From the NCBI GenBank assembly GCA_964006375.1, contig OZ023262.1:194929907-194993906 (forward strand): a stretch of DNA of 64,000 nt. Reading direction: 5' to 3'. The DNA is from Tillus elongatus. Lineage: Eukaryota; Arthropoda; Insecta; Coleoptera; Cleridae. Within the stretch, counting starts at the first letter, position 1. Every line of letters starts with the position of its first letter. The translations under genes and the position numbers were made by a program. Under the pieces are notes generated by a model. That model saw only the letters and a list, made by a program, of their open reading frames with translations. It did no database searches and was not told where the DNA came from. Shown here piece by piece: positions 1 to 64,000 of the stretch.

Positions 1-1330
1 TATTTGTCGCAATATTCAGCACAAGTAAATAAAAATAATAAATAATTAAGAACATAGACAATCTCACTCTGAAAAATTCTGTGGCGGAAGTCCTAATTAG
101 GATCTTTATTAGGACATCCGACCTTCATGAAGTTCTTAATTCAGCAAATGTCTTGAGAGAATTCCATTTTTGTTAATTAAATCCTTTATTCGAACTACAT
201 AACGAACGCAAAAAAATAATCCTGTGCGTTAACATAACATGAAAAAAATTTTGCAAAATTGCATTACTTTTAGAATTATAAAACATAAAATAATATTTAA
301 TTTGAGAAAACAATGTAGCATTGACTCAATAATACAAAAAAGTTTCTGTAATATTCCCTTAAGCTTTCTGGAATCCGTGGCAGATGGTCTTGGAGATGTC
401 GATACTTCTTGGTTGAAATACGTCTAAGGTGATGTGATTTCACTGAGATAGTATCACCAATAATTAAAGTCCTTCGGGGATATCTAATAAGACAAATCTG
501 TTTTTAAATGTCACGCCATCGAAACTAGTCGTATAATTCAAGAAACCTATACATTCTTTTTTGAATTGCCAGTGGACCACTCTTGACAACTGAAATTCTC
601 CACCATCACAATTTTTTTTCTGCTAATAAGTGGAGAACTTCTGGATTGTTCCAGACTGTCAAAGCTTAAAAAATTTATTAATTTCATTTCATATTTATCA
701 ATAGATGGCTTTTTATGACAAGAAAGGCGAACTATTTTCGCCCAGTCATGCATATCACAAATATCCATCGTCTTTGTAGCCTTCACTTGTGTTCTATAGC
801 TGCATGTGTCGCATCCACCTTCAAGTGCATATGCCCATTCAAAAGAAATTATTGGTGTACGGTTTTGAGATGTCTAAGTGTATGTAAAGTGTATGTATAA
901 AAAACAATATGTTACTATTAATATTTCTATTCTGGCCACCACAATTGTCCGACCAGAAAATTACTACTTCCACATCTTTTGCAAACGAGACAACCATTTG
1001 AAAATACATGGAACCATTTTAATTGCTACCTCTTTAGCTGTACTTTCATTCCATCTCATGTAACCAGTTTGACAGACTGCCATGACACATTGCGAAATTG
1101 AGCATCTACAACTTCAGCTTATAAAAGCTCTGGTCGTTTGTGAGTCATGGTGTCGGCAAGCAATTCTGTAGGTCTACTGTACATACTCTTTCCTTAGAAC
1201 CATCAAATTTGGATCGAATTTTGTTTTCTTATTAAATTTTGTATTTTTTGTCAAGCGCCCTGCGATGTAAGTCTTTTTCATTTTGAAAAAGTATAGCACA
1301 AGTGTAACACTTGACAATTTAGCAAAAAGT
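1..1330. other. AT-rich sequence, no gene recognised
   Basis: Only short open frames occur here and none resembles a protein family I know. I see no clear repeat structure. The stretch may be decayed flank of the transposase remnant that begins near 1,340. Confidence 0.4.
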
Positions 1331-1339
1331 GGACGGTTA

Positions 1340-2130
1340 AAAAGTGAAGATGTTGCTCAAAATATTGCTATTTCGTTAGAGGAAAATGCTCATTCATCTA
1401 CTGCTGAACTCGTCAATATGCACGGAATTAGCTGTCGTTTACTAGGGAAAAACTTAAGATGAGAAAAAACATCATCCATGCAAAATTAGCCTCATTCAAG
1501 AACTCTTCGAAGACTACTTCGATAGACGGTAAGAATTTGTGAAACAATGGTGGATATTTGCAACCGTGATAAAAAAGTTGTAAGAAATGTGGTGTTTTGA
1601 GATTAGGCGACTACGTTTTGTTTGAACGGTATAGTTAGTCGACATAACTGCCGCTACTGCTGGCAAACTAATCATCACAGGGTGCAGAGGGCACGTACGC
1701 AACATCCCCAGAAAATGCAGGTTTTGGAAGGTATCTACAATAACAGAATTGTGAGAGATTTCTTCCTAAAAGAAACTTTAAACGGAGACAGGTATTTACA
1801 GCTTTTAGAGACACAAGTGATTCTAGCGCTGGAGGTAAGTGGACAGTTGCCAAATCATATCTGGCTTCAGCAGGACGGTGTACCACACCATTACGCTCGC
1901 ATTGTTCGAGATCGTTTAGACAGGACATTACATCACAGATGGATTGGAAAAAGAGGTACCATTGAATGACCTGCGCGATACCCCGACCTTAATCCAACGG
2001 ACTTTTGCTTATGGCGTTACTTGAAATCCAAATTAAAAAAAATTGTGCTGCAAATTGAATCATAACTTCCACATAGCTGTGAAATTTTTGTCGCCGATGC
2101 CATAGTTCCAGACGTATTGACGATGTGGAA
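1340..2130 (+). pseudogene. Tc1/mariner-superfamily transposase remnant
   Basis: This is a broken DDE transposase of the IS630-Tc1-mariner superfamily, whose enzymes cut and paste a transposon at TA sites. Around 1,343-1,445 a frame resembles the N-terminal helix-turn-helix region. From 1,622 a 115-residue open frame carries the C-terminal catalytic half: a QQDGVPHHYAR block holding the second acidic residue, then RWIGKRG, then after a stop the YPDLNPTDFCLWRYLKSK block holding the third acidic residue. The parts lie in different frames and are separated by stops near 1,969 and upstream of 1,622, so no complete enzyme can be made. I could not find matching terminal inverted repeats. The protein style matches the remnants at 10.5-11.5 kb and 30.9-31.9 kb. 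Confidence 0.8.
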
Positions 2131-2950
2131 GTGATAACTGATTTTGATTAAGCTTGGAAATGTCTTTATTTTGCTAAAAGCTTGGAGGACTTCATGAGCC
2201 AGTCCAATCGGATCAGATTTTCTAGACAAAAATTTAATTTTTCTTAAAAATATGTTTATATCTCCGAAAGGACACACTTATTTTAGTAAAATTGGCATCA
2301 ATATTGTTTTAATAAATACTTTAGTATAAACTAAACTTAAAGTGTCGAGAATAATGGCAAATTGAGTTTTTAAAATTTCAAACATTTTGTAAAAATTCGC
2401 TACCATAACGCACTTGCTACCTTCGGACTTGTCCAATGCGTAGGCTAAATAGTTTCGAACAAACCGTTGCTTGCAATAATCCTTACTAAAATTTCGTTCT
2501 CTACAAATCTTACATCACTTTTTCTTAGAACAAGGAAACTACTATTTACTCAGAAACACGTTTTATGTGTACTTTTAAGACACTTTAATTTATCTTTCTC
2601 AGTAAAACTGATAACGTAGAAGATGGATAGAATAAGTAAAGCCAACGATTTGTTAAACTCACCCTCTGGGCAGCCAGATAAACATAGATCTCGATAAGAT
2701 AAATCATCCACTGACACTAGAACTACTACTCACCACCTACTTTCGGATAAGAAAAACAGTAAGAATTAAAGACAAATCACTAAACGTTTCAACCAAAAAG
2801 AATAGACCTGTAGATTAACTTAGCAATTAAGACAATCCCTTAACTAACTGTCTGTCCATTTAATTGAAAAACTGACAGGCACGCAAAGCTGACACATAAC
2901 AACGGACCTAGAACATATCTGATTGTGCATATTTGGGTTCGGTATATCGG
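2131..2950. other. AT-rich sequence with one short repeat terminus
   Basis: No gene is recognised. At about 2,393-2,423 there is a diverged copy of the motif CTACCATAACGCACTTGCT, the end shared by many repeats in this window. The rest shows no feature I can support. Confidence 0.4.
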
Positions 2951-2954
2951 GATT

Positions 2955-3024
2955 CATTTGGAACTTCATTTTTAGTGAATTTTCTTTAAAAAATGCACTA
3001 ATGATGAATTTTGAAAAAAAACTC

Positions 3025-3118
<94 letters not shown>

Positions 3119-3640
3119 ATGTGTGTGTGTGTCATACAGATAACTCAAAAAATAATGTGCCAATTTTGATACAATTTGGTGAGTACCTTTCTTTCGAAAA
3201 TGGCTTGGATAAGAGGGTTAGCCAGGAAAATCGGTCTATGTTTTCCCGGAAAATTCTGTGTTTTCTTTCGGAAACTTTTTATGTCTCCGAAAATAAAGCT
3301 ATGGCAACCAAGTTTGGTACGCAGGTTTAGATCATAAAAAGTAAACCATGTACCAAATTTTGGATCTCTACATTAAAAGAAAAAAAATTATAAGCGCTAT
3401 AGTTTTTCTTCTTAAAACGTCGCGATACGAAACATCAAAATTGACATGTTCTAGATAAAGAACTTAAAACTAATACGGCTTATGTACAAGAAATGTCGTA
3501 AGCAGTGTGTTCTATAAAGCCTTAAGTTTCAGCTTCAGCCGTCATTATCCGTCATTTAACTTAAATATTTTGAGAACATGAATTTCCAATAGGCCCTTTC
3601 TCTGATGCTTTGGCAGTAGTTTCGATTATAGGGTTATAAT
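2955..3640 (+). repeat. TA-family repeat, copy 1, with (AT)n and TG runs
   Basis: This is the first of about ten copies of a dispersed repeat. It starts with a GTGAATTTTC-type segment near 2,975, runs into (AT)n at 3,031-3,110 and a TATG/TG run to about 3,132. It then has the family's right-hand body: CAGATAACTCAAAAAATAAT, a GTTAGCCAGGAAAATCGG block and a TTTTCCCGGAAAATT block. The distal part (GTCGCGATACGAAACATC, then a run ending near TTTGGCAGTAGTTTCG at 3,620) matches copies at 12.55-13.08 kb and 47.7-48.18 kb. The 135-residue open frame across it is an artefact of the microsatellite. Confidence 0.75.
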
Positions 3641-4300
3641 ACATAAAGAAAAACTTTGTATCCCTTTTTAAACACACTGCGTGCACAGAGCGGTGTAACA
3701 TTTGGCATAAAGTTCATATAAAGAAGGAGAGCAGAATGATAAAATGTACGTATAATATGTGTTACGAATAGATTACACAATACTTTGTTCTAATTAGACA
3801 ATATGATTTCCTGTGCCAGATTTTTAATATATTAATATGTCAATGTAAAACACATATTACTCTATGATCGAACAGATGTATATGGATGCGTTCATACGTT
3901 AACACTGAATATTCGACTTCAGTTTGTCAGTTCCTGAAAAAGTAGCTATAAATTTAATGAAGTAATTGAACGCTGGCTTAGGATTTTGGTGAATTTTCAC
4001 TAAAGACAATATTTTATCTTTGCGGTTTCTCTTTTGTTTCCATAGTCGTATTGGTATTGGGTTCAGAATAACATTTGTTTTACTACATCCACTAGGACCA
4101 CATACGATACATCGAACGGTGTTTGGGAAGAGAAGACCATGCTTAGTTGTTGTTCTGCTGTATCCGTAACAACATCATCTATATTTGTAATGGGTAAGAC
4201 GGAAGCGTGTTTGATGGTACGTATCTTGACTTGAACTAAACTATATTTTTTTGGTGTGTATATAAATATATAGATGCAAGTGAGGCCCACAGTCAGTATC
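3641..4300. other. AT-rich sequence, no gene recognised
   Basis: No coding or repeat signal was recognised upstream of the virus-like module. A minus-strand 83-residue open frame at 4,063-4,314 has no recognisable similarity. Confidence 0.35.
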
Positions 4301-4301
4301 A

Positions 4302-4952
4302 ATGTTGGTGTCACAGGGTGAAGGTCTTGTTAACACAACCATTAACAAATTACCTGTTGAGTTACACATCCCAGGCTATCAATTCTGTGATCCGGGTACT
4401 GAGCTTTAAGAACGTCTGGCTAAAGCTAATGAAGGTATCAATCCTTTAGATCGTGCTTGTCGAGAGCACGACATCGCTTACTCTCAACTAAAACAGTTAA
4501 GTGATAGGCATCGAGCTGACGAGGTGTTGGAAAACCGCGCTTGGGAGAGAGTTAAGTCGAAGGACGCAAGTTTTGGAGAAAAGTTAGCCGCTTGGGGCGT
4601 TACAAACAACATGAAAGTTAAACGAAAACTTGGTATGAGTCTTGATGTTAGCCACTCGAAACCAAAGAAGAAAGTGCCCTTTAAAAACATAATAAGTCTG
4701 ATTGGTGAAGTTATAAAAGACAGAAACTTTAGGCCAACAGAGAACGCTGTGTTTGATATAGCTCATGCAGTCGTTAGAAAAATTGGTGGGCGTAAGAATG
4801 TGCAGAAACCTCGAGTTATTCCAATACCTAAAAGCAGAGGCTTCCTTCCACTCTTACCTCTGATATTTGGTGGTTTATCTGCTCTTGGGGCTCTGTGTGG
4901 TGGCGCTGCTGGTATTGCTAAGGCAGTTAACGACCCTAAAGCAGCGAAATAA
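4302..4952 (+). pseudogene. PLA2-like virion protein pseudogene (virus-like module)
   Basis: The frame runs from an ATG at 4,302 to a TAA at 4,950, about 216 codons, with one in-frame TAA at 4,407-4,409. It codes for a phospholipase A2-like domain of the kind found in parvovirus VP1 unique regions and in some Polinton/adintovirus-like elements. Visible signs are a calcium-loop-like PGYQFCDPGTEL, in which the usual YCGPG glycine reads Asp, and the catalytic helix DRACREHDIAYS with its His-Asp pair. The middle is basic (KPKKKVP). Near the C-terminus a glycine- and leucine-rich hydrophobic segment (about residues 185-205) could touch membrane. A second open frame begins at Met 4,524 but lacks the PLA2 motif. 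The loop substitution and internal stop indicate a dead copy. The protein family is clear; the exact element type is inferred. Confidence 0.75.
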
Positions 4953-5000
4953 AAACTAGAGAAAGAAAAACGCCACAACAAAACAACGAAAGCCATCGCG

Positions 5001-5123
5001 ATGGGTAACAAGAGAGGCAGTGGTTTGAAATTTAAACCAAAATGCAAGAGACTCGGTAAAGGCCTGTATCTGAAGAAGCAGCGTAGCGGCCATGGGTTGT
5101 ATCTGCGAAAGCCAAAAAACTAA
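5001..5123 (+). CDS. 40-residue basic peptide with repeated GLYL motif
   Basis: A complete small frame runs from ATG 5,001 to TAA 5,121-5,123. It is strongly basic (Lys, Arg) and contains the motif GxGLYL twice, as GKGLYLKK and GHGLYLRK. It lies between the PLA2-like and protease-like frames and overlaps the upstream open extension of the protease frame in a different register. The two may once have been a single reading frame now separated by a one-base shift. A small basic peptide in this position could be a DNA-condensing core peptide, by analogy with adenovirus core peptides, but that function is inference. No ribosome-binding logic applies in a eukaryote. Confidence 0.5.
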   Translation: MGNKRGSGLKFKPKCKRLGKGLYLKKQRSGHGLYLRKPKN

Positions 5124-5530
5124 GATTTTTACCAGCAAGACCTCTAACAAATGTAGATCTTGTGAAATTCGCTGGTAAAATCAAAATCCCATATTTTATA
5201 AGTGTATACATGCGAGATGCTCTAGCCCACAAAGGGCCACGTAAAAATGAACGGTTCATCATGAATTTGCAAACAAACAAGGAGTCTGGCAGTCATTGGG
5301 CTGCAGTGAGGAAACGTGGTGAGATCGTTGAGTACTTTAACTCGTGTGGAAACTTGAAGCCACCTGTCGAGCTGCAACGTTACCCTAAAGACTGTTCTAT
5401 ATTGTATAATCATGATGTGTATCAAACATATACTACTTTTAATAGTGGTCACTTGTATTTAAAACTTTTAAATAAAAGACTCAAACACCAGTCCTCTGTG
5501 TTTCAGTCATGTCGTACACCTTCGTGTTGA
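5117..5530 (+). pseudogene. Adenain-like cysteine protease pseudogene
   Basis: This resembles the adenovirus-type maturation protease (C5 family, also found in Polintons), which cleaves capsid precursors. The frame is open from before 5,117 and has an internal Met at 5,162. Visible motifs in order are GSHWAAV with the catalytic His (about 5,290-5,310), an EYFNS block in the position of the acidic residue (about 5,328-5,342), and NSGHLYLKLL (about 5,440-5,470). In active family members a Cys precedes GHL; here it reads Ser, so this copy should be catalytically dead. The last about 20 residues after LKHQSS look like out-of-frame read-through into the next gene, whose ATG is at 5,509. Family assignment is good; inactivity is inferred from the missing nucleophile. 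Confidence 0.75.
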
Positions 5531-6189
5531 AAGATCACAGTTCTCATCTGTCGTCAGACTACCATCCACCAATTGCTTTAGATTCGGATGGTAGTTGTGC
5601 TGTTGCTTTGATATGATTTCACACATACAACAACATACCTAACATATGTAAAGGTAAAAACAAATTTCATGTAAAGGAAGGAGCTTGCCGGAGAACCATC
5701 ACGATACCCTACTGGTGCATATGAAATAACACACTTGGAAGAGTTACTTCAAAATGAACTTGTTGGTGCTACAGCAAAACATGAGCAAAAATACCATCAG
5801 ATGTGAAATAATGTGTTATACAAATGTCAATTTTAAATTTGATGGTTCGATTAGGCGAATGTTGGGCTTTTCAAAACAAGTTCTTCAACCAGGTATCTTT
5901 TATAAATCTGATGTACCTGGCGAAATAGTGGATGTTAGACAGCATAGAAACTAATATTGTGACTGGTTCCTATTATAACGGAAAACCCTTACATACGTTA
6001 TATGAGTTTGCACCGATGGTTGATTCGGGCTACGCAATCGACACAGAACCTAGGAATCTAATTTACCTACCAGTGAACAAACAAGAGATTTCAAATATAG
6101 GCATCGACATCGTCGATCAAGATTCAGTTCCTGAAAACTTTTAAGGTGAAGAGGTGTCTATTCGCTTGAAACTTATAAAGGTTGCTTAG
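5509..6189 (+). pseudogene. Virion-protein-like pseudogene, element-specific family
   Basis: An ATG at 5,509 opens a frame that breaks at a TGA near 5,617, with further shifts and stops until about 5,930. It is then readable from 5,932 to TAA 6,142 and, after another break, to TAG 6,187-6,189. The best-preserved stretch, about 70 residues, includes NIVTGSYYNGKP, a conserved-looking block, and ends with a GEEVSIRL-type strand after the stop. I associate this family with the PLA2/adenain cassettes that recur in arthropod genomes, probably a minor capsid or penton-type protein. That role is inferred from position only. At least three breaks show it is not functional. Confidence 0.6.
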
Positions 6190-6190
6190 C

Positions 6191-6361
6191 ATGTTGGTCT
6201 TTAAAGATATAAAAGCAAGTGAATCCACCAAAACAAATTCAGTTTATTCAAACACTTCAAAGCATACACTTCGTTCCGATAATATTGATATTGAGTTCCT
6301 GAAAAGCCTAGGCTATCATGTCATCAAAACTAGAAATATTCAAAGACCCCGTGTTTCATGA
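6191..6361 (+). CDS. Small open frame (56 residues) overlapping next gene
   Basis: A complete frame runs from ATG 6,191 to TGA 6,359-6,361, starting two bases after the preceding pseudogene's stop and overlapping the next ATG (6,318) by 44 bases. The product begins MLVFKDIKAS, and its middle is rich in Ser, Thr and Asn, with IEFLKSLGYHV near the C-terminus. I do not recognise the family. Survival of an unbroken frame inside a decayed module, tightly packed between neighbours, suggests it was a real small gene of the element, but at this length chance cannot be excluded. Confidence 0.35.
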   Translation: MLVFKDIKASESTKTNSVYSNTSKHTLRSDNIDIEFLKSLGYHVIKTRNIQRPRVS

Positions 6362-6850
6362 TGCCATCGATCGAGAAGAACTGCGCTCTTACTATTCACC
6401 AACTAAATCGTTTGGTAACAGCGATAAAGTTAAAATAACCATCAATCAACAAGATGCGTTCGTATGTCTGGCCAAGTCAGCTCTAATAATCGAAGGTGCT
6501 CTGGAACCTTCAGCAGTACAAAATGCCAATGGTGAGTATTATATGTCAAATAATCGAACCTATGAATTAAATAACAAGGAAATGGAACGAGTGCGAGACC
6601 CATACACCACAACAACCATAAAAAAGTGTGCTTTCCTTCAGTAAGAATGAATCCAAATCTCTTAGCAATGCTGGACTGAATGTGTCGTCAGAGCACATCA
6701 CTTTGAACGATAACAACTTTCACATGCTCATACCTATTTGGTTCCTCTTCAGTTTCTTCTATCATTTTAAAGGAGTTATCTGTGGCAAACATACTTTCCG
6801 ATTTATAAGAACACGAAATGATTCCAACAACGGCTATTACAGTACAGGTA
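6318..6850 (+). pseudogene. Capsid-like pseudogene, 5' part only
   Basis: From ATG 6,318 a 108-residue frame reads MSSKLEIFKDPVFHD onwards to a stop at 6,642. The frame then shifts and resumes as NESKSLSNAGLNVSSEH and on to a stop at about 6,871. Position and style match the larger structural protein that follows the protease in PLA2/adenain cassettes, but only roughly the first 180 codons are present. Homology seems to end near 6,850, where the sequence changes character. The remaining capsid, any packaging ATPase, polymerase and integrase are absent downstream, so this end of the module was lost or replaced by other DNA. The capsid role is inferred. Confidence 0.55.
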
Positions 6851-7080
6851 CGTCACGATCGAAAATTCCGTGAGCGGGAAGCGGGACGTGGCATGCTTAT
6901 ATGTCAAACTTAACCTAACACACATTCTCGGGCAACGACTCATACAACACATGGAGATCTAACCTGACAGCGGCGGCCATCTTGGAACATCTGACGTCAG
7001 CTGACAACTGACAGCTGTCAGCTGACCTACATGCCCCCTCCTTTCACCTCTGACGGGCCAGGGTGTCCGACTATCTACTC
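6851..7080. other. Non-coding stretch with a small palindromic patch
   Basis: No gene is present. At about 6,990-7,025 there are overlapping TGACGTCAGCTGAC and CAGCTGTCAGCTGAC palindromes, locally able to form hairpins. I see no matching partner elsewhere. Confidence 0.4.
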
Positions 7081-7084
7081 AAAT

Positions 7085-7640
7085 AAAAAACAGATAAAAT
7101 GTTAGCGGTGTCAACGACATTTAAAAGAGAGAAAGCCGAAAAAACTTTGTTTGTTTACCATTTCAACCGAGAATTACGAGGGATCTAGATCGCATTTTTA
7201 AAATAGCCCATTTGCGGCTAACATTTTCGACAAAAAATGGTTTAAAGAACTTGCTAGGTAACTATAGTACGACAAAAATTTCGGGAATTTATTAAGTAAG
7301 TTGTAAAGATTATGATCTTAAATACGTCGCACAAACAAAAAAGATCTATTAAAATTAGATTAAATGAACATTTAGCACAAATAAGATACGGTACTATAGA
7401 TAGATCTTTGATTGCTCGGCATATTTCGGATAATATTTACCACGTAGATAAGGATAATCTAAAATTGATTAAACATGTTAGACAACCGGGATAGCTAAGT
7501 GCTTTCTAAAGTATATATATTGCTAAATATAGTAATAAAAAAAAGTGTGTGAACTTGGCACCGTCAGTTTTTTTTTTTTTAATGTTTTGTGGTGATCTGG
7601 GTTCTCCAAGTGTGCTTGATAAAATCTTATTCCATATTGA
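7085..7640 (+). mobile_element. Penelope-like element fragment (GIY-YIG end)
   Basis: This is a diverged copy of the PLE at 18.94-20.91 kb: 7,085-7,495 aligns by eye with 19,975-20,400. Frames at 7,312-7,494 encode the C-terminal GIY-YIG-type endonuclease region (QKRSIKIRLNEHLAQIRYG, then NLKLIKHVRQPG), the part of PLE proteins that nicks target DNA. Stops precede it. At about 7,580-7,615 the element's outermost end (GGTTCTCCAAGTGTGCTT) is preserved, so the 3' terminus is here, but the hammerhead-like segment seen in other copies is missing. RT is absent. Confidence 0.75.
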
Positions 7641-7749
7641 AATCGTGATCCCAGATAAGCATGGAATGCAGTTAATGCTGACTTTATTGACACAATTCTA
7701 CTTATTGTTCTTAAGGCAAAGCGATACTTCTACCAGATTATTAATGTGT

Positions 7750-8460
7750 ATTCTGCAGTCGTCATGCTTTTAGATCTAAACCTAAAAATTTACATGAGTA
7801 TGAAGTGTCCAGAGTACTGTAACCATCAACACAAAATCTAAGTCTGTTATCTTTTAATTTTGTAAAATATAAAAGATTGTCTTTTTCAAGATTAAGACTC
7901 AAGTTGTTTGATGATGAATAATAGTGCATAATCACAAATGAATTTCAAAGGTTTGGCTGAAAATTTTCAATATTGTTTTTCCTGGATATTTGTGTTTTGT
8001 CACCTGCTTACATAACTGTTTTTTCTATTATACAATTTGTAAAATGATTTACGTAAATTATATATGGTAGTGGCCCAAGTACAGCTCCTTGTGGCACTCC
8101 TTTATTACTTTGCTTGTTGATTTTTTGATATGCGCCGATTATCTATCTTGTTTATTCTACTTCGAAGCCTGTTCTGTAGGTATGACCTAATCCATTTTAG
8201 GGGATTGTTTTTAATACCGTACCTTAGTAATTTTTCAGCCAAGATGCCATGGTCTATTAAGGCAAATGATATAGTTAAATCGACAAATGCTCCAATAATA
8301 CATTCTTCTTTATTTTACCCGTCTAGTACATCCGGAGGTATGCCACATATTCCCTTTATTGTGGTCGTGCTTTTCCTAAATCCATTTTGCTGATTTGCTA
8401 AAATAGCATTTTCTTCACAGTAATTCATTATCCATCCGTACATTTATATTTTATTTTTTT
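7750..8460 (-). pseudogene. Non-LTR retrotransposon RT fragment (CR1/Jockey-like)
   Basis: Read on the minus strand, 8,390 to 8,090 encodes a broken reverse transcriptase: NGFRKSTTT (motif 2 region), FVDLTISFALIDHGILAEKL in the position of motif A (the usual SKAFD Asp is lost), WIRSYLQNRLR, then in another frame GVPQGAVLGPLPYIIY, the hallmark motif B. Further down, 7,950-7,780 gives a FLGLDLK-type segment of the palm/thumb. At least three frame changes and several stops make it inactive. The fragment lacks the endonuclease and the catalytic YADD motif is not readable. Confidence 0.75.
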
Positions 8461-9420
8461 AACAGTTTATTAGAAATAATAGCTCTAATTTACAGGAATT
8501 TTTCAACTTTCCTGGAGTATCGGTTTTGAAAAGAGTTGCACTTCTGTAGCTTAAAAATTAATTACCATTAGGCACGTGCTGCCTTTTGACTTGCAATCTG
8601 TTTGTAAACACGTGTAGGTATCGCTAAGGTCTTCGCTCATAAGGAAAGGCATAAAGACTATTTTGTTGCTTTTTATCATAATTGTAAACTCTTTTGTATG
8701 TTAAGTGGTGAGACAAAATTTATATGCAAATTATTCTGCGTAAAGAAGTTGACAGAAGTCAGGACATTTATTTTGTTTTTACACCCCGAAGAACAACGAA
8801 ATAAATTTCATCTAGATGCTGATTAATTCAATTTAAATCACATCGGATGCAAGTGCATGTCTCCGTATTCCGCTTTTCAGCACAGCAGAAACGCTCACGT
8901 TTCTATGCAGTGAAAAGTCTGCATTCGGTGCCCATAAAAGTGCAACCAGGCATTCATTTCGCCCTGTAAACATTGCAAGCTGCATACATCAGATTATGCA
9001 ATCTATACAAAATTGTCTTCCGGTCAACCTAGTGCTGGACAAACATAGTCATGAAACACAGCCTTCTTGTAATATTTTCAACACAAATCTACGTAAGTAG
9101 TACACAAATATTTTAGAGTGGTATGACTAGGAAGCTACAGTTCATTTCACGACGAAATAAATCTAAGCAAAGCTGATCAGCTATTTTAGAATTCCCCATC
9201 TCATTGGTCTGTAGAAATACAGTAGCAATCAGCCTGTTAGATTTTCGTGATTGGGCAAGCTGTTTTCACTGACTATTTTAAAACGGAATTTGGAATAAAA
9301 TACACAATTTTGGTTAATAGGTAATTAGTACAAAGAACCAGAAGCCAAGTTTGCTTAAAATCGACTTCCTTGGGACCAGTGAACTCTTGTTTACTCTAAT
9401 TTAACTGATATCTAACTAGA
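8461..9420. other. AT-rich sequence, no gene recognised
   Basis: Nothing coding or repetitive could be supported over this stretch. Confidence 0.4.
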
Positions 9421-9654
9421 ATATACAGGCTGATTCATTAAGGGTGGCGACCGGCTGTATCTTGGAAACAGTATATCTTAGGATTTTGGCAAATCATTTT
9501 TTATAACAAAAGTGGCCACGAAAAAAGCCTGAAAATTATTTACAGGGTTGTAGAGCGACCGTCAGAGGGCATCACTGAAAATCAAAAATAATAAAAAAAC
9601 ATGTTTTGCAAAATATTTTTAATTAACGTCTCCTGAAAATGCAAAAATAATAAT

Positions 9655-9975
9655 CTTCAGAAAAATCTAAATATTTTTTGTGAAAAGAATTTTAATTTAT
9701 CTTAGCAAATAAGAGGTGAGGGAGAGTGGGAAATTTGTTTTCAAAAACGCTTCTAAGTCCGGTTCTGCTTAACCCAATCTTTCAAAATTGGTTTTGTTCC
9801 AAAGAGATTCTCTAAGCCAATAGGATATTTATAAATTCGAACCATTATAATAAATATTGTGAATGCTAGATGGCGCTGATTAATTTTGTTGACCAATCGT
9901 GTTTTTTCTTAAAAATATTAAATACATAGATGTTAGTTTGACCACGCCCTATAAAAATAGACTAAACTAGCAACA
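9655..9975 (+). repeat. Left terminal inverted repeat
   Basis: Inverted partner of 11,742-12,035. Identity is judged by eye at roughly 75-80 percent, with small indels. Confidence 0.8.
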
Positions 9976-10479
9976 AACCAGTGAAGACCAAACACCAATA
10001 TCTTTTTGCTATCCCAAGCTATCTTAAAAAGATGTAAATAGTGGGGACTTATTCTTTACTTTTCTAGTATGCCGGTTATTTCCAACGAAATTTGACAAAT
10101 TTTCTCTCGTTAGAAAGGGCTTATGAAAAGAATATACAGTAAACCAACTGGCAAAATTAATTATTACCATAAATAATAAAACATAGTTGAACTAATGTTA
10201 CTCATAACAAACATTTAATTAGTTATTTTAGATACTCAAAATATTTCCCATCATTTACTAGGCACAAATTCAGTCCTTTTAGTAGTGACATCTTATCCCA
10301 GATCTTTTAAAATGCATCTTGTAGTTTAATGCCGATAAGCTGTAATATTACGAGTCCTTCAAACTGGTAATGCTATTTTCCTCGGATATGTTTCAAAAGT
10401 GAAGTAACCTTTGGAAAGGACATTTCGGTTCTATTATTTATTTTCATTTTTTTTTGTCAAAATAAATTTGTATATTTGA

Positions 10480-11520
10480 CAAGTCACTTTTTTATAATTC
10501 CTCATTTCTCAACTGAAGAACGTTATGATATGCTAGGTGTGTATTTTAAAAGCCTCAAAATGCAGTCATTGTTAAAAGGAAATATACGTTACGATATCCT
10601 GGAAGACATTCTTCAAAAGTTTTTAAAAGATTGGCAAGACGACTACGAGAAACTGGCAATGTTCAAAGTATTTCAGTAAGAAATAGGGTAGAGAGAGGAA
10701 GAAATAAAGAAAATCTTACTCACCTGTTGGCGTGTGTTGCAGTTGAACCACACATAAGTATAAGGGACATTGTAAGAGTGCTAGGATTACATTATTCTTT
10801 GGTAAAAAGAATAGAAAAGACCATAAAATGCATCTTTTTTATGTTGTTTTGCATCTAGAATTAAAAGGAGCAGATTTTGATCGTCGACTAGACCATTTAA
10901 ACTGGCTAAAATGTACGTTAAGTCATAACCCAAACCTCCTATTAGGATTATTGTGGACGGATTAGGCTACGTTTTCAAGCTCTTTATAGTAAACTTTCAG
11001 AACAGGCACTACTGTTCAGAAACCAACCACATTGGGAGGGAGGGAGGTCAATTACCAAAATTGCTGGATTGTAAATGTGTGGTGTGATATTTTAAACTCC
11101 AAGATTATCGGACTTTTTTCTTTGAAGGAAAACTAACGGAAGAAAGCTCCTTAGAATTTAAAATAATGTTTTACCCATTATCCTAGAAGAGGTTCCCATT
11201 CAAAGCAGGCTAAACATGAGGTATCAACAAGACGGTTGCAAAGCACAATTATTCAGATGTTACGTTTTCAAATAAGCGAATTGGAAGAGGTAGTATTTTG
11301 CATTGGGCAGCAAGGTTGCCTGACATTGCCGCTGTAGATTTTTACTTGTGGGGAAGAAGTTAAGATATAGTTTTTAAAACACGTCCAACTACACGTAAGG
11401 ATATGAAAGTAATAATTCAGGAAGCTGTAAGAAGTATTTCTGTTGTTGAAATTGAGGCCAGTGTCAATTATACTATAGAAAGACTGAATTAGTGCATAGC
11501 AAATGATGGCAAATATTTTG
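10480..11520 (+). pseudogene. Tc1/mariner-like transposase remnant
   Basis: The N-terminal part (10,490-10,830) reads across two overlapping frames: FSTEERYDMLGVYF, then RLARRLRETGNVQSISVRNR, then PHISIRDIVRVLGLHYSLVKRI. This is the paired helix-turn-helix DNA-binding region typical of insect elements of this group. The catalytic part (10,860-11,500) is more decayed: RYQQDGCKAQ near 11,220 holds the second catalytic Asp block, and a YLWGKK-like segment near 11,345 the third. Many stops and shifts separate these. The gene lies centrally between the terminal inverted repeats and is the presumed former transposase of this element. Confidence 0.75.
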
Positions 11521-11741
11521 AGTATGTAATATTATGTAATTTTATCCTTTTGTAAATTTCTGTTATGAGTAATGATATCATGATTAATAATAAATTAGTA
11601 AATACTGCTGAGAGAAAACTTTTAAAATTACGTTGACGGTAATGGGCCTAATCCATAAGTAAAGAAAAATCCTCACAATTTACATGTTTTTGAGATATCT
11701 TTGGATAAAAGAAAGATATTTATGTTGGGTTTTTACTGACA

Positions 11742-12035
11742 TGTTGTTAGTTGAGTCTACTGTTATAAGGAGTGGTCAAACTTAGAAGGTATTATTTAAT
11801 ATTTTCAAGAAAGGCACGATTGGCAAAAAAATTAAGCGGCGCCCTCTTGCATGCACAACGTTTATTATGAAGGTTTAAATTTATAAATATCCTATTGGTT
11901 TAGATGTTTTTGGAACAAGACCAAGTATGAAAAATTCAGAACGGTACTTAGAAGCGTTTTTTTCCGACTCTCCGCCACCTGTTATTTGCCAAGATAGAAT
12001 ATAATTCTTTTCATAAAAAATATTGAGATTTTTCC
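11742..12035 (-). repeat. Right terminal inverted repeat
   Basis: Inverted partner of 9,655-9,975; truncated at its outer edge by the LINE fragment. Confidence 0.8.
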
Positions 12036-12044
12036 GAATATTGT

Positions 12045-12546
12045 TAGTTTTTTAAATGGAGACCTGCAGAGTTCAGATGTGGGCGTGGAGCAACAACCTC
12101 AGCTTCAATCCTAAGAAGTGCAATTTTCTCATTCTTCGCACCTCCTATAATGTTCGACAGGTCCGCAGTTCTCGACTGTCTGTGTTGCTTGGGTCTGATG
12201 CCTTGTCCCATTTGGATAATCCCAGAAATTTGGGATTGATATTGGATCGGAACCTGTAGTTCTCCAGCCATGTGGAACATCTCTGCCGCTCTGCGTTCTA
12301 TAGACTGCGACACCTGTATCAGTACCGTTATTGTCTTCCCCAGGATGCATGTAAACTTTTGGTGAACTCGCTAATACTGTCACTGTTCACGTATGGTGAT
12401 TGTATTTATGGTCCTTGCCTGACGCGTCTGCACAGGTACCGAATCCCGAAGGTGCAGAATTGGTGTGTGAGATTTGTTTTCCACGTACCCCGTTTTGCTC
12501 ACGTTACGCCGTACATGCGGGCACTGGACTGGCTGAACATGCTGGA
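12045..12546 (+). pseudogene. Non-LTR retrotransposon RT fragment (CR1/Jockey-like), C-terminal
   Basis: The 12,056-12,259 frame reads WSNNLSFNPKKCNFLILR, a typical palm/thumb segment following the catalytic motif, then LGLILDRNL. After one stop it continues at 12,272 with HLCRSAFYRLRHLYQYRYCL, LVNSLILSLFTYGDCIYGP, VQNWCVRFVFHVPRF and LDWLNMLE. These are the usual C-terminal landmarks of CR1/Jockey-type reverse transcriptases. No upstream motifs A to C are present. At 12,546 the LINE sequence passes without a gap into TA-family sequence, so the reading frame that continues to 12,637 is a chimera. Confidence 0.85.
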
Positions 12547-13085
12547 AAGTTTTGTGTTTTCTTTCGGAAAATTTTCGAATCTCCGAAAAGAACACAGATC
12601 TGGCAACCAAATTTGGCACTTAGGTTTACGCTATTAAACTTACACTATATGCCAAAATTCAGATCTCTAGGTTGAAAGGAAAAAAATTACAGACGTTTAA
12701 AAAATATTTTGGGTGCCACTGATGACCATAGAAATGCATAAAACCAAAATATTTTGTGTGGATAACAAGATCTATTGTATAATACAGACAAAGATTAGGA
12801 TCTTGACGCAAAAAGATCAAGAAATAACAGAAAAATTATTTTGGAAATTTTATAGCTTTTGTTCTTTAAATGACAAAGTCGCGATTTGAAACGTCAAAAT
12901 TGGCAATTTTTAGACAGAGAACCTGAAACAAATACGGTCTATGTAAAGCAAATTTCATAATAAATATGTTTTACAAAGCCTTAAGTTACAGTTTCAACCA
13001 GCATTGTCCTTCGTTTTACTCAAGTATTTGCAGAAAATTCATTTCAAATAGACCCATTCTCGGATGATTTGGCAGTAGTTTTTAG
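12547..13085 (+). repeat. TA-family repeat, right half (no TA array)
   Basis: Begins at TTTTGTGTTTTCTTTCGGAA and matches the right-hand body of copies 1 (3.2-3.6 kb) and 47.7-48.18 kb through to TTTGGCAGTAGTTTTTAG. The left half and (TA)n array are absent. Confidence 0.7.
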
Positions 13086-13132
13086 TAAATGCAGCGGCTT
13101 ACTAAGATCCCTAAAATAAATAATTTCAAGCA

Positions 13133-13235
13133 GGCAACAGCAATACCGCGTTGAGTACATCGGCTCGATCACTGAAGTTGAGCAACTACGAGTGCGGTCA
13201 GTAATTGGATGGGTGACCGGCTGAGAACAAGTTAC
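13133..13235 (+). pseudogene. 5S rRNA-derived sequence
   Basis: The stretch GAGTACATCGGCTCGATCAC followed by TGAAGTTGAGCAACTAC and TTGGATGGGTGACCGGCTGA follows the animal 5S rRNA gene from near its 5' end through the internal promoter (box A, intermediate element, box C). The first bases and the last about 20 diverge and the 3' end does not close the terminal helix, so it is probably a pseudogene or the head of a 5S-derived SINE. I see only one copy here. Because the internal promoter looks largely preserved, RNA polymerase III transcription is possible but not shown. Confidence 0.75.
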
Positions 13236-13604
13236 CTTTTTGTTTAAATAATCATTTTACTATATTTTTCTTCCCTTGGGTAAATTTCAATAACTTTTTT
13301 CCTTAATACAGAACTTTTAATATATACAAATTCCTATTTCGCAAAAACACTATTTATTAGGTGTGTGCCTCTAAATAAGGATTTCAGTTTAATCAAATTC
13401 AAATGCTTTGCGGTACTGGGGCATGTTAAGCTATTCTTTACTGCACGTAATACAAAACATTAACGTAAGAAAAAAAAATTCGAGTCGCAGCAAGTGCGTT
13501 ATTGTAGCGCATTTTTAGGAAAATCGGCTCAGTTCAAATAGATTAAACAATGCTTTGTTTTAATTAGATAGTCGAAGTCCGTCGGTGTGTACCAATTCTG
13601 AGCT
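13236..13604. other. AT-rich spacer with one repeat terminus
   Basis: No gene is recognised. At 13,481-13,512 lies an inverted copy of the common terminus (GTCGCAGCAAGTGCGTTATT), unpaired or perhaps the left end of a larger element. Confidence 0.45.
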
Positions 13605-13985
13605 GATTTTTAATGTATTGAATTTCGACCACAAAATTATAATGCATATTTGTAAGAAAAGAAATTCGGGACGCAACAAGTGCGTTATGGTAGCGAATTT
13701 TAATTAAACGCTTCAAATTTGAATAGCTCAATTTACTATTAACCTATAAGGTTCGTTGGCCGCTAAACTAGTTTTTTCCGGACCATTTTAAGATTATTTT
13801 CGAAACATTTTTACACTTTCAAACAATCGAGTTATTTTGATGAAATATGATATGTTGTTTCTACTATATAGGTAATACTGGTAACCAAATTTGATCCATG
13901 CTTTCTTTAAAAAAACACATATTTGCTATTTAAAACGTTTTTTTATGAAAATTCACTACCATAACGCACTTGATGCGTCCAGACC
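13605..13985 (+). mobile_element. MITE-like element, copy 1
   Basis: The core 13,668-13,981 is bounded by inverted ends: GGACGCAACAAGTGCGTTAT at left and ATAACGCACTTGATGCGTCC at right, continuing inward as GGTAGCGAATTTT and AAAATTCACTACC. A second copy with the same ends and similar interior (CTATTAACCTATAAGGTT, AATAAAGTTATTTT-like, ACTGGTAACCAAATTT) lies at 48,405-48,775. Similarity to that copy also extends about 45 bases left of the inverted end. No coding capacity. Size (about 315 bp) and inverted ends fit a non-autonomous DNA transposon. Confidence 0.7.
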
Positions 13986-14600
13986 TTTATTCGTCGAAAA
14001 AATGCAGGTGTCAGGTACCGGGAGCTCTCGAATAGTGGCTGAATTTGTAAAAATTCATATTGCCGTAACTCATTTTTTTCAAATGGAACACCTGTGTGTT
14101 ATTTCAATTTTAATTACGGAATAGGTATGTAATTTGAATTGTATGTATTTTGTCAGCAAATTTTCGTGTAAAATTATCAGTCTAATGCCGTAGAAATCAT
14201 TTTTTCTCAAATTGTTGTGAATTGCTAGTAATTAATAAGTATTGTTTAATAGGTTATTGTAAAATCGCAAATTCAAGTGAAAAATCTGTTTTCGAATTTT
14301 CGTGAAAAGAAATTTGTTTAGCAAATTAATCATCGTGTAACAAACTTTTTAGCATATTTTTGTGTAAGGAGTTTTATATAAATTCCGTGTAAAATAACTT
14401 AACTTAATAAATGTTTGTAAAAAAAATGGCTAATTTGCATGAAGAGGGTTATTTTCAAATTTTGATTCAAACATTTTTCTTTGTTTATTTTGTCAAAAGC
14501 CTTTGTCGTGATCAATTATATCTTGGAAAGTGTAGTTTTTGTGTAAATTGCTTGAATTGGTTAGTTGACACAGATAATGGGATCAGTTTTTCCGGACAAT
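13986..14600. other. AT-rich sequence, no gene recognised
   Basis: Several short open frames, none recognisable. Includes many direct TTTTCGTGTAA-like repeats between 14,150 and 14,400, with no clean period. Confidence 0.35.
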
Positions 14601-14790
14601 TTTATTTATGACCAAAAAATGTCTATATTTTTTGAAACAATAAAGTTATTTTCATGAAACATGGTGCAAGGTTTCTACTATAAATGTTATACTTCTACCA
14701 AATTCATTAAACAAAAGACATATTTGGAATTAGAAACATTTTTATGAAAATTCACTACCATAACGCGCTTGCTGCGCCCAGGCTTTTTTA
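14601..14790 (+). repeat. MITE-like element, right half
   Basis: Matches the right half of the MITE-like copies, from about CAATAAAGTTATTTTCATGA to the terminus CTACCATAACGCGCTTGCTG. The left half is absent. Confidence 0.6.
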
Positions 14791-14929
14791 GCTTTATAAA
14801 AAAGTGAGCTTTCGTTATTTAAAGTTTTGTTCTCAAAAGGAGAGCACGAAATTAAATATCTTGTATAATAAACACAATTTGGTTATTCATAACAAACAGT
14901 TATACTACACTATTATTTTTTTCTACTGT

Positions 14930-15380
<451 letters not shown>

Positions 15381-15504
15381 ATTTTCTTTGTTAACTAACT
15401 GGTGATTTTTTGATAAAAACATATTCTTATAAAAATTCACTGCCTTCACTTGCGTGCTATTTCAGCATTTTAAAAATAAATACTCACTAAAAAGGTATGT
15501 TTTT

Positions 15505-15712
15505 TCTGCGGAACTTGATCACCACACTGTTTTAAAAAACCTGACGATCGTACCACTAATCAAGTTAGCGTCATCAGAGGATGAATAATTAGAATTAATA
15601 TTAGATAACTATTAGAATTAATCATCTTATGATGACGCTTACTTGGTTAGTAAAACGATCGTCAGGTAATTTAAATGTGTTGTGGTGATTTGGGTTCTCC
15701 AAGTGTGCTTAT
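15505..15712. repeat. Palindromic pair of PLE ends
   Basis: Two copies of the outer PLE terminus face each other: 15,515-15,590 reads inward on the minus strand and 15,622-15,700 on the plus strand, each with the GATGACGC..CGATCGTCAGG hammerhead-like segment and the GTGATTTGGGTTCTCCAAG outer edge (clear only on the right). The whole can fold into a long hairpin with a roughly 35-base loop of TTAGAATTAATA-type sequence. It resembles a PLE reduced to its two inverted ends. Confidence 0.7.
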
Positions 15713-15841
15713 CAGTGCTCATCACAGGTTTCAATATTCACTTAGTAGTCTAACTTTCGTTAAAAGTTTTCTTATAAAAAGTTTACTAAAAATAATGACC
15801 AAGAAACGGAATTTAGTACACTTTATTTACAATTTTCGAAG

Positions 15842-16205
15842 AACCTCGGTGGTTCAGAAGTAAGAACGTGTGCCTTTGAACCGAAGGGTACTGGGTTCGA
15901 TCCCGGGGTACTCCTTTCACTTTTTCAGTACAAACTGTAAAATTAACATCAACCGAGGTTCTGGCATTGTATTTGAGCAAGTTGAATGTCTGCACGTTCC
16001 GCCCTTCGGAGGGGGCGTATAGCCGTCGGTCCCGTGTCCATGCGATGTTGGGCACGTTAAAGATCCCTACCCTCCTCACAGAAAGACAGGGGCTCGGCAA
16101 AATTTCCAGGATAGTGAGGTGAAACTGCTCCCTGGCGTCGGTGATTGGCTATAGTCGCGGAAATAGGCCGACGTTAAAGAAACAAAACACACACACACAC
16201 ACACA
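15842..16205 (+). mobile_element. tRNA-derived SINE, copy 1 (full length)
   Basis: The head is tRNA-like with a box A region (GGTTCAGAAGTAAGAACGTG) and a near-perfect box B (GGTTCGATCCC, 15,894-15,904), the RNA polymerase III promoter. A conserved body follows (TGGGCACGTTAAAGATCCC, GTGAGGTGAAACTGCTCCC, GGCCGACGTTAAAGAAAC) and the tail is (AC)n to 16,205. Copies of the same family lie at 26.65-26.99 kb (minus), 36.86-36.97 kb and 37.21-37.54 kb. It must depend on a LINE for retrotransposition; the partner is not identified. Confidence 0.85.
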
Positions 16206-17139
16206 TTTACAATTTTCGAACTGACAAATATTCACTCTTTCACTCAATACTAAATGACAAGAAAGATTGGGTAAAGCTATTATCGCGAATGAAAAAGTCT
16301 TTGAGAACGGTTCAATATTTACAATGATGCAACACCAATCCTTTATCAAAGCAAAAAAAAATTATCAGATGGAGGTCAAACACTAGGAGAAAATGGCACT
16401 TTCAGAGAAGACCGGCAACCTGCTAGTTGAATAGCAACAGAAGCCCTCTCTAAAATAGCTTTAATTATTAATATACACCTCTTTCACAGCTCGCATGAAG
16501 TTTCAAACATGGCACAACTCTCTCTAATATACTGCGTAGGAAGTGCGCGGCAAAAGCGTTGTATGTCATCCTATTTTCTATTACCCTATAATAGACTTTA
16601 GAATTATCACGCTAGATGTATTCACAACGACAATTAAAGCAAAGCTCTGCTATTCGTATACAGACTTCTCAAAATTACGATTAATAGTATCATTAGATAC
16701 GAATCGGCTCTCATAAATATAAGGGCTGAGACCCTTCCACTAGCAATTTCGTAGTCATTTATATTCATGTTTGGTAGCGCATTTGTAATAAATTGCGCCC
16801 ATTCTCGGTATGTGTATCCATTGGCTACCACCACTATCCACCTCAAAAACGTTGCAGCATAAATGCATCTTGCGAAGGCGAGTGTCACGGGACTTTGCGG
16901 TACTGTGATAAATGCATCTTGGAAACCGTTTCTGATATTACATATTACATTAAAAAAAGTCTACATGACGAGGCAACATCTGTTAAAAGGCCGGAAGTTC
17001 AAACTTACTGCATAACGCAATGAAACCAAAACCGATGTCCATCTATAATTATTCCTCACGACTAAAGGAACTTAATTTGCCGGCAATACATTTTTAGTGA
17101 ATTTTTATTTTTTTTAAATCACTAATAGTGACGTTTGTT
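16206..17139. other. AT-rich sequence, no gene recognised
   Basis: Short frames only. The 84-residue minus-strand frame at 16,634-16,888 shows no recognisable motif. Confidence 0.4.
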
Positions 17140-17265
17140 AGTATGTTGTCACGGCAGCTCCAACTAACAGTGTGTTAAAAAATAGAGAATGTATACAATC
17201 AACTAACAATTTAGTAAATTGTCAACTCTGACCCATTTCTACCATCATATAGAGACAAAGTATGT
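17140..17265 (-). repeat. Inverted partial retrozyme unit
   Basis: Reverse complement of the unit segment ACATACTTTG..GACAACATACT, with about ten differences from copy 2. It forms an inverted junction with the first direct unit at about 17,266-17,272. Confidence 0.8.
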
Positions 17266-17391
17266 AACACGCGACAACATACTACTTGGTTCCGCAATGA
17301 GGTGGCGGCACGTGCTTCGTGTCTTATATTTCACTTAGTGTTGGAAGGCTGGCTACCATCGCCGTATTACTTTAGAGGTGTATTTTTGCTG

Positions 17392-17452
17392 CAATTAGTA
17401 TGCTGTACTGACGAGCTCTAATTAGAGCAAAACCGGTCTACGATTCTAATTG
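17392..17452 (+). ncRNA. Hammerhead ribozyme copy 1 (core mutation)
   Basis: Same layout as copy 2, with stem I CAATTAG/CTAATTG preserved and stem II intact (GCTCT AATT AGAGC). The base after stem II, invariant G12, reads A (AGAGCAAAACC). G12 acts as general base in hammerheads, so this copy is probably inactive or very slow. Confidence 0.75.
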
Positions 17453-17710
17453 TGGTGAGAATGCACCTAGCCTTACATACTTTGTCCCTATATTAGGGTA
17501 GAAATGGGCCAGGAATGACAATTTACTAAATTGTTAGTTGGTTGTATACAGTCTCTATTTTTTAACACTCTGTGTTATTTGAAGCTGCCGTGACAACATA
17601 CTACTTGGTTCCCCAACGAGGTGACGACACGTGCTTCTTGTCTTATATCTCACTTACTGTTGGATGGCTGGCTACCATAGCTGTATTACTTTATAAGTGT
17701 ATTTTCTCTG

Positions 17711-17771
17711 CAATTAGTATGCTGTACTGACGAGCTCTAATTAGAGCGAAACCGGTCTACGGTTCTAATTG
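17711..17771 (+). ncRNA. Hammerhead ribozyme copy 2 (intact core, type I)
   Basis: All core elements are present: CTGACGA at 17,727-17,733; stem II GCTCT/AGAGC with an AATT loop, 17,734-17,747; GAAA at 17,748-17,751. Helix III is minimal, made by palindromic ACCGGT (17,751-17,756) without a loop. Site residue C is 17,757, so cleavage is expected between 17,757 and 17,758. Helix I has an inner part GTA/TAC, an internal loop TATGCT/GGTT and an outer part CAATTAG/CTAATTG, seven perfect pairs. The internal loop could give the helix I-II tertiary contact. A loopless helix III usually means cleavage as a dimer, which tandem transcripts favour. Structure is derived by hand; activity is untested. Confidence 0.85.
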
Positions 17772-18029
17772 TGGTGAGAATGCATCTAGCCTTACATACT
17801 TTGTCCCTACATTAGGGTAGAAATGGGCCAGGAATGACAATTTACTAAATTGTTCGTTGGTTGTATACAGTCTCTATTTTTTAACACTCTGTGTTATTTG
17901 GAGCTGCCGTGACAATATACTACTTGGTTCCGCATCGAGGTGGCGGCACGTGCTTCGTGTCTTATATCTCACTTAGTGTTGGAAGGTTGGCTACCATAGC
18001 TGTATTACTTTATAGGTGTATTTTCGCTG

Positions 18030-18748
18030 CAATTAGTATACTTCACGCCAGACAAAAAGCCTCGATGTTCAGCTCGAAGCTGTTCCCACTTCTAAGTGGA
18101 AATTTCAAATTGTCCATGAACAATAAATTGCTCATGTACAAAGTCGTCATCCGGCCAGCCTTGACCTATGCATCCCCTGCATGGGCCACCGCGGCCGCAA
18201 CACACATAAAGGCCCTTTAAATCATCCAGAATAAAATTCTGAGAATGGTTACCACAGCGCCATGGTTTGTCAGAAACAGTCAGATTCATTCTGATCTGGA
18301 AATGCCTTTGATACTTGAGTTTACGACTCAACTATCCACAACTCAGTTCGCAAAAGCCGCTTCTCACCCAAATGCTATTCTCCGTAGTGCCATCGACTAC
18401 GATGAGAAACTTCCATATAAGCATAAGCGTCCAAAGCTTATACTTACCCTCTAAAGCCCCCGCGGCAAAATCAGAATGTAAACATTCAAACACAAAAGCC
18501 ATTGTGTGTATTCTTTCCGACGGAGGTATGGATTAAGGTCCGGTACTCACAGGGAGGGAGTTTTAGTGAGTAGGTGTACTAAGAGTACGAGTCTCACAGT
18601 ACTTCTCACAGTACCACGGCACTACGGTGTCGTGAATGAGGCCTGTATGAGGCATCTCTCCCTCCTCCCCCCTCCCGCCCCTCTTAAAAAAATGTATGCC
18701 GTACTGACGAGCCCATATTAGAGCGAAACCGGTCTACGGTTCTAATTG
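18030..18748 (+). ncRNA. Hammerhead ribozyme copy 3, split by LINE insertion
   Basis: The 5' strand of helix I (CAATTAG) is at 18,030-18,036. The rest (CTGACGA at 18,704-18,710, GAAA at 18,725-18,728, GTC at 18,732-18,734, CTAATTG at 18,742-18,748) lies beyond a 658-bp LINE fragment. Stem II is weakened (GCCCATATTAGAGC). Inactive as it stands. Confidence 0.75.
18037..18694 (+). mobile_element. 5'-truncated Jockey-like LINE fragment
   Basis: It encodes the C-terminal part of a Jockey-type reverse transcriptase: FSSKLFPLLSGNFKLSMNNK, LLMYKVVIRPALTYASPAWA, then after a stop QNKILRMVTTAPWFVRNSQI and DLEMPLILEF. A 3' untranslated stretch follows, then an A-rich tail (TTAAAAAAA) ending at about 18,692. 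The flanking GTAT on both sides (AGTAT before, TGTAT after) may be a short target duplication. The insert interrupts the third retrozyme unit exactly between TTAGTAT and GCCGTACTG, so it is younger than the array. Confidence 0.85.
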
Positions 18749-18780
18749 TGGTGGGAATGCATCTAGCATTATAGACGTAG

Positions 18781-18940
18781 AGATTATTTCCCTGGCTTCA
18801 CAAATGTTTGTTTTCTTTCTGTAACCGGTTTAGCTGTCCGACAGCACCATCGGAAATCAGAAAATTAAATTTATCTATACGAATTCATGACAACCACAAA
18901 TAAACATCCGTTAAGATTGGAACCTGTGTTGAGCACTGAT
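18781..18940. other. Spacer without recognised features
   Basis: Short stretch between the retrozyme-like array and the PLE; nothing recognised. Confidence 0.4.
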
Positions 18941-19219
18941 AAGTACACTTGGAGAACCCAAATAACCACAAAACATTTTAAAAGACCTGATGGTCGTTTC
19001 ACTAACCAAGCTGGCGTCATCAGAGGATGAAAAATTCTAACTACTTTAAAAACTAACCTTATATACCGGATCTTAGGTAGAGAGATCGAACCGATATGGG
19101 AAACTAGTCGCAGGCAAATTCCACAGTGTATTGTATTTTTATCGCCGGACGAGGTCTTTGCACTGTCCCTACTAACTAATCTAAAAGGTGTCCATCTCTA
19201 ATAATTTTGGGAAGGTTCA
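18941..19219 (-). repeat. PLE left inverted terminal repeat
   Basis: Partner of 20,637-20,911. Carries on its minus strand a hammerhead-like motif (18,986-19,026). Confidence 0.85.
18986..19026 (-). ncRNA. PLE hammerhead-like motif, minus strand
   Basis: Minus strand: helix I CCT/AGG, core CTGATGA, one extra C, stem II strands around a TTG loop, GAAA, then a helix III ACGA/CCAT (degraded from ACGA/TCGT), then C and AGG. The catalytic GAAA is intact here, unlike the right-hand copy, but helix III has a mismatch. The extra nucleotide after CTGATGA departs from the standard hammerhead; small PLE-linked variants are known, but activity is uncertain. Confidence 0.6.
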
Positions 19220-19259
19220 AAGACTAAATTAACATTTCACAAATTCACTTGAATTTATA

Positions 19260-19965
19260 AATAAGATTAAAGATGTTAAATTGACTGAAGGCGAGGTTTT
19301 AATTTCATTCGATGTAACCTCATTGTTTCCTAGCGCACCCACGGAACAAACTTTAACGTATTTAGAGCAGTTGTTAAAAATTAATAACATAAATGAAAAT
19401 GTCTGCAAAGAATATTTAACTTTAACAAACCTTTGTATCAAACAAAATATTTTTGAATTCAACAATGAATTTTTTTAACAAACCCAAAGCACGGCAATGG
19501 GCAATCCGCTATCGCCATTAATTGCAGATCTTTTAATGAGCAGATTTGAAACAGATCTTGAAAGTGAAAGTAGTTATTTGCCTAGACTGTGGTTTCGTTA
19601 CGTGGATGATATTTTCGCAGTGTTTAACACAAACATTTGCAGAATAGAAGATTTTATTGCCAAACTAAACAATAAATTTGATTGTATAAAATTTACCCAC
19701 GAATTAGAAATTAATAATAAATTACCCTTTTTAGATGTACTAGTTATCAAGAATAAAGACACTTTAAATTCGATGTCTATAGAAAGAAAACCACCACTCT
19801 AAGCTATATTCCGAACGACTCACATCATACGTACGCACAAAAAATGGCCAGTCTGAATTTTTTAGTAAATCGGTTATTTAATTTTCCTTTAAACCAAAGT
19901 AGATATACCAAAGAATTAAATTATACTAAGAACGTGGCCAAATATAACGGATACACTGCTTGCGG
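19260..19965 (+). pseudogene. PLE reverse transcriptase remnant
   Basis: Frames 19,281-19,478 and 19,497-19,802 encode RT motif A (ISFDVTSLFPSAPTEQTL), then motif B (MGNPLSPLIADLLM) and motif C with the catalytic YVDD (WFRYVDDIFAVFN). A one-base shift at a T run near 19,478 separates A from B. A second shift near 19,800 is followed by YIPNDSHHTYAQKMASLNFL, the thumb segment typical of Penelope-like RTs. The fingers domain before motif A is missing. The catalytic Asp residues in A and C are still readable, so decay is recent, but the frame is closed. Confidence 0.85.
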
Positions 19966-20189
19966 AAAAATTAATTAACAAACAGAAAATAAAGAAAATG
20001 TTGACGGAATCAACGACGTTTGGAAGATAGAAATCCGAAGAAAACTTTGTTTGCTTACGATTTGAACCTAGAATCACGAGGGGGTCTAGATAGAATTTAT
20101 TTAAGTCAACTTACAGCTAACATTCTCGACAAAAACTACCTTAGAAAACTTGCTAGGTAACCCAAAAGACAAGGATGGCACGGACAAAA

Positions 20190-20401
20190 TGTCGGGAGTT
20201 TATGAAATAGGTTGTAAATAATGTAATCTTAAGTACGTCGGACAAACAAAAAGATCGATTGGAATTAGATTCAAAGAACACTTAGCCCAATTACGTTACG
20301 GTACTATAGATAGATCTTCCGTCGCCCGATATATTTGGGATAATAATCATCACGTTAATAAAGCTAATCTGAAATTAATAAAAAATGTTAGACAACCAGG
20401 C

Positions 20402-20459
<58 letters not shown>

Positions 20460-20620
20460 CGAAATATAGTTACAACAAAAAATGTATGTACGTTTCACCA
20501 CCGCCGATTACGGGTCACCTGATCGATTCCGTTGTTAAATTAAATTCCCACGTTTCAACACGTTCCAAAGATAACATAAGAATACAGATATTACCGCCAA
20601 AGGAAACTATGTTAATTTAG
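20190..20620 (+). pseudogene. PLE GIY-YIG endonuclease remnant
   Basis: SGVYEIGCK, a stop, then LKYVGQTKRSIGIRFKEHLA and YGTIDRSSVARYIWDNNHHV. This is the GIY-YIG nuclease fold used by PLEs for target nicking, with the YVGQT block and the catalytic Arg region visible. A (TA)n array follows NVRQPG and displaces the final part, which resumes as PPPITGHLIDSVVKLNSHVS to a stop at 20,620. Confidence 0.85.
20403..20457. repeat. (TA)n array inside PLE
   Basis: About 55 bp of pure TA inside the coding end of the PLE. The homologous point in the 7.5-kb fragment has only GTATATATATTGC, so this array has expanded in place. Confidence 0.9.
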
Positions 20621-20636
20621 TAGTCGTTGAACCTTT

Positions 20637-20911
20637 CCAAAATTATTAGAGATGGACACCTTTTAGATAACTTAGCAGGCACAGTGCAAAGACCTATTCC
20701 GGCGATAAAAATACAATACACTGTGAAATTTGCCTGCGACTAGTTTCCCATATCAGTTCGGTCTCTTTACCTAAGATCCGGTATATAGGGTAATGTTAGT
20801 TTTTAAAATAGTTAGAATTTTTCATCCTCTGATGACGCTAACTTGGTTAGTGATACGATCGTCAGGTCTTTTAAAATGTGTTGGGGTGATTTGGCTTCTC
20901 CAAGTGTACTT
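20637..20911 (+). repeat. PLE right inverted terminal repeat
   Basis: Partner of 18,941-19,219; carries the plus-strand hammerhead-like motif at 20,826-20,866. Confidence 0.85.
20826..20866 (+). ncRNA. PLE hammerhead-like motif, plus strand
   Basis: Helix I CCT/AGG (20,826-20,828 and 20,864-20,866); core CTGATGA; one unpaired C; stem II GCTAAC/GTTAGT with a TTG loop; then GATA in place of GAAA; loopless helix III ACGA/TCGT; C at 20,863 as cleavage residue. The A14-to-U change in the core should abolish or strongly reduce cleavage. Confidence 0.6.
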
Positions 20912-22390
20912 AAACGTCCGTTGCTACATTACGATGTTTTGATCAAATAATTCTTAAAAAAATAAAAATGACTAGTGACGTATTTAAAATGTCTACGTGA
21001 TGTATGTCAATATTTAGCATGAAACTGTAACGCTAATAGCTAACAACAGTTACAAAAATCAAATAAATAAACAATAATATGTAGTAATAAGGCAGATTCT
21101 TACAACAAAAATATCGAGAAACATCAAATCATTGCCTAATTACAACTTTTAGAAATATAGTTAGACGTATTTTGTTTGATATGTTTAATTAGAAGAAGAA
21201 TTTCCAAGAAAGGGGAATCTATTAAACCTGTTTGCCTATTTAAGACAAGGTCACTATTGTCGTGTATGTGCTTTTCAATTTCTAAAGCTTTAAAAAAGTC
21301 AAGTTTACGTTTGTCATTACAAAAATGCAGTGGCTCTATGGGGTGATGATACCTAACATAGACCACAGTAAACAACTGCATACAATCACTATTCAAAGAT
21401 AAAATAGTTATCCAGATTTCCTGCGTTAAGGTGGAGCTGCCGCAGAAGTATAGTGTAGTAAGTGTATAACTGAATTACGTAGAAAAAATTGCGAAAAAAG
21501 CCGCAGAAAATCGACCAAAGGTGTGCTCTTTTCCCAAGACAACTCCCCTGCTCACAACTCGCTGATTGCACTGCAAAAGAACTGATTAGAGAGGTTTTCA
21601 ATTAATTGACTACCCGTCCTACTTCCTGTATTTAACCAATGTCACATATAGTACGAGGCCGCAGTGCTCTCACGTCACGGGCTGTGACGTCACCTTAAAG
21701 AGGCAACAAACTTTTATTCGTGGTATGATAGACGCCACCCTCATCTGCTAATCTTAATCTTGTCTGAAAGTTGCTAGTCACTAAATTACACAGCTGATAC
21801 ACTTAGATTTGTGTGCACTTTTGCGTAGAAATTAAAAATTCAAGTTGATTACATACATTTTACTTCTTCAAAGTAAAAAATAAGTTAGTGCATAAGTTGG
21901 AGTTAATTTATGCGTAAACTTGAGTGATTAAGTACTAATCTAGGCCAAATCAAGTAAATAAACAATAGGGTGCATTATAATTTGGGGTGTTGTAGATTCT
22001 ACGTTCTTCAAGAGAGGACTGTCAGTTTGGCGAGATATTTAATACACGTCATTGTGGCCCTGTAGGTTATTAATTTAGCTAAAATTTATCGTGTTATTTA
22101 ACAAATTAGATTAGTACACATTGCTGTTGTATTAAAAGACTATCAGCACTAGCCTTCGCAAAATGAATATAATATTGTGGTCGGGGGGGATGGGGGTGAC
22201 GGGAATAAAATATGTTATTGAACATTGTTGCGTTGTTTAACTATAACCAGTAAATACTTCCGTTGCTATTTTAAATTTTTATGAAATAAATGTAGCAAAA
22301 TAAGCACACTGGACCGTAAATGCATCAGAAAATATCCATTGCAATCACTCTTCGATGTGTGTTTATTATTATTATTATTATTTATTTAAA
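20912..22390. other. AT-rich sequence, one unassigned minus-strand frame
   Basis: A minus-strand 86-residue frame at 21,136-21,396 (KLDFFKALEIEKHIHDNSDL, then FLEILLLIKHIKQ) is reminiscent of the segment after the GIY-YIG domain in PLE-type proteins, but I cannot confirm this. The rest is unassigned. (ATT)n occurs at 22,366-22,386. Confidence 0.35.
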
Positions 22391-22476
22391 ACTATACATT
22401 TTTCAATAATTTACAATATCCTACAGTGGTTTTCATGCAAGTACAATTACTTTTTTTACTAACTAGATTCACAGTC

Positions 22477-22586
<110 letters not shown>

Positions 22587-22673
22587 CATTAATTAATTAT
22601 ATAAGAATTATACATTTTTATGTACACACTTTATACAAATGTTCGCACTATTGTTTTTAGTTTTTATTTAATC

Positions 22674-24232
22674 CATAAGAGACGAAATTTGAAGAGTATC
22701 TTGATGAAGAAAGCATAGAATACCATCAACGCACCATTTACTTTCGAAATTAGCTAGATTGTGTTTTCCCATGTACCATGCATATTCGGTTAAAATTCTT
22801 GCTTTGATTCTTGCTACAAAAACCATTTTATATGACGGTAGGCTGCTTTGTTGTTTTAGGTAATTTAATAAGAGTCTATATATGGTACTGATAGTGAGAT
22901 TTAACAAGAAGATGGCAAGTACACTTTCTCTACAGCTTGTATGAAAACCACAAATAATGTCTTTAACTTCTATACGTTGCCTTTTCAAGAGTCTGCATAG
23001 CATAAGCTCCAGCAGGTCTCATATTTCTTGTACCTTAATACAATCTACGATCAAGTGCCATGCTGTCTCGTTTGTTGCCGTGCAAAACGGACAGTTGTCT
23101 GATGCTAAAAAACCTGCTCTTTTTAGGATAACAGGATCTGCGAGGCGGTTTTTACAAAATCTCCACCTTACATCTGCTATGAAGCCTGGGGTGAGTGAAT
23201 TAAAACATGTATTCCAATTGATTTCTTCATCAATCCAGGCTCCTGGAAGTGCGTTACTAAGGTTAAGTTTCAGGTTGTTCATAGTCAGTACTGTTTAAAA
23301 TCTTCTCCTGGTATGTTTGTTGAGCTGTGTCTCAATTTAGTCATCTTCAGAGAATTTAATTGTTTTGGAGTGTGTGTGATTTGTGTTGTCTTTCGCCGGT
23401 AAAGGAAAATGTTCTTTTATAAGACGATATTTTTCCATCATATTTTCCTGTATAATAAGTGAACTACCTGAAAGAAATTTGATCTGTATAGCTTCTTCTG
23501 ACATCCATCGGTCGTTTTGGATAAGATCTCCCATTAGTTTAGCTCCCAACTGTACCCATCTAGCGATAAAAATAGGAGGTTTAATGCCCACATCGTTTAG
23601 TTTTGACATCACTAATGGCATATTTTTGATATTTTCTATGGAATTTCCATAGTTGGTAATTTACAAAATTCAATTTCACAAGCTTCAACCAGCGACTGTA
23701 CAAATGGACTTGTTGCTCTGAAATATTGTGTTATGTTGTTTACAAACAAATATTGCCGTGACAATCCAAGGGTATTGCTTGATTCTATTAGATGGTTCAA
23801 AATGTTTGACCACATGGGTTTATTGTCTGTTTCGATCAATCGATTAAGTAACCAGCATCGGAACATTCTCACTTTTGAAGGTATATGTACCAAACCTAAC
23901 CCACCATTTTTTATAGGAACACATAGATCCTTTTTTGAAACCCAATGTTTTCTGTTCCATATAAAGTCAGTTACCATGTTTTGGAAACTATCTAGCTGTT
24001 TACTCGTGAACGGGGTAATCTGCAATGTATGCCACAGAATAGGTGCTACATACTGGTTAATTACTACTTTTCGTCCGATTATAGAGAGTGTATTTTTTAG
24101 CGACCACTTTTGTAACTTTTGTAAGAGTTTTTGCGTCACAAGTTCTTAATTATGATCAACGACTTGCTTTAAATCGTGTGACAAGGTGATACCAAGAACT
24201 CTGGCCCTATTAGTTGACCAGTCAAATCCCAG
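22674..24232 (-). pseudogene. Non-LTR retrotransposon RT C-terminal half, minus strand
   Basis: Starting near 24,232 the minus strand reads ARVLGITLSHDLKQVV and after a stop LLQKLQKWSLKNTLSIIGRK, LPTMEIP and, centrally, KNGGLGLVHIPSKVRMFRCW. This layout (long C-terminal region, GGLGL block) is that of L1/Tx1-type or related LINEs. At 23,100-23,040 a zinc-knuckle-like CPFCTATNETAWHLIVDC matches the zf-RVT motif at the C-terminus of such proteins. Frames break at about 23,636, 23,330, 23,019 and 22,980. RT motifs A to C are absent (5' truncation). The open piece 23,636-24,139 (167 residues) is the best preserved. Assignment to a precise clade is uncertain. Confidence 0.8.
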
Positions 24233-24435
24233 TGGTCAGTCAATTCTCTCCTTCCAAGAGCCTGTCCAATATCCTCGTGATTTCACCTTGTTAAGGATTG
24301 CGCCTGACTGATTTGAATATATATTAAATATTTTGTTAAAATAGAGGAAACCACCTTCATTAGAAATGAAAAAAGATGTGTGTGTGTGTATGTGTGTGCG
24401 TGTGTGTTTGTAAACAAAATAATTTATATTCAACT

Positions 24436-26000
24436 ATGCCTTACAAGTGTTATGTGCCTCTGTGTCAAGGAAATTACACAAATGCAAATAAAGTGGATGT
24501 GTTTAGTTTCCCCAAAGATGAAGTCTCTGTGGAAAGTGGTTGAGTGCAATACCAGAAATTGACTTTGATCCAACAAAATACACAAAGACATGTACTGTAC
24601 ATTTTCTTAGAGACGATATTAATTGGACTTAAACAGCGAATCATTCAAGAACTGGACAATCTGTTACCATTAAATTAATATATCCTAAACGTAAGCCGAA
24701 TGCGATACCAAGCCAATTTCCCAACTGTCCCCATTATTTGTCAAAGCCTACATTCAAACGTAAAAGTAGGCATGAGAGGGTTGGCTCAATTGACAACTCA
24801 AATTTAATGAAAGCACTAGAACTGAGGCGCTAAGGATTTCTAGCTTATCAAACGTCGGTAACTTACAAAAACTACGATGAGTTCCTTAATGTTCTAAATT
24901 CATTAGGAATTCCAGACGCTTGGTTTAAAATCAATTACAGTGAAAAAGTTGCAATTAAATTAGTGTATACTCCAGGAACTGTAGTAATTTATTCTATGGT
25001 GATTAACAAAAATTTGCAAGTTACATCTTTTTTACATGGCAAGGAAAAAGTAATTCCTTTCCAAAATGAAATTAAAGGTTTATCGCAAGTCATGCACGCG
25101 ACCCTATCCTCTGATTTACAGAATAATGTTAATGGCACTTATTTTAAATCATGTTAGAGATCTTATTTATAACTTGATAAATGATGAAGACACTGACACT
25201 ATCTTTGATGTATGGACAGTTAAGATTATGCACCACATTAAAAGAAAGATATCGATACTCCTCAAATGCAATTGTTATTTCGTCAATGATGTTTACTATT
25301 AGCCCACATGCATATAAGTTTTTTAGACATCCGGGTTGTCTTATTTTGCGACATCCTGAAACAATAAAAAGTATTTGCAATTCGTTTTTAAGTGACTGCT
25401 CTTTTGAGGAAATAACATAATTTCACAAGTATGCTGGCGATGTTTATAAATTAATAAATGACAATGAAAAATATGTTGCATTATTAATCGATGAAGTTGA
25501 TATTCAGCCCTATCTCGGTTATAGAGGGGAGGGGGGGGGGTAATATTGTTGGTACCTACTATTTCTTGCAATTACAGATTTTTCGCAACTGCGGCTTATG
25601 TGTTTATGATTAACAGTATGAAATTCAATTTTAATATATCGCTCACGTCAAACCTCACCCATGATGTACTCCATACCTGCATTAAAACGATGATTAGCAA
25701 TTTGGAAGAAATAGGATTTAGAGTATTTTGTGTAATTAGCGACAGCAATGCTATTAATAGTAGAACAATGAGCCACTTTGCACCAAATAAAAAGCTAAGC
25801 ATCGCGTATCCATTTCCTTCTAACAAAAGCGACCATTATTTTACTTGTTTGATTCGGTACATTCACTAAAATTTCGACGAAACTACATTCAAAACCTGAC
25901 CAAATGTTGATGTTTCTCGATTTTGAAACCAGCGTGCAAAAAAACTGCTATGTTCAATTCGTTAAAATTGCTTCAAGTAATGAAGCATGATAAGCTACTC
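24436..26000 (+). pseudogene. THAP-domain P-element-type transposase remnant
   Basis: ATG 24,436 starts MPYKCYVPLCQGNY, with the Cys pair of a THAP zinc finger, then VDVFSFPKDE. A frameshift near 24,540 leads to DFDPTKYTKTCTVHF in other frames. Further on are KNYDEFLNVLNSLGIPDAWF and KHPGC-like RHPGCLILRHPETIKSIC, then KYVALLIDEVDIQPYLGYRG (RNase H-like core with first catalytic Asp), a G-run at 25,529-25,540 that breaks the frame, and ISDSNAINSRTMSHF. The order THAP finger, helix-turn-helix, RNase H-like domain is that of P-element/THAP9 transposases. At least eight breaks make it dead. No terminal repeats were found. Confidence 0.75.
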
Positions 26001-26645
26001 AAATTCGGTTATACATTAAATGTCAACGTTTTTCTCATGTGGTTTTTGTTTTAAAATTTCGTTTTGCGTTACACGTTACACGACAGAGCTGAGGCCTTGT
26101 ACCATAGGTGGTATTGATTTAACACCATAAGACTATTATTTATTTCCAGAGCTCAAGAAACGCTTGGATGGTAAACGATTCTCAACAAACGACGAACTCA
26201 TATGTGCCGATGAGAAATAGTTCAAATACCAAGATAGATATTTTTAAACGGTTTATAGTTGCTTTATGAACGTTCTGCTCACATATGTAGGTCTTAGATG
26301 CAAGGTGGCAACACGGCCATTTCCTAAACACGCAGCCTACAGCTTTCCATGTTGTTGTTGGTCCTGATGGAAGGGAGGACAATAACATTTAGAGTTTTCA
26401 ATTTTATTTCATAGAGGAGTTCATCTTGGGTGAATAAAATTTCTTTTTATAAAACGATTACGTTTTCTACTGTAGGCCAAGTATTTTTCAATACCTTCTC
26501 GTATATATTAAAATGTTATTAACCTAAATTATTATGCAAAAGTTATGTACTAAGTTAATGTATAGAGTTATTAATTCATTAGTTTTATTTTTATTACTCA
26601 CGAGAATCTCAGTTTTATTAATCGGAACACATACTTTTTTGCACT
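26001..26645. other. AT-rich sequence, no gene recognised
   Basis: Nothing supported; short frames only. Confidence 0.4.
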
Positions 26646-26647
26646 TT

Positions 26648-26992
26648 AACGTCTGTCTATTTCCGCGACTATTGCCAAATCTTGACGCGAGGCAGCAGTA
26701 TAACCTCACTATCCTGGACATTTTGCCGAACCCCTGCCGTTCTGTAAGGAGGGTAGGGATGTTTAACGATCCCAACATCGCATAGACACGTGACCGGCCG
26801 CTCTACGCGCCCTCCGAAGGAAGCAACGTGCAAACATTCAACTTGCTCAAATACAACGCCACAACCTCGGTTGATATTAATTTCTACAGTATGTACTGAA
26901 AAGTGAAAGGGAAATCCTGGGAGTCGAACCCAGCCATACCACTTGGTCCAGAGGCATATATTCTTACTCCTGGACCACCGAGGCTCTGGAAC
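26648..26992 (-). mobile_element. tRNA-derived SINE, copy 2 (minus strand)
   Basis: Read on the minus strand: tRNA-like head with box A region and box B (GGGTTCGACTCCC near 26,920-26,933), then the same body as copy 1 (GTTGGGATCGTTAAACATCC, AGTGAGGTTATACTGCTGCC), ending near 26,650 without the (AC)n tail. Confidence 0.85.
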
Positions 26993-27827
26993 ACATACGT
27001 ATAACGCTCATACCGCTTTGTTTCACACAGGCGACTCGTATTAAACTATTGTTGAAAATGGCTCCACTTTTCTAATTGAAAAATTTCTTGTATGTTTTAG
27101 TTAAGTAAAAACGTAGCATGTAATCATAAAATATTAAATAGTGCATCTTACAAATTAAACAGACGTTACTCTTTGCACTTTGATTCAATACAACCAGAAC
27201 GTCTCTCATAAATAAAAGAATTTAGACTCAAACAAGGGCTGTATTCGTAAACCTATTAGTATTCATGGATGGCCGAGCATTTGTTCCAAGCTATATACAT
27301 GTGCTGTACCAGAGCTGTCTCTTACTACAAGTTCTGAAAAAATCATATTCTTTGTTATCAATATTCGGTACCAATTATTTTAAAGAGGATAACTGTATTT
27401 GTGTAGACAAAATATTTATTAAGCTGAAAGTTTTACAACAGCATTTTTAGGACGATGTGAAAAAAAATCATATTTTACCACTAAATGCGGTTACAAAAGA
27501 TTTTTCAAGAAAATTTAAGGTGAAAAATCAGAATTGTTAGTAAACAAAACGCTAAGATTTTATGGGAAATTTATTTCTTAAAAGTCATTGATTGAGGTAG
27601 CATAACATAAGTGTAGTTGCTTCATACTACTTATAGACGTAAAACCTGATTCTTCTTCAGAATACTTCTTGTAGAGGTAGATGTGAAGCCTCTACTGGTA
27701 TTTAATTTTACAAGTACTTGAAAAATTATCTTATTTTCTACAATTTTTCCGTCAAACCTTACAACCGTTAAATCTGAACAGAAAGGACAACATTAGGTTT
27801 CAATGTAAGGGATTATGGACACTAAAA
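26993..27827. other. AT-rich sequence, no gene recognised
   Basis: Nothing supported; short frames only. Confidence 0.4.
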
Positions 27828-28079
27828 TTAATGGTCAGGCACGGACTGGCCAGGTCGGCTGCACGGTGCCTGTCGAGGGCCCCAATGAGCTTTGTGGTGG
27901 AAAAAGATTTTACATATCTTTAATTTCCTTATAACTATTTCTATGTGCTTCATTATACTTTTCCAGGGTGTTTGATATCGCAATCACTTATACAACAGTT
28001 TTATACAAGTTGCATAGAGTTTTAGAACAGTGAAAAAGATGAAAATACAGCAACATTAGCTTATGTCATGGTCATTTTT

Positions 28080-29190
28080 AAATAGATATCTGTTGAGAGT
28101 TTTGACTGCAAAGCAAAATTTTTAGCAAGGAGTTTGATCAGTTTTTGGTCCAAATTTGAAAATCTATTCATGTGTTCTTTTTATGCTTGATTTGTTTCTG
28201 GACACTTCACCAGTTTCTAGATACTTACAAAGTAAAACCATTGACGACTTTATCACTTGGGACTTGGTATAAAAGCTGCTTCACCAAGTAGAAAATAAAA
28301 GGAGTGATGAACCCTTTGAGGCTTTGTACTCAAAAACCGAACAGTGTGCAAGTACAGTCAGTGAAAAGTTAGAAGATGACGAAATCGACGAAAAAATTCA
28401 AAATGAGTTGGACTTAAAGAAAAAAATAACGCTAAAGAAAAAAATTATGCCTGGAGAACAATCAAAAGACGAACATCCTGGAATGTCAACTGTTAAAAAT
28501 TGTAAGCTAGTTTTTTCGATGTTTTAGACTGTGCCAGGATAAGTATTGGGGAAAGATGTTGTCCAAGCAAAGAAATTGTACACGATTGTACCTGGTTAGA
28601 CGAAAAAAAAAAAAAATTTGCCATTTTGAAGCGTGAAACATTTTCTACAGAAGCTCTTTGAAGCGTCTCTAAACTTTGTAAAGTTTACTCGGTTACTTAT
28701 AGAACTAAAATAGCTCAGTAGCTTAGTACAGCAATTTCATAATGGCTGAAAAAACTGAAGAAGAAAGAAAACAAGGCAAACAAAGCGAAGATAAAGGAAA
28801 CATCAACAGTAAAGATGCCTAGTTTGTTTCAGGATCTGGAGGAAGATGAGGAGGAGGAGGAGAAAAAGAAGAATAAAATCGTTGTGTTTACCGCTTCGAC
28901 AAGAAACGATGCTTTCAGTCTTTATCGTGTGCATTTTTCGTTCTTCCTGAACTCACACAATCTGGACTCTTTACACATCTGTATGTAGCTTATGAATTTG
29001 TACTTACCAGACCTTGCACACAAGTCACCTTTGAAAGAATATCTCCTAAATTTAAAATAGTTAAAAAACTACTTACTCAACTTTAAGCTAAGCTATTAAT
29101 GAACGGAGAGGGAGATGTATTTCACAAATTGAATAAAGATCAAATTATAGATGAAGTAGCCAGAACCGGTGAAGTACTTACCAGAAAGGT
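28080..29190 (+). pseudogene. hAT-type transposase remnant
   Basis: Readable pieces include a frame at 28,260-28,500 (HQVENKRSDEPFEALYSKTE onward, acidic then lysine-rich). Near the C-terminus is YEFVLTRPCTQVTFERISPK FKIVKK (about 28,990-29,070), which corresponds to the hAT dimerisation region with its usual pattern of Ala/Ser-rich block and conserved Glu-Arg. Catalytic residues of the RNase H-like fold cannot be located. Stops and shifts are frequent. The identification rests on the C-terminal block plus the enclosing hAT-like ends. Confidence 0.6.
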
Positions 29191-29334
29191 TGCTTATAAT
29201 CGGTCAGTTTCATGTATTTTCAGATCGCTAGTAGACGTAACTACAGCTATATTAATGACATATTTTCCCAAACGATTTTTATTTCACTAACAAGCAATTC
29301 TATATAGAACTGAAATATAATATAATATAAGTCA

Positions 29335-30225
<891 letters not shown>

Positions 30226-30379
30226 TTTAATGAATAGATGTTCTTTATTAAACATATGTTTCTTTAGTAAGTGTTCTTAGCTCACTCATGGAGTTTTACC
30301 TTTCTCCTTGCATTCTATAGTTTATTACTAATTTCTCCAGTTGCTATCTAATACCGGGTGCCCCATTATATTTTTACCC

Positions 30380-32095
30380 TTTATAAACTTATAAAACTTT
30401 TGAAATAATTGATCTAAAGAAATGCCGTTTTCATCAGTTTTCTTCTTATTTTTATAAGTTTGTTTCTGGGTATCTGTCTTTTTATACTCACTTCCGCTTA
30501 ACCGGAAATGACAAAACGTATTTTCAAGGATAGGGCAACTTTGTAATCTTAAATGAAACAGCCTGTATATTTATTTACAGTTTAAAAGCCCAAACTTTCT
30601 GCTTTTCAAAAATTTCAAACTTGTTACAGTTGTTCTACAGGGTGATGGTTTACAAACCTTTAAAATAAATATTGCGTTTTATCTGAAATCTACGAAAAAA
30701 GGAATGTTTCGCAAAATCGACTTTGGAACTTAAAGACAGCAACACTTGCAAACGTCAAATTAGTTGAATGACAACACAGATACGTTAATTATTGTAAGAA
30801 GAATCTTTACTTTAAGTGAAAAAGCTAAGTGTGTAATATTTTATACGGAAACTAAATCTTATACAACAACTCAAAGAAGATTTAGAATTATGTTTAACAA
30901 GGAACCTCCAACAAAAAATTCAATTGGAACATAGGATACAACCTTTGGAATTCGGGTTGTATAGAGCGTAAAAAGTGAAGTTCAAATGGTGAAAACAGAC
31001 TTAATGGGGCGATTGAAATTTTAGAAAAAACATAAAACAATCCTATGTTATCAACAAGAAAAAGTTCATCTGCAACAGTTATTCCGAAAACTACTGTTCA
31101 TACTGTTATGAAAAAAGGACTAAACCTGAAAGCTTATAAAATTTAGATCCATCACGAATTAAAGGAAACTGATTTTCCCAAACGATGACATTTTTGTACA
31201 ATAATTTGTAATTTACTTAGAAGAGATATTCATTTTCTCGATAATTTAGTTATCTCCGGCGAAGCATCATTCACATAAATGGTAAGGCAAATAAGCATAA
31301 TAGTAAAACTTGGGCATCCGAAAATCCCAGAAATTTTTTTCAGTACGACAGGCCCTCTCCGAAAGTTACAGTCTGGTGTGCGGTATCAAAACAAAAATTA
31401 TATGGTCTCTTTTTTTCAACCATCCTATTATAAATCATATCATATCTAGACATGTTAGAACATTTCTTTTACCCTCAACTTCAACATGATAATTTGTTGG
31501 AGACAGTCTATTTAAAGCAGGATGGTGCTACACCTCATTATGCCGCAGTAACCAGAGACTCACTGAATGCCACCTTTGGAAATCATTGGATAGGGAGAGG
31601 AGGTCCTATAGCTTGGCCACCTCGATCCCCTGAACTCACAGTTCCAGACTTTTTCATATGGGTGTATGTGAAAGACAGATGTTACAGTCCGATCCCCCAA
31701 AACTTAGAGCAACTTAAAGAAAATATTAGAAATGTCTTTGACAACATCACCGCCGAACAATTATGTTCAAGCAATGACAACTTTGTAAAACGTATAGATA
31801 AATGTATTCAAGTTGATAGGCATCACTTTGAACATAACTGTAATAATAACTGTAACAAGTATGGCATTTTTCGAAAGAGGAAAGATCGGGCTTTTAAACT
31901 ATGAAGAGTGTGCCATTTAAGAATTTAAGATTGCAACGTTGCCCTATCCTTCAAAACACGTTTTGTCATTTCCGGTTAAAGTGGAAGTGAGTATAAAAAA
32001 ACAGATACCCAGAAACCAACATATAAAAATAAGAAGAAGACTGGCGAAAACCGCAGTTCTTTAGATCAATTATTTCAAGTTACAAAAAAATGTAG
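30380..32095 (+). mobile_element. Tc1/mariner-like element with ~175-bp inverted ends, nested in hAT
   Basis: 30,400-30,575 is the reverse complement of about 31,915-32,080, including TGAAATAATTGATCTAAAGA, TTTCTGGGTATCTGT, CCGGAAATGACAAAACG and GGATAGGGCAAC. Outside this, GGGTGCCCCATTATATTTTT at left may be the true end, with the right end diverged. The interior carries a transposase remnant (30,830-31,904). The element lies wholly within the hAT element, so it is younger than it. Confidence 0.8.
30830..31904 (+). pseudogene. Tc1/mariner-like transposase remnant
   Basis: The last 150 codons (ATG 31,452 to TGA at 31,902) are open and encode the C-terminal catalytic half: VYLKQDGATPHYAAVTRDSL with the second Asp, NHWIGRGGPIAWPPRSPELT, PDFFIWVYVKDRC with the third acidic position, and a C-terminal EQLKENIRNVFDNI helix. 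Upstream, 31,210-31,440 encodes FLDNLVISGEASFT, where the first catalytic Asp is replaced by Gly, and then a stop. The N-terminal DNA-binding part is only partly readable. Dead by stops and loss of the first Asp. Confidence 0.85.
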
Positions 32096-32278
32096 CTTCA
32101 ATCAAACTACTTTCTAACTCCCGAAATAGAGCAAAATACGGTTTCCAGGCACATCATTTTCAAAAATGTTGGACCCGGACCCACCGTTCCCTTTGGTGTC
32201 CCATACTCCCAGACCCACGGTAGGGGGCCCCTTTTCAGTGCCTAGCTAAGGGCCCAAGATGGAGCCTGTCCGGGCCTG

Positions 32279-32750
32279 ATAATGGTAAAAGATTGTTGTT
32301 GTACGTCCAAGTGAAAGAAAATTCTTTCACTATGCGACTCACGCCTGGGAACTTCTATTTATAAATTGATAAATATCAGTTTACAAATAGAAGTTCCCAA
32401 GTGTAAGTCGCATAGACCCAATACATAAGCATACGCAGTCTAAAAACACCATTTGGCATACTCAGAATCAAACTACGAACGCAAAAAACGCATCTAACAT
32501 TTGTTTTCTAAATTCTTCTCTGTTATAAGCTCCAATTTTATAACTAAATTCATTAGATACTTTGTACACTCTATACATAAAACAAATAGTCTGCGTCTGG
32601 GTGCTGCAATCATGTCCTTTCTATGTCCTGAAAGTAATTTTATTGTAGAGATAATTTGGAGTCTTTATTATGACAACCAAACGATATAACATAGCCTCTC
32701 TCATCCACAACCTCTGTCTCCTGTTCAGTCATCCAGCGTCCTCCATGTTA
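32279..32750. other. Spacer with an 86-bp hairpin
   Basis: No gene. At 32,330-32,415 a near-perfect inverted repeat (CTATGCGACTCACGCCTGGG and partner, arms about 36 bp, 14-base loop) could fold into a hairpin. It may be a tiny foldback element. Confidence 0.6.
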
Positions 32751-32870
<120 letters not shown>

Positions 32871-33302
32871 ATTTTCTTATACCCTAGACATTGGCGCAAA
32901 CATGAGATAGGTAATACTTGCATCCGGTATGATCCAAAAGTTGAGAACACCTCAGAACAGTGAGTTAATTGAAAAAGTACTAGAGTGAAACACAATTCTA
33001 ACTTAGTCTCCGGCGTAAGAAGCAATCTATGGGGATATAGTTGTCTATGGCAGTTATATGCTTATATGCTTTCTGTAAACACTTCCGTTACCCATATCTA
33101 AAAGTATTATCCAAAGTGAGCCCCAAGTCATTTGCCTCCCTTACGTTCTTTAGTAACTTCGATCCTCACAATACTCCTGACTCTGTCACAGCTAGGTGGG
33201 CTACCAAATAAAGGGGCACATAAGGTTGAGCGCCTGCTGCTTGACAATATGGTATTCAATTCCTCATTAAGTTTTTTCAATGCAAAATTACAGTCCTGCC
33301 GA

Positions 33303-33665
<363 letters not shown>

Positions 33666-34084
33666 AATGTGAAACATGTATATTTAGCTTCACTCTCTAA
33701 ACCTATCGTAAAGATAACTCAAGATAAACTTCAAGGATGCCGTGCAAAACCCAATAAATTTAGGATACTTAACAAGATCTCCTAATCAATGGTATCGAAT
33801 GCCCTGGATCAGTCCAACAGAACCATCACAGGGAGTGTACTGTTATCTAATGTACGCATGATATCATCTGTTACTGTTAAAAGTGTTGTGGCGCTGCTAT
33901 GACCGCTCCGAAAATCCGACTGAATTTCTGGCAGTATGAATCATTTGTCAAGATACTCACAAAGCTGCTGCTGCATGATCCTTTCGATATCCTTGAATAC
34001 CACAAGCAACTACTTACCATAGTTTCCTTACGAAGGCTCCACCCAGCCCAATGTTTTAACTCATGAATCCCTCTCTTCATACAT

Positions 34085-34335
34085 ACGTCAAGCAGGTTGT
34101 GAAGAAAATGTATTCCGACATCTTCCGTGCGTCGCCATCTTGCAATTCTAGAAGCGTCAACGAGCCTACTTTATTTTACTCGACCTATAACAAGTAGGTT
34201 GTTGAGAAAAATGTTTAGCCATTTTGCGTCCGCCATTTAAACCGTGTAGTCTTTCAATTTAATACCAATGTCGAGGGAATTGTGAGAAAATACTATGTCC
34301 ACATCTTGGAGCGTTCGCCATATCGAATATATAAC
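34085..34335 (+). repeat. Diverged tandem repeat, about 105 bp x 3
   Basis: Three successive related blocks start at GCAGGTTGTGAAGAAAATG (34,092), GTAGGTTGTTGAGAAAAATG (34,195) and GGAATTGTGAGAAAATACTA (34,276). Each is followed by a CATCTT..CGTNCGCCAT segment. Homology is clear but weak. Confidence 0.5.
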
Positions 34336-34495
34336 ATATTTATAACATAGGCTCTTACACTATCACCTGACCTATTATAATACACGCGTATAAAATTTGA
34401 CTTGACAAGACTTAACCTAAACATACTAGATTAGATTGAATTAGATTCATTGTGAGTGGGTTATTCCGGTCCCTCCTTCGCGACCTTAGGTGTAG

Positions 34496-35700
34496 TGTCA
34501 GTGTTTGACTCGAGACGGTGTCATGAAGTCCCGCTCTCGAGCAGAATCTAAGCGGGGTCGTTAGCTTGTTTCGAAGCTCACAAGCACAAAGTGGGTCTCT
34601 AAGTGCAGGTGTAATCTACCCCTAGAGATCTCAGGCCTCCTCCTAGTTCGTCCGGACCCCACATCCGTCAGTGTTTGACTCGAGTAAGTATCGTGAAGTC
34701 CTGCATCCGAGCAGCATCCGAGCGAGGTCGTTTGCCCGTTTTGAAACTCACAGAAGAGGCCTCAACCTCCAGTTGTAATACACCCCTAGAGATATCAGCT
34801 CTCCTCCTGATTCGTCTAGTCCTGACACCCACCAGTGCTAGACTTAAGGCGACATCCCATCGAGTCCCGCTCCCGAGCATCACTCAAGCGAGGTAGGGTC
34901 ACCTGGACCAGACGTCCGCCAGTGTTCAATTAACTCGAGAAGGTACCATGAAGTCCTGCTCTCGCGCAGCATCCAAGCAGGGTCGTTAGCCCGTTTCGAA
35001 TCTCACAAAGTAGGCCTCAATCTCTAGGTATGATCCACCGCTAGAGATCTCAGCCCTCCTCCGGGTTCGTCTAGACCCGATACCTGCCAGTGTTTGCTTA
35101 AATTTCACCCAAAAAATCGCCTCTCTGCAGAAGACGGTATTTTTTGCCCGTTTAGAAACTCAAAGAGAGTTAACATCTCTCCGAGTTAATCCGTCAGTGT
35201 TTGACGTAAAGCGGTATCATGAAGTTCCGCACCCGAGCAGCAACAAAGTAGGGTCGTCTGCTGGTTTCGAATCTTGTAGAAGAGGCCTCAATCTCCAGTT
35301 GTAAACCACCCTAGAGATCTCAGATCTCCCCGGGTTCGCCTAGACCCGACACCCACCAGTGCTAGACTCAAGAAGACATCCCACCGAGTCCCGCTCCCGA
35401 GCATCACTGACGCGAGGTCGTTCCTCCGTTTCGAAGCACACAGTGTACAGAAACTCCGAGTGTATACCACTCATCGCAGATCTCACACGACACCCGCCAG
35501 CGTTAAACCCAAGCGGGTATCATCTGGAACCTCGCTCCAACAACCATGCGAGGTCAATTGTCAATTTCTAAGGGCACAGTCGAGGCCTCAAAATCCGGGC
35601 GCATATCACTCCACATAGATATCCGCCTCCCTCCAGACCCATCTGGACCAGACCCCCGCCAGTATTCGACTTCAATTACTCGCCTCTTACAACAGGCAGG
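34496..35700 (+). repeat. GC-richer satellite-like tandem array, ~165-bp units
   Basis: Units begin with CAGTGTTTGACTCGAG-type motifs near 34,499, 34,670, 34,832, 34,919, 35,087, 35,193, 35,356, 35,496 and 35,658. Within units are CGAGCAGCATCCGAGCGAGG, GTCGTTAGCCCGTTTCGAA, a CTCAC..GAGGCCTCAATCTCC block and CCCCTAGAGATCTCAG. Some units are shortened. Base composition is much richer in G and C than the surroundings. Open frames on both strands are repeat artefacts. Uneven divergence between units indicates an old array. Confidence 0.75.
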
Positions 35701-36320
35701 AGTTACCTTTGGCCTATTATTTTATATCGTCTCCGGTCCCACAGGTGAGAACTATATAACTAACAAACAAAGAGCCTAACAGGTAAAGTTCAATAAACAC
35801 TTGTAAAAAAGGCGCGTATAAGCATGAAATGCCAGAATGCGAATAGAGTAAAATCGCAAACAGCGACAAATAAACTGCAATTGATTTATCTACCATTCTT
35901 TAAATTTCATTATTTGCTTTACTTGGAAAAATGTCACAAATTTACAAAATAAAGTACACAAAAAGTTCGATAGATAGAGTGCGTCGTTTAAGATTCAAGA
36001 CAGGTTCACTAAGCATTAAGCGGTTTACCTATTTCAGAACAAGAAATGTAATCGAATGTGTCTACAACACACATACCGTAAGCAAGAGAACAAGGCATTG
36101 CAGACTTTTTCCAGTAATCTGGTTTGTTGGATGTCTAACAAAATTTTCAGTACAGTAGCTTATTTTGAGATATGCCTTTTACTGTCTATTCGAAATAATT
36201 GCTTTCAAATTGCACTGTTAAAATGTGCGAATGGTAATCATACCGCAGCCAGTGCAGTCTGACGACACACACAACTTGCACTGCATTTATATTGACAGTT
36301 TATCTTTAGATGATAGTTGT
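35701..36320. other. AT-rich sequence, no gene recognised
   Basis: Nothing supported. Confidence 0.4.
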
Positions 36321-36324
36321 AATT

Positions 36325-36430
36325 TGAGTGAATTTTCGTAGAAAAAATTACTACCGACTTTTGAAAACACTTCTCCAAACGAGCGCGAGCTAGGCGTCTA
36401 GAACCTCTCTCTCTCTCTCTCTCTCTACAT

Positions 36431-36505
<75 letters not shown>

Positions 36506-36770
36506 TGTGTATGGCTATGTGTCACACCGACACCTCTAAAAATAATGGGCCGATTTTAATAAACTTCGGCAGGCACTATCCTTTTATAACTGTTTCGGAA
36601 AAATCTTTATCTACGAAAATAACAAAGCTATGGTAACCAAATTAGTTACATAGATTAAGGTTATAAAAAGTAAACTATATGAAAAAATTTAGATATCTGT
36701 GTTACAGGAAAGAGAAAGTTATAAGGATTGAATTTTTTTTAATGTTTACTGTCAGGTTATTTGTAACACA
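36325..36770 (+). repeat. TA-family repeat with (TC)n and (GT)n in place of (TA)n
   Basis: The left end (GTGAATTTTCGTAGAAAAAA, then CAAACGAGCGCGAGCTAGGC) and right body (CACACCGACACCTCTAAAAA, TAATGGGCCGATTTTAATAA) match the family. The central array is (TC)n at 36,403-36,427 plus (GT)n at 36,430-36,500 instead of (TA)n. The right terminus is missing. Confidence 0.7.
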
Positions 36771-36858
36771 GACGTATAGGCTGCACTTCTGGCTCCTCTA
36801 ACCCTTCCTTCAGCTGATTTAGTTACGCCATCCTTAGGCGAAAAATATTAATACAAAG

Positions 36859-36965
36859 AGCCTCAGTGGTTAAGTGGTAAGAACGTGCGCCTCTAAACCG
36901 AAGGGTACTGGGTTCGATCCTTCCCCTTTCACTTTTTTTAGTACATAATGTAACATTAACAGCAA
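36859..36965 (+). mobile_element. tRNA-derived SINE, head only
   Basis: tRNA-like head with box A region and box B (GGTTCGATCCTT), then about 40 bp of body; the rest is missing. Confidence 0.8.
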
Positions 36966-37210
36966 TCATTGTTAATAGGAAAAGAACTTATTATATACCT
37001 AAATATAAATGACAAATGTCGATAGACCACCACTAACATCAATACACTTACATATACGCCAGTGACGAGAATGTGTAATTTTAAATAGTGGCTTTTAGGA
37101 TTTTGGACCTCCAAAATTAAGGAGCACAAAATTGTAATTGACAGCGCAATGATAGTTAGACATTTGGTTAAAACCAAGTTTCTAAAATGACACCTTTTAC
37201 AACCACAAGA

Positions 37211-37545
37211 GTAGAGCCACGGTAGTTCAGTGGTAAGGACATGTATCTCTGAACTGAGGGGTACAAGGGTTTCCCTTCTACTTTTTCGATACATCCTGTA
37301 AAATTAACATCAACCGAAGTTGTGGCTTTGTATTTGAGCAAGATAAATGTCTGCACGTTCCGGGGCGTAAAGCCGTCGGTTCCGTGTCCATCAATGTTGG
37401 GCTCGTTTAAGATCCCAACCCTACTTACAGAAGGGCGGGGGTTCGGTAAAATTTACAGGCTAGTGAGGTGAAACTACTCCCTGGTGTCACTCATGGGCCA
37501 TAGTCGCGATATATCGACGTTAAAGAAACAAAGCACTGTGTTTCT
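37211..37545 (+). mobile_element. tRNA-derived SINE, copy 4
   Basis: The head is TAGTTCAGTGGTAAGGACAT; box B is damaged (AGGGTTTCCC). The body matches copy 1 through to CGACGTTAAAGAAACAAAGC. It abuts a retrozyme-like fragment. Confidence 0.8.
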
Positions 37546-37665
37546 AATGATGGTCAAAATCATGTAGCCTTACATACGTTGTTTCTATACTAGGATAAAA
37601 ATAACAGGGCAGGCAATTTAAACATTGTTAATTGTATGTTCAGTCTTTACGTATATAATTGTCTT
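37546..37665 (+). repeat. Retrozyme-like unit fragment
   Basis: TTTCTAATGATGGTCAAAAT then CATGTAGCCTTACATACGTT and the GGCAATTTAAACATTGTTAA block correspond to the part of the 319-bp unit downstream of the ribozyme. The ribozyme core itself is absent. Confidence 0.6.
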
Positions 37666-38099
37666 TATTAGAGCTATTGGAAAATAACAGTAATAGCCAA
37701 GCCATACATCGTATATTAATAGAACAAAATCCCAATTCAACACCCAAGGTCTGTGACCAATTGGAAAACATAATAGAAGTAACAATAGAATAATAAATTA
37801 ACCAGAGCATTCATGGATGGGTGAAAAACCAAAACCGAATCTGCAAACGTCCACCTGCAGAGATCACCTTCAAAACAGCTAACTCGTGTGGAAACCACCT
37901 TAAAGATCCACGCCCACCAGGGGCTATAAACGGAGGTATCCAAACAACGTACGAGCATTCCTACATCTCATTTCTACATTACTACTATCTTAGTCTTCAG
38001 TTAGATTTATGTCATTTTTTAAGTTCTCTTAAAGTTAATAGGGAAGAAAGTTACCTCGCGATAACATAGTAACTAGTTAGGCACTGGGCTGGCAATTCA
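37666..38099. other. Unassigned sequence
   Basis: Open frames of 73 and 82 residues occur on the two strands; neither is recognised. Confidence 0.35.
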
Positions 38100-38375
38100 G
38101 AGCTTTCAATGTTATTCGAGGCTGGCTACATTTAGCCGATTTAGTTTGGATGTGTCTTGTGTATCACTAGTATAGCACACTAGCGAGCTCCCATGAGAGC
38201 GAAACCGGTATGTGTTTCTACTGATGGTCAAAATGCATCTAGCCTTAGATATATTATTATATCTATTAAGGGAGAAAGTACCAGGACCGACAATTTAAAA
38301 ATCGTAGGTAAGTTGTATGAATTATTTATCTATAGCACTTTGTAATTATTAAGGCTGTCGACACAACATAGTCCC
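38100..38375 (+). repeat. Decayed retrozyme-like unit with broken hammerhead
   Basis: Aligns with the 319-bp unit from GAGGCTGGCTACATTTAGCC to GGCTGTCGACACAACATAG. The hammerhead region at 38,180-38,210 keeps stem II (GCTC/GAGC), GAAA and the ACCGGT helix III. However, the core CTGACGA reads CTAGCGA and the cleavage base reads A. Diverged and inactive. Confidence 0.65.
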
Positions 38376-38675
38376 TATAGTTAAATACCAACATGGCGAC
38401 AATGTCGTACACCTCACAATTTTTATAACAAATGAAGCAAGCGTACAACACAAAGTAAGTATCGGCACTCCCACAAACGCATAACTTCTACACGGGATTT
38501 GGAAACTTATGCGATACACTTTTTACATCTAAAGAAGTCTTAGATAAAGTTCCACAATACAGACCACAATTTAGACCTACAAGCAATACTAAGAGATATT
38601 TACACATTTTTTAGAAAAATGAGTGAGTAAGAACATTTACTTTAAAACATGACAAACGTCAGATTGGTAATTTGA
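38376..38675. other. AT-rich spacer
   Basis: Nothing recognised. Confidence 0.4.
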
Positions 38676-38679
38676 GATG

Positions 38680-39643
38680 TTCAAGCCCGATGTTGGTTGC
38701 AATTGTAAATGAGCTCCTGGCTACTTTGCCGTGGTCAAACTCACTTGTTGGGTTGCTAGACTTTTCGCCAAGCATAGCTGCTGGCTTTCTCGGTAGCTGG
38801 ACTGAAATGAATTTGAGCATTCATCGCTTTGGTAACCACCCTTTTAATACCCGTTGGTGACACAATCGTCTATATTGATCGATTGGCAATAGATGACGCA
38901 TGACTATCAAGCGGCGGCCTCGTTGCAGATGACGTCATCGTTATTTATTTTTCCAACGGTATCATATCATGTTCTCACCATCTGTGGAATCATTTCTATT
39001 GGTAATTGCAGGGAGCCAGGTTCGACTTACTTGAGAGCTTGTGAACGCCATTTGGGTTGAGACTGTTAGGATGTCTGTGTATTTCAAACGATTTCCTCCT
39101 GATTTGCTCATGATATCCCTTTACTCCTACAGGAACATCCGTCTTGTCAAATATTACTTTGTGGTTTTTCAAAACAGCCTATTTAGCTAACGACGACTTT
39201 TCAGGTTGCAGTGCTCACAAATATAGCTGAATCTGCATTCTCATTACGTCTTATGTTGTTTATACTATGTATAGTTTTCCGCATTCGTGTGGTATCTTAT
39301 GTATACCGAGCATGTGGAAATTGTATTTGGCTGTCTTTATTGATCCAAGCATGGTGCCAGTTTTTGTTGTGTACATAGAGGAGGTGCCAATATCCGTCTT
39401 CTTCAGTAAATTGGCTTCAGTGTCTGTGGTTCCTTGTGGGTAGGTATATACTTCAGGCGTATCCATAGTCTCTTGGTCTTTTTTAGACGTATGGCTTGCA
39501 ATATCCCTTTTTTGTATCCATTCTTTTCTGCCAATAGATTCAAAAGAGTGTCATTTAAAGAGTCATGCGTCCAAGACGGGCTAACAGACAAACGGACACG
39601 CGCGAAGAACCTACGGATGCCCGACCAAAGGAGACGGATTTCC

Positions 39644-39646
<3 letters not shown>
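38680..39646 (-). pseudogene. Penelope-like element fragment, minus strand
   Basis: From 39,600 downward the minus strand encodes the region before and within the GIY-YIG domain. IQKRDIASHTSKK comes first, then GTTDTEANLLKKTDIGTSSM, TKTGTMLGSIKT and GIHKIPHECGKLYIV, the GIY-YIG N-terminal block. Beyond a gap come LAK-AVLKNHKVIFDKTDV, KSFEIHRHPNSLNPNGVHKL and, in another frame, TGIKRVVTKAMN. This order is typical of PLE proteins. The 5' end of the fragment abuts the (TA)n array at 39,647. Stops and shifts are many. Confidence 0.8.

Positions 39647-39726
<80 letters not shown>
39647..39726. repeat. (TA)n array between two PLE fragments
   Basis: 80 bp of TA with a PLE fragment diverging on each side. 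Confidence 0.95.
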
Positions 39727-39728
<2 letters not shown>

Positions 39729-40300
39729 CAACCGCAGGTAAGATAGCCAAGTTACTAAAACATGAACATATTGGCACGATCTTTATACCCTTAGCAGATA
39801 TCTGCACCATGCTTACATCATTAATGACATCAAGGGTCCCTTTACACATGTTAGGAATACATAAGATACCAGGCGAATTCGGGAAGGTAAAAACAACAAG
39901 AACAGTATAAACGAAGATGCCGGAGGATCAGCAAAATCTAGTACTACAACTTCTTAGTTAGCTGAGCATGCTTTTTCTCAAAACCAAAACCTATTTGACA
40001 AAAGCTATGATTTTGCCACAGCAAAGACATATTACCAGCACATCAGGAAGACGGCGCCTGCAATACAGAAACATCCTAACAATCTCAACTGAGATGGTGG
40101 TTCCAAGTTAAGTTGAACCTAGCTCCCTCCACTTAGCAACACCAAGGATTCTACAGACACCGACAACATGAGACCTTATATACCGTTGGAAAAATCAATA
40201 ATGGTAACGTCATCTGCAACGAAATCACTGCCTGGAATGAGTGCATTATTCACAACCAATCGATCAATTTAGGCGATTGCATCATTAGCAGGTATAAAAA
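39727..40300 (+). pseudogene. Penelope-like element fragment, plus strand
   Basis: The plus strand reads GKIAKLLKHEHIGTIFIPLA and HMLGIHKIPGEFGKV (GIY-YIG start). Later segments are the reverse complement of 38,835-39,080 (e.g. GATCGATTGG, CAGATGACGT, TTTTTCCAACGGTAT). It is therefore a second copy of the same PLE facing the other way, truncated at the array and partly deleted. Confidence 0.8.
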
Positions 40301-40324
40301 GGGTTCCCAAAACAACAAGATTTA

Positions 40325-40525
40325 TACAAAAGTTGCTAAAGGTTGGCGTAGCTAATAAGTCATTTACATTAAGGTGCTTCCAAAAAAACTCTGCAAAATA
40401 TGTCCTTAACGCGTTATTATTTCTTTGCAAGAATGCGTTATCACAAGATATATTTTGCAAAGGTTTTTTGAAGCACCTTAATCTAAATGACTTTTTATTA
40501 CCTACGCAAAACTTTAACATTTTTA
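40325..40525. repeat. Imperfect ~200-bp palindrome
   Basis: The arms share GGCGTAGCTAATAAGTCATT, ATTAAGGTGCTTC and TTGCAAAATAT in inverted order. The whole could fold back; it is likely a small foldback or MITE-type element. Confidence 0.7.
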
Positions 40526-40762
40526 TGTTGTAATAAACGCTGGTGAGGCCCAGCTCAAGCAATAAGAATTTCTCAGGAACTGCATTAGTGATATTGCAAA
40601 AATTCATATCTTCTAAACGGATAGACTGAATTTCAAAAACCAAAAAATTATAATATTGGGAATCAAAAGCTCTTTTCAACGAGCTATCAGACGACCTCTA
40701 TACCTATTAGAAAAAATTGGAGGGATGACGCCCCCGTTGAGGAGGGTAATGTATAGGCTGTA

Positions 40763-41295
40763 CTTTTTTCGTCAAAAGTTGTCCCCCTGACAAGCCAACT
40801 TGACGTGTTTTAGGTTTTTGACAATCTTTTCCTGGCAGTTATGTCTCCCAACTCATTGTCAATGGGGCCATCTGTATAACATTGTTCAAGTTACCTATGC
40901 TAAAGGTATCCCGTTCTGATACTTTTACCAGAGGTCATCTCTCAGATTCACCATTTTTCTTTTACAGAAATTGCGATTAGTACTGTTATACTAAATTATA
41001 TTTTTCACAAAAATTCACCAACCTACTTTTTTCGTCAAAAGTTGTCCCCCTGACAAGCCAACTTGACGTGTTTTAGGTTTTTGACAATCTTTTCCTGGCA
41101 GTTATGTCTCCCAACTCATTGTCAATGGGGCCATCTGTATAACATTGTTCAAGTTACCTATGCTAAAGGTATCCCGTTCTGATACTTTTACCAGAGGTCA
41201 TCTTTCAGATTCACCATTTTTCTTTTACAGAAATTGCGATTAGTACTGTTATACTAAATTATATTTTTCACAAAAATTCACCCACCTATTTTTTT
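40763..41295 (+). repeat. 271-bp tandem duplication, near identical
   Basis: Units 40,763-41,033 and 41,034 to about 41,295 differ at only a few positions (CTCTCAG/CTTTCAG, ACCAACC/ACCCACC). No open frame is shared. A recent duplication. Confidence 0.95.
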
Positions 41296-42355
<1,060 letters not shown>

Positions 42356-42359
42356 CACT

Positions 42360-43045
42360 TAAAATAAGAGAAAACACTCAGTTACTTGAACCACTCTGTA
42401 TACTTATAAAGCAATCTTTTTGGTAGGCATCATATTGAAATTGGAGACTATAGTGAGTTTGACAGAAAATATTTGTGACCCATTTACCCTTGCAAGTGTA
42501 GCTTCGCTCTTTGGCCTCATACACCGTAGCGAACGTCTATGTATATTTATAATATCAAGTGTTTGCAATCAAATGCCTGTTTACGGATTCGTCAGTAAAA
42601 GCGAATTTAAATTTCAATCTGAGACATCGTATTGACATACTTATGCGAGTGAAATACCAAACTCAATTGAATTGTTTGGATATGGCCCATGAAATAAATC
42701 ATCCGTTGGAACGCCATCATACAACACGAATTTTTGCTTTTATTTGCAAACGAATGCCGCACGAAATTTGCTGAGTTTCTATAGAAAAGCGGCAAGCATT
42801 TGCAAGTTAATACTCTATTCTAAATAGGTCGTATCTCCAAACTCAATTCAAGCCAAACAGTTTTAGAACAATCAGAACACCATTTGTGATAGAAGCTCCT
42901 TAAAATGGCACATATCAAAGAGTAAGAAATATCGACGAATTAAAAAATAATTAGGTCGGTTAAAACTTGGTGCAGAATATTACAGATAAAAAACAAATGG
43001 GAAAGTAACTAATTCACTTAAGATTTTAACCCATTCGGTGTGAAG
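42360..43045. other. AT-rich sequence, no gene recognised
   Basis: Two short overlapping frames only. Confidence 0.4.
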
Positions 43046-43049
43046 GCAT

Positions 43050-43172
43050 TTTTTGTGAATTTTCATCAAGCAAATCACTATTAGAGACGTAACGATGGTG
43101 AGACTTTCGCAACAGTTTTTCAAATGATCGGAAATTAGTGCCCTCAGTACCCATATCCAAGATCCGTTTAAA

Positions 43173-43250
<78 letters not shown>
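43050..43250 (+). repeat. TA-family repeat, left half
   Basis: Left end GTGAATTTTCATCAAGCAAA, then GGTGAGACTTTCG and CCCATATCCAAGATC, ending in (TA)n 43,177-43,250. The right half is absent. Confidence 0.75.
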
Positions 43251-43252
<2 letters not shown>

Positions 43253-44865
43253 GGCCGCGATCGATACATGGAAATGTAGTGAAGTCTACCTTTTCAAAAT
43301 ATTGTCACGTTTCTGGTACTTCCGGTTATACCGGAGGTCGACACCAACTATCTTACTTTAAATAGAACACACTATATATTTTTGCAGTTTTCGATTTTGC
43401 GTTTAATTTTAAGTGAACTTTGTGTAAATTGTCTATACCTAAATCAGATACTTTCGAGATATCTCAATTTTTTAAGAAAAAAAGTGACAGCACCATATTA
43501 AAAATGTTGAATCTTGAACAGTGTAAGACTTTTAGATACAATATTTGCAACAGAAATGCTTTAGACATCGCTACATCTGCAAATAATTGCATAATGTCTG
43601 AGGCGTATTCGGGGCCCTTAATTTATCACTTTAAGAAGTTACAAAACTTGATTTTTTCAAATGGAACACCTACTGTATTACTCTACGGTCGAAAGAATGA
43701 TTTAATTCTCAATCGAATAATATATTTATATGTGCCTACATTTTAAGTTTTTTGGGTTACAGCGAATTTTGTTATTAACCGTGTAACATCTGAAATATTT
43801 CATTTTTCCCAGTAAGCTGTGAAAAAATAAAACAATTTAGTTTGTCTCGAGTGCCAAATTTGTTGTGAGAAGCTTTGTTAGTATTGTCTGTATCCACAAA
43901 CGTATTAATATAGATGCCATCACTATTAAATTATATTTTGTTACGGTCAGCTTTCCAGCTTCCGTACCATTTTGCTAATTCTGCAGAAGGTCCGAGAGAA
44001 TTTTAATAATGATTGCATATTTTTAACAATAAACAAACAGCAAATAACTATCGAACTGGACAATTTTATGAAACTTCGCTTTTATTTGCCATCGTAAAAC
44101 ACTTCTAAATCTTATCGAATATTCTCTTAGAGCAACGACTAAGGGGTCATCATACGAGAATATCTCACAGAAGGGAACCTTATTAAGGAGAAATAAATAC
44201 AATTCTTAGAATATCAGAGTCCGAGACGCAGTTCCTTAGCTGTGAAACACAAGGAACGTATTTATCTTAATTTTAACGGCTTTGGCCAAGGGACTATTAA
44301 TCTTAAGTCAAAATAAAATAACGTCGATTTTACATCTATCTAATATCTCCTACTAAGAGTTAGAGAACATACGAACGAGGAAAAATCAATATTTTAACTA
44401 GTAATGGGCACCTCTGGTGTTCTCTGTTCTTGTCTTTCGAGTTGGATGAATGAATAGAAGACGAAAACAGACGCAGTAGTCTTCTGTTAAGATGTGACGG
44501 TTGACTTTTTGAATTTTACATGTTGTTAGTGACGAGCAATAGAGCCTGCGTAGTTTAGATTACCACCAATGAAAAATTAGGCGGTAGATTTCGGTCTACA
44601 TGTGGGAAATGTGCTACTTAAGTAAATATGTGCGTCGAACCGAGCGAATCTGTTTGACGACGCGTTAGAAGTGCCATCTCCGAAATCAACCACTGTCTGT
44701 TAATGAAACTAATGCAATTACTGCTAACGTTATATAGGTTGTGTGTCAGTGTTTACCTGAAGTTATTAAATTTGTGCAAGACCATTTGGATAAATGGTAA
44801 AATTAATCTGCCTCCTTAACATTAATTGCAGAATTTTGAGGGAATTTTTCTATTCAATTGCAGGA
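43251..44865. other. AT-rich sequence with one unassigned open frame
   Basis: A 108-residue plus-strand frame (43,420-43,746; MCKLSIPKSDTFEISQFFKK onward) is open but I recognise no family and see no promoter or splice evidence. The rest is unassigned. Confidence 0.35.
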
Positions 44866-45010
44866 TTCTAGTATCTGGATCTAGTATCTGGCTCTAGTCT
44901 CTGGCTCTAGACTCTGGTTCCAGTCTCTATTTCTAGGCTCTAGTTCGCAGTCGAGGTCTGATCCAAAGTCTATTTCGCAGTCTAACTTTGACTCTAGATC
45001 TGGAAAATAA
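44866..45010 (+). repeat. Degenerate 12-13-bp minisatellite
   Basis: Repeats of TCTGGCTCTAGT-like units, with variants such as CTAGTATCTGGAT and TCTAGGCTCTAGT. Confidence 0.7.
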
Positions 45011-46804
45011 ATTCGAAGTCATAGTCAAAAATATAGGGCTGATGTTGAGCTCTGGTGACTGGTATTGTAGCATCTATTCTCTCTCTGAGTCTTAGTCCAC
45101 TCAGACCTCCAGGTCTCTTAAGTCTGGGCGTGCATTCTGACAAATCTGGGTCCCGCTAAGGCCTTCATTTACCTTCTGCATGGATTATCAAGCTGGTTAC
45201 AAGATTTCATCTAGGGCTTGACTTTGCCCATTTGGTTCATTGGAAGTGTTTCGGAAACAAGTGACTCCTGTTCAACTTAATGAATGTGTCAAAAATTTAT
45301 TTTTAAAGTTTAAGAGAAAATTCAGGTCAAGATCAGTTATATTCTTTCACATTCTTAAAAAGTTACGTTGCTGTTAGGGTTACTTTAACTTGAATGGGTT
45401 TTTTTAGCTGTAACTGTGAACTATAAATTTATTTAATTAGTCACGCATTTTAAGTATAAATATTGTTGTTCATCCAAGGTTGCTGTCTTTTAAATATTTT
45501 GGATTATTAATAAATTCTTGAAACCTCAAAGTAAATAATAGTATCTTTTCAGAGGTTCAGAATAAATTAAGGAGCATTACGCTCAGATCTTAAACTTATC
45601 TTGCAACAGGACACGCAATTCTAGCAATCTATGCAGATCTATCTGGCCAGAAAGAGTAATTAAGCTGGTATTAATTACATTTAAGAGCCTAATTTTTATT
45701 TACTGATAATATTCTCTCGTTTTGTTGTATTTTTATTCGCTAATGGTTGAATGATTTAAATTTTACATAGCACTGCATACAACACCAAACCATTTATTAT
45801 TGTTTAATAAAAACTGGTAATTGTGTTCTACTTCTGCTCTTTAACTTAACCACAATTTTCTTAATAAGTTCCCACAAGTGCAACAGCTTTATAAAACTTG
45901 ATATTGTCTAGATTTCTTTATTAACGAACATCTATGAAGCACAGAGTCTTGAACTGAAGGCCTTACAAATATGAGATTTTGGTCAATACTAACCAAATAG
46001 TAAGTATTAGTTTGACTATCTTTATGAACTGACGCGGTAACTTCCTAATTTTTTCTTTCTTGAATTACTAAATTATTCCTAACTTTGCCGAGTTATTGAC
46101 ATACATTTGTTTTGTTTCTGTCGGGTTATTATTATTATTATTATTATTATTATTTATTGGTAAAAATTACACATAATGTTAATACAATAAGTCTTATGCG
46201 ACTTGGGGTGTATCATATAACATAATTTAGAAGGTTGAATCCTAAATAGTTTGACAGTCCGACACCAAATTCAATAAACTTCAGATTTTGACGTACCAAA
46301 CTTAAATTTTTTTTCTCTTCTATTTCGCACCTTCTAACACTTCAACCATCACCTTCATTTACCATACATCTCTGCTATTCCATAATGTCTTTTTAACTGA
46401 TATTCTTTCCAAGCAACCCATATTTTCACTAACATTTTTAAATTTGTAGGAGATAAAAATTACTTTAGTTTGACAAATGTCATTCCATCTAAATCATTAA
46501 TAAATAATTTAAATTTGAAGCTTATATTAATTAATGTTGCTGTATTTGCTTTTAAATAAATAGGGTAGGATCTACAGAAAACTAATACTAGGAAAACGGG
46601 CTCAACTTACGAAGGTTACTTAAAGTTATTTGTAATTTATGGACAAAATTATAACAAGAACTTGCGATACATTTGCTGATCGATATCCCCATAATCAGAA
46701 ACCATCACCACATGCTGTATGACGCATCCTAGAGAATGTTAAATATCTTGGTATTACGAAAGGAGGTATCTAAAGAAGAAAACGTATTGTTGATGATAGT
46801 CTAA
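45011..46804. other. AT-rich sequence with (TTA)n at 46,122-46,153
   Basis: No gene recognised in 1.8 kb; only a trinucleotide run. Confidence 0.45.
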
Positions 46805-47367
46805 GATCCGGCTGCAAAATTAGTACATTAATAATGTAGATTATCAAGATTTAATTTTTAAGTATTTTTACAACTAGGAGAAGTCACTTTTCATCAGGTG
46901 CCAATTAAAAATTACCCGCCAGTATTATTAATTAAAATATAATTAAATTACTTTTAGAGAAACATTTCGTTAACATCTTACGGAAATAAAACCTGCACAA
47001 CTTCACAACAGTGTATTTAAAATATCTGAAACGTCATAGTTGCTGCTGATTGCTTAACCGCGCTACCTCTACGCAGCCAGGTGTAAACAGGTATAATTTT
47101 ATTAAAACTTTTCGTTCTTAACGTACACTCATTTCATTTATACCACATTAAAGCTCATTTTTTTCTGTAGTTAATGATATAAAGGTGCCTATATAAAAAA
47201 AAACCGCAAATCAAAGTTTCCTACCCTAAAAGATGCTAGGTATGAAAAATAAAGTGACAGAGAGTGATCGCGCGACGCTACTTGTTAGACAAGGATGCTC
47301 AATGCCAGCTGAACGTATTTTTTGAGCTATTGCGCATGCTCCGATAAGCATCTGAGTCCAGTAATTT

Positions 47368-48180
<813 letters not shown>

Positions 48181-48404
48181 AGAGTTTATCGTTAATAGTA
48201 TATAATTTTTGTAGAATTTTCGTAAAAAAAATCAATAAAGCTCAATATATCTGTTATTATACCAGATATGAAAAAAAAATGTATATATTAATTATAGGGT
48301 GTCTTAAACTACATCTGAAAAAATTATTTCTACAATCACAGGGTGGCCCATAAGTCGTTGGTGATACAAATTTTCTTTTTTTTTAATCAAACACGCCTTA
48401 TGTT

Positions 48405-48775
48405 ATTGCATTTTTGCATTTTCCATCGAAATATAATGCATGTTTGTAAGTACAAAAATTCTGGACGCAGTAAGTGCGTTGTGGTAGCGAATTTTGATTA
48501 AATGCTTAATATTTGAATAGCTCAATTTGCTATTAACCTATAAGGTTGACCAAAAAACAAGTTGTTTCGGGAACACTTTAAGTTTACTTTCGGAATTTTT
48601 TTTAAACATTTTCAAACAATAAAGTTATTTTGATGAGACATGGCACAATTTCTATATAGATTATACTGGTAACCAAATTTATGCCTGCTTTCTTAAAAAA
48701 AACACACATTATTGCTATTAAAAAATAGTTTTATGAAAATTCACTACCATAACGCACTTGCTGCGTCCCGAGATT
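48405..48775 (+). mobile_element. MITE-like element, copy 2
   Basis: Inverted ends GGACGCAGTAAGTGCGTT (48,463) and AACGCACTTGCTGCGTCC (to 48,767). The interior matches copy 1 at 13.6-13.98 kb. A mariner-type terminus motif (GGGTGGCCCATAAGTCG) occurs just upstream at 48,342. Confidence 0.7.
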
Positions 48776-49351
48776 TTTATTACTACTTAGATCGTTGGTT
48801 GAGAACCCTATTTATCGGAGCATGCGCAATAGCTCAAAAAATACGTTCAGCTGGCATTGAGCATCCTTGTCTAACAAGTAGCTTCGCGCGATCACTCTCT
48901 GTCACTTTATTTTTCATACCTAGCATCTTTTAGGGTAGGAAACTTTGATTTGCGGTTTTTTTTATATAGGCACCTTTATATCATTAACTACAGAAAAAAA
49001 TGAGCTTTAATGTGGTATAAATGAAATGAGTGTACGTTAAGAACGAAATGTTTTAATAAAATTATACCTGTTTACACCTGGCTGCGTAGAGGTAGCGGTT
49101 AAGCAATCAGCAGCAACTATGACGTTTCAGATATTTTAAATACACTGTTGTGAAGTTGTGCAGGTTTTATTTCCGTAAGATGTTAACGAAATGTTTCTCT
49201 AAAAGTAAATTAATTATATTTTAATTAATAATACTGGCGGGTAATTTTTAATTGGCACCTGATGAAAAGTGACTTCTCCTAGTTGTAAAAATACTTAAAA
49301 ATTAAATCTTGATAATCTACATTATTAATGTACTAATTTAGCAGCCGGATC

Positions 49352-50390
49352 CCGTACTATGACAAAAATATAGAAATACTGATTCTAGGGTACTTTCGAG
49401 CTTTTACAATGATGTCCCTAAGACAGGCTGTTCTAGGATTTACCCATTTTAGATACGTATGGTATAACAGTTTAAAGAAACCGATTTCATTAAAAGACAA
49501 AGATTTTGCAAATCTATTTTGACGAGGTACCAGGAGAATAATTCGCTTCTAGATAACACTATATGGATAGGTGAATTGAAGTTAACTAAAAATGGTCTTC
49601 TAAATCGTCATAAATAAATTTCTGGAGTGATTCAAATCCATACAACACTCGGGAACGCAATTTCCAAAACAGTTCGCAGTTTAATGTTTACTGCGCCGTT
49701 ATAAATAAAGAAGTGGCCGCCTTGTCAAGACAATTTAAATAGTAACTAAATATCTTTGGTATAATTTATGTACCCACAGTTTTAGTGTGTCTTAGGTGAG
49801 GGATATCTAAATATTCTGCATAATTTCAATAGAAATTATCTGGATAATTTACTGTTGTGTAGGTTTCAACTTCTCTCCAGGGCTACTGTGATTTCGGTAA
49901 TAATGTTTAATGATTAAACACATTCCAATAAAAATAAAACAGCTCTACCTCCTTTCGTATTTAACTTCTCCAGATATAAAATTATAAGAAAGCTTATAAA
50001 TTTCTGCATTCACCAAATTCAAAACATACAGGGTGTTGCATTTGAAAAAGAAGTATTTTTAAATTTCGCAAAAAATAAATACCATGCACATTAAAAAATA
50101 AAATGTCATTATTAACGTGCATGAACGCAATCTACACTAAAAAAACCATCATTATGACAAAACCCGATATTAATATCTCAAAACGTGCCAATGAATATAA
50201 ACGTCTCAAGTAGACCACCTTCTTTACATTTTACTTCATGTAGTTGGAGAAAGATTGAAAATAAACTAAAATAAATCTCTAGTTTGACTACAGGAGAAAA
50301 ATTATAACACTCTCAAAGTAATCTTTCTGGTACTTCATGAACTTTTTGTGCCATTATAAGATAAACGTTGTCTGTAATATTTAGTAGATT
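49352..50390. other. AT-rich sequence, no gene recognised
   Basis: Nothing supported; a terminus-like ACAGGGTGTTGCATTTGAAA occurs at about 50,028. Confidence 0.4.
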
Positions 50391-50394
50391 TTGT

Positions 50395-51085
<691 letters not shown>

Positions 51086-51454
51086 ACCATAAGAACTTTT
51101 AAATTGGACATATTATTGTTAAAAGTATTTATTCATTGTTCTGGGTTGTGGTTTAATATTGTAACCATTGTAAGAGAATAGTGAACCTAGTAGCATTATC
51201 TCTTCGCAGTACAAATGTTCATTTTGTCTTACACTTGAAACAAGCAGCAGTTATTAAGATTGCCTTTGACAAACACTGGTTTAGCCACTATGTACACATG
51301 CTTCATAGACCTTCTAAGAGTTTTCAGGAAGACACAAAGATACAATTTATTAACTTACCACTAACGAATCTAGGACAAATAATCATATTGTCACCTACCT
51401 GAAACAAAATAGACGACGTTAATATATTTTTATAAACATGCTTAAATTTTTTTT
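51086..51454. other. AT-rich sequence, no gene recognised
   Basis: One 73-residue frame, not recognised. Confidence 0.4.
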
Positions 51455-51890
51455 ATGATTTCCCTCGATTCCCTGAGATCCCAATATCACGTCCTGACTT
51501 GGTGAAATTGGACCACTTCAGGAGTATACCCTTTCAAACAAAAAAAAATATTTTTTACAATTGGTCCACAATTAATGCAACTATCGGTGAACATACATAA
51601 AAAAAATGTGGATTTTCCTGAGATCTCATCACTAAATCCTGACTTCATAAAAATGGGACCACCTCAGGAGTATACTGTTTCAAACAAAAAAAGATTTTAC
51701 AAAATTGGTCCACAATTGGCGTAAATATCTGTGAACATACATACAATTGTTTTTTCCGGATTTCCCTCGATTTCCTTAAGAGTCCATAATTAGATTCTGA
51801 CTTGGTGAGTATATCTTTTCCAACAAAAAAGATCTTTGAAGACTGGGCCACAATTGACGAAAATATCGGTGAACATACATATAAAAATTC
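51455..51890 (+). repeat. ~145-bp tandem repeat, three units
   Basis: Each unit contains TTTCCCTCGATT or a variant, CCTGACTTGGTGA-type, a CAGGAGTATAC-like segment, TTGGTCCACAATT and ATCGGTGAACATACAT. The last unit runs into the shared repeat terminus at 51,891. Confidence 0.8.
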
Positions 51891-52485
51891 GGCACGCAGC
51901 AAGTATGTTATAGTAGTGAATTTTCATAAGAATTGTACACTATTAGTAAGATAAATTATTAAAACTAGTTCTTTGAATTTAAAAAGACCTTGGAAATCGG
52001 TTTTAGAGTCCCAGTTAGCGATTATCTGAAAAATTTATATTTTATATGGAGCTAAAAATTTAAAATGTGGTCATAGATATAATATGTAAGTACTGCAAGT
52101 GTCTAAAAAAAATGGTGTTACAAATTTCATTAAAGTAACAAAAGTTTTTCAGAAAAAAATTAATTGTTTACAAAGGGAATGTACCTGTCAAATTATTAAT
52201 ATGGCAGGTATTTTTCCTTATTAATTGCTTGGATGGTTTTGTTTTAGTCAACCCATCCAGTTTTTGCAAACAATAAACAACAAAAAGGTTTTTTAAAACA
52301 AATTTGTAGTTATCCGCGAAGCTCATTATGTTATTTTTCTTTAATTTAGTACCCTCGGTGCGTTTACATAGGTGTTACTATGGCTCAAGATTGAAGATTC
52401 TAGCTTAAAGGGAAATTTATGGAGGTATCGTATTTATAATATTTTTACGAAAATTTTCTACCATAACATACTTGCTGCACCCAGA
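51888..52485 (+). mobile_element. Repeat with common inverted termini
   Basis: Bounded by GGCACGCAGCAAGTATGTTA at left and CATAACATACTTGCTGCACC at right, the same end type as the MITE-like copies but about 600 bp long. No coding capacity. Confidence 0.6.
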
Positions 52486-53149
52486 CACTTTCCAACACTT
52501 ATTTACGGTTGCTGTATCCATACTTTTTGAAAATGATAAAATATTGAAGCTTACGATGTAAGACTGACAAACAAGGCAACCTCAAAATCATTCTTGGAAA
52601 AATTTTAAAAAAATGAAACGAGAACAATTTAAACATAAATTGAAAGTCTTCGTTCGCTAATTGGTCGCGGGGGTGCTCCTACCGCTTCTGCTTGTCTACA
52701 ATCACCCTCAATGCATAAACAAGAAGAACGTAAACAATAAAAATTCCTTTGGAGCAACCCCTAAGAAAGTTACGGGACCTGCGGTGAATATAGAGGTTCT
52801 GCGCGCGGTAAACAGAATTCTAAGGAGGCATAGCCACAGCATAATATTGGTTATGCTGTGGTATAGCTGCAAAATGGGATAAAGGCAGCTTAAAGAGGTC
52901 CAACTAAGCTGTTTATTTCGCACTTTCCGCTCACACTTTTTTATTCTTCTCCGCCCAGCACTCTTATTCACTCTTGGTCCCGTAACTTTCTTGTGGGCTG
53001 TTTGCAAGAAATTCTTCTTGTGGTGTGGGCATCCAGAAGGGGTTCTAAGCATATTTATGAAAAGATTTTTCTAAACACCCCCCATGTGCTAATCTGCAAA
53101 TTTACCGAACATTTAATTTTTATATACAAACGGAATGCATCTATGAAAT
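52486..53149. other. Unassigned sequence with an imperfect inverted repeat
   Basis: At 52,722-52,785 and about 52,970-53,015, AAGAAAGTTACGGGACC and its reverse complement face each other, with AAGAAGAA at the outer edges. No gene recognised. Confidence 0.45.
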
Positions 53150-53500
53150 TATAGGTGGCAGGTAAGTATGTTTCCATATTAATCGCCTGAATGTGCAGTT
53201 TTAGTCAACTCAATCGAACCAGCTTCTGCAAACAAAATAACAAAAAGAGTTTTTTAAAACAAGTTTGTAATTATCTGTGAAGCTGATTGTATTATTTTTT
53301 AAATTTAGTATCCACGCTGCTTTTATATAGGTTTTACTATGTATCAAAACTGAAGATTCTAGTTTAATAGGAAATTGGGTTAGCACCATTTGAAAAACTT
53401 TTATGAAAATTCGCTACGATAACGCACTCTAACTCTTTTCAACACTTATCTACTATTGCTGTATCCATACTTTTTGAAAATGAAATAAATATAAACAATA
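53150..53500 (+). repeat. Diverged duplicate of 52,200-52,550
   Basis: Shares GGCAGGTAAGTATGTTTCC / GGCAGGTATTTTTCC, TTTTTTAAAACAAGTTTGTA, CTGAAGATTCTAG, the CTACGATAACGCACT terminus and CTGTATCCATACTTTTTGAA in the same order as the 52.2-52.55 kb stretch. Confidence 0.75.
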
Positions 53501-53565
53501 CAAAATTTTGAAATTAAAATTTTAATAATTTAACCTAAACATCTGTTTATGTAATTTTAACTAGG

Positions 53566-53801
53566 TGTTAAATTTAATGGGTACTGGAGACAAATTGATA
53601 ACCTTTGGGTAAGTAACAAAACGTACAACTTTATTATTTTTATATGACAGTATTGTACAAAACAGTTCTGACATTAGCGTTGCTTAGAAACGTCTCGAGC
53701 TGAACTGAGTATACAGAACAGAGCTGAGCTCGAAAACATGCAGCAAGAGCAGGCGCTATGCGCTAAAGATATACAATTCGTTTGAGTATAAATTCTTAAC
53801 A
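53566..53801 (-). repeat. BEL 3' LTR
   Basis: 236 bp, identical by eye to 59,847-60,082. On the element's sense strand it contains an AATAAA polyadenylation signal within AAAAATAATAAAG. Confidence 0.97.
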
Positions 53802-53941
53802 TAATGCTCCCCCCGTTGGAAGGATAGCGAAAGAGATCCTTTCAATGATATACAATATAGTTAACATAAACAGAAAAAGAATGCAATTGAATATAATCAA
53901 AGTAAAACAAAGTCCTAAGGATTTATTTTTAGCACAAATGT

Positions 53942-56900
53942 CTATAGGTAATCTTCTTTCTTGTCCAGTGGAAGTGGGCATATTTTTGATATTGATCTTG
54001 TAGTTTCACCACACTGTGTACGAAGACGTACAATGCGCACAACACCGTCACTGCCGCTGACAGTCTTGATTACACGACCAAGCTTCCACTTGTTTGGAGG
54101 TAGGTGGTCATCTTTAATCAAAACTAGAGTATTTTCTTCTACGTTGGGCTGCCTTGTATGCCAGCGAGTTCTAACTTGGAGCTCTGAAACATACTCCTTG
54201 GACCAGCGGATCCAAAAGTTCTGGATGATCTGTTGAATTCGTTGAAATAACGATAGCCTATTTTCTGGAATCTGAGTAACATCAGGGTCCGGAACGGTAG
54301 TAATCGGTCGTCCGACAAGAAAATGGCTTGGAGTTAAAGGTAAAAAGTCATCTTGGTGGCAGGAAAGAGGAGATAACGGACGGGAATTGAGAATTCCTTC
54401 CACTTGAGACAAAACCGTGGAAAAATGTTCATGAGACAAAATACAGTTTCCAATTACCCGTTTAAGATGGAATTTAGTCGATTTTATTCCGGCTTCCCAG
54501 AGTCCTCCTAAACTTGGTGAATAAGGAGGTAAAAATTTCCAATTAAAGTTTTCCTTGTGGAACTTTACCGTTAATTCATTATGGTTTCTTAGCAAAAATT
54601 TACCTAACTCATCTAATAATGATTTAGCGCCGCAATAAGTCCGGCCGTTGTCCGAATAGATTTTTGATGGCAAGCCTCGACGTGAAGCAAAACGGCGAAG
54701 GCATAGTATGAAGGCTTCACTGGATAAATCAGTCACAAGTTCGAGATGCACAGCCTTCGTACTGAAGCATATAAACAGGCATACATAACACTTTATGGGT
54801 TTCCAACCGCGACTAGATTTATCCTTAAGCGTGAAGGGGCCACAATAGTCTGTGCCAACAACAGAAAATGGAAACTGGGGACTCAATCGGTCAGCAGGTA
54901 GGTTTCCCAATAAATTGTTTATACCTCTGGGTCGAGATTTAAAGCAAGTAATGCAGTGAAAAATCGTTTTCTTTGAGAGGTTCCGTCCATTAATTGGCCA
55001 GAATCGATCTCTAATGGAACTTAAGAGCTGCGAAGGACCAGCATGAAGTAAGCGTACATGCTCTTCGTGAAATAACAATTTAGAAAAAGTGTGTTTTGCG
55101 GAAATCAAGACGGGGTGCCTTTTGTCATGCGAAAACCTTGAATTAGCAAGTCTGCCTCCTACGCGTATTACATTGTGTGATGAGTCATAAAATGGATTTA
55201 GTTTAATCAAGGGACTTCTCTTCGGTAAAGGCTTGTTGATCATGAGCAACGAAAACTCACTTGGGAATGATTCTAATTGAGAAAGTCGTCCAAGATGTAA
55301 TAAAGAAGTTTTACATTCACTAAAGGTCAATGAACCTTGCAATCGATTGTCCTTGTGTGATCGACAATTTTTGATAAACCTTAGGCAATATGCTAACACG
55401 CGTTTAAGTCTATTTAGGCTGGAATATCGATTAAAATCAACAACAGTTTCAAAGGAAGGACCAGGTTCGCATGAAATAGGATTGGTTTCATTCATTGTAT
55501 CACTAAAAGCGGGGAGGGCTGATAGAAAGCCTTGGTCTTTGCAACTAAATGAGTGTTTCGACAAGAAATTAGGTCCTTGCCACCAAATGGCAAGATCAAG
55601 CAGTTTTTGAGGTGGTATGCCTCTTGTAACCAGATCAGCTGGATTCTGATCTGTTGATATATGTTTCCAATTAGATATGTCACTGGATGCTTGAATTTGA
55701 GCGACTCTATTTGATACAAATGTTTCTAACAAATGAGATTGTGTATTGATCCACGATAAGGCTACTGTGGAGTCGACCCAATATGTAATAGTGTCTATAC
55801 AGATATCGAGAGCCTCTTTAACCTTGTTAACCAATTGTGCCATCATTACAGCACCGCATAATTCAAGTTTTGGAATTGTTAATGATTTGAGAGGGGCAAC
55901 TTTTGTTTTTGAACATAAGAGTTGTACAGTGATTTGGTCATTTGTATCGATAGAACGTATATACACACATGTGCCATAGGCAGTTTTACTTCCATCTGAA
56001 AATGCATGAATCTCGACACGTTTAGCAGATTCACAAATGGATTGTCTAGAAATGCGGAGTTTGTTTAACTCGGGTAAGTTTTGGCAAAACTGTCTCCATT
56101 GATAGTCGAGCTCAGCAGGCAGGACTTCATCCCATTGGGAATTGCTAAGCCATAATTTCTGCATGAAAATTCTTGCAGTTATGGTACAAGGGTTAAGTAA
56201 ACCTAAAGGGTCAAAAATCATTGAAATATAAGACAATACAGCGCGTTTTGTGACCGCTTTGTGAACATCGTGAAATTGTGTTATTTCAAAGAACAATTTG
56301 TCTGAATAGCTATTAAACAACAAACCTAGTGTTTTTGTATTTTTCGTGGGTCCAAATTCCAAAATATTGTTATCAATATCCGTGGTGGTGATATTGTCTA
56401 AGACTTCTGGATGGTTAGAGTTCCACTTACGCAAAGTAAAACCTCCTGATTGTAGGATATTAGCTATATTGTGACAGATATATTTAGCTTGGTTAGCACT
56501 TTCGCAACTAGTTAGCAAATCATCGCAGTACATATCTTCTCGAATTATTTTTGAGATTTTAGGATGCTCATGTTCATTCTGTGATGCTAGTTCGAATAGG
56601 CATCTAATAGCAAGGAAACTGGAGGCCTTTTCACCGTAGGTAACGGTGCAGAGTTCATAGATTTCTAAAGGCAATGAGGGATCTGATCGCCAAAAAATTC
56701 TTTGTAATGATCGTTGTTCTTGTGTGACAAAAACTGAACGATACATTTTTGCACAGTCACTTGTGATCACGTATTTAAAGCGTCTAAATCGTAGCAAAAT
56801 AGAAAATAGGTCGTGTTGCAAAACAGGACCGTTGAGCTGAATGTCATTAAATGAGACACCACTAGAAGTCGAAAAGCTTGAATTAAAAACGACGCGAAGC

Positions 56901-58247
56901 CTTGTTGTGATGCTATGCTCTTTGTAGACTCCATGATGTGGGATAAAATACTGGTATTTTGCATTATCTGGATTTGTAACCTTGGTCATGTGACCTAAAT
57001 CTTCGTACTCAGCCATAAAATCTACGTACATCGATTTGAGTTTGGCGTTTGATCGAAGTCTTTTCTCTAATGACGTGAACTGTCTTAAGGCATTCTGTTT
57101 GGATTCACCTAAGACACTGGGACAAGAATTTAATGGTATAGTAACGACAAATCTGCCTTTATCGTCTCGACAATGAGTATTTGTAAAGCTAGATTCACAC
57201 TGCTGCTCTTCGGGAGAGAGAGGTTTGGGTGACTGGATGTTTTCGATTTCCCAAAATTTTGAGATCTGACGTGATAGATCGAGGGTTGTAAGATGACAAG
57301 TCGTGACATCTTGTTGAATGTCAGCGGGAAATTGTCCAGAGATAATGTATCCTAGTTGTGTGTTCCAAAGATACGGATGCTTGCTGGCCAAAGGTTGGTC
57401 AGGTGATAATATTTGCCAAAAAATGTCAATGCCTAATAGCAAATCGATTTTTATCTTCTTCAGATAATTGGGATTCGCTAAATTGATACCATTGGGTATG
57501 TGAATATTGCTAGTGTATGGTAATGAGCATGGCAACTCGCCAGAAATATTTTGCAACAACAAAAATGGAAGGGTGGCATTGAAAGTACTATTAAGTGATT
57601 CAAACCTTGCGTGTGTGATTGCCTGCACCTTGGATTTGGCTTGATTGATGCCAGAGATTGCGATATTGACCCTTTTGGTGGGCAATTCTAGTTTGGAGCA
57701 CAGCGAAGTAGTCATGTATGACCTCATGGAACCAGAATCGAGAAGAGCTACACATTTACGTTTGCGACCAAAACGATCTTGAACTAGAACGATAACGGTA
57801 GGGAGAATCTGAACCAAATGCCTTTCCGCGATGGAACTTGTAAGACTGGCGGTATGTGTACCTAATTTAGAGTCAGTGGTTTGAGCAGGTGTATCATGAC
57901 CTGGACTATAGCTATGATTTGCAAGATTAGACTCTTCATGGTGGAGGAGAGTTGAGTGCCTACGATCGCACTTTCTACAATTACCTGACCTACAATTCGA
58001 GATAAAATGTCCACTGCGTAAGCAATTAATACAGAGATTGAGTTTCTTTACCTTTGCTAAACGTGCACTGATTGACATGTCCAAAAAGCTTTTGCAAGTA
58101 AATATCTTGTGTGACTCCTTGCAGACTGGGCAATTTTGCTGATCTTGATCGGGACTGTTTTTAGACGAGACGTGAGAATACGTGGGTTTGTTGCTATGCG
58201 GCTTGGAATAATTTGGACTACGGCCATTATATACGTGGGAGGATTAT
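53942..58247 (-). CDS. pol: BEL/Pao Gag C-terminus and Pol polyprotein
   Basis: The frame is open from about 58,244 down to the stop at 53,942. The first Met gives 1,380 residues from 58,084, but upstream residues (NCPVCKESHKIFTCKSFLDM) continue the conserved gag zinc-binding region, so translation probably enters by frameshifting. By residue of the 1,380: zinc knuckles C18-C21-H26-C31 and C36-C39-H43; aspartic protease VALLDSGS with catalytic Asp 116; RT motif A ITSDCAKMYRSV and catalytic YCDD near 518 (YVDD is commoner in the family); RNase H FSDGSKTAYG near 693; integrase HHCC zinc region near 1,005-1,040; core VGTDYCGPF, YSDNGRTY near 1,145 and PPYSPSLGGLWEAG near 1,190; C-terminal WKLGRVIKTVSGSDGVVRIV. 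All catalytic motifs are readable. It acts in cytoplasmic particles and then the nucleus to copy and insert the element. Confidence 0.95.
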
Positions 58248-58356
58248 GACTCTGAGGTTTCGCAATCTTTTCTAAGAGCCTGGCTCGCTTTTCAAGAAAC
58301 TCGATTAAAACAGATGTTGGCGGAATGATGTCCTCATTAGCTATGTAATTTCCCAT
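58225..58356 (-). CDS. gag: Gag linker in a third frame
   Basis: Between the gag and pol frames a short stretch is readable only in the third frame: YIANEDIIPPTSVLIEFLEK then RARLLEKIAKPQSHNPP, the usual BEL Gag segment before the zinc knuckles. It connects to the gag frame near 58,345 and to the pol frame near 58,225-58,247, each by a one-base backward step. Both could be single-base deletions or real -1 frameshift sites; no classic slippery heptamer is evident at the first. Confidence 0.75.
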
Positions 58357-59333
58357 TCCCTTCTGCTATTGTAATCTAGTTTGTCAGATACCAGATATTG
58401 GATAAAACTTGAACATGAGCTGACCGGTTCGCCTAAAGATTCTAATGCTCTCAAATGAGCTTGTACGGAGTCTGCCAATTGCCTGACAGATGCAGCTGAT
58501 TCCTTGAGAATTTTTGGATATTCCACTATACCTTTAATATGAGAATGGATAAGGAATTTTGTATTTTTGTAACGTTTTTCTAGAAGCGATAATGCAATAG
58601 GATAGTTAGCGGGGATAACGTCTAATGATTCTATAACCTTTGATGGTTCCTTGCCAAGAACAGATTTCAAATACAAAAAACGAGTGACGTCATCAAATGC
58701 GTTATTGTTGTGTATTAATGACTTGAAACCTTCGAAAAAGCTTAAGAATGTTTGTGGATCACCCTCGTATAGTTTCATTTGTAAAGTCGGTAACTTTACT
58801 AAGCTAGAACGAGATTCCATATTTTGCTGGGTTTGAACCTGCGATGGCAAAATTTTCGTGGTGGTCTCTAAATTTTGTGCAATATCGTTGTGACAGTTAT
58901 GTGTGCTATTTTGTTGTGATAAAACAGGTATTGATTGATTAGATTCAGACTCGCGGCTTGAAACAGATTTCGTTTCTCGAACCTGAGACTGATTATACAA
59001 TAATAAAGCCTTTGCTTTCGATAATGTTTTAAAATAGTCGTCTTCAAATTCATTGTATTCAGCGAAATGTTTTTCTAAGTTAGCTTCCGTTTCTGCTTCT
59101 ATAATTTCTGAATGTATAGCATCATATTTAGACAGCAAATCTTCAAAAACATTTAAACGTGTTTCTAATTGTAAGTAATCAATTTCATTTAATTTTACGG
59201 TAAACTTTAACGTATCAGGGCGACTCTGGGTTGCAGTTATAATTAATGGGTTTACAAAATTCTTAAATGAAGTTATTTTGCTCTTAACACTAGCTCGTTT
59301 ACGAATTAAAGTTTTAAGAATTTCGTCAGACAT
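58341..59333 (-). CDS. gag: BEL/Pao Gag, N-terminal part
   Basis: Starts at ATG 59,331-59,333 (MSDEILKTLIRKRASVKSKI), chosen because BEL Gag proteins begin with this Lys/Arg-rich helical segment; an upstream in-frame Met at 59,372 lies in the leader. It is a structural protein that forms the particle in the cytoplasm. The central part has Gln/Ser-rich linkers, then KLPTLQMKLYEGDPQTFLSF and FLYLKSVLGKEPSKVIESL, the typical BEL/Pao capsid-like region (DUF1759 type), and LRALESLGEPVSSCSSFIQY near the end. The frame stops at 58,341 (REWEIT then TAG), where the downstream part continues in another frame. Confidence 0.92.
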   Translation of the reverse strand: MSDEILKTLIRKRASVKSKITSFKNFVNPLIITATQSRPDTLKFTVKLNEIDYLQLETRLNVFEDLLSKYDAIHSEIIEAETEANLEKHFAEYNEFEDDYFKTLSKAKALLLYNQSQVRETKSVSSRESESNQSIPVLSQQNSTHNCHNDIAQNLETTTKILPSQVQTQQNMESRSSLVKLPTLQMKLYEGDPQTFLSFFEGFKSLIHNNNAFDDVTRFLYLKSVLGKEPSKVIESLDVIPANYPIALSLLEKRYKNTKFLIHSHIKGIVEYPKILKESAASVRQLADSVQAHLRALESLGEPVSSCSSFIQYLVSDKLDYNSRREWEIT

Positions 59334-59825
59334 AATAGAAATGCAATATTTAAAATAAAGGTGAAAATTCAATATAAAATGTATCTAACAATAGCATATA
59401 TCAACTTGTTTACGTTACTTCGTTAAAGGAGTGGAAGCGATTCTTAATAAAAAATACAGTAATATGAAATAATAGGAAATATATGAAAGGATACTACTTG
59501 TATTCTTGAAGTTGCTAACAAACTTGGCCAGGGGCTGGCTAATATGCGTCTTCTTTGAGTACTGCTAGTACTAGATCAAAAATACCAACGAACGATAGAG
59601 ACTGGTTCTGGTTTGTTTGTTACTGCCCTTGAAGGGTTCGAGGAAATTGTACAGCTACAGGACCGACGACCTTTGTGCCTTGTGCTTGTAGATTGCCGTC
59701 TGCTGTTTGACTGAACAACTGTATTCAACTATCAAAAATGTATGCTTCTTTCTCCAGTTGTTCCACAATTTATTAATTTTAGCTATTTAATGTATGGACT
59801 GTATAGGCTGATTTAATCACATCCG

Positions 59826-59841
59826 GTTCGATAGGACCAAG
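59826..59841 (-). other. Candidate primer-binding site of BEL element
   Basis: On the minus strand TGGTCCTATCGAACCG begins five bases inside the 5' LTR boundary. It starts with the TGG expected to pair with a tRNA CCA end and includes a T-arm-like TCGAACC. The priming tRNA is not identified. Confidence 0.6.
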
Positions 59842-59846
59842 AAATA

Positions 59847-60082
59847 TGTTAAATTTAATGGGTACTGGAGACAAATTGATAACCTTTGGGTAAGTAACAA
59901 AACGTACAACTTTATTATTTTTATATGACAGTATTGTACAAAACAGTTCTGACATTAGCGTTGCTTAGAAACGTCTCGAGCTGAACTGAGTATACAGAAC
60001 AGAGCTGAGCTCGAAAACATGCAGCAAGAGCAGGCGCTATGCGCTAAAGATATACAATTCGTTTGAGTATAAATTCTTAACA
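59847..60082 (-). repeat. BEL 5' LTR (promoter side)
   Basis: Partner of the 3' LTR; looks identical over 236 bp. It should contain the element's promoter; no element beyond the polyadenylation signal is assigned. Confidence 0.97.
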
Positions 60083-60087
60083 CTAGG

Positions 60088-60850
60088 GATGTATGTAAAA
60101 AATAGTAGTACCTACCTAGATCTCAAAGTACTACTATATTACTTTAAGGTAGGTATATTTCTTCTTAAAATAATTTTTGTTTCACTTTCGTAATACCTAC
60201 CAGTGGTGTCTGTATAGAGTTCACAGGTAATACATACAATATTTTAAATACCGTGAACGTGAAGAATGGGAAGCTTAATATTTATACATAATGAAACGTC
60301 GTTCTAGATTGCTTTTAAACAAATTGAATCACTTTCATTAAATTTTTTATTTATTAGTATACATTTGCATGATAAAATTTGGCGCTTTTGGATGCAAGCT
60401 TTGTCCCGGTATTACAAAAGAAATGGTCCAAGGCTGACATTTTACTAGTTGGTTGTGCATTGTACACAGCTCTATCTTTAAAATTTTGTGTAAGCTAGAG
60501 AGATGTCTTGACAACATCCTGGTCCTGCACCGAGATGGCGTCCCTGTCGTAACTCTCACAATCCCTGACCTTTTGCAATAACTTCCATTGTCTAGATTTT
60601 TATCTACGATTTATTTAAATGGCATAGCAGTACAGATAACGTCATCTGTCTTTGTCCAACATTGTAGATATTGCATTACAGAATCTGAAGTGATGTCGAG
60701 GATTATTTCATTATAAATTTCGAATAACTATATTTTCCTTTGATCAAACGACTAGAAAATTTGTACACAACCACGTCCGTCTCTGTTCTTTTAAGTTGTA
60801 AACTATTGTTTCAGTCACTTAGAAAATTTGAGTGATATTGCGTTTTAAAG
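60088..60850. other. AT-rich sequence, no gene recognised
   Basis: Nothing supported. Confidence 0.4.
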
Positions 60851-61004
60851 TATTGTTTAATTTTTTATTAAGAAAAATGGGCCATTAAGATTTGATGAAC
60901 GAACTCATCCAAGCCATTAGCAAAATAAGGGTAATTGCCAAATTTGGTCCAAATCAGTGAAGTATTTTTTGAGTTATCGGATAGACACACACACACACAC
61001 AATA

Positions 61005-62578
<1,574 letters not shown>

Positions 62579-62710
62579 TTTAACTGACCATGGAAATTGT
62601 TTCCAGAGGCTCTAATTTGCGCACATCTGCAGAAATTTTCGAAAGTCTCACCATCGATACCTCTCTATTAGTGAATTTTCTTAATGAAAATTCACTAAAA
62701 ATACATACAT

Positions 62711-64000
<1,290 letters not shown>

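Follow-up and report, generated by a model that had tools for sequence, protein, structure and literature searches.

Organisation of the array in the window

The window, which is the whole 64-kb stretch of beetle DNA that was analysed, contains an array of a 319-bp unit. Three direct copies of the unit start at 17270, 17589, and 17908 (spacing 319 + 319), and TRF found the same period of 319 with 93% matches in the array, in agreement with the exact 319-bp spacing of three units that had been described in the initial annotation. Copies 1 and 2 are 93.7% identical over 319 aligned bases without gaps (BLASTN), and the GC content of the unit is 41%. The features of the array are listed below, where phase denotes the position counted from the predicted cut.

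17139..17267, minus strand: partial unit in inverted orientation that heads the array, running from unit position 331 to 201 and from phase 164 to 34 (inverted repeats I1 and I3; BLASTN 87.8%).
17273..17591, plus strand: unit copy 1, 319 bp, with a hammerhead at 17392-17452 in which A replaces G12 at 17429.
17592..17910, plus strand: unit copy 2, 319 bp (TRF, alignment, and BLASTN).
17711..17771, plus strand: complete type I hammerhead of copy 2 with a loopless helix III and a predicted cut at 17757/17758 (strict descriptor and sub-threshold Rfam HH9).
17911..18042, plus strand: left part of unit copy 3, unit positions 1-132 (BLASTN 90.9%).
18043..18693, plus strand: LINE-like insert of 651 bp that splits copy 3 and is foreign to the element (BLASTN and translation).
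18694..18776, plus strand: right part of unit copy 3, with an intact core, two broken stem II pairs, and the right end of the array at phase 36-41.

The G12 change in copy 1, the split third unit, the inverted partial unit, and three diverged relatives elsewhere in the window are additions to what had been annotated. The right end of the array lies at the site that is usual for the family and the left end at phase 164 is atypical. No significant target duplication was found in the flanks of this array. Unit positions 126-132 are present on both sides of the insert and were read as a target duplication; a free comparison of the flanks of the 651-bp insert was no better than shuffles. The translation of the insert resembles the RT end of elements that we take to be of the Jockey type, with no support from Pfam. 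The reading of the array as an exact trimer (three units within 8 nt) was dropped; other arrays are not whole multiples of the unit.

Hammerhead of the unit

The hammerhead of copy 2 consists of the core CTGACGA, stem II GCTCT-AATT-AGAGC, GAAA, and ACCGGT, with C17 at 17757. Helix I consists of CAATTAG/CTAATTG (7 bp) and CTGTA/TACGG (5 bp, one U-G). The core is intact and helix III is shortened and self-complementary, with no loop. With the strict descriptor, this motif is the only hit in the window, both strands included, and 300 first-order Markov sequences gave 0 sites, by which a chance motif was ruled out. The complete type I hammerhead with a 7-bp match in helix I that had been proposed for copy 2 is hence confirmed, and the loopless ACCGGT helix III, from which cleavage as a dimer had been suggested, would be too short to act alone. 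In the comparison with hammerhead models, which had also been proposed, no match in the window reached the Rfam gathering threshold, and Hammerhead_HH9 was found below it (28.5 bits vs 52). The remaining Rfam matches in the window, all below gathering, were taken as chance. A model built from four copies recovered those four and nothing else in the window below E 2. As only 1/3 of the hammerheads in the array is intact, this array is predicted to be a poor source of circles.

The optimum predicted fold of the monomer (-18.2) has core bases paired, and the hammerhead is at -12.9. A double hammerhead is possible in the two-strand fold at -34.7 with the best fold at -48.4, and the circle fold has a z of -1.1. 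The hammerhead is not the predicted best fold of the monomer, the dimer, or the circle. Among the four diverged sequences of the window, 5/20 pairs changed on both sides, all five in the copy at 38 kb, and slid partners gave at most 2. In recent copies (150 genome copies, 112 distinct), covariation was found in 0/20 pairs and pairing among the 112 distinct hammerheads was no more than in shuffles; these copies are recent, and the helix III pairs are kept in 101 to 109 of the 112 rows. Conservation is 41/61 in the hammerhead vs 136/193 outside it and 25/31 in the core. A hammerhead fold conserved by descent is plausible and is unproven by covariation.

Genome-wide distribution of the family

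The genome that was searched comprises 1,719,054,363 bases (1.72 Gb) in 30 contigs. For the hammerhead core pattern CTGANGAGN{6,16}CGAAACCGGTC, 18,055 exact matches were counted (8987 forward, 9068 reverse), and the reversed core pattern, used as a control on the whole genome, has 0 and 0. The case considered in the initial annotation, that only the copies of the window exist, is thereby excluded. The search with the unit, in which 40 of 7110 first-look candidates were scored, gave 83 matches. The genome matches belong mostly to a younger 307-bp subfamily with a unit GC of 42%. Among the first 100 places listed, most core matches have A at position 7, the tandem spacing is 306 or 307 bp in 23/33 pairs, and neighbour pairs at most 1500 bp apart comprise 33 tandem, 10 head-to-head, and 1 tail-to-tail. 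By our own count these 100 places form 54 clusters, from which we estimate about 9,700 loci genome-wide if their clustering holds. In the two arrays tested for coding capacity, no frame exceeds 60 aa (L070) or 54 aa (L015) and no ORF for RT and GIY-YIG was found. This and the unit size and GC agree with the small, non-coding tandem units of the retrozyme kind that had been described earlier.

Four patterns gave 0, 5, 0, and 0 stretches in viral contigs. One of the five loci has a complete hammerhead by the descriptor and four do not. This locus (L001, on an IMG/VR contig, minus strand, 8347-8389) was identified using the core pattern and has a closed helix III; it is probably unrelated to the beetle family. 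The survey of genome contigs and phages beside the viral contigs gave 0 pattern matches and none, respectively. For PLE RT in viral contigs, 0 of 17 pattern matches were confirmed.

Array layout, ends, and target duplications

The sample comprised the 39 best-scoring loci and, in order of position, the first 20 clusters. Once L047 and all chains shorter than 150 nt had been left out, 57 loci with 63 arrays were available. The arrays are head-to-head in 38/63, one-way in 25/63, and tail-to-tail in 0/63. Their outer 3' ends exhibit two fixed sites: 47/101 are near phase ~38 (30-50), 38/101 are near phase ~200-230 (195-235), and 16/101 are elsewhere. The subset chosen by position alone exhibits both sites (17/34 near, 11/34 far, and 6/34 elsewhere), so the end clusters are not explained by the score-based choice of loci. 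CTTA words adjoin both sites, occurring in the 307-bp unit at phases 33 and 202 only and in the 319-bp unit at phases 33, 203, and 214.

Of the head-to-head arrays, 25/38 combine a near end with a far end (one of each), with 1 near-near array, 1 far-far array, and 11 arrays that have an end elsewhere. The one-of-each count of 25/27 has a binomial probability of 2.8e-6 at even odds. Flank words of at least 8 bp are held in common by 16/25 one-of-each arrays vs 15/600 mismatched-locus pairs, with the longest at 14 bp, and these 16 arrays thus have target duplications of 8-14 bp. The 5' ends of the one-way arrays (n = 25) are scattered, with 0 at phase 30-50 and 5 at phase 195-235. They are not enriched at the cut (0/25 within 4 nt), which argues that the ends of the arrays are not set by a cut linear RNA. 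Of the 76 head-to-head junction ends, one, that of L018, is at most 4 nt away from the cut.

Uniformity of young arrays

The units within arrays were compared using 74 full units from 46 loci, where 15 arrays have at least 2 full units. The three youngest arrays differ internally by 0 (L015 and L063) and 0.1% (L070, with 10 full units in both arms), and the nearest other sampled loci of L015, L063, and L070 are 4.7, 1.3, and 0.7% away, respectively. The private alleles common to all units of the array number 7, 7, and 5 in the same order. The units are more alike inside the array than to the nearest sampled locus in 7/15 arrays and not so in 8/15. This uniformity fits the copying of one unit RNA followed by decay, and recombination could mimic it.

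Diverged copies in the window

The three diverged relatives of the unit in the window are as follows.

37537..37675, plus strand: diverged partial copy that immediately follows the 3' tail of a SINE and whose first base corresponds to the one just past the predicted cut 38210/38211 of its neighbour (BLASTN).
38119..38370, plus strand: diverged copy with a hammerhead-like motif at 38164-38224 and a broken core CTAGCGA (BLASTN 68-69%).
60399..60540, plus strand: diverged partial copy that starts at phase 41 (BLASTN about 70%).

The copies at 38 and 60 kb stop at phases 161 and 163, and an end near phase 161-164 is perhaps an older end site. The SINE/unit fusion at 37208-37675 has no duplication at its joint. 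The copy at 37537 as a sign of in vivo cleavage was not upheld and is kept as an observation; of the junction ends elsewhere, 1/76 is near the cut. BLASTN against the array extends this copy 17 nt further upstream with 10/17 identical, and the same 21 bases match a SINE tail at 20/21. Two further loci that seemed to start at the cut are artefacts of the reference start and begin at 312 and 302 on a rotated reference. The SINE-like family is found at 15839-16190, 26644-26987, 36856-36965, and 37208-37536, with a tRNA-like head by eye, and a perfect target duplication of 16 bp flanks the copy at 15839.

Neighbouring Penelope-like element

The array is adjoined by a Penelope-like element (PLE) with inverted repeats at 18940-19226 and 20621-20912 that are 90% identical (BLASTN). 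This PLE is decayed (RVT_1 E 1.6e-4, below the Pfam cut-off; GIY-YIG E 0.02), and its best RT relatives are from the longhorn beetle Aromia moschata. A second hammerhead-like word, CTGATGACGCNNNCTTGGTTAGT, has 4 matches where chance gives 0, at 15555-15577, 15629-15651, 19001-19023, and 20829-20851. These sites lie in the neighbouring PLE, at its inverted ends, and in a short relative. The word is followed by the self-complementary ACGATCGT, and the strict descriptor failed on it. The frame at 61517-61888 resembles the endonuclease end of a PLE (46% over 35 aa to 20222-20404), with no Pfam match to GIY-YIG.

Comparison with known systems

The beetle family resembles the metazoan non-LTR retrozymes (PMC7229834) in having non-coding tandem units (150-450 bp in retrozymes) with low GC, a type I hammerhead, and thousands of copies. 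It differs from them in its loopless helix III, its mostly head-to-head arrays, and its two fixed 3' end sites, and the circles would here be predicted from the sequence. The statement that metazoan retrozymes carry exactly such hammerheads did not hold: the invertebrate ones are described as mostly having a stable helix III and being cut as monomers, and the loopless minimal form is that of PLEs (PMC7229834, PMC7761336).

The family resembles the PLEs and their pLTRs (PMC3846280, PMC11167929) in its minimal hammerhead, its target duplications, and the inverted unit that lies next to direct ones. In rotifer Penelopes, direct pLTRs are accompanied by an inverted one, one of the inverted pLTRs bears a tail, and the target duplications measure 8-10 bp (PMC3846280). 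However, the two beetle arrays tested have no RT/endonuclease ORF, and the family has two 3' sites about 170-180 nt apart, whereas PLEs have a tail of roughly 31 bp. The minimal PLE hammerheads (PMC7761336, PMC6466107) share a very short self-complementary helix III and tandem motifs with the beetle motif, which unlike them lies inside an ORF-less unit of retrozyme size. These minimal hammerheads cut as dimers (Lunse and others 2017, via PMC7761336 and PMC6466107), and their role in PLEs has been called unknown (PMC7761336). The pDo500 satellite of Dolichopoda cave crickets (PMC2837043) is also a tandem hammerhead repeat of an insect, likened here by description, for which single and double hammerhead cleavage has been proposed.

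PLEs have been proposed as the mobilisers of retrozymes on account of the type I hammerheads and tandem copies of both and their co-occurrence (PMC7229834). A PLE enzyme has been described that cuts both strands and extends them, and as a caution, cleavage was unnecessary for insertion by this enzyme in vitro (PMC11167929). No description of retrozymes arrayed head-to-head with their ends at two fixed sites was recognised among the titles and abstract starts of open-licence PMC papers, a set outside which the primary papers on PLE hammerheads lie, and the words "inverted" and "orientation" are absent from PMC7229834. Retrozymes and PLE hammerheads are already published, and the head-to-head layout with two end sites may be new.

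Proposed mode of insertion

The family is probably an ORF-less retroelement family of the retrozyme type with a minimal hammerhead of the PLE type, and as part of this explanation the array of the window would be one old insertion. The features read from the DNA itself are the unit, the hammerhead, the family size, the head-to-head layout, the two end sites, the target duplications, and the near-identical young units; for the transcription, the cleavage as a dimer, the circles, and the helper that would connect them, we infer the following course. Multimeric transcripts would be cut by neighbouring hammerheads paired through the self-complementary ACCGGT, and the resulting unit-length RNAs would probably be closed into circles. 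A PLE-type reverse transcriptase/endonuclease acting in trans would open the target, and the two target DNA ends would prime on the unit RNA, each near a different fixed site (~38 and ~200-230 nt past the cut, close to the only CTTA words of the unit). The cDNAs would be extended around the repeating template over variable lengths and would then fuse head-to-head, flanked by short target duplications. Among the sequences analysed, no autonomous PLE with such ends was found.

The fixed 3' ends, the variable 5' ends, the target duplications, and the head-to-head centre suggest that reverse transcription was primed at both sides of a break in the target. The one-of-each rule suggests a single RNA as the template of both ends. 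The template would be an uncut multimer or a closed circle, since units run unbroken through the cut, and the circle is preferred because the young arrays are uniform and because of the published retrozyme cycle (PMC7229834). The kinship with PLEs is argued from the loopless helix III, the inverted unit, the target duplications, the one-sided tail of rotifer Penelopes, and the PLE enzyme that acts on both strands.

The units could instead be remnants of the pLTRs of a regular autonomous PLE, the sampled arrays lacking its ORF, with no independent non-autonomous element. The head-to-head inverted units, the fixed 3' ends, and the minimal hammerhead are all PLE traits and PLE fragments are present in the window (RVT_1 E 1.6e-4), but we regard such an origin as unlikely given the 18,055 motifs, the two arrays tested with no long frame, and the terminal repeats of the neighbouring PLE that do not match the unit in BLASTN. 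A canonical retrozyme moved by LINE or other non-PLE machinery, where the likeness to PLEs is convergence, would suit the size, GC, and tandem layout, and LINE-like and SINE sequences are present in the window. The loopless helix III, the two-sided head-to-head insertion, and the two 3' end sites without a poly-A-like tail make it quite improbable.

The dispersal of the arrays, their fixed ends, and their target duplications (16/25) speak against a simple satellite, or a product of recombination, in which the motif is vestigial and there is no RNA-based mobility. Two of the three hammerheads in the window array are damaged and recombination can homogenise arrays, as such a satellite would have it, and we still consider it very improbable. 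The ORF-less retroelement family inserted by priming from both target ends is thus the preferred reading.

It is further conceivable, as a tentative and still doubtful step, that the arrays directly record a twin-primed reverse transcription that rolled on a single RNA circle made by the ribozyme, with the copies fused head-to-head. Each end of the target break would use a different CTTA site of the circle, which would give the one-of-each rule, and both copies would run round the same circle, which would give near-identical units in both arms. If true, twin-primed copying of a circle would tie retrozymes to the PLE machinery mechanistically. Which machinery moves the retrozymes of animals, and whether their template is a circle, are the questions that this proposal addresses (PMC7229834). 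The fixed ends are an unusually clear trace of the mode of insertion, and the ~18,000 motifs, two fixed start sites, target duplications, and uniform young arrays provide countable predictions and a defined RNA for a PLE enzyme.

Other elements in the window

Among the 120 of 1485 matches listed for BEL/Pao relatives, 31/36 rows that name a species are from genera that we take to be beetles. A tandem dimer of 263 bp at 40761-41295 has copies that are 99% identical and is unrelated to the unit by BLASTN. The frame at 4410-5530 has a phospholipase A2-like domain (PF08398, E 1.4e-6) and adjoins a frame with no Pfam match; by impression, this region is the remains of a DNA-virus-like element. Long inverted repeats at 46796-49360 (98-99%; 266, 152, and 142 nt) belong to a young-looking inverted-repeat element.
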